Shown piece by piece: positions 1 through 55,474 of a DNA stretch of 55,474 nucleotides (the first letter of the stretch is position 1; every line of letters begins with the position of its first letter). Position numbers and translations under genes: made by a program. Under the pieces are notes generated by a model. That model was not told the origin of the DNA, did not search any database, and saw only the letters and a program-made list of their open reading frames with translations. Origin of the DNA: Verrucomicrobiota bacterium (GTDB lineage Bacteria > Verrucomicrobiota > Verrucomicrobiia > Limisphaerales > SXTU01); assembly GCA_016235545.1 (NCBI GenBank), contig JACRKB010000155.1, positions 1 through 55,474 on the forward strand, read 5' to 3'.

Positions 1-1670
1 ACCCACTGAATACTGAACACTCCGCCCGCCTCCTCGCCGACTTCGCCGAGCGCCACCCGCGCTTCACCAAACTTTTCACGGGCTTCGGCAAGGACTTCAT
101 GCCCACGCTCAACGAAGGTTCGCTCCTCTTCATGCCCGTGCTGCTGCCGAGCACTTCGCTCACCGAAGTGAAGCGCGTCATGTCGTGGCAGGACCGCGTT
201 ATCCGCAGCCTGCCGGAGGTTGAGAGCGTCGGCGGCAAGCTGGGCCGCGCCGAGACCGCCACCGACCCCGCGCCCGTCGAGATGATTGAGACCACCATCA
301 TGCTCAAGCCCGAGTGGCTGCCCACAAACCGCACTTACCTCGGCTTCATCAAAATCCCCACCGTCTATCGCAACCCCGCGTGGCGGCCCGACTCCACGAA
401 GGAAACCCTTATCGCCGAACTCACCGAGAAACTCGCGAACGTCCCCGGCTACATCCCCGGCTTTTTGCAGCCCATCGAGAACCGCATCCTCATGCTCTCC
501 ACCGGCATCCGCGCGCAACTCGGCGTGAAGATTCTCGGCGGCACGCTCGATGACTTGCAGCGGAAAGCCTTCGAGGTCGAACGCATCGTGCGCGAGGTGC
601 CCGGCGCGGTGGGCGTCGCGCCCAGCCGCGTGCAGGGCAAGCCGTATCTCGAAGTCGAGGTGAACCGCGTGGCGATGGCGCGCTTCGGCCTGCGTGCGCA
701 GGACGTGCTCGACGCCGTCGAGACCGGCATCGGCGGCAAGGTGATTTCCACCACCTATCAAGCCGCCGAGCGCATGGACCCGCGCGAACGCACCGGCATC
801 CAGGTCCGTTTGCAGCGCGACGAGCGCGACGACCTCGAACGCCTCGGCGATGTGCTGGTCGCCACGCCCAGCGGCAAGCAGATGCCGCTCGGCCAGCTCG
901 CGACGATTCGCCGCACCACTGGCCCGAGCGAGATCGCCAGCGAGAACGGCCGCCTGCGTGTCTTCGTGCAGGCGAACGTGCAGGAGCGCGACCTCACCGG
1001 CTTCGTCGAGGACGTGAAGCAGCGCGTGAAGAAGGAGATTGAACCCACGCTCCCGCCCGGCATGACCATCGAATACAGCGGCGAATACGAGAACCTCGTC
1101 CGCGCGCAGCAGACGCTCTTTTACATCTTCCCGGCCACGCTGCTCATCATCTTCCTGCTGCTCTACATGGTCTATCACTCGGCGAAGGAGGCCGCGCACG
1201 TCATCCTCGCCGTGCCGTTCGCGCTGACCGGCGGCGTCTTCCTGCAATACATCTTGGGCTACAACTTCAGCGTGAGCGTGTGGGTGGGCTACATCGCGCT
1301 CTTCGGCACGGCCATCCAGACCGGCGTGGTGATGGTGGTGTATCTGGAGGAGATGGTGGCAAAGAAACAGGCCGAGCGCGCCGCCGCCGGCCAGCCCTTC
1401 ACGCGCAACGACCTTATCCAAGCCATCAAGGACGGCGCGCGCCTGCGCCTGCGCCCGAAAGTAATGACTGTGGCTACCATCGTGGCGAGCCTGCTGCCCA
1501 TCATGTGGAGCCACCGCCCCGGTAGCGAAGTGATGCAACCGCTCGCGACACCCGTCATCGGCGGCATGGTGAGCAGCCTCTTGCACATCCTCGTGGTGAC
1601 GCCCGTCATCTTCGCGATGCTGCGGGAGCGGGAACTTCGGCCTCAAAATGCCGCTACCGCCAAGCCTTGA
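1..1670 (+). CDS. Heavy-metal RND efflux pump, CusA/CzcA family (C-terminal part)
   Basis: The frame is open from base 3 to the TGA ending at 1670, so about 555 residues of a protein of normally about 1050 are visible and the 5' part lies outside the window. CusA/CzcA proteins are inner-membrane proton antiporters that export Cu, Ag, Co, Zn or Cd through a periplasmic adaptor and an outer-membrane channel. Family marks are FMPTLNEG near the left end, GRAETATDPAP and EMIETT just after it, a long periplasmic porter domain, and a C-terminal block of membrane helices starting near base 1115 (FYIFPATLLIIFLLLYMVY). The metal cannot be read from this part. Bases 5-18 hold a tandem 7-bp tract that codes for PLNTEHS and may be a repeat insertion. 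The next gene is convergent. Confidence 0.9.
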   Translation, partial: PLNTEHSARLLADFAERHPRFTKLFTGFGKDFMPTLNEGSLLFMPVLLPSTSLTEVKRVMSWQDRVIRSLPEVESVGGKLGRAETATDPAPVEMIETTIMLKPEWLPTNRTYLGFIKIPTVYRNPAWRPDSTKETLIAELTEKLANVPGYIPGFLQPIENRILMLSTGIRAQLGVKILGGTLDDLQRKAFEVERIVREVPGAVGVAPSRVQGKPYLEVEVNRVAMARFGLRAQDVLDAVETGIGGKVISTTYQAAERMDPRERTGIQVRLQRDERDDLERLGDVLVATPSGKQMPLGQLATIRRTTGPSEIASENGRLRVFVQANVQERDLTGFVEDVKQRVKKEIEPTLPPGMTIEYSGEYENLVRAQQTLFYIFPATLLIIFLLLYMVYHSAKEAAHVILAVPFALTGGVFLQYILGYNFSVSVWVGYIALFGTAIQTGVVMVVYLEEMVAKKQAERAAAGQPFTRNDLIQAIKDGARLRLRPKVMTVATIVASLLPIMWSHRPGSEVMQPLATPVIGGMVSSLLHILVVTPVIFAMLRERELRPQNAATAKP

Positions 1671-1765
1671 GGAATCTTGCGCGGGAGGTTCTTGAGCCGG
1701 GCCTGTTTCACCTCGCGAGGATCGCTTTGGCTCGCGCGACCGCCGGGGATGCCTGCCACCGCTCG

Positions 1766-2557
1766 CTACTTCTGCAACGCCTTGTTCAGGTTGTCGAGGT
1801 GGGTCTGGGCCTTGGCGCGAAGGGTCTGGGTGTCGGCGTTTTTTACGGCCTGCTCGAGGAGTCGCTTCGCCTCCACGTAGTCCTTTGCGACGCCGTCCTC
1901 GGTGAAGTAGCGGATGGCGAGATCGTAAGATGCCTGTGCTTCTCCACTGGCGGCGCGCTTGGTCTGGAACTCGATGAGCTTGCGCTCCGTCTCGGCGGCA
2001 GATTGCGGCGGCTTGGGCGTGGAAGCCTGGCTGCTGTTGGGACGTGGGCTGGTGCGCGACTTGCCGGGTGTGTTGCTCGTGCTGGCGGTGGAGGAGGTGC
2101 CCTGCTTGGCGGCGTGGGCGCGGGCGCGGGCTGCCAGCTCGGCGCTGATGGCGTTCTTTCCTTCAATGCCCGTGAGCGAGTAAAAGTAGTTGAGGTCGTC
2201 CTGGCTCTTCCAGTTCTTGTCCGGCCCGGCGGAAAGAACGCTGAAGCCATTCTTGGGCACGTCCACGTTGAGGCGATACTCGGTGCCCCACGGGTCTTTG
2301 GATTTGTCGCGGGTCTCTTTGCCGCCCTTCTCCCTCATGTTGTCCTTGAGGAATGCGCCAAAGTTCTCGATGGGCAAGCTCTTGGTCTCGACGTAGTCCT
2401 GTGCGACGGCCTCGGCGATGCCCTGCATCTCGACGCCGGAGGTGGCTGCTCCCCGGACTTTGTCCACGACATCGAGGCTCTTTTTGAGGGCGTCGGAGTT
2501 GACCGCGGCGACGCCGGCGGCGGCGGCGAGGGGGAGGATTTTTAGCAACGCGCTCAA
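1766..2557 (-). CDS. GspG-like protein with C-terminal Sel1-like repeat
   Basis: 263 residues. Residues 1-20 are a weak hydrophobic leader. Residues 85-125 resemble the C-terminal half of type II secretion pseudopilin GspG: DPWGTEYRLNV, then FSVLSAGPDKNWKSQDDL, matching the family pattern of DPWG followed by SAGPD and an acidic calcium-loop segment. The methylated prepilin helix of true pseudopilins is missing, so a pilus role is unlikely. After a Ser/Thr/Pro-rich linker, residues 205-240 form one Sel1/TPR-like unit (ASYDLAIRYFTEDGVAKDY). The start is TTG, supported by AAGGAGG seven bases upstream and by a four-base overlap (TTGA) with the stop of the cNMP-binding gene, so the two are probably translationally coupled. 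The exact function is unknown. Confidence 0.8.
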   Translation of the reverse strand: MSALLKILPLAAAAGVAAVNSDALKKSLDVVDKVRGAATSGVEMQGIAEAVAQDYVETKSLPIENFGAFLKDNMREKGGKETRDKSKDPWGTEYRLNVDVPKNGFSVLSAGPDKNWKSQDDLNYFYSLTGIEGKNAISAELAARARAHAAKQGTSSTASTSNTPGKSRTSPRPNSSQASTPKPPQSAAETERKLIEFQTKRAASGEAQASYDLAIRYFTEDGVAKDYVEAKRLLEQAVKNADTQTLRAKAQTHLDNLNKALQK

Positions 2558-4491
2558 TTCGCAGCCTCCTTCTTCTTCTTGAGAGCGACGACGCGTTTGT
2601 CAGACGTGCGCTCGATGGCCATGCCGGTGAGGAAGTCGCGGCTGACGAGCTGGAGGAAGCTGTCTTTGCCGAGCTTGAGGCAGCGGCTGTTGCGCAGCGC
2701 GGCGACGTTGGCGGAGGCTGCGGTGCCTTGCAGGAGGCTTATCTCGCCGCAGAAATCGCCGGGGCCCAGGGTGGCGACCTGCGCTCCGGCCTTGCGGACG
2801 CCGAACTCGCCTTCATAGACGATGTAGAATGACTCGTTGTGCCGGCCCTCGCTGAGGACTTCGGCACCTGCTGCGCAGTCCTGGAATGTGAACTGGCCGG
2901 CCACTTTCATCAGCGCGTGCGGCGGCCAGTCGGCGAAGATTGAATTGCGCCGCAGGAAGGCGCAGACCTGCACCACCTCCTGGATTTTCTTCGCGCCGAG
3001 AGTGGAGAGGAGCAGGCGGTCGAAATCTTCCTTCTTGAGGGCGAAGAGTTCCGTGGCATCCAGCGCCACGACAGAACTGGTGCGGGGCACCTGTTGCAGG
3101 AGGGCAATCTCCCCAAAGACCTCGCCGCGCCCGAGCTGCGCCACGGGGCGGAGGGAGCCTGCCTCGTCCTCCTTCTGCACTTCCACCCGGCCGCGATACA
3201 GGACGAACATGAGATCGCCCCGGTCGCGCTCGCGGATGATGCGCGCGCCGGGCTTCACGGTGAAGAATTCCATCGCCTCTGCAACGGGCCGGAGTTCTGC
3301 CTCGGACAACTGCGAGAAGAGCAGCGTGCTGGAGAGGAATTTCACCGTCTCGTCGGGACCGGGGCGTTGCCCGCCGTCGAAATTAAGCTTCCCCTCTGTT
3401 GAGAAGAGACTCGGCGCGAGGAGGCGATGGGCCGCCTTCATCACGAGCCAGAGCAAGTAAGCCAGCGGAGCCGCGACCACCAGCATCAAAAGGTAGATGA
3501 CCGTCTGCGCGCCTGGCTCGAAGAGGACGTTGTTGTTGACGCTGGCCTGTCGCGCCATCAGCTCGGATGCGAAGCGGAACACGGCACCCAGCCAGACCAG
3601 CGCCCAGGTCGAGTGCATTATGAAGTAGCGCTCCTCGGTGAGGGACTCCTTCCAGTTGAACAATTGAGCGAGGAATTTCTGGTTCAGGAAAGTGTCCGCG
3701 CAGCGCGGCAGCTCGTGCTGTTTTCGGAAGAGCGCGTGCAGGAGCGCGTGCGCCGGAGAGCCGCCAAACGGCGACGCGAGCAGCAGTGCCGTGACGTAGC
3801 CCGCGAGGAAGACCGGCGTCGAGTCCAGCGTCCAGCCGACGAGCGCGACGCCAAACGGCGCGGCAAGCATCTGCAATGCGGCCAACGCCTCCACCCGCCG
3901 CCCGCCCATGAGCGCGTCGCGTGTGTCCACGGAGAAAAACGGCAGCACAAGGTCGAGCCGAACCTCGGGCCGATACACTTCCCGGCCCAATCCGCTTAAG
4001 ACAGCGCCCGCAAGGACATTCGCCAGGCTCAGACCCAGGGACACGGACAGCAGCGTGAGAAACCAGCCGGGCGCAGTGGGAATCAATGAGACTTCCGACA
4101 CGGCGACAGCGGAAGCCCCCGCGCCGATGAGGCACAAGGCCAGCGCCAGTGCTCCGGTCGGGGTGCAGCGGACGTTCCAGCGGCGACCTTTGGCCTGCCT
4201 GCTGATGGGCTCCGACTCGCCTTCATGGAGGAAGCCTTTCTCCCGCGCGGCCAGCACAAGGTCGTAGAAGGCGCGAATCTTGGGATGTCCTTCAGCGTGG
4301 AGCAGCCCTTGGAGAACCTCTTGGACAGTCTGCTGCCCGTCGAACTCGGCCAGGATGGCCTCCTGCTGGGCGTTCAGTGCGAGATACTCGCCGCAGTTGG
4401 TCTGCTTGAGGAGGCGCGTCCCATCTGGCAAATCCTTCCGCTCCAAGGAGCGGCTCAGCCGGAGCTTCTGGTCGTTGAGCGAAGGCGTCAT
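2554..4491 (-). CDS. PqqD-like / degenerate M50-like membrane protein with two cyclic-nucleotide-binding domains
   Basis: 645 residues from the ATG at 4491; an in-frame TTG at 4539 is an alternative, and neither has a clear ribosome site. Residues 15-75 look like a PqqD/RRE winged helix (GEYLALNAQQEAILAEFDG, then TVQEVL). Residues 115-355 hold several membrane helices and follow the layout of RRE-linked M50 peptidases (LPFFSVDTRDAL), but the expected HExxH position reads LANVL and the later LDG zinc motif reads FGG, so protease activity looks lost. Two cNMP domains follow, about 385-490 and 510-620. The first has an intact phosphate cassette (FGEIALL, PRTSSV). The second (CGEISLL, TAASANV) lacks the key Arg. 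It may be a membrane protein gated by cAMP or cGMP. It lies downstream of dnaN and is coupled to the GspG-like gene. Confidence 0.82.
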   Translation of the reverse strand: MTPSLNDQKLRLSRSLERKDLPDGTRLLKQTNCGEYLALNAQQEAILAEFDGQQTVQEVLQGLLHAEGHPKIRAFYDLVLAAREKGFLHEGESEPISRQAKGRRWNVRCTPTGALALALCLIGAGASAVAVSEVSLIPTAPGWFLTLLSVSLGLSLANVLAGAVLSGLGREVYRPEVRLDLVLPFFSVDTRDALMGGRRVEALAALQMLAAPFGVALVGWTLDSTPVFLAGYVTALLLASPFGGSPAHALLHALFRKQHELPRCADTFLNQKFLAQLFNWKESLTEERYFIMHSTWALVWLGAVFRFASELMARQASVNNNVLFEPGAQTVIYLLMLVVAAPLAYLLWLVMKAAHRLLAPSLFSTEGKLNFDGGQRPGPDETVKFLSSTLLFSQLSEAELRPVAEAMEFFTVKPGARIIRERDRGDLMFVLYRGRVEVQKEDEAGSLRPVAQLGRGEVFGEIALLQQVPRTSSVVALDATELFALKKEDFDRLLLSTLGAKKIQEVVQVCAFLRRNSIFADWPPHALMKVAGQFTFQDCAAGAEVLSEGRHNESFYIVYEGEFGVRKAGAQVATLGPGDFCGEISLLQGTAASANVAALRNSRCLKLGKDSFLQLVSRDFLTGMAIERTSDKRVVALKKKKEAAN

Positions 4492-4620
4492 GGCGTGAAG
4501 GACGCCGCATTGGATAGCAAATCTGTCCCGCCCAAGCAAGACGGAAGGAGGAACTATGCCCCCCTCTTTCTTCTCCTGAGAATCCGCTGCGGAGAATGGC
4601 CTCCTAGAAAGAGCTGGGGC

Positions 4621-4629
4621 TGTGGATAA
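4621..4629 (-). promoter_or_regulatory. Single perfect DnaA-box sequence
   Basis: TGTGGATAA on the + strand is the exact complement of the consensus DnaA box TTATCCACA. It lies between the end of dnaN and the start of the cNMP-binding gene. Only one perfect box is seen and no dnaA gene is in the window, so this is not called an origin. Confidence 0.3.
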
Positions 4630-4660
4630 AAGGACCGAAAATGCTCGGCACCACCGGCAC

Positions 4661-5770
4661 TCAGCTCATCCTCATCGGCATCAGCACGTAGTGGAACGGA
4701 GTGTTGACCTTCACCGAGCCGGGGCTGAGTTCGTCCGACAGCTCGAGAAAGATTTCGTCTGTCTCCACCACCTTGAGCGGGTCCATCAGATAGCCGGGGT
4801 TGAATGCGATGCTGATGTCCTTGCCTTTGTAGTTGATGGCGATGGACTCGCGCGCCTCGCCCACGTCCGCCGTGTTGGCTGTGATGGTGAGGTTGTTTTT
4901 TGTGAAGGCGAGCTTCACCGAGTTGGACTTGTCGTTGGTCATCAGCTCGGCCCGGCGCAATGCGGCGTGGAACTCCTCGCGCATGAGCGTGATGCGTTCC
5001 TTGGCATCCTTGGGGATGACCTGCTGGTAATTTGGATAGTTGCCTTCGACGAGCTTGGAGATGAGCAGGACAGAGAAAGCTGTCTCGTCCTTGAGGCGGA
5101 ATGAAACCTGGTTGTCCGTGAAGCGAATCTCGGCTTCGCCCTTGGCTTGGAGCAGCCGGTTCAGTTCATTTACTGCCTTCGTCGGGACGATGATGTCTCC
5201 GGTCGCCGTCGAGCCGGCGGGCAAATCTTCTTCCGTCAGCGCCAGGCGTCGTCCGTCCGTGGCCACCATCACCAGCTTCTCGGGTGTGAACTTCATGAAC
5301 ACCCCGTTCAAAACATAGCGGGACTCGTCTGTGGAAATGGCGATGGCTGTCTTCTTTAGCATGGAACGGAGCTTCTCCTGCGGCAGGGTGACAGACCCGG
5401 TCTCCTTGAATTTTGGCAGCGGAGGGAACTCATCAGCGGAAAGCCCGTGCAGCTTGTAGTAGGAAGCGCCGGCGCTGAGCTTGGTGAAGTTCTTGTCGTC
5501 CGTTTCCAGCTCCAAATCGCCCACTGAAAGCTCGCGCACGATGCTGAAGAGCCGTTTCACTGGGATTGTGGAAGAGCCAGGTTCTTGAATCTGCGCCTCC
5601 ACCCCGCAAGCCACCGTCACGTCCAAGTCGGTGGCGGTCAGGAAAAGGCGGTTGTCTTCAGCCCGAACGTGAACGTTGGAGAGGATGGGCAACGTGGTGC
5701 GCGTGCTGACGACGTTCTGGACGGCTTGCAGACCGGCGATGAGCTGGTCTTTGGCGATGGTGAGTTTCAT
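4661..5770 (-). CDS. dnaN: DNA polymerase III beta subunit (sliding clamp)
   Basis: 369 residues, the usual length for the bacterial beta clamp, which forms a dimeric ring that tethers DNA polymerase III and other repair proteins to DNA. The protein shows the three repeated clamp folds: an N-terminal domain with LPILSNVHV and LTATDLDVTV, a middle domain with VLNGVFMKF and VATDGRRLAL, and a C-terminal domain ending in YVLMPMRMS, which matches the family's conserved C-terminal pocket (MPMR). The start is the ATG at 5770, which gives the expected MKLTIAKDQL opening. dnaN commonly follows dnaA, but no dnaA lies upstream here. Upstream is a 396-bp gap and a divergent peptidase gene; downstream on the same strand is the cNMP-binding gene. 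Confidence 0.97.
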   Translation of the reverse strand: MKLTIAKDQLIAGLQAVQNVVSTRTTLPILSNVHVRAEDNRLFLTATDLDVTVACGVEAQIQEPGSSTIPVKRLFSIVRELSVGDLELETDDKNFTKLSAGASYYKLHGLSADEFPPLPKFKETGSVTLPQEKLRSMLKKTAIAISTDESRYVLNGVFMKFTPEKLVMVATDGRRLALTEEDLPAGSTATGDIIVPTKAVNELNRLLQAKGEAEIRFTDNQVSFRLKDETAFSVLLISKLVEGNYPNYQQVIPKDAKERITLMREEFHAALRRAELMTNDKSNSVKLAFTKNNLTITANTADVGEARESIAINYKGKDISIAFNPGYLMDPLKVVETDEIFLELSDELSPGSVKVNTPFHYVLMPMRMS

Positions 5771-6166
5771 GGCTTACTAAACAGAGAGTAATTAAAGAAT
5801 CACCCGTATTATTAAGGGGTGTGAATATGGAAAACAACCCATCGTGTCAAGGCAACATCAAGGACTTGCGGCCTCCATGGCCCGACCTACAACCCATCGT
5901 GTTATTGTCTGCCAGTCCGATTTCGCCGGGTTGTTCACCAATCTCCCAACCTGTTCACAAACTGCTGGCGGGTCTTGCCAGAGGAAACTCGTTCTTTTTT
6001 CAACTGCGGCTGGATGAGGGCATCTCACTTGCAAGCATCCAAGCCCGATGGATTTCCACTTCCAATTCTTGGTCGTCTTCTTTACCGCTTTGTGGCTCCC
6101 TCCTCGCCCGGCTGAAGTCCGGGGGCGGTATAGTTTGAGTTCACGAACGAGAAAAGAAGCCAGACC
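5771..6166. other. Divergent intergenic region between dnaN and the M16 peptidase
   Basis: No gene is seen. The 50 bases next to dnaN are AT-rich (TTAATAATAC near 5808-5817 on the minus strand) and are the likely dnaN promoter, but no clean -35/-10 pair can be assigned. A 14-bp direct repeat, ACAACCCATCGTGT, occurs at 5834-5847 and 5889-5902, 55 bp apart, and could be a pair of operator sites. Two loose DnaA-like matches (CTGTTCACA near 5950, TTGTTCACC near 5931) are too weak to call. Confidence 0.4.
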
Positions 6167-7450
6167 ATGAAGCATCGCCTCACTCGCCTGACCAACGGAC
6201 TCACCGTGGCCACCGCCGCGATGCCTCACATGGCCAGCGTGAGCATTGGTGTTTGGGTGGGAGTCGGCTCGCGCTTCGAGACCCCAGCGCAGGCCGGGGC
6301 GGCGCACTTCATCGAGCACCTGCTCTTCAAGGGAACCAGGCAGCGCACGGCCCGGCAGATTTCCGAGGAGGTCGAGGGGCTGGGCGGCTACCTGAACGCC
6401 TACACAAGCGAGGACCACACTTGCTTCCACGCGAAGGCCCGCGCAGACCGCTTCCCCGCGCTTCTGGAAGTGTTGATGGACATGTTCCTGGGCTCGCGCT
6501 TCGCCTCAGTGGAAATTGCGAAGGAACGTGTGGTCATCAAGGAGGAGCGCTCCAGCTACCGTGACCAGCCGCAGCACCTCGTGCAGGAGCTTTTGAACGA
6601 ATCTCTCTGGCCCGGGCATCCGCTGGGACGCGCCATTGAGGGCACGCCTCGCTCGCTGGACGGATTGGACCGTGCGCGGCTGCGGGAGTTCTTCCGCGCC
6701 AACTACGTCGCAGGGAACACCTTCATCGTGGCGGCGGGGAAACTCACACACGCGGAATTGCTTCGCGCCGTCGCGCCCTTCGCCAAGCACTTTCCCACCG
6801 GCCCGCGACCGGTGTGCGAGCCGGTCAGCGGAGAGAAAGCAGCCCAGTCTTCCGCCATGCACCGTGTCCGGCTGCACACGAAGGCCACCGAGCAGACCCA
6901 GCTCGCGCTTGGCGTCCGTGGTGTGTCGCGTCACGACGACCGCCGCTTTCCCCTGCGTCTGCTCAACGCGCTGCTCGGCGAGTGCATGAGCTCGCGCCTG
7001 TTCCAGAGCCTCCGCGAGGACCGGGGCATCGCCTACGATGTCCACAGCTCCGTCAGCTCTTTCGCCGATTGCGGTGACCTGTCCATTTACGCCGGGGTGG
7101 ACGACGACAAGCTGGAGCAGGTGCTCCGCCTCATCACCGCCGAGTTGCGCCGGCTCACGGCGAAGACACCGCCCGCGTCGGAAGTCCGACGAGCGCGCGA
7201 CTACGTCATCGGCCAGTTCGACCTCGCGCTGGAGGGCACGGAGCCGCGCATGGCGTGGTTGGGCGAGCAGCTCATCGGCCACGGCCAGCTCATCCCTGCG
7301 GCGCTCACCCGCGAGCGGCTGGCGGCGGTCACGCCCGCGCAAGTCCGTGCCGTGGCCCGTGACCTTTTCCGGTCCGACCGCCTCTGCCTTGCGCTTGTCA
7401 GCCCGCTCAAGACAGCGGCGCATCTCGTCCCGCTGCTCCAGATTGGTTGA
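6167..7450 (+). CDS. M16 family zinc peptidase (processing-peptidase-like)
   Basis: 427 residues, the length of a single-chain M16B peptidase such as YmxG/PepR or the mitochondrial processing peptidase beta subunit. These enzymes degrade or trim peptides in a closed chamber. The inverted zinc motif HFIEH (HxxEH) is at residues 47-51, and the third ligand is expected in the VVIKEERSS segment near residue 126. The C-terminal half carries the usual SSRLFQSLREDRGIAYDV glycine/Arg-Tyr region that pairs with the catalytic half. No signal peptide is seen, so it is probably cytoplasmic. The ATG at 6167 gives the expected MKHRLTRLTNGLTVAT start. uppP follows after about 100 bp on the same strand. Confidence 0.93.
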   Translation: MKHRLTRLTNGLTVATAAMPHMASVSIGVWVGVGSRFETPAQAGAAHFIEHLLFKGTRQRTARQISEEVEGLGGYLNAYTSEDHTCFHAKARADRFPALLEVLMDMFLGSRFASVEIAKERVVIKEERSSYRDQPQHLVQELLNESLWPGHPLGRAIEGTPRSLDGLDRARLREFFRANYVAGNTFIVAAGKLTHAELLRAVAPFAKHFPTGPRPVCEPVSGEKAAQSSAMHRVRLHTKATEQTQLALGVRGVSRHDDRRFPLRLLNALLGECMSSRLFQSLREDRGIAYDVHSSVSSFADCGDLSIYAGVDDDKLEQVLRLITAELRRLTAKTPPASEVRRARDYVIGQFDLALEGTEPRMAWLGEQLIGHGQLIPAALTRERLAAVTPAQVRAVARDLFRSDRLCLALVSPLKTAAHLVPLLQIG

Positions 7451-7553
7451 CCGGCGCGGGTGCGCCCGGTTGCTGGACCTGAGATGCGTCCGTTCATCCG
7501 TTTCCCAGCACTTGCAACTTGTCACCTCGTGGCTTTTCGCGTCTAACCGGCGC

Positions 7554-8354
7554 GTGCAAGACTGGCTCGCGGCAATTCTCCTCGGTGTCATCGAGGGCAT
7601 CACGGAGTTCCTCCCCATCTCCTCCACCGGCCACCTGCTGCTCGCGGAGCACTGGCTCCACCTGCCGGAAACCAGCTTCCTGCGCTCCGACATCTTCAAC
7701 GTCGGCATCCAGTCCGGCGCAGTCATCGCCGTCATCGCCGTCTTCTCCGAGCGCGTGCAACAACTTGCCACGCGCTTTACCGAGCCGGCCACGCGCGACT
7801 ACCTGCTCAAGCTCGGCGCGGCCTTCGCGCTCACGGCGGTCGGCGGGCTGCTGCTGAAAAAGGCCGGTCTGAAACTGCCCAAGGAAGTCGCGCCCATCGC
7901 GTGGGCCACGCTCCTCGGCGGCGTTCTCTTCCTCGTGCTGGAGCGCTGGCTCAAGGACAAACCCACCGTGAGCGAAATCACCTGGACCGTCGCACTCGCC
8001 ATTGGTGCCGGGCAGCTCGTCGCCGCCGCGTTCCCCGGCGCTTCGCGCTCCGGCACCACGATCCTCGCCGCGCTCGCGATGGGATTGAGCCGTCCTGCCG
8101 CGACGGAGTTTTCCTTCCTGCTGGGCGTCCCCACGTTGCTGGCCGCAGGCGCCTACGAGACGATGAAGGCGATGAAGGATTCCCAAGCCGTCCCGGTGGA
8201 CTGGCTCGCGCTGGGCCTCGCCACCCTCGCCTCCGCTGCCACCGCCTTCCTCGCTGTGCGCTGGCTGCTGCGCTTCATCCAGACGCACACCTTCGTTGGC
8301 TTCGGCTGGTATCGCGTAGTGGTGGGCGGGGTGATTTTGCTCCTCGGCCGTTGA
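7554..8354 (+). CDS. uppP: Undecaprenyl-diphosphate phosphatase (UppP/BacA)
   Basis: 266 residues of a membrane protein that recycles undecaprenyl diphosphate to the monophosphate carrier used for peptidoglycan and other cell-wall glycans. It shows both family motifs: GVIEGITEFLPISSTGH near the N-terminus (catalytic Glu and Ser/His) and PGASRSGTT in the middle (catalytic Arg). About eight hydrophobic helices are visible. The start is taken as GTG 7554 because it places the first motif at the usual distance from the N-terminus; an in-frame TTG at 7512 is the main alternative, and a longer frame running upstream overlaps the peptidase gene and is not coding. No Shine-Dalgarno site is obvious. 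The downstream gene is convergent. Confidence 0.95.
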   Translation: MQDWLAAILLGVIEGITEFLPISSTGHLLLAEHWLHLPETSFLRSDIFNVGIQSGAVIAVIAVFSERVQQLATRFTEPATRDYLLKLGAAFALTAVGGLLLKKAGLKLPKEVAPIAWATLLGGVLFLVLERWLKDKPTVSEITWTVALAIGAGQLVAAAFPGASRSGTTILAALAMGLSRPAATEFSFLLGVPTLLAAGAYETMKAMKDSQAVPVDWLALGLATLASAATAFLAVRWLLRFIQTHTFVGFGWYRVVVGGVILLLGR

Positions 8355-8414
8355 CGCACGCGCTCAGGCAACTTCACCTGACAACCTGAACTCCGTGGCA
8401 AAAGAATAGTTGGC

Positions 8415-9392
8415 TTACACTTTGAGCGCGTAGTGTTGCAGCGCGTTGGCTGACCACAGCTTGCGCTGCTGCTCCGCCGGGCGGCCCGCGATGATTTGCC
8501 GGAGCATCGTCACCCATTGCTGATACGTCGCGCCGAGCAGGCAGACCGGCCAGTCGCCACCGAAGACGACGCGGTCGGGACCAAATGAATCGAGGCAGTG
8601 GTTGACCACCGGTGCGAGGTCGTCCGCGCCGCCTCCTGGCGTCAGGCTGGCGGCGATGCCCGAGATTTTTCCGATGACATTGGGGCGCTTCGCGAAGGCG
8701 TCTATCGAGCGCTTCCACTGGTCCGCTGAGTGGCGGGGCTTTTCCTCGCCAGGACGGGGAGCGCGGAAGCACTTGAGGTCGGGGTTGCCGCAGTGGTCGA
8801 GCACGAAGCGCGTGCCGGGACACAGCTCGGTCAGCTTCACGGCATCCATCAACTCGGTCGCCCTCATGCAGAGGTCGAAGCTCCTCCCCGCCTCGCCCAG
8901 CAGCCGCACGCCGCGCACGAACTCCGGTTTCAGGCAGTGGCCTGCCGGGGTCGCCGGCGAGTGCAGCACGCGGCGCACGCCTTTGAAGTGCGAGCTGTCC
9001 TGGTAGCGCCTCACATAGTCGGCGAAGCCCGGCGCGTCCGGGCGTCCGCCGATGACCGCCGCGCACGTGGGTGTCTGTCCGCCGCGCGCGAGGCCCAGCA
9101 CGAACTCCGCCTCGGCGGCAAGCTCTCCTTCCGCCACGTCCACCTCCATGTAAATGGCGCGGACGTTGAGCCCGGCGGTGGCTGCGCGGTATTCCTCAGT
9201 GCGGTAGTTGTGGCGCAGGATTTCCGGTGCGCCGCCCAGCCACGGGAGCTTTTGCTTCGCCAAGTCCCAGAGATGCTGATGCGTGTCCACGATGAGGGAG
9301 TCCGGGGCAGGATTCACAGTGGCACATCCGCCGGCGGCGAGCGCAGTGGCGGTGGCTGTGTGTGCGAGAAACTGGCGGCGTGTCAGGTGCAT
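8415..9392 (-). CDS. Amidohydrolase 2 family metal-dependent hydrolase, probable lipoprotein
   Basis: 325 residues. The N-terminus MHLTRRQFLAHTATATALAA followed by GGC combines a twin-arginine motif with a lipobox, so the protein is probably exported folded and lipid-anchored. The rest is a TIM-barrel amidohydrolase-2 domain: VDTHQHLWD near residue 42 (first metal site), FVLDHCGNPD in the middle, and VVFGGDWPV near the C-terminus with the catalytic Asp. This branch includes L-fuconolactonase and related lactonases, so a sugar-lactone substrate is possible but not shown. The ATG at 9392 was chosen over an upstream in-frame start at 9626 because the signal sequence begins there; the upstream stretch overlaps a repeat element. 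It is convergent with uppP. Confidence 0.9.
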   Translation of the reverse strand: MHLTRRQFLAHTATATALAAGGCATVNPAPDSLIVDTHQHLWDLAKQKLPWLGGAPEILRHNYRTEEYRAATAGLNVRAIYMEVDVAEGELAAEAEFVLGLARGGQTPTCAAVIGGRPDAPGFADYVRRYQDSSHFKGVRRVLHSPATPAGHCLKPEFVRGVRLLGEAGRSFDLCMRATELMDAVKLTELCPGTRFVLDHCGNPDLKCFRAPRPGEEKPRHSADQWKRSIDAFAKRPNVIGKISGIAASLTPGGGADDLAPVVNHCLDSFGPDRVVFGGDWPVCLLGATYQQWVTMLRQIIAGRPAEQQRKLWSANALQHYALKV

Positions 9393-9494
9393 GGCGCGGG
9401 TGTAACAGAGCGCCGGCAAATTTGCCGCAGGAAAATTGGTGCTTTGGCCCGCACCGGGGCGCAACTCAGTTTCCTGCAGTGCAAAGAGGGAGTG

Positions 9495-9611
9495 ATGCAT
9501 TCGTTCCAGCGGCTCCTCCTGCTGGCAATCCTGCTTCGCTGATCGGAACGCGAGGAGAAGGAGCAAGATTTGGATCAGGATTACGAGCAGGAGCGGAAAG
9601 ACCAATGCATT
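9495..9611. repeat. Hairpin repeat, family H (copy 1)
   Basis: Inverted repeat with ends ATGCATT (9495-9501) and AATGCATT (9604-9611). The right arm contains GATCGGAACGCGAGG, then GGATCAGGATTACGAGCAGG. The left arm is an imperfect complement (GCTCCTCCTGCTGGCAATCC). The right arm is closely matched by the complement of 26530-26578, and shorter relatives lie at 26770, 32990 and 36288. Confidence 0.75.
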
Positions 9612-9705
9612 CCAAGGACCTGACACCAGTCAGCGGCCGTCAGAAAGTGGCATTGACTTCACCGCGCTGCCTTCCTAGCGTCCGCCCGTAAATACCGAGT
9701 GGATC

Positions 9706-9725
9706 GCCCCGAATTTACGTTTCGG

Positions 9726-9732
<7 letters not shown>
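9706..9732 (+). terminator. Intrinsic-terminator-like hairpin
   Basis: GCCCCGAA (9706-9713), a six-base loop, TTTCGGGGC (9720-9728) and four T. It reads on the + strand, yet no + strand gene lies between uppP (ending at 8354) and this point, so it may end a small transcript or shield purA. Confidence 0.45.
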
Positions 9733-11076
<1,344 letters not shown>

Positions 11077-11077
<1 letters not shown>

Positions 11078-11099
11078 CCGCCGGGCCGCTTCCGGCGGC
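11077..11099. terminator. Hairpin between convergent purA and livM
   Basis: GCCGCCGG (11077-11084), a seven-base loop and CCGGCGGC (11092-11099). There is no clear T-run, so it is at best a weak bidirectional terminator. Confidence 0.35.
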
Positions 11100-11129
11100 T
11101 TGCGCTCGGCAACACCGCTGGCCGCGGAG

Positions 11130-12137
11130 TCAAATCTTCGGCTTTTCCCCGCTGCGTTTGCCCCATGTGAACAAGCCCTGCGGGCGCGCGAGCATCAGCA
11201 CGATGACCAGCAGCGAGTAGATGATCATCCGCGTGTCGGCGATCCACTTGAAGTTGTTGAACGGCGCGGCGAAGGGCAGTTCCACCCGCACGCCGGAGAT
11301 CATCCGCAGCGCCTCCGGCAGCAGCGTCAGCAGCACGGCGGCGATGATGACGCCGGTGGTGTTGCCCATGCCGCCGAGGATGACCATGACCACGATCTCG
11401 ATGGAGCGCATGAAGTCGAAGCCCGTCGGCGCGATGGTGAGGATGGAGTGCCCATACAACCCGCCCGCCACGCCCGCGAAGAACGCGCCGACGACGAACG
11501 CGGTGATCTTGTAGCGCGTGGTGTTGATGCCCATGGCCTCGGCGGCGATCTCGTCATCGTGCACGGCGAGGAAACCGCGGCCGTAGGTTGAGTTCACCAG
11601 GCTGACGACGACATAGACCGTCAGTGCGGCGAAGGCATAGACCCAGAACAGGTTCGTGTAGGCGGGAATGCCATTTAGTCCCAATGCGCCGCCGAGCGAG
11701 TCCACATTGCGGAAAAGGACGCGGATGATTTCGCCGAAGCCCAGCGTGACAATGGCAAGGTAGTCACCCTTGAGCCGCAACGACGGCGCGCCCACTAGCA
11801 CACCCGCCAGCGCCGCCGCGAGTCCGCCGCCCACCAGCGCGATAGGAAACAACGCGTGGATGCCCACACCTTGCGTGAGTGCGGGGGCGAGTTTCGGCGC
11901 GCCGAACATGGTGATGGCCGCCGCCGAGTAAGCGCCCACGGCCATGAAGCCCGCGTGACCGAGCGAGAACTGCCCGGTGTAGCCATTGATGAGGTTCAGG
12001 CTGACGGCGAGGATGATGTTGATGCCGATGTTCGAGATGATGAGGGCGAAGTAGTCGTCAATGCGCGACGCGCAGGCGGCGAGCAGGCCGGCCACGGCGA
12101 TGGCGCAGAGGAGTGCGACTTGAGAGCGCGGGATCAT
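11130..12137 (-). CDS. livM: Branched-chain amino acid ABC transporter permease LivM
   Basis: 335 residues of a multi-spanning inner-membrane permease. The family hallmark LNLINGYTGQFSLGHAGFMAVGAY is at about residues 47-70, followed by the cytoplasmic loop GFGEIIRVLFRN that docks the ATPases and the GGMGNTTGVIIAA segment near the C-terminus. LivM pairs with LivH to pass Leu, Ile, Val or related amides/amino acids delivered by LivK. It is the last gene of the cluster on the minus strand; the ATPase genes livG and livF, which usually follow, are absent because purA converges right after. The ATG at 12137 lies only about ten bases from a hairpin repeat that fills the gap to livH. Confidence 0.94.
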   Translation of the reverse strand: MIPRSQVALLCAIAVAGLLAACASRIDDYFALIISNIGINIILAVSLNLINGYTGQFSLGHAGFMAVGAYSAAAITMFGAPKLAPALTQGVGIHALFPIALVGGGLAAALAGVLVGAPSLRLKGDYLAIVTLGFGEIIRVLFRNVDSLGGALGLNGIPAYTNLFWVYAFAALTVYVVVSLVNSTYGRGFLAVHDDEIAAEAMGINTTRYKITAFVVGAFFAGVAGGLYGHSILTIAPTGFDFMRSIEIVVMVILGGMGNTTGVIIAAVLLTLLPEALRMISGVRVELPFAAPFNNFKWIADTRMIIYSLLVIVLMLARPQGLFTWGKRSGEKPKI

Positions 12138-12146
12138 TTTACTTTG

Positions 12147-12297
12147 GCCACAGATTCACACGGTTGAAACACGGATGGGGTAGCAGGGATTGATAAGGAG
12201 GCCAGGAAGACAGGAGGAGAACGACTTTCTCTCCTGCCTTCCTGCTCTCCTTATAGATTTCCCAATCCGTGTTAAATCCGTGTTTCATGCGTGGCTA
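12147..12297. repeat. Nested hairpin repeat (family A outside, AGGAAG/CAGGAG unit inside)
   Basis: Outer arms: GCCACAGATTCACACGG from 12148 and AAATCCGTGTTTCATGCGTG to 12293. Inner arms: AAGGAGGCCAGGAAGACAGG from 12194 and CTCTCCTGCCTTCCTGCTCT near 12229-12250. The right end GTGGCTA contains the livH stop codon (TAG, 12297-12295), so the element fills the whole livH-livM gap. Confidence 0.75.
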
Positions 12298-13185
12298 AAC
12301 TTTTTCCACCTGCATCTTGCCGAGCAAGCCGGCCGGGCGGAAGAGCAGGATGGCGATCAGGATGGCGAAGGCAATCGCGTCGGTGAAGGTGCTGAAGCGG
12401 CTGCCGTTGACGAAGGTCTCGACGACGCCCAGCAGCAGGCCGCCGAGCGCCGCGCCGGGGATGTTGCCGATCCCGCCGAGCACCGCCGCGACGAACGCCT
12501 TCAGCCCTGGCAGCACGCCCATGAGCGGGTCAATGGCCTGGTAGTTCAGCGAGTAGAGGATGCCGCCCGCCGCCGCCAGCGCCGAGCCGAGCGCGAAGGT
12601 GAAGGAGATGATGCGGTCGTTGTTGATGCCCACGAGCGACGCGGCCTGCGGGTTGAAGGACACCGCGCGCATCGCGGTGCCGACCTTGGTCCGTAGCACG
12701 ATGTATTGCAGCGCGCCCAGCAGCGCGAGCGCGACGACCAGCACGACGAGTTGGCTGGAGTTGATGACCAGCCCGCCAAGTTTGAACGTGTGGACGGGGA
12801 AGAGCGTGGGGAAGGCCTTCGGTGCCGCGCCGAAGACGAATTGCCCGAGATTTTCCAGCAGCAGCGAGACGCCGATGGCCGTGATGAGGACGGTGAGCTT
12901 GGAGCGATTACGCAGCGGGCGATAGGCGAGTCGCTCAATCGTCACGCCCAGCACCGCGCAGATAACCATCGCGCCCGCGAGCGCCAAGAAGCCGGTCGCG
13001 AACGACTCCTTCGGCATCCCGCGCCCGATGTAAAAGCCCGCGAACGACCCGACCATGAACACATCCGAGTGCGCGAAGTTGATGAACCTCAGCACGCCGT
13101 AAACCATCGTGTAGCCCAGCGCGATGAGCGCGTAGATCGCGCCGAGCGACAGGCCATTGATGAGCTGTTGGGCGAATTCGGTCAG
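12295..13185 (-). CDS. livH: Branched-chain amino acid ABC transporter permease LivH (start codon displaced)
   Basis: About 296 residues if translation begins at the CTG at 13185. LivH forms the second permease subunit with LivM. Family marks are NGLSLGAIYALIALGYTMVY at the N-terminus, INFAHSDVFMVG near 40, the ERLAYRPLRNRSKL loop near 90, and AVLGGIGNIPGAALGGLLLG near the C-terminus. Aligned with E. coli LivH, the protein should start one or two residues before TEFAQQLINGLS, but no ATG, GTG or TTG is found there. Upstream in frame the sequence is a GTTGAGA-type repeat and then the tail of the four-helix-bundle gene, until a TTG at 13287. So either CTG is used or the repeat insertion removed the native start. 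The stop codon also lies inside a repeat. Confidence 0.85.
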   Translation of the reverse strand: MTEFAQQLINGLSLGAIYALIALGYTMVYGVLRFINFAHSDVFMVGSFAGFYIGRGMPKESFATGFLALAGAMVICAVLGVTIERLAYRPLRNRSKLTVLITAIGVSLLLENLGQFVFGAAPKAFPTLFPVHTFKLGGLVINSSQLVVLVVALALLGALQYIVLRTKVGTAMRAVSFNPQAASLVGINNDRIISFTFALGSALAAAGGILYSLNYQAIDPLMGVLPGLKAFVAAVLGGIGNIPGAALGGLLLGVVETFVNGSRFSTFTDAIAFAILIAILLFRPAGLLGKMQVEKV

Positions 13186-13186
13186 A

Positions 13187-13655
13187 AGAGTTGAGAGTTG
13201 GGGAGTTGAGAGTTGATAGACGGGCCGTTCAGTCTGTTCGCGCGGTCTCGCGAAGGGAGTGGCGGAGGCCGCTGAGCATTCGGCCAAGTTCGTCGGCTGT
13301 GGTGTAGAGGGTCTTGAAATCAGGTTCGGTCAAGAAACCTTGGCGGCGGCTGATGGAACTTTGGGCGACGACTTCAAACAGCGAGCCGGTCGCGATTTCG
13401 AGGAACCGGGCGTTGTCGTTGCGCGAAGAACGCGCGCTGCCTTCCGCGATATTGGAAGAGATGGAGACAGCCGCACGGCGCATCTGGTTGGTCAGGCCGA
13501 ACCGCTCATCATCCGGAAACGTGCGAGTGAGTTTGTAAACCAAGTCAGCAAACTCATTGGCCCTTTGCCACACATCCAGTTTCTCAAAGTTAAACATGAC
13601 GCACGAGCTGGCGAGCCGATCTATCAACCATCAACTCCCAAACCATCAACTCCCC
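13187..13655. mobile_element. Candidate element: four-helix-bundle gene between inverted heptamer arms
   Basis: The left arm (13187-13220) is made of GTTGAGA-type 7-bp units and ends inward in GTTGATAGA. The right arm (13619-13655) is its imperfect complement and starts inward with TCTATCAAC. The only gene between them codes for an S23-type four-helix-bundle protein. The right arm abuts the livK stop codon and the left arm abuts the first codons of livH, so the unit looks like an insertion into a livK-livH-livM operon. No target-site duplication is evident. Mobility is inferred. Confidence 0.55.
13229..13597 (-). CDS. Four-helix-bundle protein, S23 / TIGR02436 family
   Basis: 122 residues. 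The sequence matches the family known from intervening sequences of 23S rRNA genes and related to the Avd accessory proteins of diversity-generating retroelements: FEKLDVWQRANEFADLVYKL at the N-terminus, then FPDDERFGLTNQMRRAAVSI, SNIAEGSAR and NDNARFLEIATGSLFE. These proteins form small oligomeric helical bundles with a basic surface; their role is unsettled. The ATG at 13597 is preferred over an in-frame start ten codons upstream because it gives the usual MFNFEKLDVW opening. It interrupts the liv cluster and is enclosed by inverted heptamer repeats. No rRNA sequence is nearby, so it is a free-standing copy. Confidence 0.9.
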   Translation of the reverse strand: MFNFEKLDVWQRANEFADLVYKLTRTFPDDERFGLTNQMRRAAVSISSNIAEGSARSSRNDNARFLEIATGSLFEVVAQSSISRRQGFLTEPDFKTLYTTADELGRMLSGLRHSLRETARTD

Positions 13656-13656
13656 C

Positions 13657-14844
13657 TCACGGATTCACCGTCTCCTTATACACAAACTTCCCGTCCTTCA
13701 CCTCGATGATGACGGCTGGCTTGGTCGCGTTTCGCTTCGCGTCGAGCGTGGTCTTGCCGGTGATGCCGACGAAGTCCTTCGTGGCGGCGAGGGCGTCGCG
13801 GAGTTTCGGGCCATCGGTGCCACCGGCGCGCTTGATGGCATCGGCGAGCACGAGGGCGGAGTCGTAGCCGAGCGCGGCCATGGCGTCGGGGACTTCGCCG
13901 TTCCAGCGGGCTTTGAACTTCTTCACGAAGGTCTGGACCATCTCGGCCTTGTCCTCGGGCGAGTAGTGCGTGGAGTAGAACGTGCCGTCCATTGCCTTGC
14001 CGCCGATTTGCAGCAGCTCCGGCGCTTCCCAGCCGTCGCCGCCGAAGATGGGCAGGTTGATGCCGAGCTGCCGCGCCTGCTGCGTGATGAGGCCGGCCTC
14101 GGTGTAATAGCACGGGGCGAAGATGGCGTTCGGGTTCGAGGCCTTGATGGCAGTGAGCTGGGCCTTGAAGTCCTTGTCGCCGCTGCTGAACTTTTGCTCG
14201 ACGGCAATCTTCCCCCCGTCCGCGACGAACTTCTCCTTGAAGAACGTGGCCAGCCCGACGCTGTAGGGTGCGGCGGCATCAGTGAGCACGGCGACGTTCT
14301 TCGCCTTGAGCGTGTTCTTGGCGAAGAGCGCCATCACGGTTCCTTGAAACGGGTCAATGAAACAGACGCGAAAGATGTAATCACCCTTTTCTGTGACTTT
14401 TGGATTGGTGGAAGAAGGTGAGACCATCGGAATCTTGGCATTTTGGCAAACCTCGGCCCCTTCGAGTGAGCGGCCCGACGCGACCTCGCCGAGGATGGCG
14501 ATGCACTTGTCGCGCGAGACGAGCTTGCGCACGACGCTGGCGGACTCGCCCTGCTTGGACTGCGTGTCCTCGGTGATGAGGTCGAACTTCCGTCCCAGCA
14601 CGCCACCGGCGGCATTCAGCTCCTCGATGGCGAGCAGCGTGCCCTTGTGCGAGGACTGGCCAAACGTGGCTTCCTTGCCGGTGAGCGAGGCGAATTCCCC
14701 GACCTTGATGGCGTCGCCGGCGGAAGCCTTGCTCCCGTCGCCACTCTTGCCTGCATCGTCTGGCTTCTTGCAGGCGGTGAGAATGGAGCCGGTGGAAACA
14801 GCCATCGCCGCGAGGGCATGGCGGCGTGTGAAGTGAGTTTTCAT
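13657..14844 (-). CDS. livK: Branched-chain amino acid ABC transporter substrate-binding lipoprotein
   Basis: 395 residues. The N-terminus MKTHFTRRHALAAMAVSTGS followed by ILTAC is a signal sequence with twin Arg and a lipobox, so the mature protein is probably anchored by Cys25. The rest is a type I periplasmic-binding fold of the LivK family: IKVGEFASLTGKEATFG near 45, GTLLAIEELNAAGGVLGR near 68, MVSPSSTNPKVTEKGDYIFR near 140, and GYDSALVLADAIKRAGGTDG near 350. It captures an amino acid or small amide and feeds LivH/LivM. It is first in the cluster (livK, four-helix gene, livH, livM). Its stop codon lies directly against the right arm of the inserted element. Confidence 0.95.
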   Translation of the reverse strand: MKTHFTRRHALAAMAVSTGSILTACKKPDDAGKSGDGSKASAGDAIKVGEFASLTGKEATFGQSSHKGTLLAIEELNAAGGVLGRKFDLITEDTQSKQGESASVVRKLVSRDKCIAILGEVASGRSLEGAEVCQNAKIPMVSPSSTNPKVTEKGDYIFRVCFIDPFQGTVMALFAKNTLKAKNVAVLTDAAAPYSVGLATFFKEKFVADGGKIAVEQKFSSGDKDFKAQLTAIKASNPNAIFAPCYYTEAGLITQQARQLGINLPIFGGDGWEAPELLQIGGKAMDGTFYSTHYSPEDKAEMVQTFVKKFKARWNGEVPDAMAALGYDSALVLADAIKRAGGTDGPKLRDALAATKDFVGITGKTTLDAKRNATKPAVIIEVKDGKFVYKETVNP

Positions 14845-15139
14845 TTTGAGGATCTGAGTTCACCAGTCCGCAGACAGGCTTGGCCGCGAGGCTAGGCAAG
14901 CACGATGGCGGTTTCAACCTTCAATAGCCTCGCGCCTGCCCCGGCCGGAGCGCAGCTGTGTCACCGGCGAGCCGCAGCGGTTTCTCCATCCGGGCGGACC
15001 GGAACACCGCTGAGGTGCTGGCTGGTGTGGCTGAAGCCTCGCACGCAACCAGGCTGGGGGGCAGCCTCGACACGCGCCAGCTGGCTGTCTGCCGGAACTC
15101 CCGGCTTCACTCGGACGCGGACGCGGGTAGATTCCACGC
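14845..15139. other. Divergent intergenic region, livK / CehA-like gene
   Basis: About 295 bp without a supported gene. Several short C/G-rich inverted segments are present (for example CGCGAGGCTAGGC near 14888 and CTCGCGCCTG near 14929) but no clear promoter or known repeat family. Small open frames here have no recognisable product. Confidence 0.4.
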
Positions 15140-16759
15140 ATGACCACTTCACTCCTGCGCGCCTCGCTTTGCCTGCTCGCCGTGTGCGCCGCCAGCCAGG
15201 CTGCCGCACAGACCGTCCCTGTTTATGGCGACATCACGGATGCCGCGACCGGCAAGCCCGTTGCCGCGCGGCTCTACTTGCGCAGCGATGCCGACGGCAA
15301 ATGGCATTTCCCAAAGTCCGTGCCGCCCTTCGGCTCCGCCGTGCGCTACGAGCGCAAGAGCGGCTTCAACACGAACTGCATCGAGTTCCACACCACGCTC
15401 TCCGCGCACCAATGGGTCGCGGAGCTGCCGCCGGGGCGCTACACCGCCGTCGTCGAGCGCGGGAAGGAGTATCTGGCGCTGACGAACCAGTTCACCGTCG
15501 CGGCCAAGCCGGTCGAGGTGAAGCTGCCGCTCAAGCGCTGGGTGAACATGGCCGAGCGCGGCTGGTTCAGCGGCGACGCCCATAATCACCGCGCGCCCGC
15601 CGAGCTGGAGTCCGCCATGCTCGCCGAGGACGTGAACGTCGCGCTGCCGATGATTGATTGGACCACCGTGGACACGGTGCCGCCCGCGCTCAGTGACAAG
15701 AACATGAAGGGCAGCTACGGCGCGCGGCCTGTGGTCGTGGACCCGACGCACGTCTGGTTCCCGCGCAACACGGAATACGAAATCTTCCGCTCCGGCGGGA
15801 AGAACCACACGCTCGGCGCGCTCCTCATCGTCGGGCACAAGGAGCGTTTCGACGTGCCGGTGTTCCCGCTCCGGCGCGTGTCCGAGCGGGCGCACGCGGA
15901 GGGCGGGCTGATTGATTTGGAGAAGCACAACTGGCCGTGGTCCGTCGCCATCGTGCCGGTGCTCAAGCCGGACCTCTTCGAGCTGGCGAACAACCACCAC
16001 TGGCGCGTCGAGTTCGGCGTGCGTAAGTGGGCGGTGCCTGCTCCGAAGTGGATGAACTTCAACGGCGACGGAAGCGGCACCGATACAGAAGCGGCTTGGA
16101 CGCTCTACGGCTTTCAAACTTATTACGCGCTGCTCAACTGTGGCTTCCGCCTCAAGCCGACGGCCGGCACGGCGAACGGCGTGCATCCCGTGCCGCTGGG
16201 TTTCAGCCGCGTGTATGTGCATTGCGAAGGCGGTTTCAGCTACGAGAAGTGGATGAAGGGGCTGGGGGAAGGGAGGAGCTTCGTGACGACGGGGCCGATG
16301 GTCGTTGCGAAGGCAAACGGCAAGCACGCCGGCACCGAGTTTAAGTCGAAGCAACCTGTCGAGCTGAATTTCGACATTGAGGGCGGCTTCGAGGGTTCAA
16401 TGCTCAAAATCTCGGCCATACAAAACGGAGTAGAAGTGGCGAGCGTAGCTTCCCTGCCAGTTGAACCTGGTGTGCGGTCCCTTCAGAAGTTGCAAACCAA
16501 AGTTCGCTTCACTGAATCAGGTTGGGTCGCTCTGCGGGCGGAAGAGGCATGCAGTGGGAGGCGCTTCGCCCACACCGCGCCGTGGTGGGTGGAAATCGAG
16601 GGCAAGCCGCTCCGGCCCCGGCGCGAGCAGGCGGACTGGTTCGTCCAGCGCACCGAGGAGGAAATCGCCCGCAACACCGGCGTCCTCCCGGCGGAGGCCC
16701 TGGCCGAGTTCCACGAAGCCCTCGCCGCGTGGAAGAAGATTCAGGCGACGGCGCGGTAG
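15140..16759 (+). CDS. Exported CehA/McbA-type metallohydrolase (PHP-like)
   Basis: 539 residues. The first 24 residues (MTTSLLRASLCLLAVCAASQ then AAAQT) are a secretory signal peptide. Residues 25-130 look like a beta-sandwich carboxypeptidase-regulatory-type domain (VYGDITDAATGKPVAARLYL, then ELPPGRYTAVVERG). The catalytic part begins with GDAHNHR near 150, the variant of the GDLHxHT metal motif of the CehA/McbA branch of the PHP superfamily, and continues with LEKHNWPWSVAIVP and later His residues (ELANNHHWRVEFG). Family members include carbaryl hydrolase, but most are unstudied, so the substrate is unknown. It is probably periplasmic. A large hairpin repeat follows the stop codon. Confidence 0.85.
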   Translation: MTTSLLRASLCLLAVCAASQAAAQTVPVYGDITDAATGKPVAARLYLRSDADGKWHFPKSVPPFGSAVRYERKSGFNTNCIEFHTTLSAHQWVAELPPGRYTAVVERGKEYLALTNQFTVAAKPVEVKLPLKRWVNMAERGWFSGDAHNHRAPAELESAMLAEDVNVALPMIDWTTVDTVPPALSDKNMKGSYGARPVVVDPTHVWFPRNTEYEIFRSGGKNHTLGALLIVGHKERFDVPVFPLRRVSERAHAEGGLIDLEKHNWPWSVAIVPVLKPDLFELANNHHWRVEFGVRKWAVPAPKWMNFNGDGSGTDTEAAWTLYGFQTYYALLNCGFRLKPTAGTANGVHPVPLGFSRVYVHCEGGFSYEKWMKGLGEGRSFVTTGPMVVAKANGKHAGTEFKSKQPVELNFDIEGGFEGSMLKISAIQNGVEVASVASLPVEPGVRSLQKLQTKVRFTESGWVALRAEEACSGRRFAHTAPWWVEIEGKPLRPRREQADWFVQRTEEEIARNTGVLPAEALAEFHEALAAWKKIQATAR

Positions 16760-16761
16760 TT

Positions 16762-16954
16762 CTTTGGAGTGCGGTGACTTGTCACCGCTTTCCGCAGGCG
16801 ACTCGTCGCCGTCGGAGTTCGGAAGGTGAGTTGCTACGAGGGGTGCATGCGGCTTGCGCCAGTCGGGGGACGCCTTGAAAAGCTGTGCATCCCTGCCCCT
16901 TGACGGCGACGAGTCGCCTGCGGAAAGCGGCGAGAACTCGCCGCACTCCAAAGC
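16762..16954. repeat. Long hairpin repeat, family I
   Basis: Left arm 16762-16815 (CTTTGGAGTGCGGTGACTTG, then CGCAGGCGACTCGTCGCCGT) and right arm 16902-16954 (GACGGCGACGAGTCGCCTGC, then GCGAGAACTCGCCGCACTCC) are near-perfect complements of about 50 bp around an 85-bp centre. A related fragment (CGACTTGCAGTCGCCGT) lies at the right edge of the window near 55443. The arms themselves contain smaller palindromes such as GGTGACTTGTCACC. Confidence 0.8.
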
Positions 16955-17092
16955 ACGGTCGGGTCCGCCGGAGTCCCAATTGAGCGAAAATTTCTTTGAA
17001 CGAATGGCCGAAAGTCTGTCTAAATCGCCGGAAACCTTGACAGGCCATGCACAATGCGCGCCGTCACATGACCGGGCAGCCGGAGCAGCCAC

Positions 17093-18040
17093 ATGATTAA
17101 AGTCGAAAATTTGACCAAGACGTTCGGGCCGAAGGTGGCCGTGAACGATGTTTCCTTCACCGTCCAGCGCGGCGAAGTGCTGGGCTTCCTCGGGCCGAAC
17201 GGCGCGGGCAAGTCCACCACCATGCGCATGGTCACGGGCTTCCTCCCGCCCACCGCCGGCCGCGTCACCATCGGCACGCACGACATGCTCGAAGACCCCG
17301 TGCCGGCCAAGCGCCTCATCGGCTACTTGCCGGAGTCCGCGCCGTGCTACAGCGACATGACCGTCCACGGCTTCCTGTCGTTCGCGGCGGAAATCCGCGG
17401 CTTGCGTGGCGACGCGAAGAAGACTGCCGTGCATCGCGCGGTGGAGATGTGCTTCCTCGAAAACGTCCTGCATCAAAGCGTGGACACGCTTTCCAAGGGC
17501 TACCGCCACCGCACCTGCTTCGCGCAGTCCATCATCCACGACCCGGAAATCCTCGTCATGGACGAGCCGACCGACGGTCTGGACCCGAACCAGAAGCACG
17601 AAATCCGGCAGCTCATCAAGCGCATGGGCGAGAAGAAGGCCATCATCTTCAGCACGCACATCCTCGAAGAGGTCGAGGCCGCCTGCACACGCGCCATCAT
17701 CATTGACCTCGGCAAAGTCGTCGCGAACGGCACGCCGCAAGAACTCAAGCGCAAGGCCCCGAACGCCGGTGCGATTCTGCTGCGCGTCAACGGCGTCGCC
17801 GCCGAAGCCGTGACCGGCAAGCTGCGCGCAGTGGACGGCGCGGAGCGCGTGCAGCTCGTGAAGGACGAGAACGGCACGGTGACGGCGCGGGTGTTCCCGA
17901 AGTCGTCGTCGAACGGCGAGTTCAGCAAGGCCGTGGGTGCGGCGGCGCAGGGCTGGCGCGTCGAGGAACTGCACATCGAGGAAGGCAAGCTGGACGAGTA
18001 TTTCCGCAGCATCACCGCGTCGGACACGGCGAAGAAGTAA
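17093..18040 (+). CDS. ABC transporter ATP-binding protein, GldA/NosF-like
   Basis: 315 residues. An N-terminal nucleotide-binding domain holds Walker A GPNGAGKST near residue 38, the signature LSKGYRHR near 135 (the LSKGY form typical of GldA-like exporters rather than LSGGQ), Walker B ILVMDEPTDGLDP near 155 and the switch His in FSTHILEEVE near 190. A C-terminal extension of about 90 residues has no clear motif. It starts a + strand operon with a permease (18103), a GldG-like auxiliary protein (18859) and a DUF4340 protein (20897). Such sets are related to the gliding-associated ABC exporter of Bacteroidota, but their cargo outside that phylum is unknown. A GGAG lies seven bases before the ATG. 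Confidence 0.93.
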   Translation: MIKVENLTKTFGPKVAVNDVSFTVQRGEVLGFLGPNGAGKSTTMRMVTGFLPPTAGRVTIGTHDMLEDPVPAKRLIGYLPESAPCYSDMTVHGFLSFAAEIRGLRGDAKKTAVHRAVEMCFLENVLHQSVDTLSKGYRHRTCFAQSIIHDPEILVMDEPTDGLDPNQKHEIRQLIKRMGEKKAIIFSTHILEEVEAACTRAIIIDLGKVVANGTPQELKRKAPNAGAILLRVNGVAAEAVTGKLRAVDGAERVQLVKDENGTVTARVFPKSSSNGEFSKAVGAAAQGWRVEELHIEEGKLDEYFRSITASDTAKK

Positions 18041-18067
18041 CTGCCGCGCCGGAACGAACCCCGGCCA

Positions 18068-18096
18068 ACCCGAAACTCCAAACTCCAAACTCGAAA
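18068..18096. repeat. Heptamer tract AAACTCC
   Basis: The 7-bp unit AAACTCC is repeated (GAAACTCC, AAACTCC, AAACTCG, AAACTTT) in the gap between the ATPase and permease genes, ending just before the permease ATG at 18103. No inverted partner is seen. Confidence 0.7.
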
Positions 18097-18102
18097 CTTT
18101 CC

Positions 18103-18840
18103 ATGGGCAACATCACCACCATCGCCAAGCGCGAACTGAGCGCCTACTTCGCGTCGCCGGTCGCCTACGTCTTCATCGTCATCTTCCTCCTGCTGACCGG
18201 GTTTTTCACCTTCATGGTCGGCGGGTTCTTCGAGCGCAACGTGGCGGACCTCACCGCGTTCTTCCTGTGGCACCCGTGGCTCTATCTCTTCCTCGTCCCG
18301 GCGGTCGGGATGCGCGTGTGGTCCGAGGAGCGGCGGCAGGGAACCATCGAGTTGCTGATGACCATGCCCATCACCCCGTGGCAGGCCATCATGGGGAAAT
18401 TTCTGGCGAGCTGGGCCTTCCTCGGGCTGGCCTTGGCGCTGACCTTCCCGGTCGTCATCACCGTGAAGTATCTTGGCAACCCGGACCTCGGCGTCGTGTC
18501 GGGCGCCTACATCGGAAGCTTCTTGCTCGCTGGCGCGTATCTGGCCATCACCTGCCTGACCTCCGCGCTCACGCGCAACCAGGTCATCGCGTTTATCATC
18601 TCGGTGGTCGTGTGCCTCTTCCTCATCCTCGCGGGCTGGCCGCCGGTGACGAACATCCTGACCAAGGCGCTGCCCGATAACCGCTGGATTGTCGAGCTGG
18701 TCTCGGCCTTCAGCGTGATGACGCACTTCGAGGACTTCCAGCGCGGCGTGGTGGACTCGCGGCACCTGCTGTTCTTCCTCTCGGTAATTGGCTTCTCGCT
18801 CTTCAGCACAAGCGTCGTGCTGCGCAGCGTGCGTTCCTAA
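18103..18840 (+). CDS. ABC transporter permease, GldF-like
   Basis: 245 residues with about six membrane helices. The start ITTIAKRELSAYFASPVAYV and the segment VWSEERRQGTIELLMTMPIT (near residues 68-88) are standard for ABC-2 type permeases of the GldF/NosY group. The C-terminal part contains the loop HFEDFQRGVVDSRHLLFF seen in this subfamily. It should form the membrane channel with the ATPase encoded 62 bp upstream and the GldG-like protein 18 bp downstream. Confidence 0.92.
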   Translation: MGNITTIAKRELSAYFASPVAYVFIVIFLLLTGFFTFMVGGFFERNVADLTAFFLWHPWLYLFLVPAVGMRVWSEERRQGTIELLMTMPITPWQAIMGKFLASWAFLGLALALTFPVVITVKYLGNPDLGVVSGAYIGSFLLAGAYLAITCLTSALTRNQVIAFIISVVVCLFLILAGWPPVTNILTKALPDNRWIVELVSAFSVMTHFEDFQRGVVDSRHLLFFLSVIGFSLFSTSVVLRSVRS

Positions 18841-18858
18841 CCCATTTTTCCTGAGCAC

Positions 18859-20763
18859 ATGAAACAGAAGAAACTCGAAACGCTGCTCTACTCCGCCGTC
18901 GGCATCGTCGCCATGGCGCTCATCCTCGTCGCGGTGAATTTCATCGCCGCGACGTTCCGGTCGCGCGTGGACCTCACCGCCGACAAGCTCTACACGCTCT
19001 CCGACGGCACGAAGAAAATCGTCGGCAAGCTGGATACCAAGGTCAAAATCCGCCTCTACTATTCGCAGCGCGACAACGCCATGCCGGTCTTCCTCAAGAC
19101 CTACGCCCAGCGCGTCGAGGACCTGCTCACCGAGCTGCGCCAGCACTCCAAGTTCATCGAAATTGAGAAGCTCGACCCGCAGCCGGACTCCGATGCTGAG
19201 GACTCCGCGAACCTCGACGGCGTCGAAGGCCAGCCCACCCAGACCGGCGAGAAGATTTACCTCGGCATCTCCATCAGTTGCCTCGACCAGAAGGTCGCGC
19301 TGCCGTTCCTCTCGCCCGAGCGCGAGAAGCTGCTGGAGTATGACCTCGCCCGCGCCATCGCGCGCATTGCGAACCCGACCAAGCCCGTCGTCGGCGTCAT
19401 GTCCGCGCTGCCGGTCTTCGGCACGCCGATGAATCCGATGATGATGCGGATGGGCCAGCAGGGCGGCCAGCAGCCCCCGTGGTATCTCATTAGCGAGCTG
19501 AAGAATGACTTCGACGTGCAGCAAATCGAGATGACGGCCACGGAGATTCCCGCCGCTGTGAAGGTGCTCCTCGTCATCCACCCGCGCGACATCTCGGACG
19601 CGGCGCAGTTCGCGATTGACCAGTTCATCCTGCGCGGCGGCAAGCTCATCGCCTACCTCGACACGGTGTCGGTCATTGACCAGCAGAAGCAGGGCGGCAA
19701 CCCGATGATGGGCGGCGGCCCGCCGACGAGCTCCTCGCTCGACAAGCTGCTCGGCGCGTGGGGCGTCGGTTTCGACAAGACGAAGTGCGTCGCCGACATG
19801 AAATACGTCTCGCGCATGGGAGGCCAGCGCGGCCCGCAACAGCAGCCCGCCGTGCTCTCGCTCACCACCGACGCGATTGACCGCGAGGACATTTCCACGA
19901 GCCAGGTGGACAGCCTGCTCTACCTGTTCGGCGGCGCGTTCACCGGCTCGCCGACGGAGGGTTTGAAGAAGACCGTGCTGCTCAAGTCCACCACGCAGTC
20001 GCAGCTCGTCGAGGGTTTCCTCGCGCAGATGTCCGGCGAGGCCATCGTGAAGGACTTCAAGCCCAGCAGCACGGAATACGCGCGGGCCATCCGGTTGAGC
20101 GGCAAGTTCAAGACCGCCTTTCCCAACGGCAAGCCGGAGTCCGCTCCGCCCGCGCCCGGCGAGGAGAAGAAGCCCGACGCGCCGTCCACCGCGCTGAAGG
20201 AAGCCGCCGCCGAGAACCACGTCATCCTCGTGGGCGACGCCGACATGCTCTTCGACCAGTTCTGCGTGCAGATTCAGGACTTCTTCGGCCAGCGCGTCGT
20301 CATCCCGCGCAACGGCAACGTGAACCTCGCGCAGAACTTCGTGGAGCAGCTCTCCGGCGACACCGCGCTGATGAACACGCGCAGCCGCGCCATCGTGCAG
20401 CGGCAGTTCACCCGTGTGCGCGACATGCAGTTGAAGGCCGAGGATGCTTACCGCGAAAAAATCAAGGGCTTGGAAACCAGCTTGCAGGACACGCAGAAGA
20501 AGCTGAACGACCTCCAGCGCAACAAGGAGAAGGGCCAGCGCTTCGTGATGTCACCCGAGCAGCAGAAGGAGCTGGAGAACTTCCGCAAGCAGGAGGCCAG
20601 CGTGAAGGTCGAGCTCAAGAACCTGCGCCGGAACCTGCGGCAGGAGGTCGAGTCCATGGAGAACCGGCTCAAGTGGACGAACATCGCCGGGATGCCGTTC
20701 CTCGTGACCATCGGCGGCATCGGCCTGGCCGTCTTCAAACGCAAACGCACGGCGGCCCGATGA
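18859..20763 (+). CDS. GldG-like ABC transporter auxiliary protein
   Basis: 634 residues. One membrane helix at the N-terminus (residues 9-31), a large extracytoplasmic region, and a second helix near the C-terminus (FLVTIGGIGLAVFKRKR). The N-terminal part matches the GldG/ABC_transp_aux family: RVDLTADKLYTLSDGTKKIV and LDTKVKIRLYYSQRDNAMPV near 35-75, then RVEDLLTELRQHSKFIEIEK. The central region carries the Rossmann-like segment KVLLVIHPRDISDAAQFAID and GGKLIAYLDTVSV. Residues 525-600 are a predicted coiled coil (DTQKKLNDLQRNKEKGQRFV). The protein probably couples the exporter to cell-envelope partners. Gene order ATPase-permease-GldG-DUF4340 supports one operon. Confidence 0.9.
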   Translation: MKQKKLETLLYSAVGIVAMALILVAVNFIAATFRSRVDLTADKLYTLSDGTKKIVGKLDTKVKIRLYYSQRDNAMPVFLKTYAQRVEDLLTELRQHSKFIEIEKLDPQPDSDAEDSANLDGVEGQPTQTGEKIYLGISISCLDQKVALPFLSPEREKLLEYDLARAIARIANPTKPVVGVMSALPVFGTPMNPMMMRMGQQGGQQPPWYLISELKNDFDVQQIEMTATEIPAAVKVLLVIHPRDISDAAQFAIDQFILRGGKLIAYLDTVSVIDQQKQGGNPMMGGGPPTSSSLDKLLGAWGVGFDKTKCVADMKYVSRMGGQRGPQQQPAVLSLTTDAIDREDISTSQVDSLLYLFGGAFTGSPTEGLKKTVLLKSTTQSQLVEGFLAQMSGEAIVKDFKPSSTEYARAIRLSGKFKTAFPNGKPESAPPAPGEEKKPDAPSTALKEAAAENHVILVGDADMLFDQFCVQIQDFFGQRVVIPRNGNVNLAQNFVEQLSGDTALMNTRSRAIVQRQFTRVRDMQLKAEDAYREKIKGLETSLQDTQKKLNDLQRNKEKGQRFVMSPEQQKELENFRKQEASVKVELKNLRRNLRQEVESMENRLKWTNIAGMPFLVTIGGIGLAVFKRKRTAAR

Positions 20764-20796
20764 ACAGCACGTCTAGCTCACGCATGAACGTCTCGG

Positions 20797-20890
20797 AGAA
20801 ACGGAGTGATGGAGAAATGGAGTGTTGGAGTGCTGACTCCGCTCCTTCCATTTCTCCACTACTCCACCACTCCATCACTCCGTTCCTCTC
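20797..20890. repeat. Hairpin repeat, family G (8-bp units)
   Basis: Left arm from 20801 (ACGGAGTGATGGAGAAATGG) and right arm to 20885 (CCACCACTCCATCACTCCGT) are complementary and built from ACTCCATC-type units. The element lies between the GldG-like and DUF4340 genes and ends just before the ATG at 20897. Confidence 0.8.
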
Positions 20891-20896
20891 CCCCTC

Positions 20897-22078
20897 ATGA
20901 ACCGCAAGCAGCTCCTCACTCTCCTCGTGCTCGTGGCCGTCATCGGCGGCGCGGGTTTGCTCGTCAACAAGCGCCGCCAGGGCGACTGGCAGCAATCTTC
21001 CTCTGGCGGCGGCCAGAAGCTCGCCGGCTCGCTCGACGTCAACGCCGTCACCACCGTCAGCATCAAGTCCAGCGCGGGCGAACTGAACCTCGTGAAGTCT
21101 GGCGACGCTTGGGTTGTGAAGGAGCGCGGCGATTACGCGGCGAACTTCGGCACCATCGCCGACCTCATCCGCAAGTTTGCTGACGTGAAGGCCGTGCAGA
21201 CCGAGCAAATCGGCGCGTCCCAGCACGCGCGGCTTGAGCTTCAGGCCCCTGGCGACGGCGAGGGCAAGGGCACGCTCGTCGAGCTCAAGGGAAAGGACGG
21301 CAAGGCGCTCAAGTCCGTCGTGCTCGGCAAGAAGCAGACGAAGAAGTCCGAGGGCGGGCCGTTCGGCGGCGGTGAGTTCCCCGTGGGCCGCTGGGTGCGC
21401 GATACCGCGAGCAAGGACACCGTCATCGTGACCAGCGAGCAGTTCGCCGATGCCGAGCCGAAGCCGGAGAACTGGCTGGAGAAAGATTTCCTCAAGGTCG
21501 AGCACGTCAAGTCCATCGCCGTCAGCTACGCGACTAACGCCGCGAGCGGCTGGAAAGTCACGCGCGAGACGGAAGGTGCAGAGTGGAAGCTGGCAGCGGC
21601 CAAGGCGGGCGAGAACGTGGACACCAACAAACTCTCCGCCCTCGGCAGCCCGCTGAGTTCGCCGTCCTTCAGCGATGTGGTGGCCGACCCGCAGGCCGAC
21701 AAGCTCGGCCTCGACAAGCCCGCGACGCTCGTGCTGGAGACCTTCGACGGCTTTACCTACACGGCGAAGGCTGGCACCGCGAGCGGCGACAACTATCCCT
21801 TCACCATCGCCGTGGCTGCGAACTTTCCAAAGGCCCGCACGCCCGCGAAGGACGAGAAGCCCGAGGACAAGGACAAGTTGGACAAGGAGTTTACGGAGTC
21901 GCAGAAGAAGCTCGCGGAGAAGCTCGCCGCTGAGACGAAGTTCGCCAAGTGGACCTATCTCGTTTCCAAATACACCCTCGACAGCGTCCTGAAACCCCGC
22001 GCCGATTTGCTCGCCGAGAAGAAGGAAGAGCCGAAGCCCGACGCACCGAAGGCTCAGCCCAAGCCGGAAGCCAAGTGA
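20897..22078 (+). CDS. DUF4340 domain-containing protein
   Basis: 393 residues. One N-terminal membrane helix (QLLTLLVLVAVIGGAGLLV, residues 5-23) is followed by a repeated beta-rich extracytoplasmic domain. The pattern VTTVSIKSSAGELNLVKSGD near 50-70, ERGDYAANFGTIADLIRKFA near 76-96 and a second copy (WLEKDFLKVEHVKSIAVSYA near 195, then WKVTRETEGAEWKL) is that of DUF4340 proteins, which regularly follow GldG-like genes. The C-terminus is rich in Lys, Glu and Pro. It probably works with the upstream exporter at the outer face of the membrane; the biochemical role is unknown. A hairpin repeat separates it from the GldG-like gene. Confidence 0.9.
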   Translation: MNRKQLLTLLVLVAVIGGAGLLVNKRRQGDWQQSSSGGGQKLAGSLDVNAVTTVSIKSSAGELNLVKSGDAWVVKERGDYAANFGTIADLIRKFADVKAVQTEQIGASQHARLELQAPGDGEGKGTLVELKGKDGKALKSVVLGKKQTKKSEGGPFGGGEFPVGRWVRDTASKDTVIVTSEQFADAEPKPENWLEKDFLKVEHVKSIAVSYATNAASGWKVTRETEGAEWKLAAAKAGENVDTNKLSALGSPLSSPSFSDVVADPQADKLGLDKPATLVLETFDGFTYTAKAGTASGDNYPFTIAVAANFPKARTPAKDEKPEDKDKLDKEFTESQKKLAEKLAAETKFAKWTYLVSKYTLDSVLKPRADLLAEKKEEPKPDAPKAQPKPEAK

Positions 22079-22109
22079 TGCCGGGTGCGGTGGCAGCGCA
22101 CTCCGCACC

Positions 22110-23234
22110 CTACTTCCCCGTCTTCAGAAAGTGCTCGAAGAAGGCGACGAGCTGCGCGTTGGACTCGTCGTTGGGCGAGTGGTCTTTCCGGTTCGTCATC
22201 GCCACGCGGTTCTTCGCGCCGAGGAGGTCGTTCACAGCGATGGTGTGGTTCAGCGGTATCCACCGGCTCGGCGCATCCTCGCTGCCACCGCTGACGAGGA
22301 ACGGGCGGGGGGCCATCAGCGCGTGGACTTCGTGGAGGTCGCGGCCGGTCTCCATCATCACCTTGTAAGCGCCGGTGCGCGGGCTGTCGGCGCGGATGAG
22401 GCCGGGCTTGCGCGTGACCTGCGGGTCGCGGCCCAGATACCACGGCTCCCAGTAGTTCACGCTGCCACGAGGTTCGTCGAAGACTATTCCGGGGTCGCTC
22501 CATGCGGCGGCGGCGAATTTTTCGTAGAAGCACGAGGCGAACATGGCCCACTTGCCGCCGTAGCTGTGGCCAGCCACTCCGATGCGCTTGGAGTCAACTT
22601 GCGGGAGGTTCGCCAAGGCGTGCCAGCAGTTCGCGCCGATGTAGCCGAGGAAGGAGAGCGGTTGCCAGCCGTCGCGGCCCGGCTCGGGTGAGCGCGCATC
22701 GCCGCCGGGCGAGCCGATGCTGAGGGAGACAAATCCTTTGCGCGTGAGCTGCGCGGCGAAATCGCGGCCCGGATTCTTGCCGAGGCCGATGCTCGTCTCT
22801 GGCTCGTAGAAGGGCACGAGCACGGCGGGGAACGGGCCTTTGCCATCGGGGATGAGCAGCCACGCCTCGCCGGAGACGCCGGGGGCAAGCTCCACGCGGA
22901 CGCGATTCTGGGTGAAGTTGTCGCGCTTGCTCTGCGAGAGAAATTCCAGCTTTGGCTTCTCAAGCACGGGCGGCCACGCGCCCATGAGGCCGTGCCATTG
23001 CGCAAGAATCTCCGCACGGCGGCGCGGCCAGTCGGCGGCGGTCTTCACGTGCGAGCTGTCGTTGAAGAGCAGCGGGGAGCGGTAGTTGCCGAGCTGGCCG
23101 GCGAATTCGGCGGGCGGGGTGAAGAAGGGGGAGATGAGTTGCGTGGCCGAGTCCGCTGCTTGGAGCTGGGCCGCGCCGATGCAGACGAGGAAAGTGATTA
23201 GTGAGTAGTGATTAGTGAGGCGTCGTGGGTGCAT
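22110..23234 (-). CDS. Exported alpha/beta hydrolase (serine esterase/peptidase-like)
   Basis: 374 residues. After a signal-like N-terminus (MHPRRLTNHYSLITFLVCIG, then AAQLQAADS), residues 80-370 form an alpha/beta hydrolase: WLLIPDGKGPFPAVLVPFYE (first strands), an insertion with GSPGGDARSPEP, the nucleophile elbow GVAGHSYGGKWA near 230, and a late acid/His region (FLVSGGSEDAPS and NRKDHSPNDES). This layout resembles acetyl-xylan-esterase-like or dienelactone-type hydrolases, but the substrate is not evident. The ATG at 23234 is five bases after the lspA stop codon, so they are probably one unit. Part of the signal peptide (LTNHYSLIT) is coded by a tandem 7-bp repeat, see 23194-23220. Confidence 0.85.
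   Translation of the reverse strand: MHPRRLTNHYSLITFLVCIGAAQLQAADSATQLISPFFTPPAEFAGQLGNYRSPLLFNDSSHVKTAADWPRRRAEILAQWHGLMGAWPPVLEKPKLEFLSQSKRDNFTQNRVRVELAPGVSGEAWLLIPDGKGPFPAVLVPFYEPETSIGLGKNPGRDFAAQLTRKGFVSLSIGSPGGDARSPEPGRDGWQPLSFLGYIGANCWHALANLPQVDSKRIGVAGHSYGGKWAMFASCFYEKFAAAAWSDPGIVFDEPRGSVNYWEPWYLGRDPQVTRKPGLIRADSPRTGAYKVMMETGRDLHEVHALMAPRPFLVSGGSEDAPSRWIPLNHTIAVNDLLGAKNRVAMTNRKDHSPNDESNAQLVAFFEHFLKTGK
23194..23220. repeat. Heptamer tract TTAGTGA inside the hydrolase signal peptide
   Basis: Units TTAGTGA, GTAGTGA, TTAGTGA and variants follow each other in the first codons of the alpha/beta hydrolase gene and code for LTNHYSLIT on the minus strand. Confidence 0.75.
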
Positions 23235-23239
23235 GGATT

Positions 23240-23797
23240 TCACGTCTCGTTCGACAATGGGGCGGTGGATTTCTTGGCGACAGTTTCCGGCGGAGCAGCG
23301 GTCGCCGGCTCTGGCTGCTTTCCGTCCATTTGCCAAGAGAGCAGGAACATCAGGCCCACGCCGATGCAGATGCCGCTGTCGGCGATGTTGAAGGCCGGGA
23401 AGCCCGCCTCGTTGCCGCTGCGCGTCTGGACATGGAAGTAGATGAAGTCCACCACGTGCTTGTGAACGAGCCGGTCGATGATGTTGCCGACGATGCCGCC
23501 GAACATCAGGCCCAGCGCCCATTGCCCGAGCCGCTGCTCGATGCCGAAGTGGTGCCGCGTGAGGAAGAGCGCGAGCAGCGCCAGCATCGCGATGACGGTG
23601 AGCAGCTCGTTGTTCCCGTGAAACATGCTCCACGCCGCGCCGGTGTTGCCCCAGTGCACGAACTTGAAGAAGCCCTCGACGACGACCCGCTCCTGCGCGT
23701 AGCCGAGGAAGCGCAGCACGGCGAACTTCGTGAGCTGGTCCAGCACCAGCGTCACGGTGGCCACGAGCGCCATGCGGCGGTTGGGTGTCAAGGTCAT
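23240..23797 (-). CDS. lspA: Lipoprotein signal peptidase (signal peptidase II)
   Basis: 185 residues with four membrane helices. The enzyme cuts the signal peptide of prolipoproteins after the Cys is acylated. Conserved motifs: DQLTK at residues 20-24, NTGAAWSMF near 51-59, GNIIDRL near 104-110, and the catalytic aspartates in VVDF (D117) and FNIADSGI (D140). The C-terminal 35 residues are a Pro/Ala-rich tail beyond the usual end. Several probable lipoproteins in this window (livK, the amidohydrolase, the TIGR04073 protein) would be its substrates. The hydrolase gene follows within a few bases. Confidence 0.96.
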   Translation of the reverse strand: MTLTPNRRMALVATVTLVLDQLTKFAVLRFLGYAQERVVVEGFFKFVHWGNTGAAWSMFHGNNELLTVIAMLALLALFLTRHHFGIEQRLGQWALGLMFGGIVGNIIDRLVHKHVVDFIYFHVQTRSGNEAGFPAFNIADSGICIGVGLMFLLSWQMDGKQPEPATAAPPETVAKKSTAPLSNET

Positions 23798-23850
23798 GCG
23801 CCGCGTGGTTTAGCCGGTCGGCAGCGGGATGACAACTGTGGGCTGCCGAG

Positions 23851-23939
23851 GGAGGAGTCAGGAGTCAGGAGTCAGAAGCCAGCAGTCCGCGGTCGGCGGT
23901 CAGGGTCACACTTCGGAAGCAGCACACGACTTCTGACTC

Positions 23940-23961
<22 letters not shown>
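23851..23961. repeat. Hairpin repeat, family C (GTCAGGA heptamers), copy 1
   Basis: Left arm 23854-23880 is AGTCAGG repeated about three times, then AGTCAGAAGCC. Right arm 23929-23961 is GACTTCTGACTCCTAACTTC then TGACTTCTGGCTTC, its imperfect complement. The right arm contains the stop codon and last five codons (PEVRS) of the histidine kinase gene. The centre includes CGCGGTCGGCGGTCAGGG. Confidence 0.85.
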
Positions 23962-26294
<2,333 letters not shown>

Positions 26295-26522
26295 GCCATC
26301 TCCTTGGCCACCGTGCCGGGTGTGGCTGCGAAGTTTGACTCGGATTTGTCGTCGCGCGTCATGGGCCGGATGCTTTCCCTGATTTGTCCGTTGCGGGCGC
26401 TTTGGCCGGAACGGGCTGCTCCGTGGAACGGGGGCACTATGCCCATGCTGCTCCGACGGGAAAGCGAAAAGTCGGCTCTCACGGCTGGCCGGGCGGAGCA
26501 CCGCTTTTTCAACGCTGTGGCT

Positions 26523-26600
26523 GTTCCGCACCTGCTCGTAATCCTCATCCTGCTCCGACCCCTCGCGTTCCGATCATCGGAGCAAGCTTTGCCGGAACGA
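26523..26600. repeat. Family H repeat (copy 2, inverted) and outer arm of a nested element
   Basis: CCTGCTCGTAATCCTCATCC at 26530, then CCTCGCGTTCCGATCATCGG, is the reverse complement of the right half of copy 1 (9540-9597) with few changes. It ends in CCGGAACGAT, complemented by ATCGTTCCGG at about 26762 on the other side of element A1. Confidence 0.75.
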
Positions 26601-26605
26601 TTTTT

Positions 26606-26757
26606 TAGCCACGGATGGAACACAGATGAAACACGGATGGGGGCGAGGAAAAGGCAACCTTCCAAGTAGAGGAACGCGCACACCAAACGGTGGTGGCGGA
26701 CGCGGCAGGCATCGTCAAGACAGTGGCCTGCTGTTCCGTGTTTCATCCGTGGCTCAA
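26606..26757 (+). repeat. Dispersed hairpin element, family A (copy A1)
   Basis: 152 bp with terminal inverted repeats: TAGCCACGGATGGAACACAG at the left and CCGTGTTTCATCCGTGGCTC at the right. The interior (GCGCACACCAAACGGTGG, CGTCAAGACAGTGGCCTGCT) is shared with the oppositely oriented copy A2 at 32818-32980, so the similarity is not limited to the arms. Confidence 0.85.
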
Positions 26758-26913
26758 CTGCATCGTTCCGGCTTAGGATTACGAGCAGGCGGGTTGGCAC
26801 GATTGCGTCGCTCGCGACGTTCGGCCCGCAAGAAGCTGAGGTGCGCCCCACCGATTGGCGCACCCGGTGCAAGCCACTTGCGCGCCGGCGGGCGCTTTGT
26901 TACGCAGTGGGCC

Positions 26914-27393
26914 ATGAAACTTCCCATCGTGCTGGGGCTGGCCGCCGCGCTCACGCTCGGTTCCGCGCAGGACACGCAGAAGCCCGGCCAGCCGCCGACG
27001 CCCGATCCGCGCAAGGGCAAATACGGCTACCGCGACAAGGGCGGCGAGTTCGTCATCGCGCCGCAGTTCGACTACGCGGGCGAGTTCAGCGAGGGGCTGG
27101 CGGTCGTGGGCCTTGGCAAGTTCCCTGCCACCAGATGGGGCTACATCAACTTGCAGGGGCAGGTCGTCATCCCGGCGCAGTTCGACGGCGCGCACGACTT
27201 CTCCGAGGGCATGGCGGCGGTCGGCGTGGGCGGCAAGCTCGGCTACATTGACCGCGCCGGGAAGCTGGCCGTGCCGCCGCAGTTCGACGAGGCGCAGAAG
27301 TTCATCGGAGGCCGCGCCCGGGTGCGGATCATCAAGAGCGGCTACGGCTACATCAACCGGGCCGGTGAGTTCGTGGTGCCGCTTCAGCCGTGA
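26914..27393 (+). CDS. Exported WG-repeat protein
   Basis: 159 residues. The signal peptide MKLPIVLGLAAALTLGSAQ is followed by a short Pro-rich linker and three full and one partial WG (KWG) repeats: KYGYRDKGGEFVIAPQFDYA, RWGYINLQGQVVIPAQFDGA, KLGYIDRAGKLAVPPQFDEA and YGYINRAGEFVVPLQP. WG repeats form beta-rich modules of unknown binding function and are common in exported proteins. The ATG at 26914 was chosen because the longer open frame upstream runs through repeat elements. The TIGR04073 gene starts 77 bp downstream on the same strand. Confidence 0.88.
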   Translation: MKLPIVLGLAAALTLGSAQDTQKPGQPPTPDPRKGKYGYRDKGGEFVIAPQFDYAGEFSEGLAVVGLGKFPATRWGYINLQGQVVIPAQFDGAHDFSEGMAAVGVGGKLGYIDRAGKLAVPPQFDEAQKFIGGRARVRIIKSGYGYINRAGEFVVPLQP

Positions 27394-27470
27394 GAGCCAG
27401 TCCGGGCTGGCCAATTCAATCTTTACAGCCGCCCGCGTCGCATTACTCTGCGCCCCGACTTCAACGACCT

Positions 27471-27947
27471 ATGCGTATTCCATTGATGCTCGCCCTGACC
27501 GTGGCCGCCACCCTGCTGTCCGGGTGCGGCGGGGTGGAGCGCAAGCTGGGCCGCGGAATGAACAACTCCATGGAGCTTTTCCGGGGCGGTGAGATGCGCC
27601 GCTCCATCGAGCAAGCCGGCCTTTGGGAGGGTTCCGACGCCGCATTCAGCACCGGCCTGGTTCGTGGCATGGGCCGCACCATGGCCCGCACCGCCGTCGG
27701 CTTCAGCGAGGTGCTCACGGCCCCGTTCCCGCCTTACGCCCCGTATTTCTTCCCGGACAAATGGTTCCGTGACCCGAACACCAAGCTCCGAGCAGAGGCG
27801 TTCTCGGTCAACCCGGTCTATCCCGACGCCTACCAGCCGCGTCTCTTCAGCGACACTATTTTCCACACGGACTCGCGCATCGGCTTCTCCGGCGGCGAGG
27901 TCATCCCCATCGTTCCCGGCAGCCGGTTTCGCATTTTCGAGTATTGA
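27471..27947 (+). CDS. Exosortase system-associated lipoprotein, TIGR04073 family
   Basis: 158 residues. The leader MRIPLMLALTVAATLLSGC has a lipobox, so the mature protein probably starts at Cys19. The core matches the TIGR04073 family found in genomes that have an exosortase/PEP-CTERM sorting system: RKLGRGMNNSMELFRGGEMR, then GMGRTMARTAVGFSEVLTAP, and FPPYAPYFFPDKW. The rest (residues 100-158) is rich in aromatic residues and ends in RFRIFEY. No exosortase or PEP-CTERM protein is seen in the window. The function is unknown. An intrinsic terminator directly follows the gene. Confidence 0.85.
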   Translation: MRIPLMLALTVAATLLSGCGGVERKLGRGMNNSMELFRGGEMRRSIEQAGLWEGSDAAFSTGLVRGMGRTMARTAVGFSEVLTAPFPPYAPYFFPDKWFRDPNTKLRAEAFSVNPVYPDAYQPRLFSDTIFHTDSRIGFSGGEVIPIVPGSRFRIFEY

Positions 27948-27965
27948 ACAAGACAGCCTTCCCCC

Positions 27966-28000
27966 GCGCCGGCACTTGAGTGCTGGCGCTTTGTTGTTTT
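27966..28000 (+). terminator. Intrinsic terminator after the TIGR04073 gene
   Basis: Stem GCGCCGGCAC (27966-27975), loop TTGA, stem GTGCTGGCGC (27980-27989), ten base pairs with one G-T, followed by TTTGTTGTTTT. The ispE start codon (TTG, 27999-28001) lies at the end of the T-tract. Confidence 0.8.
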
Positions 28001-28874
28001 GAGCACCGTCGCCCGCCAGTCGCCCGGCAAGGTCAACCTCCTGCTGAACATCCTGCGCAAACGCGAGGATGGCTTCCACGAGCTGGAGACACTCATGCAG
28101 CCCGTGCAGCTCAGCGACCGGCTGGAGGTGGCCAAAGCAGCTGCCGGCCTCACGCTCACCTGCAGCAACGCCGAGCTGCCAGTGGATGGAACCAATCTTG
28201 TCCACAAAGCCGCGGCCGCATTCCTCAGCGCCGCTGGCATCACCGATGGCGTCAAAATCCATCTCGAGAAAATCATCCCCCTCGCCGCCGGCATGGGTGG
28301 TGGCAGCAGCAACGCGGCGCACACGCTCTGCGCGCTAAACGAGCTGTTCGGCCAGCCACTCAGTTCAGCCAAGCTCCATGAACTCGCCGCCGCTCTGGGC
28401 TCCGACGTGCCCTTCTTCCTCCAGTCCCAGCCCGCGCTCGCCTGCGGACGTGGCGAGATCGTGCAGCCCCTCGCACCGTTCCCGGTTCTGCGTGGCGCGC
28501 ACATTTTGTTGATTCATCCCGGCTTCGGCATCTCGACCGGCTGGGCTTACCAGTCCCTCGCCAGATTCCCAGACGCGCTCAATGGCCGGCCCGGTCGCGC
28601 GCAGCAGCTCCTTGGCCTGCTCCAAGGCTCCGACCTCGCTGCCGCCGGACGCGCCTTCTACAACTCCCTCGAGGCCCCCGCTCTGCAGAAACACCCATTG
28701 CTGGCGCTGTATCAGGAATTCCTCCGTGCTGGCGGCGCTCCCGCCGTGCTCATGTCTGGCAGCGGCTCGACGACCTTCGCCATCACGGCCGGCCGCGAAT
28801 CAGCCGAGCGCCTCCGCGAGCGTTTCCAGACCAAGTTCGGCTCCAGCGCATGGACAGCAGTCGTCGCGCTGTGA
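27999..28874 (+). CDS. ispE: 4-diphosphocytidyl-2-C-methyl-D-erythritol kinase
   Basis: 291 residues. IspE phosphorylates CDP-methylerythritol with ATP in the non-mevalonate isoprenoid pathway. GHMP-kinase motifs: SPGKVNLLLNILRKREDGFH at residues 8-27 (motif 1), IIPLAAGMGGGSSNAA near 93-108 (ATP loop), and VLMSGSGSTTFAI near 250-262 (motif 3). The start TTG at 27999 gives MSTVARQSPGKVN, the right distance to motif 1; no ATG or GTG fits. This start codon sits in the T-tract of the preceding terminator, an odd arrangement. The product supports carotenoid/squalene precursors and undecaprenyl phosphate (uppP in this window). Confidence 0.95.
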   Translation: MSTVARQSPGKVNLLLNILRKREDGFHELETLMQPVQLSDRLEVAKAAAGLTLTCSNAELPVDGTNLVHKAAAAFLSAAGITDGVKIHLEKIIPLAAGMGGGSSNAAHTLCALNELFGQPLSSAKLHELAAALGSDVPFFLQSQPALACGRGEIVQPLAPFPVLRGAHILLIHPGFGISTGWAYQSLARFPDALNGRPGRAQQLLGLLQGSDLAAAGRAFYNSLEAPALQKHPLLALYQEFLRAGGAPAVLMSGSGSTTFAITAGRESAERLRERFQTKFGSSAWTAVVAL

Positions 28875-28910
28875 TGTTTCGCTATCCGGGTCAGCCGGCC
28901 CGTCTACTCA

Positions 28911-29081
28911 CTCCGAATGCCGAAGTTCAGCCGCGACAGCGCGCAGAAAACACAAAGGAGTCGAGTCGGGGATGACTTGAGCTGGGACTGTTTCCAACCT
29001 CCTCGCTCTCCTGCCAGAAACTTGGCTTTGCACTCTTTGCTCTCTTTCGCGGCCATTCCATTTCGGAGTCCGGGTTCAATG
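28911..29081. repeat. Hairpin element, family B (copy B1)
   Basis: Starts CTCCGAATGCCGAAGTTCAG and ends CATTTCGGAGTCCGGGTTCA. Inner arms are CAGAAAACACAAAGGAG and TTTGCACTCTTTGCTCTCTT. It aligns over its whole length with copy B5 at 43920-44088, including the loop words TTGAGCTGGGACTGTTTCCA and GAAACTTGGCTTTGC. Confidence 0.75.
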
Positions 29082-29200
29082 CAAAGGCTAGAAGGCGCAA
29101 AGTTGCGCGTTGAGGAAAACTGGGAAGGTCAGCAAACGCGAACGGCTTGGCCCAACTCTGCGTCCCTCTGCGTTCTTTGCACCTCCGCGTTAAGGGGAAC
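29078..29200. repeat. Hairpin element, family B (copy B1b)
   Basis: Left arm AATGCAAAGGCTAGAAGGCG then CAAAGTTGCGCG; right arm CAACTCTGCGTCCCTCTGCG then TTCTTTGCACCTCCGCGTT. It is directly continuous with B1 and followed by B2, giving three elements in a row. Confidence 0.65.
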
Positions 29201-29205
29201 ACAAG

Positions 29206-29390
29206 CTTCAACCTAGATTCCGCAGTTGAAACTCACGCAAAGGGCGCAAAGGGCGCAAAGGAAAAGAGTTTTGAAACCGCGACCTCTCACCCGCTGGGTG
29301 AAGGCTGCCGGTGCCTGCATTTGGAAAAAATGCCCTTCAGCGTTGCGTCCTTCGCGCCCTTTGCGTGAACCAACTGCGGCTTTCAGGCTC
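29206..29390. repeat. Hairpin element, family B (copy B2)
   Basis: The left arm contains the 9-bp unit GGCGCAAAG repeated (ACGCAAAGGGCGCAAAGGGC from 29235). The right arm is GCGTTGCGTCCTTCGCGCCC then TTTGCGTGAACCAACTGCGG. It ends at the stop codon of the twin-NBD ABC gene. Confidence 0.75.
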
Positions 29391-31017
29391 ATCGCGGCAA
29401 GTCCTCTGGCCGGTGCGTGACGACGATCAGGGCTGTGCCGGTGTTTCCCAAGCAGGCCAGGTGCGCTCGCATGAATGCGAGCGACTCCGCATCCAGCCCG
29501 TCCAGCGGCTCATCCAGCAGCAGCACTTGCGGGCGGTGCACGAGTGCGCGGGCCAGCAGCACGCGGCGGCGCTGGCCGTAGGAGAGGTGGAGGAATTGTT
29601 CCCGCGCAAGCCCGGACAGCGAAAGTTGCGCGAGCACCTCATCCACCCGCCGCCATTGCGCGCGCGTGACGTTGTCCAGCAGGCCGATGCTGGCAAACCA
29701 GCCGGAGGCCACGACTTCGCGCGCGGTCAGGGTGTCGCGGTAGGCGGTCTGCAAGTCGGGCCCCACGTAGCCGGCGCGGGCGCGGATTTCCCAGAGCGTG
29801 TGCCGGCGCGTCTCTCCGAAGCGGTGGATCACGCCGCCGAGCGCCGGGTGCAGCTCGCCCAGCAGGAGCTTGAGGAAGGTGCTTTTGCCGCAGCCGTTCG
29901 GGCCGGTGATGGCCCAGTGCTCGCCGGCGCGCATTTCCCAACTGAGGTTTTCCAGGACCGGCTTGCGGTCCAGATACACGCTGACGCCGCGCAGGCGGAA
30001 GAGGAAGGGAGCGGGCAAAGGTGAACTTCCAATGCCCTCCTTCGCTGGAAGTTGAGAGTTGAGAGTTGAGAGTTGAGATCGAACTCCGAAGTTGAGGCTG
30101 AAAGCCTCACACATGATAGCCCGGGGCAACGCCCCGGGTGGCGGCATTGAAGCATCGCCGCCCTGAAGGGGCGGAACATTTTGTGTCGCCCTTTCAGGGC
30201 TATGCCAATCGTGGCCGAGTAACCCGGGGCGTTGCCCCGGGCTGGTTTGTGATGCTCCTTCGGAGCGCCAGCTTCGGAGTTCGGGTCGTGGGCTCGCTCG
30301 TCGTTCCATTTTGCGGTCTCTGCGCCCTTTCGCGGCAATTCTTCCGTCCTCCAGCACCAGCCGCCTGCGCAGCGCGGGCAGCAGCTCATCCTCACGATGC
30401 GTTGCGAGAAGCACGCTGGTCCCGGCCTTGGTGGCGCGTTGCACGGCGGCGAGAAGCGTGGCGCGCATGGCGTCGTCCAGGCCGTCGGTGAATTCGTCCA
30501 GCAGCAGCAGGCGTGGTTTGCCCAGCAGAGCGCGGGCGATGAGCAGGCGGCGGAACTCGCCTTGTGAGAGCGTCTGCACGTCGCGCAGCAGCAGCGGGCC
30601 GAGGCGGAGTTCCTCCGCCAGTTTCCCCGCAGCCGCCTGCTGCTGCGCCGTGAGCCGCCGGTAGAGATAGTCCGTCTGGTGAAAGCCGGTGAGCAGCACA
30701 TCGCGGCCCGTGCGGAGCCATTCGAGGTTCAAATAACGCTCCTGCTGCTCCGGCGAGACAAAGGCGAGGTGTTCGCGCACGTCCACGGCACTGGTGGAGA
30801 GTTCGCCGTCCAAGCCGTAGGTGCGCCGCCCGCCGTCCACGGGATCGGGGTGCAGCTCGCCGGCGATGAGGCGCAGGAAAGTGCTCTTGCCCGAGCCGTT
30901 GGCGCCGAGCACGGCCCAGCTCTCGCCGGGCTGCCAGCGCCAGTGGACGCCGTGAAGGATGCGCCGCCCGGCGAGGGAGACGCTGACGTTGTCGAGATGC
31001 ACCAGGGGCGGAGGCAT
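29389..31017 (-). CDS. ABC ATPase with two nucleotide-binding domains (ModF-like), linker made of repeats
   Basis: 542 residues without membrane helices. NBD1 (about 5-240): Walker A GANGSGKST, signature LSQGEFRRLL, Walker B LLLLDEFTDGLDD. NBD2 (about 340-542): Walker A GPNGCGKST, signature LSYGQRRRVL, Walker B VLLLDEPLDGLDAE. The pair resembles ModF/PhrA-type soluble twin ATPases, whose role is unclear. The unusual part is residues 243-325: this linker is coded by a composite repeat (family F palindromes plus GTTGAGA heptamers) that stays in frame and gives peptide such as RSQLSTLNSQLPAKEG. Both NBDs keep their motifs, so the gene may still be functional. No permease gene is adjacent. Alternative view: two genes fused by the repeat. 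Confidence 0.85.
   Translation of the reverse strand: MPPPLVHLDNVSVSLAGRRILHGVHWRWQPGESWAVLGANGSGKSTFLRLIAGELHPDPVDGGRRTYGLDGELSTSAVDVREHLAFVSPEQQERYLNLEWLRTGRDVLLTGFHQTDYLYRRLTAQQQAAAGKLAEELRLGPLLLRDVQTLSQGEFRRLLIARALLGKPRLLLLDEFTDGLDDAMRATLLAAVQRATKAGTSVLLATHREDELLPALRRRLVLEDGRIAAKGRRDRKMERRASPRPELRSWRSEGASQTSPGQRPGLLGHDWHSPERATQNVPPLQGGDASMPPPGALPRAIMCEAFSLNFGVRSQLSTLNSQLPAKEGIGSSPLPAPFLFRLRGVSVYLDRKPVLENLSWEMRAGEHWAITGPNGCGKSTFLKLLLGELHPALGGVIHRFGETRRHTLWEIRARAGYVGPDLQTAYRDTLTAREVVASGWFASIGLLDNVTRAQWRRVDEVLAQLSLSGLAREQFLHLSYGQRRRVLLARALVHRPQVLLLDEPLDGLDAESLAFMRAHLACLGNTGTALIVVTHRPEDLPR
30048..30077. repeat. Heptamer tract GTTGAGA inside the ABC gene
   Basis: Four consecutive GTTGAGA units (GAAGTTGAGAGTTGAGAGTT onward) in the + strand, read in the coding strand as TCTCAAC, encode SQLSTLNSQL. 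The same unit forms the arms of the element at 13187-13655. Confidence 0.85.
30088..30290. repeat. Palindromic repeat, family F, inside the ABC gene
   Basis: Outer arms GAACTCCGAAG (30090) and CTTCGGAGTTCGGG (30274); middle arms GCCCGGGGCAACGCCCCGGG (30119) and CCCGGGGCGTTGCCCCGGGC (30222), each also a palindrome; inner arms GCCCTGAAGGGGCG and CGCCCTTTCAGGGC around 30160-30200. The whole element is read through in frame by the minus-strand ABC gene. Confidence 0.85.
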
Positions 31018-31028
31018 GGGGGGAAAGT

Positions 31029-31144
31029 AATCAGTGTTCAGTGTTCAGTAAGCAGTTTTCAGTCGGCGGCCAGAAGCCAGAAGCCAGAAGCCGGCACTTG
31101 GCTCCAGTGCTGACCGAACAGTGAACACTGCCTACTGAATACTT
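31029..31144. repeat. Hairpin repeat, family E (TTCAGTG and CCAGAAG heptamers)
   Basis: Left arm TCAGTGTTCAGTGTTCAGTA (from 31030); centre CCAGAAG repeated three times (31071-31093); right arm GAACAGTGAACACTGCCTAC then TGAATACTT. It fills the divergent gap between the twin-NBD ATPase and the MFS gene. Confidence 0.85.
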
Positions 31145-31180
31145 GTCTCCCCCGCCCTCCTGCCTTCCAATGCCCCTCCC

Positions 31181-32548
31181 GTGAGCGCCCCAGCCGCCAA
31201 CGTCCCTGAGCCAGCCCCCTTCCCTCCGGGGCTGCACAACGCCTATTGGTTCGCCACATTCAACGCGCTGTCCTTCCCCATCATCGTTGGCACGCCGATG
31301 ATTCTCTATGCCAAGACGCTGGGCGCGAGCGCCACCGTGCTGGGCATCATCGCGGGCATGACGGCGCTGCTGGTCATCTTCCAAATCCCTGCGGCCAGCC
31401 ACATCAGCCGCGTGGGCTACAAGCGCTTCGTGTATGCGGGCTGGGGGATGCGTGTGCTCTTCATCGGCGCGCTGGCTGTGGTGCCGCTGCTGACGGGAGT
31501 GCTGGATGCCACGGCGCGGCTCTCGCTCGTCCTGCTGGTGCTCTTCGCGTTCAACCTCTCTCGCGGCATTTCGAGCTGCGCATGGCTGCCGTGGATCACC
31601 GCGCTGGTGCCGGAGAGTGTCCGTGGCAAATACCTCACGCGCGACGCGGCGTGCGTGAACCTCGCCAGCTTCGTGGTGATCGTTCTGGCGGCGTTCGCGT
31701 TGGGCGAGCAGCCGGCGGCGTGGCAGTTCACCGCGCTCTTCATCCTCAGCGCGGCGATGGGCGGCACGAGCCTCGTCTTCCTCAAGCGCATCCCCGACGT
31801 GGAGGTGCCGGCGGAGGCGCGGAGCAACAGCAGCGAGCCCGTGCCGTGGCTGGCGATTTCCCAGCACCCGCCGTTTCGGAAATTGCTGTGCGTGAACATT
31901 GCGTGGGCGCTCGCGGTGGGCGGGCTGGGCGCGTTCACCACCGCGTGGCTGAAGACGGAGGCGGGCCTGAGCGAGGGGCACGTGCTGCTGGTGAGTTCGA
32001 CGGCGTTCCTCGGCGGCCTGAGCAGCCTGTGGCTGCTGGGGCCGCGCCTCGACCGCCTGGGCAGCCGGCCCGTGATGATGTTCTGCATGGCGGCCTGGGT
32101 TGTCATCGTGGGCGGCTGGCTGGCGCTGGCGGGCCGCGCGCTGCAGCCGGCAATTCCCATCCTGGCGGCGCTGCTCTTCCTCATGGGCCTGGCCAGCGCG
32201 CTGATCAACATGGCGAACGTGCGCCTGGCAATGGCCATCATCCCGGTGATGGGCCGCGACCATTTCTTCGCGCTGTTCTCGGTCGTGGGCAGCCTGGCGA
32301 TGGGCCTCTCGCCGATTCTGTGGGGCGTGCTGATTGACGCGTTTCGCGGGCTGGACATCGAGTGGCACGGATTTGTGGTCAACCGCTACACCCTTTTCTT
32401 CGGGATGACGGCGCTGGTGTTTGGCGTGACGTTCTGGCTGTGCCAGCGGTTGGAGGAGCCCAAGGCCGCCAGCATGGAGGCGCTGCTGCGCGACATCCTC
32501 ATCGAGTCACCGCAGCGCGTGTGGGTGCGGCTCTGGCCCAAGCCGTGA
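31181..32548 (+). CDS. MFS transporter
   Basis: 455 residues with about twelve membrane helices. The helix 1-2 region (FNALSFPIIVGTPMILYAKT) and the loop SHISRVGYKRFVYAGWGMR, a variant of the GxxxDRxGR/K motif, fit the major facilitator superfamily. A second related loop, GPRLDRLGSRPVMM, lies near residue 285 at the start of the second half. A short soluble tail follows the last helix. The substrate cannot be deduced. The start is GTG at 31181, a few bases after a repeat element. No operon partner is seen; repeat-rich sequence lies on both sides. Confidence 0.88.
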   Translation: MSAPAANVPEPAPFPPGLHNAYWFATFNALSFPIIVGTPMILYAKTLGASATVLGIIAGMTALLVIFQIPAASHISRVGYKRFVYAGWGMRVLFIGALAVVPLLTGVLDATARLSLVLLVLFAFNLSRGISSCAWLPWITALVPESVRGKYLTRDAACVNLASFVVIVLAAFALGEQPAAWQFTALFILSAAMGGTSLVFLKRIPDVEVPAEARSNSSEPVPWLAISQHPPFRKLLCVNIAWALAVGGLGAFTTAWLKTEAGLSEGHVLLVSSTAFLGGLSSLWLLGPRLDRLGSRPVMMFCMAAWVVIVGGWLALAGRALQPAIPILAALLFLMGLASALINMANVRLAMAIIPVMGRDHFFALFSVVGSLAMGLSPILWGVLIDAFRGLDIEWHGFVVNRYTLFFGMTALVFGVTFWLCQRLEEPKAASMEALLRDILIESPQRVWVRLWPKP

Positions 32549-32615
32549 GCGTCCCGCACTTCTGTCCCTTGCCAGCGCCGGGAGACAGAGGGAGCAGGAT
32601 TAGCCAACCATGCAG

Positions 32616-32785
32616 CTGGCTTGAACCACAAAGGCGCAGGGAGGAAAGACTTGGGTTGGGTTACCATGCTGAAGTGCATTCACCTGCGCGGTGAAGTCGG
32701 GAGCGAAACCAGCAAAGCCGGTTTTCTTTGCGGCCCTGCGTCTTTGCGTCTTTGCGTTGAGTTTCAACTGCCGGATTTAGGTTCA
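32616..32785. repeat. Hairpin element, family B (copy B3)
   Basis: Left arm CTTGAACCACAAAGGCGCAG and right arm CCCTGCGTCTTTGCGTCTTT then GCGTTGAGTTTCAACTGCC, with a centre of about 80 bp that is not shared with B1 or B5. Confidence 0.7.
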
Positions 32786-32817
32786 TAGGAATCGTTCCGG
32801 ATTCGCCAACCATGCAA

Positions 32818-32980
32818 TTGAGCCACGGATGGAACACGGATTAAACACGGAACAGCAGGCGACTGTCTTGACGACGCCTGCCGTGTTGACCACCAGCGTT
32901 GGGTGTGCGCGTTCAACTCCTTGGGAGGATGCGTTTTCCTCGCCCCCATCCGTGTTTCATCTGTGTTCCATCCGTGGCTA
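32818..32980 (-). repeat. Dispersed hairpin element, family A (copy A2)
   Basis: 163 bp, inverted relative to A1 (26606-26757). Read on the minus strand it begins TAGCCACGGATGGAACACAG and runs with few differences through GATGAAACACGGATGGGGGC, GAACGCGCACACC, GTCAAGACAGT and CCTGCTGTTCCGTGTTT to the end GGCTCAA. Confidence 0.85.
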
Positions 32981-32985
32981 GGGAA

Positions 32986-33015
32986 TCGTTCCGGATCAGG
33001 ATTGCGAGCAGGAGC
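32986..33015. repeat. Family H fragment
   Basis: AATCGTTCCGGATCAGGATT followed by GCGAGCAGGAG matches the core of the family H repeats at 9570 and 26770. Confidence 0.65.
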
Positions 33016-33074
33016 CAGGCGGCGCCCTGCCCCTTCCCTTGCTTTGCCGGCTGCCGCGCCTAGACTGCGCCCCG

Positions 33075-33761
33075 GTGAAAGTGCCGTCCGAAGTGCCCGT
33101 GATGATTCTGCCGGAAACCACGTTGTTTCCGCAGATGACCCTGCCCTTGCGCATCTTCGAGCCGCGCTACCGGCGGATGCTCGCGGACGTGCTCGATGGC
33201 GGGCGCGTCTTCGCCGTTGCTCTGCGTGACCCCGAGATCAAGGCCGAAACCCCGATGCTCATCGGCTGCCTCGGGCTTGTGAGCACTTCTGTGCAGCAGC
33301 CCGACGGCACAAGCCTGCTCACGCTGCAAGGGCTGGCGCGCGTCGAGTTCCTCGGCCCGGTGCGGCTCAAGCCCTATCGCATCGAGGCCATCCGCGCCCT
33401 CGCCTCGCCGCCGGCAGACGTGCCGCGCACAGACGCGCTCGCAAAGAAGGTCCGCGCCCTCGTGCGCAAGCGCGCGAAACTGGGCTTCGACTTCGAGCTT
33501 CCGATGCCCGCCGACCCCGTGCAGGCCCGGCAGCTCCGGCAGATGCAGGAGCTGGCCAACGCCTCCTTCCAGCAGTTCGGCCGGCAACTGGCCCGCATCA
33601 AGTCTCCCGAGCAGCTTGCCGACCTCGTCGCCAGCACCTTGATCGGCAATCCGCTTGAGCGGCAACTGCTCCTCTCCACGCCGCAGCTCGAGGAGCGGCT
33701 GTCATGTCTCCACCAAATGCTTTTGGCCTCCGAGTCCCACACCAACGATCCCACCCCATGA
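33075..33761 (+). CDS. LON peptidase N-terminal (substrate-binding) domain protein
   Basis: 228 residues. The protein is a stand-alone version of the N-terminal domain of Lon protease, without ATPase or peptidase parts. Typical features are the opening VPVMILPETTLFPQMTLPLR and IFEPRYRRMLADVLDGGRVF, then IGCLGLVSTSVQQPDGTSLL and LQGLARVEFLG in the beta-barrel, and a helical C-terminal half from about residue 105. Such proteins are thought to bind unfolded or specific partners; the target is unknown. GTG 33075 is chosen because it gives the expected distance to the first strand. The stop codon overlaps the ATG of the DUF1844 gene (ATGA), suggesting coupling. Confidence 0.88.
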   Translation: MKVPSEVPVMILPETTLFPQMTLPLRIFEPRYRRMLADVLDGGRVFAVALRDPEIKAETPMLIGCLGLVSTSVQQPDGTSLLTLQGLARVEFLGPVRLKPYRIEAIRALASPPADVPRTDALAKKVRALVRKRAKLGFDFELPMPADPVQARQLRQMQELANASFQQFGRQLARIKSPEQLADLVASTLIGNPLERQLLLSTPQLEERLSCLHQMLLASESHTNDPTP

Positions 33762-34177
33762 CCACGACCTCCGACACACCTGCCAGCCGCGACGAAGCCG
33801 TGGCCACAATCTTCGCCAGCATGGTGATGCAACAGACGCAGATGACGCTCATGCTGCTGGGCCAGATGCCGCACCCCGAGACCGGCGAGGCCATCACGGA
33901 TTTGGAGGGCGCGAAGATGTTCATCGACCAGCTTGAGATGCTGGAGGTGAAGACCAGGGGAAACCTTGGCAAGGAAGAGGAGCAGCTCCTCAAGCAAAGC
34001 CTGGTCGGCACGCGCATGGCGTTCATCGCCTCCATCGAGCAGCAGGAGAAGGCGGCCAGTCCCGCCGCTCCGCCCGCCCCCGCGCCCGTCGCAGACGCAC
34101 CCGCTCCTATGGCGGCGAATGACGTGGCCGCTGCCGCTGACGACGACTCCCGCAAGAAGTTCTCGAAGAAGTATTGA
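33758..34177 (+). CDS. DUF1844 domain-containing protein
   Basis: 139 residues, soluble. Residues 10-85 match DUF1844: AVATIFASMVMQQTQMTLML, LGQMPHPETGEAITDLEGAK and MFIDQLEMLEVKTRGNL, with the pattern of a helical bundle and the conserved LxxAKxxIDxLxxLxxKTxGNLxxxE spacing. The C-terminal 50 residues are Ala/Pro-rich and end in KKFSKKY. The function of the family is unknown. The gene overlaps the LON-domain gene by four bases at its start, and its stop codon overlaps the TTG start of the MsbA-like gene, so three genes form one tight unit. Confidence 0.9.
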   Translation: MTTTSDTPASRDEAVATIFASMVMQQTQMTLMLLGQMPHPETGEAITDLEGAKMFIDQLEMLEVKTRGNLGKEEEQLLKQSLVGTRMAFIASIEQQEKAASPAAPPAPAPVADAPAPMAANDVAAAADDDSRKKFSKKY

Positions 34178-36072
34178 GGCGCGTTTCAGCCGCGCACCCT
34201 CTCTTGAGCACTCTCCTCCGCGCCCTGCAATTCTTCCGCCCGGAGCGAGCGCGCATCGCCGGCGTGCTCGCCCTCATGCTCGCTGGCATCGGGGCGAACC
34301 TGCTCAAGCCCTGGCCCATGGCCGTGCTCGTGGACAGCGTGCTCGGCTCCAAGGCGTTGCCCGCCGCGCTCCAATCGTGGTCCAACGACAAGGCCACTCT
34401 CATCGCGCTGCTCGCCGGCGCGACCGTCCTGCTGCATCTCTTGCAAGGCGGCCTCAACGCCACGCAAAACTTCCTCGCCATCAGCGTCGGCCTGCGCGGC
34501 CTGCGGCGCGTGCGCAACGAAGTCTTCGGCTGGCTCCAGCGCCTTTCGCTCCGCTTCCATCAGGGCCACAACACCGGCGATCTCATCCATCGCGCCGCAT
34601 GGGACACGTTTTCGTTTCAGACCCTCTTCCAGCAGGGGATGATGACCAGCGCCAGCGCGGCGCTGTCGTTCGGCCTGATGGTCATCGTGATGGCTCAACT
34701 GAACGGTCGGCTCACGCTCATCGCGCTCGCCACCGTGCCGTTGCTGCTGCTGGTCATCCGCACCTTCGGCAAACGCATGACCGAGCAGGGCGCGTCCGCG
34801 CAACTGGCCGACAGCCAGGTGACTTCGCTCGTGCAGCAAAACATCGCCTCGCTCCCGCTCGTGCAGAGCTACACACGCGAGGACCACGAGGCCCAGCGTT
34901 TCGGCACGCACACCGAGCAGGCGCAGGAGCGCCGCCTCGCGCAGCACGGCTGGGAAGTCGCCTACTGGTTCGCCATCACGGCGGTCTTCGGCGGCGGCAC
35001 GGCGGGCATCCTCTGGCTGGGTGCCAACGAGGTGTTGCGTGGCACCGCGACCCTCGGTGACCTGCTCATCTTCCTCACCTACCTCGGCCAGTTCTACGAG
35101 CCGCTCAACCAGCTCTCCCACGTCGGCGCGACCGTCTCCAACGCCAGCGTCGGAGCCAGGCGCGTCTTCGAAATCCTCGACACGCCAGAGGAAGTGAAGG
35201 ACGCGCCGGGGGCCAGGGAAGTCAGGAGCCAGGAGTCAGGAGCCAGGAATCAGAAAACAGGCGGCTCCCTCTCGAACTCGGCGCGCCCTCCGTCTCCTGA
35301 CTCCGGTCTCCTGACTTCTGCCTCCTCTCCGCTTTCCCTGCGGGGCGAACTCACCTTCTCCTCCGTCACCTTCCGCTACACCGACGACCGAGAAATCCTC
35401 CGCGACCTCAGCTTCACACTCGCGCCCGGCCAGTCTGCCGCCGTCATCGGTCCGAGCGGCGTGGGCAAAACCACCTTGCTCAACTTGGTGCCGCGATTCT
35501 TCGACCCCACCGGCGGCTCCATCCAGCTCGACGGCGCGGACCTGCGCTCACTCCGCGTCCGCGACCTGCGCGCCCATGTGGCCATTGTCCTGCAGGAGCC
35601 GATTCTTCTTCCCACCAGCATCGCGGAGAACATTGCCTACGGGCGCCCCGGTGCGACGCGCGACGAGATCGAGGCCGCTGCGAAGGCCGCCAACGCCCAC
35701 AACTACATCGAGCGGCTCCCGCAGAAATACGACACCCTCGTCGGCGACGGCGCGGCGCGCCTGAGCGTCGGTGAACGCCAGCGGCTCAACCTCGCCCGCG
35801 CCTTCCTCAAGGACGCGCCCATCCTCCTTCTCGATGAGCCCACCAGCGCGCTCGACGCGGAGAGCGAGGCGCTTGTCGTCGAGAGCCTCAAGCGATTGAT
35901 GCGCGGGCGCACCACCCTCATCGTCGCGCACCGCCTCTCCACCATCCGCAATCTGGACAAGATTCTCGTGCTGGAAGACGGGCGCGTGACTGAGTCCGGC
36001 ACGCACGGGGAACTGCTGGCCAGCGGCGGCTACTACGCCCGCGTGGTGAGTGGGCAGATCACCTTGGATTGA
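34174..36072 (+). CDS. MsbA-like ABC exporter (fused permease and ATPase) with repeat-coded linker
   Basis: 632 residues. A six-helix exporter domain (about 15-330; SLRFHQGHNTGDLIHRAAWD is the usual coupling segment) is followed by an NBD (about 388-625) with Walker A GPSGVGKTT, Q loop VLQEPILLP, signature LSVGERQRLNLARAF, Walker B ILLLDEPTSALD and switch His IVAHRLSTI. Such half-transporters work as dimers and flip lipids, peptides or drugs. Residues 347-385 between the domains are coded by a GTCAGGA/TCTCCTG hairpin repeat that remains in frame (VRSQESGARNQKTG and PPSPDSGLLTSASS). The TTG at 34174 overlaps the previous stop; TTG 34204 is an alternative start. Confidence 0.92.
   Translation: MRRVSAAHPLLSTLLRALQFFRPERARIAGVLALMLAGIGANLLKPWPMAVLVDSVLGSKALPAALQSWSNDKATLIALLAGATVLLHLLQGGLNATQNFLAISVGLRGLRRVRNEVFGWLQRLSLRFHQGHNTGDLIHRAAWDTFSFQTLFQQGMMTSASAALSFGLMVIVMAQLNGRLTLIALATVPLLLLVIRTFGKRMTEQGASAQLADSQVTSLVQQNIASLPLVQSYTREDHEAQRFGTHTEQAQERRLAQHGWEVAYWFAITAVFGGGTAGILWLGANEVLRGTATLGDLLIFLTYLGQFYEPLNQLSHVGATVSNASVGARRVFEILDTPEEVKDAPGAREVRSQESGARNQKTGGSLSNSARPPSPDSGLLTSASSPLSLRGELTFSSVTFRYTDDREILRDLSFTLAPGQSAAVIGPSGVGKTTLLNLVPRFFDPTGGSIQLDGADLRSLRVRDLRAHVAIVLQEPILLPTSIAENIAYGRPGATRDEIEAAAKAANAHNYIERLPQKYDTLVGDGAARLSVGERQRLNLARAFLKDAPILLLDEPTSALDAESEALVVESLKRLMRGRTTLIVAHRLSTIRNLDKILVLEDGRVTESGTHGELLASGGYYARVVSGQITLD
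35211..35327. repeat. Hairpin repeat, family C (copy 2), inside the MsbA-like gene
   Basis: Left arm from 35216 (GGGAAGTCAGGAGCCAGGAG then TCAGGAGCCAGGAATCAG) and right arm from 35291 (CGTCTCCTGACTCCGGTCTC then CTGACTTCTGCCTCC) are imperfect complements of 7-bp units. It is the same family as 23851-23961 but inserted in a coding region. Confidence 0.85.
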
Positions 36073-36120
36073 GCACTGGCGGAACGTCCCCGGAGCGCGG
36101 GAGTCCCGCCCGCAGCGGTG

Positions 36121-36276
36121 TGCAATGGCCTCAAAGAACGCAAGAAGACGCAAAGAAGACAGGGGTTTTCATCGCAATGATCGGAACTGTTTCATTGCGC
36201 GCAGTCTTGGCCGCAATCTCCTCTCTTTGCGTCTCTTTGCGTTTTTTGCGGCCGTTCCATTTCTGAGTTCGGGTTG
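36121..36276. repeat. Hairpin element, family B (copy B4)
   Basis: Left arm CTCAAAGAACGCAAGAAGAC then GCAAAGAAGAC; right arm CTCTCTTTGCGTCTCTTTGC then GTTTTTTGCGGCC; end TTCTGAGTTCGGGTTGAAGC, like B1. Confidence 0.75.
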
Positions 36277-36283
36277 AAGCGCG

Positions 36284-36330
36284 GGGGAAGGAGCAAGATT
36301 GGGATCAGGTTTGCGACCACGAGCCGAAAA
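36284..36330. repeat. Family H fragment
   Basis: GGAAGGAGCAAGATTGGGAT then CAGGTTTGCGACCACGAGCC resembles 9557-9597 (GGAGCAAGATTTGGATCAGG, ATTACGAGCAGG). Confidence 0.65.
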
Positions 36331-36381
36331 GCCACTGCGTGGCAAGAAACTGAGATTCAACCCCGGTCGCCGAGTTGCGCC

Positions 36382-36406
36382 CTTGAACTTGGAACTTGGA
36401 ACTTCG
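36382..36406. repeat. Heptamer tract AACTTGG
   Basis: Units AACTTGG, AACTTGG, AACTTCG in succession, upstream of the squalene-synthase-like gene. Confidence 0.75.
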
Positions 36407-36493
36407 CCCGTTTCTTCCCATCCTGCGCTCACCGCCGATTCCGTGGGCAGCGGATGCTGCGGCTTGAGTTTTGCAACCAACCCTTTGGGCCGC

Positions 36494-37546
36494 ATGAGCG
36501 AGTCAGGTTACGACGCCTCCGCCATTCCACATCCACAGTCGCCGCTGCTCACGGAGCTGCTGCGGGATGTCTCGCGCTCCTTCTACCTGACGCTGCGCGT
36601 GCTGCCCAAGCACGTCCGCCCGCAAATCGGCCTGGCCTACTTGCTGGCCCGCGCCACGGACACCATCGCGGACACGGCGCTGGTCCCGCTGGCCGACCGC
36701 CTCCACGCGTTGCAGGCGCTGCGCGAGCGCATCGCCGGCACGCGGCTCATCCCGGTGAACTTCGGCGCGTTCGCGGAGCGGCAAAGTTCCGAGGGCGAGC
36801 GGATGCTGCTGGAGCGCGTGGAGGAGGCGCTGGGGGTTTTCAACCGCTTCACTTACTCCGACCAGCAGCGCGTGCGCGAGGTGCTCTCGACGATCACGAG
36901 CGGGCAGGAGCTGGATTTGAAACGTTTCCACGGCGCGTCGCAGAAGGGCATCGCCGCGCTGCAGACGGAGGCGGAGCTGGATGATTACACTTACCGGGTG
37001 GCCGGCTGCGTGGGGGAGTTTTGGACGCGCATCACCCGGGCGCATCTGTTCCCCGTCGCGCCGCTGGACGACGCGAAGCTGCTGCACGACGGCGTGCGCT
37101 TCGGCAAGGGCCTGCAACTGGTGAACATCCTGCGCGACCTCCCGCGAGACTTGCGCCAGGGCCGCTGCTATCTCCCGGAGGAACGGCTGCGCGCCATCGG
37201 CCTGCACCCCGCCGACCTGCTCGACACCGTCAACGAGCCGGAGTTCCGCGCTCTCTATCACACCTATCTCGACAAGGCCACGGCCCACCTCGCCGCCGGC
37301 TGGGAATACACGAACTCGCTTCCACGCCGGTTCATCCGCGTGCGCCTGGCGTGCGCCTGGCCCGTCCTCATCGGCATCAAGACTGTGGAGAAGCTTCGCG
37401 CCACAAACATCCTCGACCCGCAGCTCACCGTGAAGGTCTCCCGCGGCGAAGTGCGCGGGATCATCACCAGCTCACTGCTGCGTTACCCTTGGGCCGAGTC
37501 CTGGCGTCGTCTCTTTCCCGCGCCCGAGGGCCGTATTTCAAGTTGA
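36494..37546 (+). CDS. Squalene/phytoene synthase family protein
   Basis: 350 residues of an all-helical head-to-head prenyl synthase that condenses two farnesyl or geranylgeranyl diphosphates. Both Asp-rich metal motifs are present: ARATDTIADT near residue 55 and NILRDLPRDLRQGRCYLPEE near 210-230. SRSFYLTLRVLP near 26-37 and FGKGLQLVN before the second motif are also typical. Whether it makes squalene (for hopanoids) or phytoene cannot be decided; no other hpn or crt gene is here. The ATG at 36494 is chosen because the upstream extension is coded by repeats. With ispE it suggests an active isoprenoid pathway. Confidence 0.92.
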   Translation: MSESGYDASAIPHPQSPLLTELLRDVSRSFYLTLRVLPKHVRPQIGLAYLLARATDTIADTALVPLADRLHALQALRERIAGTRLIPVNFGAFAERQSSEGERMLLERVEEALGVFNRFTYSDQQRVREVLSTITSGQELDLKRFHGASQKGIAALQTEAELDDYTYRVAGCVGEFWTRITRAHLFPVAPLDDAKLLHDGVRFGKGLQLVNILRDLPRDLRQGRCYLPEERLRAIGLHPADLLDTVNEPEFRALYHTYLDKATAHLAAGWEYTNSLPRRFIRVRLACAWPVLIGIKTVEKLRATNILDPQLTVKVSRGEVRGIITSSLLRYPWAESWRRLFPAPEGRISS

Positions 37547-37580
37547 TTCAACCCCCGTCCTTCGCTAGAACCTCCGCCCT

Positions 37581-40500
37581 ATGCAGCTTTTCAAATTGAC
37601 CGTGCTCGCCATCCTGCTTGCCGGCAGCCTCTGCCTCGCCCCCATATTGGCCCGCGCGGCTGACTCCAAGGCCAAGGCCGCCGCTCCCGCTGACAAGGAA
37701 GCCCAGGCCCAGGCCGCCGCCCGCGCCAAGGCAGAAGCTCTCGCCAAAGCCGAGCAGGAGCGCAAGGCCAAGGCCGATGCAGAGGCCGCCCAGCGCACGA
37801 AAGTTGAGGCCGACCGCAAAGCCCAAGCCGACGCGAAGGCCAAGGCCGACGCCGCCAAGCAGGCGCAGACCGCCGCCGACCGCAAGCTGAAGGAACAGGC
37901 CGACGCTGCCGCACAGGCAAAAACCGACGCCGAGAAAAATGCCAGGGCCGCAGCCGAGGCCAGACGCCTCGCCGACTTGAAGTCCGCCAAGCAATCCGAG
38001 GAGAACAAGCGCGCCGCTGACCTCGCCGCCCGCAAAGCCGACCCCGCAAGCTGGGCCACCCGCGCCAGGTCCGACGCCCAAGCCGCCGCTGCTGACGCCG
38101 CGCGAGCCGCCGCCGAAGCCTCGGCCGCGCAGACCGCCGCGAACAATACCCAAGCCGCCGCGCGAGCCGCCCGCACCGCAGAAACACAAGCCGCCGAAGC
38201 GCTCGACAACGCCAAGTTCACCGTCGCCCGCGCAGAAAGCGCACTGAAGCACGCGCAGGCCGCCACCAAGTCCGCTTCAGCCGCCAAGTCGAAATCCGAT
38301 TCCGAAACCAAGGCCAAGTCCGAAGCCAACGCGCGCCAGCAACTCCAAGCCGCGGACGCCATCGCCAAATCCAGAGCCGCCGCAGAAGCGAAAGCCAAAT
38401 CCACGGCAGACGCCGCCGCCGCCGCGCAAGGCGAGGCCAACCGCCTCGCCCAAGCTGAAGCCCGCGCAAAAGCCGAGGCCCCCGCCGCCGCCGCCCGCGC
38501 TGCCCAAGCCGCCAAGACAGCCAAGGCCGCCAACATTTCCACCACCGAACTCGAAGCAGCCGCAGCCACCGCGAACAAAACCGCCGCAGACGCCATCCGC
38601 GCCAAGGAAGGCTACGCCCTCGCCGTCAAGAACAAGCCCGAGCGCGAAGCCCAAGCCGCACTCCAAGCCGCGACCATTTACGCCGAGACCGCCGCCCGCA
38701 CCGCCCGAGCCGCACAAGACCGCCTCGATGCCGCCAAGTCCGCCATCAAGGCAAAGGCCGACGACGCCAGGTCCGCGCAGTCCGCCGCCGAGGCCGCAAA
38801 CAAGGCAGTCACTGAATCTGCAAGCCAGGTCGCCGCCGCCCAACGCGCCGCGACCACCGCTGCGAAAGCCGCCACCGAGGCCCGCACTGCCGCTGATGCC
38901 GAGGCTGCAAAAGCCGCGAAGGCATCGTCCGTCAAGCCCGCCGCTTCCCCCGCAGCCGCAGCCACCACCGCCCTCGCTGCTGCGCAAGCCGACGAACAAG
39001 CCAAAGCCCGCGCCGAGCATCAAGCCCGCGCCGCTCTCACCTCCGCAGAGGCCGCCCTGCAAAAAGCCAAGGCCGCCCGTGCCGCCGCCGAGCAAGCCGT
39101 CACATCCACTTCCACAGCCGCAAAGCAGAAAACCGAAGTCGCCCAGCTCGCCAAGTCTGAAGCCAGCAAGAAAGCCAGCGTCGAGGCCGAGGCCGTCCGC
39201 GCCGCCCAAGCCGCTGCGGACAACGCAAAGGCCGCTGCCGCCACCGCCGCCAAGGCCAGAGCCGAGAAGGAGGCGCAGGCCAAAGCCGCGATGGAAAAGA
39301 AGGCAAAGGCCGACGCTGATGCTGCCAAAGCCAAAGCCACCGCCGATGCGAAAGCCAAGGCTGAGAGTGACCGCCTCGCCAAGCTGGCAGCCGACCAGAA
39401 AGTTGCCTCCGAAGCCAAGGCGAAGCTGGAAGCGGAAAAGAAGATGAAAGCCGAGGCGCAGGCCAAGGCTGAAGCCGACAAGAAGGCAAAGGCCGCGATG
39501 GCAGCCAAGGCGGATGCAGACGCAGAAGCGGCCAAGAGGGCCAAGGCGATGGAAGATGCCTCACGCGCCAAGGCCGCCAAATCTGCCGAAGAGGCCGCCA
39601 AGAAAGCCGCCGCAGAAGCCAAAGCCAAGATGGCTCCCCAGCCCAAGCCGGCAGCGACTTCCGCCAACGCAAGCGCGCAGGCCAAGGCCGCCGCCAAGGA
39701 ACTTGAAGCCGAGCGCAAGGCCAAGCTCGACGCGGAAATGAAAGCCGCAGCCGAAGCCAAGGCGAGAATGGAGACTGAGAAGAAAGCAAAGCTTGAAGCT
39801 GAACGCCTCGCCAAGCTCGACGCCGAGAAGAAATCTGCGGAGGCGAAAGCAAAGCTGGACGCCGACAAGAAGGCAAAAGCCGACGCTGACAAGCAGGCCG
39901 CCGCCAAAGCCAAGATGACAGCACAGCCCAAGCCCACCTCGGCTCCTGCGGCTCCGGACGCGCAAGCCAAGGCCGCAGCCGCAGCTGCCAAGGTGGCAGC
40001 CGACAAAAAGCTTGAAGCCGAGCGCATGGCCCGCCTCGACGCCGAGAAGAAAGCGGCCGCTGATGCGAAGGCCGTGAAGGCCGACGCGGAACGCAAAGCC
40101 AAGCTCGATCTCGAAGCCAAGGCCAAGGCGAAGATTGACTTGGACAAGAAAGCCGCCGCCGACCTCAAGGCGAAGATCCAGGCCGAGAAGCAGGCTGCCG
40201 CCGCTGCCAAGATAAAGATGGATTCCGACAAGCAGGCCCAAGCGAAGGCCGAAGCAGACCGCAAAGCCGCCGAGGCCAAGGCGAAGATTGATTTGGACAA
40301 GAAAGCCGCGGCCGATCTCAAGGCGAAGATCGAAGCCGACAAGCAGGCCGCAGCCGCCGCCAAGTTGAAGATGGATTCCGACCGGCAGGCCAAGGCCGAG
40401 GCCGACCGTCTTGCCAAGGTTGAGGCCAGCCTAAAAGCCGAGGCCGACCGCAAAGCCCGCGAAGCCGCCGAGGCTCAGGCAAAAACCGAGTTGAAACTCC

Positions 40501-41402
40501 GGCAGGCCGCCGAGAAGCAGGCCGCAGCCGACGCCGAGATCAAACGCAAGGCGCAGGAAGCCGAAGTCGAGGCCCGCGCGAAGCTGGCCGCCGAAAATGC
40601 GCGCCAGGCCAAGGCCGCTGCCAAGGCCCGGATGGACTTGGCCGCCAAGGCGGAGATCGAAGCCGCCCGGCAGGCCGAGGCGCAGGCCCGGGCGAAAGTT
40701 GAGATGGAGCGCAAGGCCGCCGCTGAGACGGAGCGCCTCGCAAAGTCGAAACTGGAAGAGGAGCGCAAGTTGCGTGAGGCGCAGGAAGCCGTTCAACGCA
40801 AGGCCCAGGAGATGGAGATTGCCCGTGTCCAAGCCGAGGCCAAGGCCAAGCTCGTGGCTGACAAGCAGGCCAAGGAGCAGGCCGAGGCCGCGCTCAAAGC
40901 CTCCATGAAGGCACAGGAGGACGCCGTGCGCTTCGAGCGCGAGAGCGCCGCCCTCCGGATCAAGATGGAGGCCGAGGCGAAGCTCAAGGCTGACCGCGAC
41001 GCCAAGCGCATGGTGGAAGAAACCCTCGCCGCAGCAAAGAAGGCCGACGCCATGACCAAGGCCGCCGCCGCAGAAGCCGCCAAGGCCGAACTGAAGAAGA
41101 AGGCGGAGACAGACGCCCGCTTGAAGGAGATGGATCGCAAACGCGCCGAGGAAGAGCGCAAGGCCGCGAGCATGAAGAAGCCCGCCGCCCCAATCGCAGC
41201 TCCGGCCCCCGGTGCGGCCCCCACCGCAACCAAGGCACCCACGCCCGCAGCACCGACGGTGACCGCAAAGCCCGACGTGAAGAAAGGCCCTGTGAAGCCC
41301 AAGGATCAGCGCCTCAAGGAGCTGCTGCAACAATACCTCACGGACAAGATCACCCCGCGCGAGTATCACCAGCAGCGCGCCAAGATCCTCGCCGAGCCTT
41401 GA
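37581..41402 (+). CDS. Very long Ala/Lys/Glu-rich exported helical protein with C-terminal SHOCT-like motif
   Basis: 1273 residues. The signal peptide MQLFKLTVLAILLAGSLCLA (cleavage near LARAAD) is followed by about 1150 residues almost entirely of Ala, Lys, Glu, Asp, Arg and Gln, as in the helical stalk of TolA but much longer; no Trp is seen there. Units of the type AKADA, AEAKAK and KLEAERLAK recur. A 51-codon tandem duplication (AKIDLDKKAAADLKAKI) is seen at 40128-40253 and 40281-40397, and QPKP spacers occur near 39640 and 39925. After a Pro/Ala/Thr linker the last 30 residues (RLKELLQQYLTDKITPREYH, then QQRAKILAEP) resemble a SHOCT-like helical hairpin. A periplasm-spanning single alpha helix or coiled coil is likely. 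A terminator follows. Confidence 0.88.
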   Translation: MQLFKLTVLAILLAGSLCLAPILARAADSKAKAAAPADKEAQAQAAARAKAEALAKAEQERKAKADAEAAQRTKVEADRKAQADAKAKADAAKQAQTAADRKLKEQADAAAQAKTDAEKNARAAAEARRLADLKSAKQSEENKRAADLAARKADPASWATRARSDAQAAAADAARAAAEASAAQTAANNTQAAARAARTAETQAAEALDNAKFTVARAESALKHAQAATKSASAAKSKSDSETKAKSEANARQQLQAADAIAKSRAAAEAKAKSTADAAAAAQGEANRLAQAEARAKAEAPAAAARAAQAAKTAKAANISTTELEAAAATANKTAADAIRAKEGYALAVKNKPEREAQAALQAATIYAETAARTARAAQDRLDAAKSAIKAKADDARSAQSAAEAANKAVTESASQVAAAQRAATTAAKAATEARTAADAEAAKAAKASSVKPAASPAAAATTALAAAQADEQAKARAEHQARAALTSAEAALQKAKAARAAAEQAVTSTSTAAKQKTEVAQLAKSEASKKASVEAEAVRAAQAAADNAKAAAATAAKARAEKEAQAKAAMEKKAKADADAAKAKATADAKAKAESDRLAKLAADQKVASEAKAKLEAEKKMKAEAQAKAEADKKAKAAMAAKADADAEAAKRAKAMEDASRAKAAKSAEEAAKKAAAEAKAKMAPQPKPAATSANASAQAKAAAKELEAERKAKLDAEMKAAAEAKARMETEKKAKLEAERLAKLDAEKKSAEAKAKLDADKKAKADADKQAAAKAKMTAQPKPTSAPAAPDAQAKAAAAAAKVAADKKLEAERMARLDAEKKAAADAKAVKADAERKAKLDLEAKAKAKIDLDKKAAADLKAKIQAEKQAAAAAKIKMDSDKQAQAKAEADRKAAEAKAKIDLDKKAAADLKAKIEADKQAAAAAKLKMDSDRQAKAEADRLAKVEASLKAEADRKAREAAEAQAKTELKLRQAAEKQAAADAEIKRKAQEAEVEARAKLAAENARQAKAAAKARMDLAAKAEIEAARQAEAQARAKVEMERKAAAETERLAKSKLEEERKLREAQEAVQRKAQEMEIARVQAEAKAKLVADKQAKEQAEAALKASMKAQEDAVRFERESAALRIKMEAEAKLKADRDAKRMVEETLAAAKKADAMTKAAAAEAAKAELKKKAETDARLKEMDRKRAEEERKAASMKKPAAPIAAPAPGAAPTATKAPTPAAPTVTAKPDVKKGPVKPKDQRLKELLQQYLTDKITPREYHQQRAKILAEP
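40128..40397 (+). repeat. Internal 153-bp tandem duplication in the helical protein gene
   Basis: GCGAAGATTGACTTGGACAA at 40128 and GCGAAGATTGATTTGGACAA at 40281 begin two copies 153 bp (51 codons) apart; most differences keep the same residue type. Confidence 0.8.
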
Positions 41403-41430
41403 GCTGGGCCTGATTCAAATTCGCCACGAG

Positions 41431-41462
41431 GGCCGCCGCTTGTCGGCGGCCTTTGTGTTTTC
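41431..41462 (+). terminator. Intrinsic terminator after the helical protein gene
   Basis: GGCCGCCG (41431-41438), loop CTTGT, CGGCGGCC (41444-41451), then TTTGTGTTTTC. Confidence 0.8.
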
Positions 41463-41573
41463 GTCCTTCCACAGAGCCTGTGGACCGGCCCCGTAACCTT
41501 CGCCCACAGCCTCGCGTCTGCTCCCTTCGCCGGCTTGGCCGGTGCAAACAACAAACAAACACAGTCACAAAAC

Positions 41574-41831
41574 ATGAAAAAGTTCACCCTCCTTGCCCTC
41601 GGCCTGCTCACCGCGACGGCCATCACCGCCAGCGCTGCCGATGGCGACAAGAAGAAGAAAGAGCTCACGGATGACCAGAAAAAGGTCATGAAGGAGATCA
41701 CCGAGAAATACGACGCCAACAAGAACGGCAAGCTCGATCCCGAAGAGCGCGAGAAGATCAGCGACGATGACAAGAAGAAGATGAAGGACGCTGGCATTCC
41801 TGCCGGTGGCAAGAAGAAGAAGGACAAGTAG
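41574..41831 (+). CDS. Small exported EF-hand-like protein
   Basis: 85 residues. The signal peptide MKKFTLLALGLLTATAITAS (cleavage near ASAADG) precedes a short, highly charged mature part. One EF-hand loop is visible: KYDANKNGKLDPEE, with D, N, N, G, D and E at the 1, 3, 5, 6, 9 and 12 positions, so calcium binding is plausible. The rest is Lys/Asp-rich and ends KKKKDK. Such small single EF-hand proteins are common in Verrucomicrobiota and Planctomycetota, with no known role. It has its own terminators before and after, so it is a single-gene transcript. The ATG at 41574 gives a standard signal peptide. Confidence 0.88.
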   Translation: MKKFTLLALGLLTATAITASAADGDKKKKELTDDQKKVMKEITEKYDANKNGKLDPEEREKISDDDKKKMKDAGIPAGGKKKKDK

Positions 41832-41876
41832 GCATTCCTTCGCTGGCGGCCGTTGAGTCCGCCGGCGGTTAGCGTG

Positions 41877-41915
41877 ACCCGCTCCGCGTTTCGACGCGGG
41901 GCGGGTTCTTCTTTT
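41877..41915 (+). terminator. Intrinsic terminator after the EF-hand gene
   Basis: Stem ACCCGC-t-CCGCGT (41877-41889), tetraloop TTCG, stem ACGCGG-g-GCGGGT (41894-41906), then a T-rich TTCTTCTTTT. Twelve pairs with one mismatch. Confidence 0.85.
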
Positions 41916-41991
41916 GGCGTCACACCAACGCGGCGGGGCAGGTGTTCTTCAACTTCACGGCCCAATCGCGCCGTGCTACCACTGGCGCGCG

Positions 41992-43866
41992 ATGCGTTCC
42001 CGCTCTTCTCTTCAATGGCCCGGCCCGGCCTTCGCAGTCGGCTTCGCAGCGCTCACTTCCGCCCTTGCCCAGCCCATCGCGAAGCCGCTGCCTGCTGCTG
42101 CTGACCCGCACATCCGCGTGGAGATTTCCATCCCGCCGGCGCAGACCCATGTCATCGGCGACGCCACCCCGCTCGTCTGGCGCTTCACCAACACGTCCAC
42201 GCAGGCGCTCGCGTTCATGTGGGAGGGCTGCTGTCGCAACAACGGCAAGGTCGAGATGCGCCGCCAAGGCCCGCCGCCGCCCGCCGCCGGCATCGTGCCA
42301 TCGCACAGCGGCCCCGGCCCCGGCATCTACAGCCCCAAGTGCGACCACTGCAAGCAGACGCGCAAGCTCGGTGAAATCACTGTCGAATCCACCATCGCCG
42401 GCCCTGCGATCGCGCACCAGTTCGCGCGCGCGGTGAGGCTCGCGCCTGGGGCGGGGCAGGAATTCCCCACGCTTCTCTCCGACTGGGTGAGGGCCGAGTT
42501 CACCGGCGATTACAAGGTCCGCGCGCAGTATCTTGGCGTGCATCCCAAGCAGCGTCCGACGATGCCACGCGGTGTCGCGCTTTGGACTGGTCGCACCGCC
42601 AGCACGGTTCTCGATCTCAGCCTTCTCTCCGTCGCCGATTACCTCGCAGAGCGCGCGGCCCGCGAGGCGACGCGGCAAGTGCGGCTCGAACTCACCGGTC
42701 CGGCGAAGCTCGTCGCCTTCCAAGGCACGCCGTTGAAACTCAAGCTCACCAACACCAGCCGCGCGGAGTTGCGCCTCGACTGGCCCGCGTGCCTTGACCT
42801 TTGGATCGTCGCCAGCAACGGCGTGCGCGTCCTGCCCGCTTCCGAGCCACAGCTCGGCGCGGCAGAGACGCTTGTGATTCCGTCTGGCGGCGCGGTGGAG
42901 CGCGAGCTTGCGTTCAGCCATGAATTGCTCGTCGGCGAACCCTTCAGTGCCTACCAAGTTTTCGCCGACCTGCGGGAAATCACCAACGCCCTCCGCGTCC
43001 CGTCGAATCCCGTCGCCGTCACATGGCAGCTCGACCGCGATGCAGTGACGCGGCTTGTGCGGGACGCCGCCGACAAGCCGCTCACAGGCGCGCGCAACGC
43101 CCCGCTCAAGCTGCTGCGCATCTACCTCGGCGAAATCGCCGACCCGCTCCGCGCGGTGGACATCGCCGCGCTTTCCCCGGCCGCCGCAAAGCTCACCACC
43201 GATCTCCGCACGTCCGCCGGATTGAAGAAACTTGCGCCCAAGCCGGGCCGCGTGGACTTGAGCCTGAGCATCACGCCGGACGGCAAGTTTCAGTTCAATG
43301 AGGCCGCCGTCGCCGCTGCCTTCGCGGACCGCGCGCTGCCGGCGGCCGGGCAGCTTCGCGCCGTGCTCGCGCTGCGGCATCATCTCGGCTGGGACGTGGG
43401 TGTGGGTTTGAAGCCGGAGCCCGCGACGCCGCTGCGGCACATCGTCGCCGCGCTCGACGCGATTTCCCCGTTGCAGGCAGACCTCGCCGCCACGCCGTCC
43501 ACGCCGGTCTTCAACGCGGACTCGACAGCCTTCAGCACCGTGAGTTTCCAGCGCGCGGTCATTCCGGCGAACTGGTTGGTGCGCGTTTCCAAAAATGCCG
43601 GCACTGTAACACTTGCCGCCGCCCGCCGCCTGCCGGACCCGCAGCGCCCCGGCGTCGAGGTGATGTTCAGCGAGGCGGAGATTGGTCGGGCCAGATTCAC
43701 GGACCTTCCCGGCGCTGCGGCGCTTGCAGCACTCCTCGCCGATCGGCAGCTCACTGCTCCCCGTCTGCTCGTGCTGGCCGCGCCCGATCTGCGATGGGGC
43801 GAGCTGACCGCTCCGCTAGGCCCGCTGATAAATCGCAGCCTCCCCTTCGACCTCTTGGTGCAGTAG
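41992..43866 (+). CDS. Exported protein of unknown function
   Basis: 624 residues, not recognised. A signal-like N-terminus (MRSRSSLQWPGPAFAVGFAA then LTSALAQP) is followed by what look like two beta-sandwich domains with Ig- or BsuPI-like wording: TPLVWRFTNTSTQALAFMWE near 55 and TPLKLKLTNTSRAELRLDWP near 240. Cys residues near 83-84 and 117-120 (CC, CDHC) could bind metal or form disulfides. From about residue 345 the protein is mostly helical with DGKFQFNEAAVAAAFADRAL. The ATG at 41992 is chosen because the signal peptide begins there; an earlier in-frame start at 41914 overlaps the terminator region. No operon partner is seen. Confidence 0.75.
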   Translation: MRSRSSLQWPGPAFAVGFAALTSALAQPIAKPLPAAADPHIRVEISIPPAQTHVIGDATPLVWRFTNTSTQALAFMWEGCCRNNGKVEMRRQGPPPPAAGIVPSHSGPGPGIYSPKCDHCKQTRKLGEITVESTIAGPAIAHQFARAVRLAPGAGQEFPTLLSDWVRAEFTGDYKVRAQYLGVHPKQRPTMPRGVALWTGRTASTVLDLSLLSVADYLAERAAREATRQVRLELTGPAKLVAFQGTPLKLKLTNTSRAELRLDWPACLDLWIVASNGVRVLPASEPQLGAAETLVIPSGGAVERELAFSHELLVGEPFSAYQVFADLREITNALRVPSNPVAVTWQLDRDAVTRLVRDAADKPLTGARNAPLKLLRIYLGEIADPLRAVDIAALSPAAAKLTTDLRTSAGLKKLAPKPGRVDLSLSITPDGKFQFNEAAVAAAFADRALPAAGQLRAVLALRHHLGWDVGVGLKPEPATPLRHIVAALDAISPLQADLAATPSTPVFNADSTAFSTVSFQRAVIPANWLVRVSKNAGTVTLAAARRLPDPQRPGVEVMFSEAEIGRARFTDLPGAAALAALLADRQLTAPRLLVLAAPDLRWGELTAPLGPLINRSLPFDLLVQ

Positions 43867-43919
43867 CCGCCGGAGCGTGGCACCCCGGGCCGTAGGGTGT
43901 GGCTCGTGCGAGGGTTGCA

Positions 43920-44088
43920 CCCAAACTCCGAATTTCAGCCGCGAAAAGGCGCGAAGAACACAAAGGAGCGGAGCAGGGGATGGCTTGAGCCGGGACTATT
44001 TCCATCCGACTCGTTCTCCTGCAATAAACTTGGCTTTGCGCTCTTTGGGCCCATTCGCGGCCAACCTCGGAAATCGGGTTTATGCCAG
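43920..44088. repeat. Hairpin element, family B (copy B5)
   Basis: Begins CCAAACTCCGAATTTCAGCC and ends CGGAAATCGGGTTTATGCC. It aligns with B1 (28911-29081) through AACACAAAGGAG, GGGGATG-CTTGAGC-GGGACT, CTCCTG, AAACTTGGCTTTG and CTCTTTG. It lies between convergent genes. Confidence 0.75.
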
Positions 44089-44109
44089 ACACTTGGCGTA
44101 GTTGGTATG

Positions 44110-44143
44110 ACTTCGGAGTTCGGGATCACCTTTCACCTTTCAA
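44110..44143. repeat. Element end motif and heptamer tract CACCTTT
   Basis: CTTCGGAGTTCGGG (the end motif of families B and F) is followed by CACCTTT, CACCTTT, CAACTCA next to the ffh stop codon. Confidence 0.6.
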
Positions 44144-44154
44144 CTCACGGAGCC

Positions 44155-45489
44155 TCACCTCATCCCCGGCATCCCGCCCATCCGGCCCATCATCTTCGAG
44201 AACTTCCCCATCTTCTTCATCATCTGCTGCATCTGCCCGAACTGCTGGAGGAGCGTGTTGACCTCGGTGACGGTCACGCCGCTGCCTTTGGCGATGCGCA
44301 TCCGGCGCTTGGCGTTGAGCAAATTCACGTTGCGTCGCTCCGTCAAGGTCATCGCGCAGATGATGCCTTCCTTGCGGCGGAAATCCTTCTCGGCCTTGCC
44401 GAAGTCCGTGCCCTTGGCCATCTCCGCGCCGCCGGGCAGCATGCCCATGATCCCTTCCAGCGGCCCCATCTTCTTCATCTCGCGGAGCTGCATCAGAAAG
44501 TCCTCCAGCGTGAACTGGCCTTTCCGCATCTTCTCCTCCAGCGCCATCGCGGAGTCCTGGTCAATCCGCTCGGCGGCCTTCTCGACGAGCGACACCACGT
44601 CGCCCATGCCCAGGATGCGCTGCGCCATGCGCTCGGGGTGGAACGGCTCGAAGTCGTCGAGCTGCTCGCCCACGCCCATGAACTTGATGGGCTTGCCGGT
44701 GACTTCGCGCAGGCTCAAGGCCGCACCACCGCGCGCGTCGCCATCGAGCTTGGTGAGGATGGAGCCGGTGAGGTTGAGGGCCTGGTCGAAGTGAGTGGCG
44801 ACGTTGACGGCTTCCTGGCCGGTGGCAGCGTCGAGCACGAGGAGAATTTCCTGCGGCTGGATGAGGTCGCGCAGCCGCACCAGCTCTTGCACGAGCACCT
44901 CGTCAATTTGCAGGCGGCCTGCGGTGTCGAAGATGATGACGTTGCGGCTGGTGAGCTTGGCGAGCTGCTGGGCGTCGCGGGCGATCTTGAGCACGTCGGT
45001 CTCGCCGCGCTTGAGGAAGACGGGGACTTCGAGCTGCTTGCCGAGGGTTTCGAGCTGGTCCATCGCGGCGGGTCGATAGACGTCGCACCCGACGAGGAGG
45101 GGCTGGCGACCCTGCTTCTTGAGCCAGCTGGCGAGCTTGCCGGAGCTGGTCGTCTTGCCGGAGCCGTGGAGACCGACCATGAGGATGCACGTCGGGCTGG
45201 AGCTCAGATTGAGGCCGGCGTTTTGCGAGCCGAGCAGCGTGACCAGCTCGTCGCTGATGAGTTTGATGATCTGCTGGCCGGGATGGATGCTCTGGATGAC
45301 CTGCTGGCCGAGGGCCTTCTCCTTCACGCGCTCGATGAAGTCGCGCGCGACCTTGAAATTCACGTCGGCGTCCAGCAGCGCCACGCGCACGTCGCGAAGG
45401 GAGTCGCTGACGTTGGACTCGGAGATCTTGCCGAGGCCGCGGAGGTTGCGGAAGACGTTCTGGAGCTTGCCCGAGAGCGAATCAAACAT
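44155..45489 (-). CDS. ffh: Signal recognition particle protein Ffh
   Basis: 444 residues, the usual length. Ffh binds signal sequences on the ribosome and docks with FtsY for co-translational membrane targeting. N domain: MFDSLSGKLQNVFRNLRGLG; G domain: GLHGSGKTT (P-loop, near 108), DVYRPAAMDQL, DTAGRL near 190 and TKLDGDARGG near 248; M domain: Met-rich C-terminus (FGQMQQMMKKMGKFSKMMGR). The ATG at 45489 gives the standard N-terminus; the frame stays open further upstream but only because it overlaps xylA on the other strand. The gene is divergent from xylA. SRP RNA was not found in the window. Confidence 0.97.
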   Translation of the reverse strand: MFDSLSGKLQNVFRNLRGLGKISESNVSDSLRDVRVALLDADVNFKVARDFIERVKEKALGQQVIQSIHPGQQIIKLISDELVTLLGSQNAGLNLSSSPTCILMVGLHGSGKTTSSGKLASWLKKQGRQPLLVGCDVYRPAAMDQLETLGKQLEVPVFLKRGETDVLKIARDAQQLAKLTSRNVIIFDTAGRLQIDEVLVQELVRLRDLIQPQEILLVLDAATGQEAVNVATHFDQALNLTGSILTKLDGDARGGAALSLREVTGKPIKFMGVGEQLDDFEPFHPERMAQRILGMGDVVSLVEKAAERIDQDSAMALEEKMRKGQFTLEDFLMQLREMKKMGPLEGIMGMLPGGAEMAKGTDFGKAEKDFRRKEGIICAMTLTERRNVNLLNAKRRMRIAKGSGVTVTEVNTLLQQFGQMQQMMKKMGKFSKMMGRMGGMPGMR

Positions 45490-45639
45490 GGGGGTGGAAT
45501 CTAGGAAGCGGCGGAAAAACTGCCAGCCCTTTCGCAGCCGGGAATGCAAGGCAGTCCGGGCTTGCACGGCCTGTGCGATTCCCTTAGCACTCCCGCCGCT
45601 CGCACTGTTGCTGCGGGCCGACAACACACCACGACGCTT

Positions 45640-46947
45640 ATGGCCGCATTCTCCACCATCCCCAAAATCTCCTACGAAGGACCGCAGTCCAAGAACGCGC
45701 TCGCCTTCAAACACTATGACGCCAAGGCCGTCATCGAGGGCAAGACGATGGCCGAGCACCTGCGCTTCTCCGTCGTGTATTGGCACACCATGTGTGGCCA
45801 GGGCGCGGACATGTTCGGCTGGGGCACGGCCGTCCGCCCGTGGGAAGCCGGCCTCTCCGGCCTCGACCTCGCCAAGGCCCGCGTGCCTGTCTTCTTCGAG
45901 ATTTGTGAGAAGCTCGGCGCGCCCTACTACGCCTTCCACGACCGCGACGTCGCCCCGCACGGCGCGAACCTCAAGCAGTCGAACCAGTGGCTCGACACCA
46001 TCACCAAGCTCCTCAAGGCCCAGCAGAAGAAGACCGGCGTGAAGCTGCTCTGGGGCACCGCGCAGCTCTTCGCTCACCCTCGTTACGCGCACGGAGCCGC
46101 CACGAGTTGCGACGCCAACGCATTCGCCTACGGAGCCGCGCAGGTGAAGAAGGCGCTCGAAGTCACCCACGAGCTCGGCGGCGAAGGCTACACCTTTTGG
46201 GGCGGACGCGAGGGCTACTCGACGCTCTGGAACACCGACATGAAGCGCGAGCTGGAGCACCTTGCCAAGTTCCTGCACATGGCCGTGGCCTACAAAAAGG
46301 AAATCGGCTTCAAGGGCCAGTTCTACATCGAGCCGAAACCGAAGGAACCCACCAAGCACCAATACGACTCTGACGCCGCCGCGTGCCTGAACTTCCTCCG
46401 CGAATACGACCTCATGGACCATCTCAAGCTCAACCTTGAGACCAACCACGCCACGCTCGCCGGCCACTCCATGCACCACGAGCTGGAAGTCGCGGGCGCA
46501 GCGGGCGCGCTCGGCTCCATTGACGCGAACACAGGCGACCTGATGCTCGGCTGGGACACCGACCAGTTTCCGACGGACATCTACCTCACCACGCAGTGCA
46601 TGTTGAGCGTCTTGAAATACGGTGGCCTGAAGTCGGGCGGCGTGAACTTCGACGCCAAGGTGCGCCGCGAGAGCTTCGAGCCGGTGGACCTCTTCCACGC
46701 GCACATCGGCGGCATGGACGCCTTCGCGCGCGGCTTGAAAATCGCCGCTGCCATTCGCGCGGATGGACGCCTGGACGCCTTCGTGAAGAACCGCTACCGC
46801 ACCTGGGACAGCGGCCTCGGACGCGACATCGAGAGGGGCAAAGTCGGCTTCAAGCAGCTCGAAGCCCACACGCTCAAGCACGGCGAGCCGAAGCTGGAAA
46901 GCGGCCGGCAGGAGTTCTTGGAGAACTTGATCAACGAGTTTGTCTGA
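45640..46947 (+). CDS. xylA: Xylose isomerase
   Basis: 435 residues, class II length. It interconverts D-xylose and D-xylulose (and glucose/fructose) using two divalent metals. Motifs: [11 protein letters not shown] near 65, [13 protein letters not shown] near 96-108 (catalytic His and Asp), [13 protein letters not shown] near 187, [16 protein letters not shown] near 228-243 (metal-bridging Glu and Lys), [13 protein letters not shown] near 270, and [10 protein letters not shown] near 305 (metal ligands). ATG 45640 gives the usual opening [13 protein letters not shown]. No xylulokinase or sugar transporter is nearby, so pentose use may be encoded elsewhere. Confidence 0.97.
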
Positions 46948-46995
46948 GACCGGACTCGGCTGTAGCCCAAAGGCCCGCCCCTTCGGGGTCTTGGA

Positions 46996-47643
46996 TCACT
47001 GCCCAAGCCGCCGAACCAATTCCCCGCAAAGGGCCGCCTTCGTGGCGCACTCCATCACAACGGTTTCCTTGTCGCACAGGGTGAAACCATCACCTGCAGC
47101 CCGACCATTCAGCACGCAGAAGTCCGTGCGGGCTTCCGTGAATTGACGCCGGACGCTGGCCAACGCCTCCTCGCGACTGCCAGACAGCTCGTATTTCCAA
47201 CCCACCAGCAGGCTGCTTGGGAAGAGCCTCCGCAGCTCGCAAATCACCTTCGCCGCCGGCTCAAGGTGAATCGTCAGCGCTCCGTCGCGGCTGGCAAGCT
47301 TCGCGGACCGGCACGCGTTGCCCGCCTCGTCGCGCACAGCAGCGACGCGGAAGTCGCACAACGCGGCGGCGTGGAACACGGCCCCGATGTCGTGCGCCGT
47401 GCTGTGCTCGCGGAGCAGAGCGAGCAAATCGTCATTCGTGTCGAAGCGGCGGACGTGACAGCGAGGGCCGGATGCCGGGCCGGCGTGAGTTGCGCCGCTG
47501 CCTTTGAGGCAACAGACCTGGTGGCCGGCGGCGGCGAGCTGCTCTGCGAGCAGCGCGCCAAGTTCGCCCGTGGAGAAATTGGTGAGCCGCCGAACCTCGT
47601 CAACCGGCTCGAAGCTCGGCCCGCAGGTGACGATGACTTTCAT
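46996..47643 (-). CDS. Phosphopantothenoylcysteine synthetase (CoaB)-like protein
   Basis: 215 residues. It resembles the C-terminal CoaB half of Dfp proteins, which joins 4'-phosphopantothenate and cysteine in coenzyme A synthesis: VIVTCGPSFEPVDEVRRLTN near residues 3-22 matches the family pattern of a nucleotide loop followed by EPxDxVRxxxN, then FSTGELGALLAEQLAAAGH, AVFHAAALCDFRVA near 93-106, and SLLVGWKYEL near 148 (the usual VGFxxE segment). The CoaC flavin decarboxylase half is absent, so this is either a split CoaB or a related enzyme. ATG 47643 is preferred over a TTG two codons earlier. It converges on xylA. Confidence 0.8.
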   Translation of the reverse strand: MKVIVTCGPSFEPVDEVRRLTNFSTGELGALLAEQLAAAGHQVCCLKGSGATHAGPASGPRCHVRRFDTNDDLLALLREHSTAHDIGAVFHAAALCDFRVAAVRDEAGNACRSAKLASRDGALTIHLEPAAKVICELRRLFPSSLLVGWKYELSGSREEALASVRRQFTEARTDFCVLNGRAAGDGFTLCDKETVVMECATKAALCGELVRRLGQ

Positions 47644-47671
47644 GTGCAACCGGGCGCAAGCAGACGAGGCG

Positions 47672-48199
47672 TTACTTCGCGCTTAGCTCGGCCACTTTCG
47701 CCTTGAGCTTCTCGAACGGCACGCGGTCGCCGTTGTTCTTGCCGACATGGCGGAAGACCTCCTTGCCGTCCGGCCCGAGGAGCACGAGCGCGGGATAATG
47801 GACGACCTGCCCGTGGAACTTGTAGCCGTCGGGGATGCTGAACTGCTTCGCGAGCTTCGCGTCGGCATCGCGGTGGATTGGGAACTTCGCGAGCGCATCG
47901 CCGGAAATATTGCCGGCCCAGCCCTTGATTTCAGCCTCGGAGTCGGGCTTGAGGAAGACCTGCACAACATTGGGAAGCGTCGCGGCCTTGGTCTGATAAT
48001 CGCGCGTGTGGCGCAGACAGACAGGGCACTCAGTCTTCAGCAGGAAATGGAGCGCGACGAATTTGCCTTTCGCATCCGCCAGCGTGAACGCGCCCGCGCC
48101 GGTTGCGGAGGGGACTGTGAAGTTGTCGGGATTTGCGGCCACAGCAGACAAGCCGAGGCCGAGAGCGAGGGAGAATGCGAGCAACTGGATTTGTTTCAT
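47672..48199 (-). CDS. Exported redoxin / AhpC-TSA-like protein
   Basis: 175 residues. A signal peptide (MKQIQLLAFSLALGLGLSAV then AAN) is followed by a thioredoxin-fold peroxiredoxin-like domain: FTLADAKGKFVALHFLLKTE, CPVC at about 58-61 (the CxxC active site, in the position of the peroxidatic Cys), NVVQVFLKPDSEAEI and HYPALVLLGPDGKEVFRHVG (cis-Pro loop and strand). It probably acts in periplasmic thiol or peroxide chemistry. ATG 48199 starts the signal peptide. It lies 28 bp upstream of the CoaB-like gene on the same strand. Confidence 0.87.
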   Translation of the reverse strand: MKQIQLLAFSLALGLGLSAVAANPDNFTVPSATGAGAFTLADAKGKFVALHFLLKTECPVCLRHTRDYQTKAATLPNVVQVFLKPDSEAEIKGWAGNISGDALAKFPIHRDADAKLAKQFSIPDGYKFHGQVVHYPALVLLGPDGKEVFRHVGKNNGDRVPFEKLKAKVAELSAK

Positions 48200-48646
48200 G
48201 CGGCGTGATTAGGCGAAGCCTCGAGAAACATACAGGCAAAAATGAAGCGAGCGCCGTTCATAAGCAGAGGCACACGCAAGAGCTCCAAAAGGCGTGCTTC
48301 GATAACAACCGGTGCGTGCCAGTTTGTCGAAGTTCATGGGGACGGCAGTGCCGGCCCCCCTGTCAATCGGGCAAAGGGCAGCGACCGCAGAACTGAGCGA
48401 TGCAATGGAGACGCGATACGCGCGGCTTTCTGGCTGCAGATACATCCCGGCACTCGAAGCACACTTTGTCATTTCTTGCGCTGCCAGCGCGAGGCTCTGT
48501 TCGGTTCGTCTTCATCGAGCCCCTCAAACCGCGACCATCGCCCGGCGAGCGCACCGTTCTGCGGCCAGAAGCCCGCGCTCCAACTGCACCGGCTGCGAAG
48601 GGCAGCGCTGCCGTCGAGGCGTTGCATCAGCAAGGGGGCCGCCAAG
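48200..48646. other. Gene-free stretch with no recognised feature
   Basis: About 450 bp. Base composition is more even than its neighbours. Short open frames on both strands (one of 87 codons at 48472-48209 on the minus strand) have no recognisable product, no ribosome site and atypical residues, so none is annotated. No tRNA, hairpin repeat or clear promoter is seen. Confidence 0.45.
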
Positions 48647-49009
48647 CTAGAGCTTGATGATCAGGCTGTAGGTGAGGACGCCTTGGACACCCTCGCGTTG
48701 GGCCTGCAACACCAGCTTTCCCCCCAATCTCAGGGCTGTTCCTTTCAGCCTTTCCTTCGGCTTCTTGGCGTGACGCGCGAGCGGGTGCGAGACGTGGACG
48801 GTGGTCTTCCCGGCACCTTTGGTGTTGAGGATGTGGGCGATGGTGAAACCCGACCCGAGCGCGACACACGCGCTGTTCTTGGAAGGGATTATGGTTTCGC
48901 CTGGTTTGACTTTGCCACCAGAGGTCGCGGGTCGCCGGGTGCCGTCCACGGCCTCGATGACCATGCTGCCAAGGAGACGGTCAATGATGACTGGAACTTC
49001 TTTGCTCAT
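48647..49009 (-). CDS. Small protein of unknown function in the cyclase operon
   Basis: 120 residues, not recognised, without a signal peptide or membrane segment. The middle GGKVKPGETIIPSKNSACVA then LGSGFTIAHI has the wording of a FecR-like beta-sandwich (a high-threshold phrase followed by a G-S-G turn), which is only a hint. The second half is basic (HPLARHAKKPKERLKG) and ends in LTYSLIIKL. It is the last gene of a minus-strand group with a CHASE2 cyclase, a glycosyltransferase-like gene and a 122-residue protein, 35 bp after the latter. Confidence 0.65.
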   Translation of the reverse strand: MSKEVPVIIDRLLGSMVIEAVDGTRRPATSGGKVKPGETIIPSKNSACVALGSGFTIAHILNTKGAGKTTVHVSHPLARHAKKPKERLKGTALRLGGKLVLQAQREGVQGVLTYSLIIKL

Positions 49010-49044
49010 AGGAATGAGGGTTCAAAGGTTGTAAAAGGAGTTGT

Positions 49045-49413
49045 TCAGCCACGAATGGTGAAAACATCGCTGTCAGCGAAGTTCAAAGTGGTATCAGTCA
49101 GCCCAGTGACATCGTTGTAATACTCGTCCACGGAGGAAACCTCGTCGTAGTTGACCTCGATGACCACATGTCCGCCGGGTGGACCTTCGGAGAAACTGGC
49201 GATGACAGCGTCCCCATTGCTTGCGTTCAAGATCGAGCCATTGGCCCCCTGTGCGGCTAGGATGAGATCCTCGTCCAAGATCGCGCCGCCTTCGCCGACA
49301 TCCCGGGGGTTTGTTACCGGGGTTACGGGCGGTGGCTTCGGGGCGTTGGGCTGCACCTTCATCTTGTCGTTGTTGGCCGGGTTGGTTACCGGACCCATCT
49401 TCATTGTTGGCAT
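49045..49413 (-). CDS. Small Pro-rich protein of unknown function in the cyclase operon
   Basis: 122 residues, not recognised, no signal peptide. Residues 1-38 are Pro/Asn/Lys-rich and carry PVTNP twice (near 8 and 33). Residues 40-122 are acidic and look like a small beta domain: ILDEDLILAAQGANGSILNA, GGHVVIEVNYDEV, and an end TLNFADSDVFTIRG. It has AAGGA about eight bases before the ATG. It sits 37 bp after the glycosyltransferase-like gene and before the 120-residue gene. It could be a peptide or small protein substrate of that neighbour, but no modification site is evident. Confidence 0.65.
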   Translation of the reverse strand: MPTMKMGPVTNPANNDKMKVQPNAPKPPPVTPVTNPRDVGEGGAILDEDLILAAQGANGSILNASNGDAVIASFSEGPPGGHVVIEVNYDEVSSVDEYYNDVTGLTDTTLNFADSDVFTIRG

Positions 49414-49450
49414 GATGTTTTCCTTATGTGTTGGGCACGCTTCCGTCGCG

Positions 49451-50551
49451 CTACAGGAGCCGGGCGAGTGGTATCAGTTTCACACCCGCCTGACCCTTCA
49501 CCCCCGCTGTTTCGCCTGGCAACAAAAGCGTGCCGCTGGTTGCGTTTCGTTTTGCAGGGGTGTGGGCGTCGGTGACCGTGATAGGCGCGTCGCAATTGCC
49601 GATCAAGAAGAATCCTTCGACCTTTCCGCGATACGGCGGATGCTGTCGCCAGTCCACCTCGCGTCGTGGGTTCACGGGCTGCGGTTCGGCGAGCTTCCAG
49701 TGGAGGAGCGTGTCGCGGGCCTCGGGGAATTCCTTCAGCGTGTGCGCGATGAGATGGTTGACGTAAGCGGTGCGGGCGGCCGCGCTGTAGAGGAAGTTCC
49801 GTTTGCCCAGCCAGAGGTGCGAGCAGAGCGGGTTGCGCGCGAGGCCGTTCTTCCACTGGTTGAGCCGGCCGATCGGTTTCACACGCAGGCCCAGCCTGGC
49901 CATGCAAAGAGGCAGCAGGCGCTGATCGAGGAAGAGCGGCGCTCGCCGGGTGCGTGGCAGGTCCGTTTCCTCGGGATGGTCCCGCAGCCATGCGGAATAC
50001 TCGGACATAAAGCGCAGCGCCTCGCCGGAGAAGCTGCGCGTGACCGCCGGTGAGGGGAAGGAGACGACGCCCAGATTGACCGGCTGCAAGCGCCAGTTCC
50101 AGTCGCGCCCCGCAAATCCGAAGCGCCCGAAGTCTGCCCGGTTGCTCGCGTAGGAAACCCAGCGGCGGTCCTCGTGATGCAGCGCCATCACCGGAGCGGT
50201 GGGCCGGAGCGGCTGCCAGAGGATCGCGTCCGTGTCCACACTGGCAAAGGGGCCGTCCATCAGCCCGAACGCAAACATCCGGCCCGCCGTCCAGAAAACC
50301 TTCGGGTGAATGTCTGCAGGAGTGTCGTCCAGTGCGGTGGAGACGCCACCGTGGTAAATCCAGTCCAGCCCGGTGCGCTGGAGGAAGCGCCGCCCGCGCG
50401 TGTCCGTCAGCATTTTGATCCGCCCGTGACGGCGGGCTTCCAGCGCGCTGACGAGCCAGGTGAGCGCCTCGAAGTCTTGGAGGACGATGTCCTTTTCCCC
50501 GCCGCTGGCGTCCTGCTTCGGGCGCGTCCAGAAGCTGTGCAGATAGGTCAT
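49451..50551 (-). CDS. Glycosyltransferase-like protein (GT-A-type DxD)
   Basis: 366 residues, soluble. The start MTYLHSFWTRPKQDASGG, then ALTWLVSALEARRHGRIKML and GPFASVDTDAILWQPL (DTD at 106-108), resembles families of uncharacterised proteins with a GT-A-like nucleotide-sugar fold, possibly DUF6734; a real hit was not tested. Later parts are WNWRLQPVNLGVVSFPSPAV and FLDQRLLPLCMARLGLRVKP. It ends in LLPGETAGVKGQAGV. ATG 50551 overlaps the cyclase stop codon (ATGA), so translation is probably coupled. Donor and acceptor are unknown; the adjacent 122-residue protein is a candidate partner. Confidence 0.72.
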   Translation of the reverse strand: MTYLHSFWTRPKQDASGGEKDIVLQDFEALTWLVSALEARRHGRIKMLTDTRGRRFLQRTGLDWIYHGGVSTALDDTPADIHPKVFWTAGRMFAFGLMDGPFASVDTDAILWQPLRPTAPVMALHHEDRRWVSYASNRADFGRFGFAGRDWNWRLQPVNLGVVSFPSPAVTRSFSGEALRFMSEYSAWLRDHPEETDLPRTRRAPLFLDQRLLPLCMARLGLRVKPIGRLNQWKNGLARNPLCSHLWLGKRNFLYSAAARTAYVNHLIAHTLKEFPEARDTLLHWKLAEPQPVNPRREVDWRQHPPYRGKVEGFFLIGNCDAPITVTDAHTPAKRNATSGTLLLPGETAGVKGQAGVKLIPLARLL

Positions 50552-52701
50552 GCGGACGGGGCTGCCGCGGGCTCGCTGCCGATTGGCTGCCAATGCACCT
50601 CAAAGATCTTCACCGGCGTCGTCACGCCCTTGAGGAGCACGGGCACCAACTCTGCGCAGCGCGCCACCAGCTCGGGATGGTTGCGCCCGGCGGCGAGGAT
50701 CGTGTGATCGGTGGCGATGATCTGCCCGCCGCCTGTCAGGCCTTCCACGCGGCTGGCGACGTTCACGACGTGGCCGAAGGTCGTGTAGTTGGAAACGTGT
50801 TTTTCCGACCCCATGAAGCCGACGGTGGCGTAGCCCGAGTTCAGGCCGATGCCCATCCGCAGCAACGGCAGCAACGGCAGCGGGGGCTGTCGTTGCGCGC
50901 GCCTCCGCTCGTTCTCCTGCCCGCGCCGCTCGTTTTCCGTGGTCATGTCACGATGGAGCCGCTCCAAACTTTGCTCGGCAGCGATGGCGCACTGGAGCGC
51001 CTTGGCCGCGTGGTCCGTGTCTGCCAAGGGCGCGCCCCAGAAGGCCATGACGCAGTCGCCCATGTATTTGTCGAGCGTCCCATCGCTGGCTTTGATCTCA
51101 TCCGCGACTGCGGCGAGGTAGCGGTTGACGGTGCTCATCGCCTCGCGCGCGGTTTCATCCGCGAAGGAGCGCGCTTCTGCGGCGGGCAGCCCCAGCGCAC
51201 GGGCGGCGGCCTCGGCCTGGTTTTGCGACTCCTCCGCGTAACGCGTGAAGCCCCGCAGGTCGGCGAAGAGCACGGTGATCTCCAGCCTCCGGCTCTCCAG
51301 CATCGGCGTCTCCTGCGCAAGCAACGCATCAATGATCCGGGGCGACACCACCTTCTTGAGCAACTGCTCCACCCGCCGCCGTTCGAGGTTCTCCAGCGCG
51401 CGGCAGACCGAGAACACCAGATGTGTGGTGAGCAGCGCGCCCACCACCGGCAGCGCCACCGGCAGCAAGACGCGGTGCGCCGTGTAAATCCACACGGCGA
51501 AGCACACGTAGGCCGTCGCGAGCAGACCGACGGAAAGTGTCGCCAAACCTGTTCGCAGCCGCCACCCGAGCAACGTGGCCAGCCACGTCAGCCCGAAGGC
51601 AATCCACCCCTCAGCGCCAAGCGACAGCGTCCGCACAAAATTTCCCGCGACGACCGAGTGGGCGATGCTCATGTGGGCGAGAAACGCCATGTCTCGCCTC
51701 TGCAACGCCGTCGTAGCGCGGTCATTCACATTCACTCCACCGCCGCCCGCGCCCAGCACCACCAGCTTTCCCTGCAAACCAAAATCCAATGGAATTTCGC
51801 CCCGTGACCGCCGCAAGGCACTATCGAGCACCCGCTCGAAGGGGAGATTTCGCACGCGCTGTTGAGGGATCGGGTGGTCGTAACGCGCCGACCAGTCTAG
51901 CAGCGTGGTCTTGCCGTCTTGTAGCGGGATGGTGCGCACCACCCCGCCCGCACCTCGCAGCACCACGCGGTCGGGCAGAACCTCGGCATCCGCCAAGTTC
52001 AGCTCCAACTTGCGGGCGGCCAGCACCACGCCCAACGCCCAAATCCGCCCCAGTTCGCGGTCATCCACAAAAAGGGGAACTCCTCGCAGCACGCTATCTG
52101 CACCGGAAGAACCGACGACATGGGCGCTTGCCGCGTTGGTGCGGAGTTGCAGGATGGGCGGTTCAAGTTGAGATCGACGAATTTGATTGCGGGCGACCGC
52201 CAGCACGACATTCCCGCACTCGCGGAGGCATTCCGCGAAGAAATCCTGTCCGCTCACCGGGTTGGTTGTGCCGGTGATCTGGGGCCAGACAAACTTTCGC
52301 ACAGTGTCTCGCTCAGGGAAGAACACATCGAAAGCCACAGCCTTCACACCTTGGGCCTTCAGCTCGTTGATGAAGGGACCGTAGTAAAAATGGCTGAACG
52401 GCCAGCGGGGCTGGTCGGGCATTTTTTCGTTCATCCACTTAATCGTGGAATCCCCGATTGCCATCGTGGCGAACTGGTCCGCTGCGTGGGGCGAAGGATA
52501 CTTGTAGGCAAACCGGACACGCCAGTCGTGGGCCATCCATTCGAGCCGCTGGAAGATGGAGGGGGAGCTGGGACTCGCGGCATCGTGCAGCCGGATGCCA
52601 AACAGCACGCCACCCACGATCAGCGCCAAAAAGAGCGGATAGACCTTGAGGAGCTGGCGTTTCACCTGCGGCAGGCAAACGAAAAAAGCGCGCCAATTCA
52701 A
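50548..52701 (-). CDS. CHASE2-domain adenylate/guanylate cyclase
   Basis: 717 residues. N-terminal helix at about 18-36, a CHASE2 sensor domain at about 40-350 (FATMAIGDSTIKWMNEKMPD, AVAFDVFFPERDT, ECGNVVLAVARNQI), three more helices at about 362-432, then a class III cyclase domain from about 470. Metal-binding aspartates are D481 (LFADLRGFT) and D549 (MGDCVMAFWGAP). LDKYMGD and SNYTTFGHVVNVASRVEG also match. The substrate (ATP or GTP) cannot be fixed by eye. TTG 52701 is chosen as start because GGAGG lies seven bases upstream; a GTG at 52665 is possible. A longer in-frame extension overlaps argH. It heads an operon with a GT-like gene and two small orphan genes. Confidence 0.9.
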   Translation of the reverse strand: MNWRAFFVCLPQVKRQLLKVYPLFLALIVGGVLFGIRLHDAASPSSPSIFQRLEWMAHDWRVRFAYKYPSPHAADQFATMAIGDSTIKWMNEKMPDQPRWPFSHFYYGPFINELKAQGVKAVAFDVFFPERDTVRKFVWPQITGTTNPVSGQDFFAECLRECGNVVLAVARNQIRRSQLEPPILQLRTNAASAHVVGSSGADSVLRGVPLFVDDRELGRIWALGVVLAARKLELNLADAEVLPDRVVLRGAGGVVRTIPLQDGKTTLLDWSARYDHPIPQQRVRNLPFERVLDSALRRSRGEIPLDFGLQGKLVVLGAGGGGVNVNDRATTALQRRDMAFLAHMSIAHSVVAGNFVRTLSLGAEGWIAFGLTWLATLLGWRLRTGLATLSVGLLATAYVCFAVWIYTAHRVLLPVALPVVGALLTTHLVFSVCRALENLERRRVEQLLKKVVSPRIIDALLAQETPMLESRRLEITVLFADLRGFTRYAEESQNQAEAAARALGLPAAEARSFADETAREAMSTVNRYLAAVADEIKASDGTLDKYMGDCVMAFWGAPLADTDHAAKALQCAIAAEQSLERLHRDMTTENERRGQENERRRAQRQPPLPLLPLLRMGIGLNSGYATVGFMGSEKHVSNYTTFGHVVNVASRVEGLTGGGQIIATDHTILAAGRNHPELVARCAELVPVLLKGVTTPVKIFEVHWQPIGSEPAAAPSA

Positions 52702-52802
52702 GGCATTTCCTCCCTGCCGTTTCCCCCATCGCGCAGACTTCTTGGCCGGGGCGTCTTCAGCGGCACCATCAAAAACCGGCCGCGCGTGCCCCGCGCCGCG
52801 AT

Positions 52803-54209
52803 TCACTTCAAGGCCGCCTGCCACCGCGCGAGCTGCCTCGCCATTTCCTTCGTGCCGGGCGCGCCCGTGAGGTTGCGCCGGGCCATCGCCTTGCCAAGAT
52901 CGAAACATTCCTTCACGTCAGAACCAAAGGCGGCGTTCACCGACTTCAACTCTGATGTCGTCAACTCGCCCAACGGCCTGCCCAGCTTCTCCGCGAGCGC
53001 CACCGCTGCGCCGACCGCGTGGTGCGCGTGGCGGAACGGCATTTCCTTCCGCACGAGATAGTCGGCCAGGTCCGTTGCCAGCAGCGCGGAGTCGCTCGCG
53101 GCGGCTGCACACGCGGCGGCATTAACGCTGGTGTGGCGCAGCATCGCGGCGGTGAGTCGCACGCTCGCGCGCACGGTGTCCACCGTGTCGAAGAGCCGCT
53201 CCTTGTCCTCCTGCAAGTCGCGATTGTAGGTCATCGGCAGGCCCTTCAGCAGTGTGAGCAGCGCGACGAGGTTGCCAAACACGCGCCCCGTCTTGCCGCG
53301 CGTCAGCTCGGCGATGTCGGGATTCTTCTTCTGTGGCATCAGCGACGAGCCGGTCGTGTAGGCGTCGGCAATCTTGATGAAGTTGAACTCAGTGCTCGCC
53401 CAGAGAATCACGTCCTCGGACAGCCGCGACAGGTGCATCGCCACCAGCGCGGCGAGGGAGCAGAACTCAATCGCGAAGTCGCGGTCGCTCACTGCGTCCA
53501 TCGAGTTCTGCGTGAGTTGCGCAACACCCTTCGCATCCACGAAGCCAAGCTCCTGCGCCACGAACTCGCGGTCCAGCGGTAGCGTGGAGCCGGCGATCGC
53601 GCCGCTGCCCAGCGGGCAGACGTTCACGCGGTTGAAACAGTCCAGCAGCCGGCCGTAATCGCGGTCGAGCATCTCCACGTAAGCCAGCAGGTGGTGCGCA
53701 AAATAGACCGGCTGCGCCCGCTGCATGTGCGTGTAGCCGGGGATGATGACCGCCGCGTTCGCCGCGCCCAACTCGACGAGCGAGCGCTGCAAGTCCCGCA
53801 CCTCGCGCGCGAACTCGATGATCTCGTCGCGCAGCCACATCCGCACGTCGAGGGCCACCTGGTCATTGCGCGAGCGGCCCGTGTGGAGCTTCGCGCCGGC
53901 GGGGACGCGCTTGGTCAGCTCCGCCTCGATGTTCATGTGGACGTCTTCCAGCTCGGCCTTCCACTTGAACTTGCCGGCCTCGATCTCAGCCGCGATTTGC
54001 TTCAGCCCGCCTTGAATTGCCTTCAGCTCCGCGCGCGTGAGCACGCCGATGCGCTGGAGCATCCCCGCGTGCGCGAGCGAGCCGTGGATGTCATGCCACC
54101 ACAGCCGCCAGTCGAACGAGATGGACTCGGTGAAGCGCGCGACATCCTCGCCAGGACCGCTGGCGAAGCGTCCGCTGCGAGACACGGGAGCGGGAGATCT
54201 CTTGCTCAT
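52803..54209 (-). CDS. argH: Argininosuccinate lyase
   Basis: 468 residues. ArgH splits argininosuccinate into arginine and fumarate, the last step of arginine synthesis. Fumarase/aspartase-family motifs: TGRSRNDQVALDVRMWLRD near 110-128, GYTHMQRAQPVYFAHHLLAY near 156-175 (catalytic His), and the signature GSSLMPQKKNPDIAELTRGK near 285-304 with the mobile catalytic Ser. ATG 54209 gives the usual length; another in-frame start lies ten codons upstream. The cyclase gene starts 101 bp after the stop codon on the same strand. No other arg gene is in the window. Confidence 0.97.
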   Translation of the reverse strand: MSKRSPAPVSRSGRFASGPGEDVARFTESISFDWRLWWHDIHGSLAHAGMLQRIGVLTRAELKAIQGGLKQIAAEIEAGKFKWKAELEDVHMNIEAELTKRVPAGAKLHTGRSRNDQVALDVRMWLRDEIIEFAREVRDLQRSLVELGAANAAVIIPGYTHMQRAQPVYFAHHLLAYVEMLDRDYGRLLDCFNRVNVCPLGSGAIAGSTLPLDREFVAQELGFVDAKGVAQLTQNSMDAVSDRDFAIEFCSLAALVAMHLSRLSEDVILWASTEFNFIKIADAYTTGSSLMPQKKNPDIAELTRGKTGRVFGNLVALLTLLKGLPMTYNRDLQEDKERLFDTVDTVRASVRLTAAMLRHTSVNAAACAAAASDSALLATDLADYLVRKEMPFRHAHHAVGAAVALAEKLGRPLGELTTSELKSVNAAFGSDVKECFDLGKAMARRNLTGAPGTKEMARQLARWQAALK

Positions 54210-54224
54210 AAAACGAGCCGGACA

Positions 54225-54342
54225 TTGTTGGCCGGACACCTGAAAGTCACGCGGGAAACCTGCCGTAAAGCGGACACTCCTGTCCGCTGTGCCGCAGCTA
54301 GCCGCGCCACTCGCACGGCGGACAAGAGTGTCCGCCTCACGT
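54225..54342. repeat. Hairpin repeats of the GCGGACA family (J)
   Basis: Copies: GCCGGACATTGTTGGCCGGA (54227), GCGGACACTCCTGTCCGC (54272) and GGCGGACAAGAGTGTCCGCC (54318). The second is itself a palindrome, and the second and third complement each other around a GC-rich loop. The element lies between the dehydrogenase and argH genes. Confidence 0.75.
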
Positions 54343-54347
54343 GGCGC

Positions 54348-55376
54348 TCACGGCTTCACCACCAGCTTGCCCAGCACCTGCCGGCTGCGGAGCTGCTCGA
54401 AGGCGTTGCTCACGCCCGGCAGCGGGATGACCTGATGAATCACCGGCTTCAAACGCCCGTCCGCCGCCCACTCCAACGTCGCGTTCAAGTCGCCCCGGTT
54501 GCGACCGTAGCTGCCGATGAGCCGGTGCTGCTTCACGAAGAACGGCCAGAGCTGCATCGGCACCTCGCGCCCGCCCGTCGCGCCGCACGTCACCACCGTC
54601 CCGCCGCGCGCGAGACAGTGGAAAACAGACTGCAACACCACGCCGCCGATGTGCTCGACCACCAGGTCCACGCCGCGCTTGTCCGTAATCTTCCTCACCT
54701 CGGACGGCCAGTCCGCCTTAGAGGAATCCACGGCGAAGTCCGCGCCGAGCTTGATGGCCAGTTCGCGTTTGGCAGGAGAGGAAGCCGTCGCGACCACGCG
54801 CCCGCCGAGCTGCTTCGCAATTTGAATCGCCGCCGAGCCGACGCCGCTGGAAGCGCCGATGACCAGCACCCAGTCGCCCGCGCGCACCTCCGCGCGGTCC
54901 GTGAGCATGTGCATCGCCCGGCTGCCCGCGAGCGGGAGCGCGGCGGAAGTCTCGAACGAGACCGCCTCTGGCAGCGCCACCACGCAGCGCGCCGGCACGC
55001 AGACCTTCTCCGCGAACCCGCCGTCGCACTGGATGCCGAGCAGTTTGCCGTTCAGGCAAATCGAGTCCTCGCCGCGCAGGCAGAACTCACAGGTGCCGCA
55101 GAAGAGATTCGACTGCACCGCCACGCGGTCGCCCACGCGCCATTGGTCCACGTCCGCGCCGAGCGCGAGAATTTCTCCTGCCACCTCGCACCCACCGATG
55201 CGCGGCAGCGCGACCGGCGTGGGCAAGTCCCCCTGCTCGAACCACAGGTCAAGATGGTTCACGCCGCACGCGCGCACGCGCACGACGACCTCATCGGCGG
55301 CGGGCGTGGGGTCGGGGACATCGCCGAAACGGAACTGTCCCGGCGTGCCGTGGGCGAGAAGCTGGACGGCTTTCAT
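54348..55376 (-). CDS. Zinc-binding alcohol dehydrogenase / quinone reductase family protein
   Basis: 342 residues of the medium-chain dehydrogenase superfamily. The GroES-like domain starts MKAVQLLAHGTPGQFRFGDV; GCEVAGEILALGADVDQWRV near 62-81 is the usual motif. A four-Cys structural zinc loop is visible (FCGTCEFCLRGEDSIC near 93-108). The Rossmann domain has VLVIGASSGVGSAAIQIAKQ near 168-187, and FVKQHRLIGSYGRNRGDLN lies near the end. The catalytic-zinc Cys is replaced in CGVNHLDLW, so it may be closer to quinone oxidoreductases that keep only the structural zinc. The substrate is unknown. ATG 55376 fits the family start better than an upstream ATG/TTG frame. Confidence 0.92.
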   Translation of the reverse strand: MKAVQLLAHGTPGQFRFGDVPDPTPAADEVVVRVRACGVNHLDLWFEQGDLPTPVALPRIGGCEVAGEILALGADVDQWRVGDRVAVQSNLFCGTCEFCLRGEDSICLNGKLLGIQCDGGFAEKVCVPARCVVALPEAVSFETSAALPLAGSRAMHMLTDRAEVRAGDWVLVIGASSGVGSAAIQIAKQLGGRVVATASSPAKRELAIKLGADFAVDSSKADWPSEVRKITDKRGVDLVVEHIGGVVLQSVFHCLARGGTVVTCGATGGREVPMQLWPFFVKQHRLIGSYGRNRGDLNATLEWAADGRLKPVIHQVIPLPGVSNAFEQLRSRQVLGKLVVKP

Positions 55377-55427
55377 GTCACGAGGATTGAAGCGCGTCCG
55401 GCGGCTGTGATTCAAGCGCGGAAACGC

Positions 55428-55474
55428 CCGTGCTCCGTGCCGGCGACTTGCAGTCGCCGTCCGTGGGGAGCAGC
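55428..55474. repeat. Possible partial hairpin repeat at the right edge
   Basis: CGTGCTCCGTGCCGGCGACT then TGCAGTCGCCGTCCGTGG includes CGGCGACTTGCAGTCGCCG, a palindrome similar to the arm core of family I (16762-16815). The window ends here. Confidence 0.45.

Follow-up and report, generated by a model that had tools for sequence, protein, structure and literature searches.

Handed hairpins with heptameric tandem arms and their exchange of repeat unit at orthologous sites in a genus of Verrucomicrobiota

The hairpin beside lspA and the repeats of the window

The window analysed here is one whole contig, 55,474 nucleotides long, from the draft assembly (5.0 Mb, 311 contigs) of a Verrucomicrobiota bacterium. 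Among the few named genomes compared with it, the nearest is a Verrucomicrobiales MAG, at 61% identity over a protein of the squalene/phytoene-synthase family. The hairpin at 23847-23968 is placed between two genes of the minus strand, lspA (signal peptidase II, 23240-23797) and a gene for a hybrid sensor kinase (HAMP-HisKA-HATPase-2x response regulator, 23940-26531) whose 3' end lies inside the hairpin. The 5' arm (23847-23887, plus strand) consists of three AGGAGTC units that pass into degenerate units of the AGCCAGC/AGTCCGC type. It is followed by a loop of 40 nt (23888-23927) and by the 3' arm (23928-23968, plus strand), which is the complement of the 5' arm, reads GACTTCTGACTCCTAACTTCTGACTTCTGGCTTC... 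and contains the stop codon of the kinase together with its terminal residues (KPEVRS*). A preliminary description of this DNA had reported GTCAGGA units on the left and their complement on the right, and the hairpin is real: its arms are 41 nt each, 76% complementary and 40 nt apart, and an inner pairing of 26 nt reaches 88%. Folded as DNA, it has a z-score of -2.45. A hybrid sensor kinase beside lspA was not found in any of the genus relatives examined. No loop sequence common to this hairpin and the seven other AGTCAGG hairpins of the genome was seen among the eight compared.

Nine clear sites with 7-bp tandem units are present in the window; the count of exact period-7 tracts is six, against 0.0 in shuffles. 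The eight heptamers listed in the preliminary description were all recovered as tracts (8/8) by Tandem Repeats Finder, at positions 30050, 23853, 31031, 31069, 36385, 18073, 23193 and 44126. The further statement that several of them also occur as the inverse complement nearby holds for GTCAGGA and TTCAGTG, whereas the other six of the eight have no clear inverted partner. A third hairpin with a clear inverted partner, at 35223/35294 with the unit CAGGAGC, was absent from that list.

The second hairpin has a mostly intergenic 5' arm of AGTGTTC/AGTAATC units (31007-31047, plus strand) and a 3' arm at 31122-31164 (plus strand). Its loop holds a GCCAGAA array (31069-31092, plus strand) that has no inverted partner of its own. 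The third hairpin is inside the gene of an ABC exporter (34174-36072), in the linker between the membrane and ATPase domains, with a 5' arm of CAGGAGY units (35202-35264, plus strand) and a 3' arm at 35287-35347 (plus strand). Another linker, in a gene for a two-domain ABC ATPase (29389-31017), carries a heptamer array at 30050-30078 (minus strand), in which CTCAACT is repeated four times on the coding strand and read as SQLSTLNSQ. The same linker contains a palindromic insert of about 200 bp (30080-30283), missing from the relatives G009 and G010, in which the RNA family Acido-Lenti-1 has two near-matches, at 31.5 and 23.2 bits against a gathering score of 37.

The arrays of AAACTCC (18073-18098, plus strand) and GAACTTG (36385-36404, plus strand) are single, the first without an inverted partner and the second without a clear one. 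An AGTGATT array (23193-23218, minus strand) lies near the 5' end of a gene and encodes part of a signal-peptide-like protein start; unlike the other heptamer sites, similar sequence is retained there in G010, G006 and G005. The CACCTTT tract at 44126 has 2.4 copies only, within an open reading frame, and looks incidental.

Hairpins of other unit lengths also occur in the window. The one at 20796-20888 has 8-bp units, GGAGTGAT on the left and the complement on the right, with the hand of the heptamer hairpins. The one at 32797-33000 has 11-bp units of the ACACGGAT / ATCCGTGT type, and those at 29026-29260 and 36121-36259 are built of CGCAAAG / CTTTGCG units of 8-10 bp. A different kind of repeat is found at 37581-41402, where an open frame of 1273 codons has many Ala/Lys/Glu repeats, among them a tandem repeat of 153 bp; its family matches are weak and adhesin-like, and it is probably of low complexity.

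Period, inverted pairing and handedness

The genomic counts were made in 885 kb of the assembly with simple tract and hairpin detectors of our own, and the gene calls are approximate. The period of 7 bp stands out from its neighbours, and the idea survives the refuting test that the preliminary description had set for it: 38 strong tracts have this period, and 2, 3, 7 and 0 have periods of 6, 8, 9 and 10 bp. With all tracts included, the count is 75 for period 7 and 21, 19, 27 and 5 for the other four. In shuffled sequence the 75 period-7 tracts fell to 0.5. The tracts are not assembly artefacts, because the orthologous sites of independent relatives bear arrays that are identical or related. 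By the rough gene calls, 39 of 68 tracts are within the approximately 13% of the DNA called non-coding, and sites within genes are common.

An inverted partner within 150 bp accompanies 35-41% of the period-7 tracts, compared with 3-8% when the flanks are taken from other tracts. The same 150-bp test gave no excess of direct partners. Other periods are also able to form hairpins, with an inverted partner at 9/16 period-8 tracts and 2/3 period-11 tracts. In loci of cyanobacteria and other phyla, period 7 was likewise dominant after the seed arrays had been masked. Period 7 is dominant among the tandem-arm hairpins, not exclusive.

Since either strand of a hairpin reads in the same sense, a preferred sense of the inverted pair is meaningful. 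In the period-7 hairpins AGT is placed in the 5' arm and ACT in the 3' arm, by 44:3 in all and by 20:2 when each unit is counted once. To this total the genome itself contributes 12:0, its genus relatives 7:0, four further genomes of the class 4:0 and the named foreign loci 21:3, the foreign set being seeded with AGTCAGG and its copies possibly of common ancestry; the handedness counts are not all independent events. The aperiodic hairpins of the same DNA are divided evenly (24:24). The 5' arms of the period-7 hairpins are also G-rich (573 G to 251 C), and those of the aperiodic hairpins weakly so (1739 to 1483).

Viral contigs were searched for exact pairs of each of four units, in either sense, which gave 4:0, 5:1, 4:1 and 14:1, the last for AGTTGAG, whose expected hand had been fixed ahead of the scan. 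With identical cores collapsed the ratio is 22:3. All three viral exceptions are plain palindromes without tandem units, and the true arrays are 12:0. Within the phylum the exact AGTCAGG pattern gave few matches, with a hand of 2 to 0. An opposite hand is apparent in one or more hairpins of the relatives G002 and G006. In Xanthomonas, the GGGAATC pairs are described as 'convergent' (Rehm et al. 2015, PMC4692102), and this seems to be the same handedness rule.

Unit core and unit exchange at orthologous sites

The preliminary description had considered the units unrelated and the layout alone common to them. This was rejected, since the units have a common AGT/TCA core and their alignment by rotation beats that of permuted units. 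An unbiased test of all 64 trinucleotides placed AGT (ACT on the other strand) first at a spacing of 7, with 30 AGT-N4 x4 sites against 0.01 expected, AGT being rare in the GC-rich DNA of this genome. Many of the heptamer units contain AGT or TCA. The distinct units, aligned by rotation and strand, share a consensus centred on TC(A/C) and score 145, compared with 126±4 for permuted units. A test of variable positions against a fixed core within arrays gave a phase concentration of z about 3 in the genus and about 11 in the seeded foreign set, which is moderate support and does not pick out AGT as an invariant triplet. The sequence itself is widespread as well: an exact 25-mer of the arm at 23847-23887 occurs in at least 116 stretches from at least 10 phyla. 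Among the matches listed are Cyanobacteria, Acidobacteria, Nitrospirae, Verrucomicrobia, Lentisphaerae, Deltaproteobacteria, Clostridia, Armatimonadetes, Phycisphaerae and Bacteroidetes. The distribution of AGTCAGG is patchy, because a 15-mer from the same arm is present in 16 of 286 genomes of the bacterium's own class.

Its further point, that the layout stays the same as the units differ, was borne out at orthologous sites, where the architecture outlives the unit. The comparison covers about a dozen of these sites in incomplete draft genomes. The linker of the ABC exporter is free of repeats and 96 nt long in the relatives G001, G003 and G004, and that of this genome (G000) exceeds these three by 102 nt. 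An in-frame insert of AGTCAGG/AGTCAGA units is present in G000, G005 and G010, the same place is occupied by CGTGTTG/CAACACG hairpins in G002 and G006, and the linker of G007 carries a degenerate hairpin. Every insert has a length divisible by 3.

In the linker of the ABC ATPase the units are CTCAACT in G000, G009 and G010, AGTCCAA in both arms in G005, of the CAACGTT types in G001, G003 and G006, and GTTGGAA in G002. The hairpin of G004 at this linker belongs to another family: the CGCAAAG family is alone there, and it encloses the heptamer hairpin in G009 and G010. The spacer at 31007-31164 has AGCGGTC in both arms in G010 and AGTNNTC types in G000, G006 and G009. A PSD1/DUF1549-like cytochrome gene of G004 and G005 (L249 10454-12933 and L258 5766-8191) carries several heptamer sites at matching positions, with equal units at some and changed units at others; in the homologues of G000 the sites are absent or different. 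At one intergenic site a hairpin is present in G002 and G006, G000 and G004 are empty, and G005 has a hairpin of another type.

At each of the five sites scored, arms from one species fit one another better on average than arms from different species do, and the effect is clearest where the unit class has changed. The support is modest at single sites, where the permutations that reach the observed sum number 4/24, 4/24, 530/5040, 1/2 and 1/2, and the five sites were delimited by hand. The in-frame length difference between G000 and G010 is 21 bp, that is three units, in the one clear case, the others being too diverged to count. The arms are not always in step: at the ABC ATPase linker of G000, G009 and G010 one arm is freshly homogenised and the other old, and in the PSD1-like gene of G004 the two arms have different units. 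Both arms change unit, the loops differ and lengths change by whole units; one process is therefore favoured over the spread of a single element, as had been suggested.

Origin of the hairpins and relation to known repeats

The tracts belong with the hairpin-forming heptameric tandem repeats of the STRR/heptameric SSR class, given the excess of 7-bp units, the mostly intergenic position and, in one case, a change of length in multiples of 7. Our preferred reading, to which we give a chance just short of even, is that repeats of this class are renewed by slippage and by template switching between the arms. In this model the heptamer hairpins would occupy tolerant spacers and protein linkers. 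A variant unit may spread inside one arm by replication slippage in steps of 7 bp, and an occasional template switch between the arms, as in quasipalindrome correction, would rewrite the opposite arm to match. The hairpin would persist while its unit is replaced. Within genes, the survivors would be the in-frame forms without stop codons, and a host function would not be required. Slippage and template switching agree with the intermediates in which one arm is fresh and the other old. The homogenisation of arms through template switching is established (PMC8604942, PMC7202029), and slippage that favours 7-mers is a proposal of Mrazek, as it is relayed in PMC4679880 and PMC4692102. The handedness would further imply that one strand of the array preferentially folds back or is copied.

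Several points weigh against slippage and template switching. Neither process is handed by itself, yet the hand is 44:3. They leave the recurrence of AGTCAGG in many phyla and the choice of 7 unaccounted for. Hairpins of other families are nested at the sites, and some of the apparent turnover may be replacement by independent insertion. The modest single-site support for co-variation of the arms and the apparently opposite hand in G002/G006 count against it as well.

A serious rival, which we nevertheless consider rather unlikely, is that mobile palindromes of small size (MITE/REP/RPE-like), their arms made of heptamers, enter permissive spots independently, so that differing units would be separate insertions. 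The filled and empty sites are clean, and G005 has another type of hairpin at the site filled in G002 and G006. Hairpins of other families are nested in these linkers, with CGCAAAG on the outside and the heptamers within, so permissive sites also take independent insertions. A possible direct repeat of 9 bp, GCCGGATGC, seen by eye, flanks the exporter hairpin of G006 (L243, near 5182-5214) and is single in the empty G004 site, which is consistent with a target-site duplication; no such repeat was seen by eye at the linkers of G000, G005, G007 and G010. The loops of same-unit hairpins have no common sequence, and hence no element body is recognised. A single arm can, moreover, be rewritten alone. 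RAYT/Y1 transposase genes number 0-3 per genome, and none was found in the repeat-bearing drafts G001, G004 and G009.

Among the specific families of this kind, REP/RAYT was rejected. It does not fit the occurrence of PF01797, with three in G000 and none found in G001, G004 and G009, which bear repeats and are incomplete drafts, nor a common REP/RAYT element sequence, as the arms have only the unit and core in common and the loops are not shared. A MITE is disfavoured, as the copies (eight AGTCAGG hairpins) are without sequence common across the element. The Rickettsia palindromic elements are palindromes that also occur in frame within genes. These elements and the REP/RAYT hairpins resemble the present hairpins in being palindromes, but they have a common whole-element sequence or are associated with a transposase, and neither was found for the heptamer hairpins.

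A further alternative, which we consider unlikely, is a widespread and unrecognised bacterial activity by which 7-nt repeats with an AGT-type core are written on a single strand and always in one sense (5' AGT, 3' ACT), for instance at 3' ends or fold-backs, so that handed hairpins are made across many phyla and the unit is rewritten in place. If so, the long-standing STRR puzzle would come down to what one enzyme, or one replication intermediate, leaves behind.

Retention for a function in RNA or DNA appears decidedly unlikely, whether as a terminator, in RNA stability, as a protein-binding array or in post-transcriptional regulation of the kind proposed for TAACTGA. A hand would be expected if one strand of the structure were recognised, the concentration of 39/68 tracts in the approximately 13% of non-coding DNA points the same way, and binding of Csp/Csr/S1 has been proposed (PMC4679880). 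Gene ends are, however, not favoured. The hairpins are not bidirectional terminators, because convergent gene pairs enclose 13% of the spacer DNA but only 1 of the 37, and Rho-independent terminators were rejected on the same count. The unit differs between sister species, many sites of relatives are empty and many lie in protein linkers. No Rfam family was above threshold: the search gave sub-threshold matches only, of which those of mir-H20 on both AGTCAGG hairpins are a chance resemblance.

The hand is predicted directly by telomere-like addition at 3' ends, in which an enzyme would add 7-nt repeats at both 3' ends of a break and the joined product would read (AGTNNNN)n-loop-(NNNNACT)n. As when telomeres fuse, each of the two arms would have the same strand at its 3' end, and handedness follows (44:3, and 14:1 in viral contigs), as do independent arm lengths and unique loops. 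This origin is very unlikely: no enzyme is known, so many units within a single genome would call for many templates, and stepwise variants and whole-unit indels are explicable without it. Ordinary slippage-born microsatellites, whose inverted partners and hand would be incidental, are highly improbable even though, in many bacteria, no long unit is more common than the heptamer (Mrazek 2007, cited through PMC4679880), given that inverted and not direct partners are in large excess and that the hand is a property of the periodic hairpins alone.

Heptameric repeats (STRR, long SSRs), the prevalence of heptamers over other long units, and inverted heptamer pairs are already known (PMC4679880, PMC4692102). 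The STRR/heptameric SSRs of Calothrix and Nostoc and the long SSRs of Mrazek agree with the present tracts in their 7-bp tandem units, mainly intergenic position and several units per genome, and an identical AGTCAGG array is present in cyanobacteria. The present repeats differ in belonging to a GC-rich genus and lying also in genes, and their inverted pairing, hand and same-site unit exchange were measured. The heptamers GGGAATC of Xanthomonas and GGGGA(C/T)T of Nostoc (PMC4692102) form 70-75 inverted pairs 'in convergent orientation', flank the same genes and vary in length and sequence between species. There, one unit family per genome was read as a former of G-quadruplexes, whereas here dozens of units occur in one genome, most of them without GGG runs, and the hand extends to AGT units.

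The closest precedent for unit exchange is the P6b element of the Nostoc tRNA-Leu intron, a heptamer hairpin with degenerate arms and two unit classes at one orthologous site (PMC3488679). It is one locus in a self-splicing intron, while here many unlinked loci, coding and non-coding, are concerned. The TAACTGA repeats of Beggiatoaceae, Cyanobacteria and Bacteroidetes (PMC4679880) are also tandem heptamers with a patchy spread across phyla, and their complement can be read as AGTTATC, which fits the AGT core; nearly all of them are, however, direct repeats upstream of start codons, with one indirect repeat in the main genome studied. In quasipalindrome correction (PMC7202029, PMC8604942) imperfect hairpin arms are rewritten to match, also in genes, but with no tie to 7-bp tandem units or handed sequence. 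In the open-licence literature searched, no general handedness rule across units or phyla was found, nor an exchange of units within the same site for many loci in a single genus, nor frequent in-frame heptamer hairpins in linkers.

Heptamer repeats have been known for decades without an accepted origin, and the hand and the same-site exchange narrow the question: a mechanism that accounts for them has to be specific for one strand and capable of rewriting or replacing hairpins where they stand. The heptamer repeats are also a source of protein sequence, as seen in the new linkers and in one part of a signal-peptide-like stretch.
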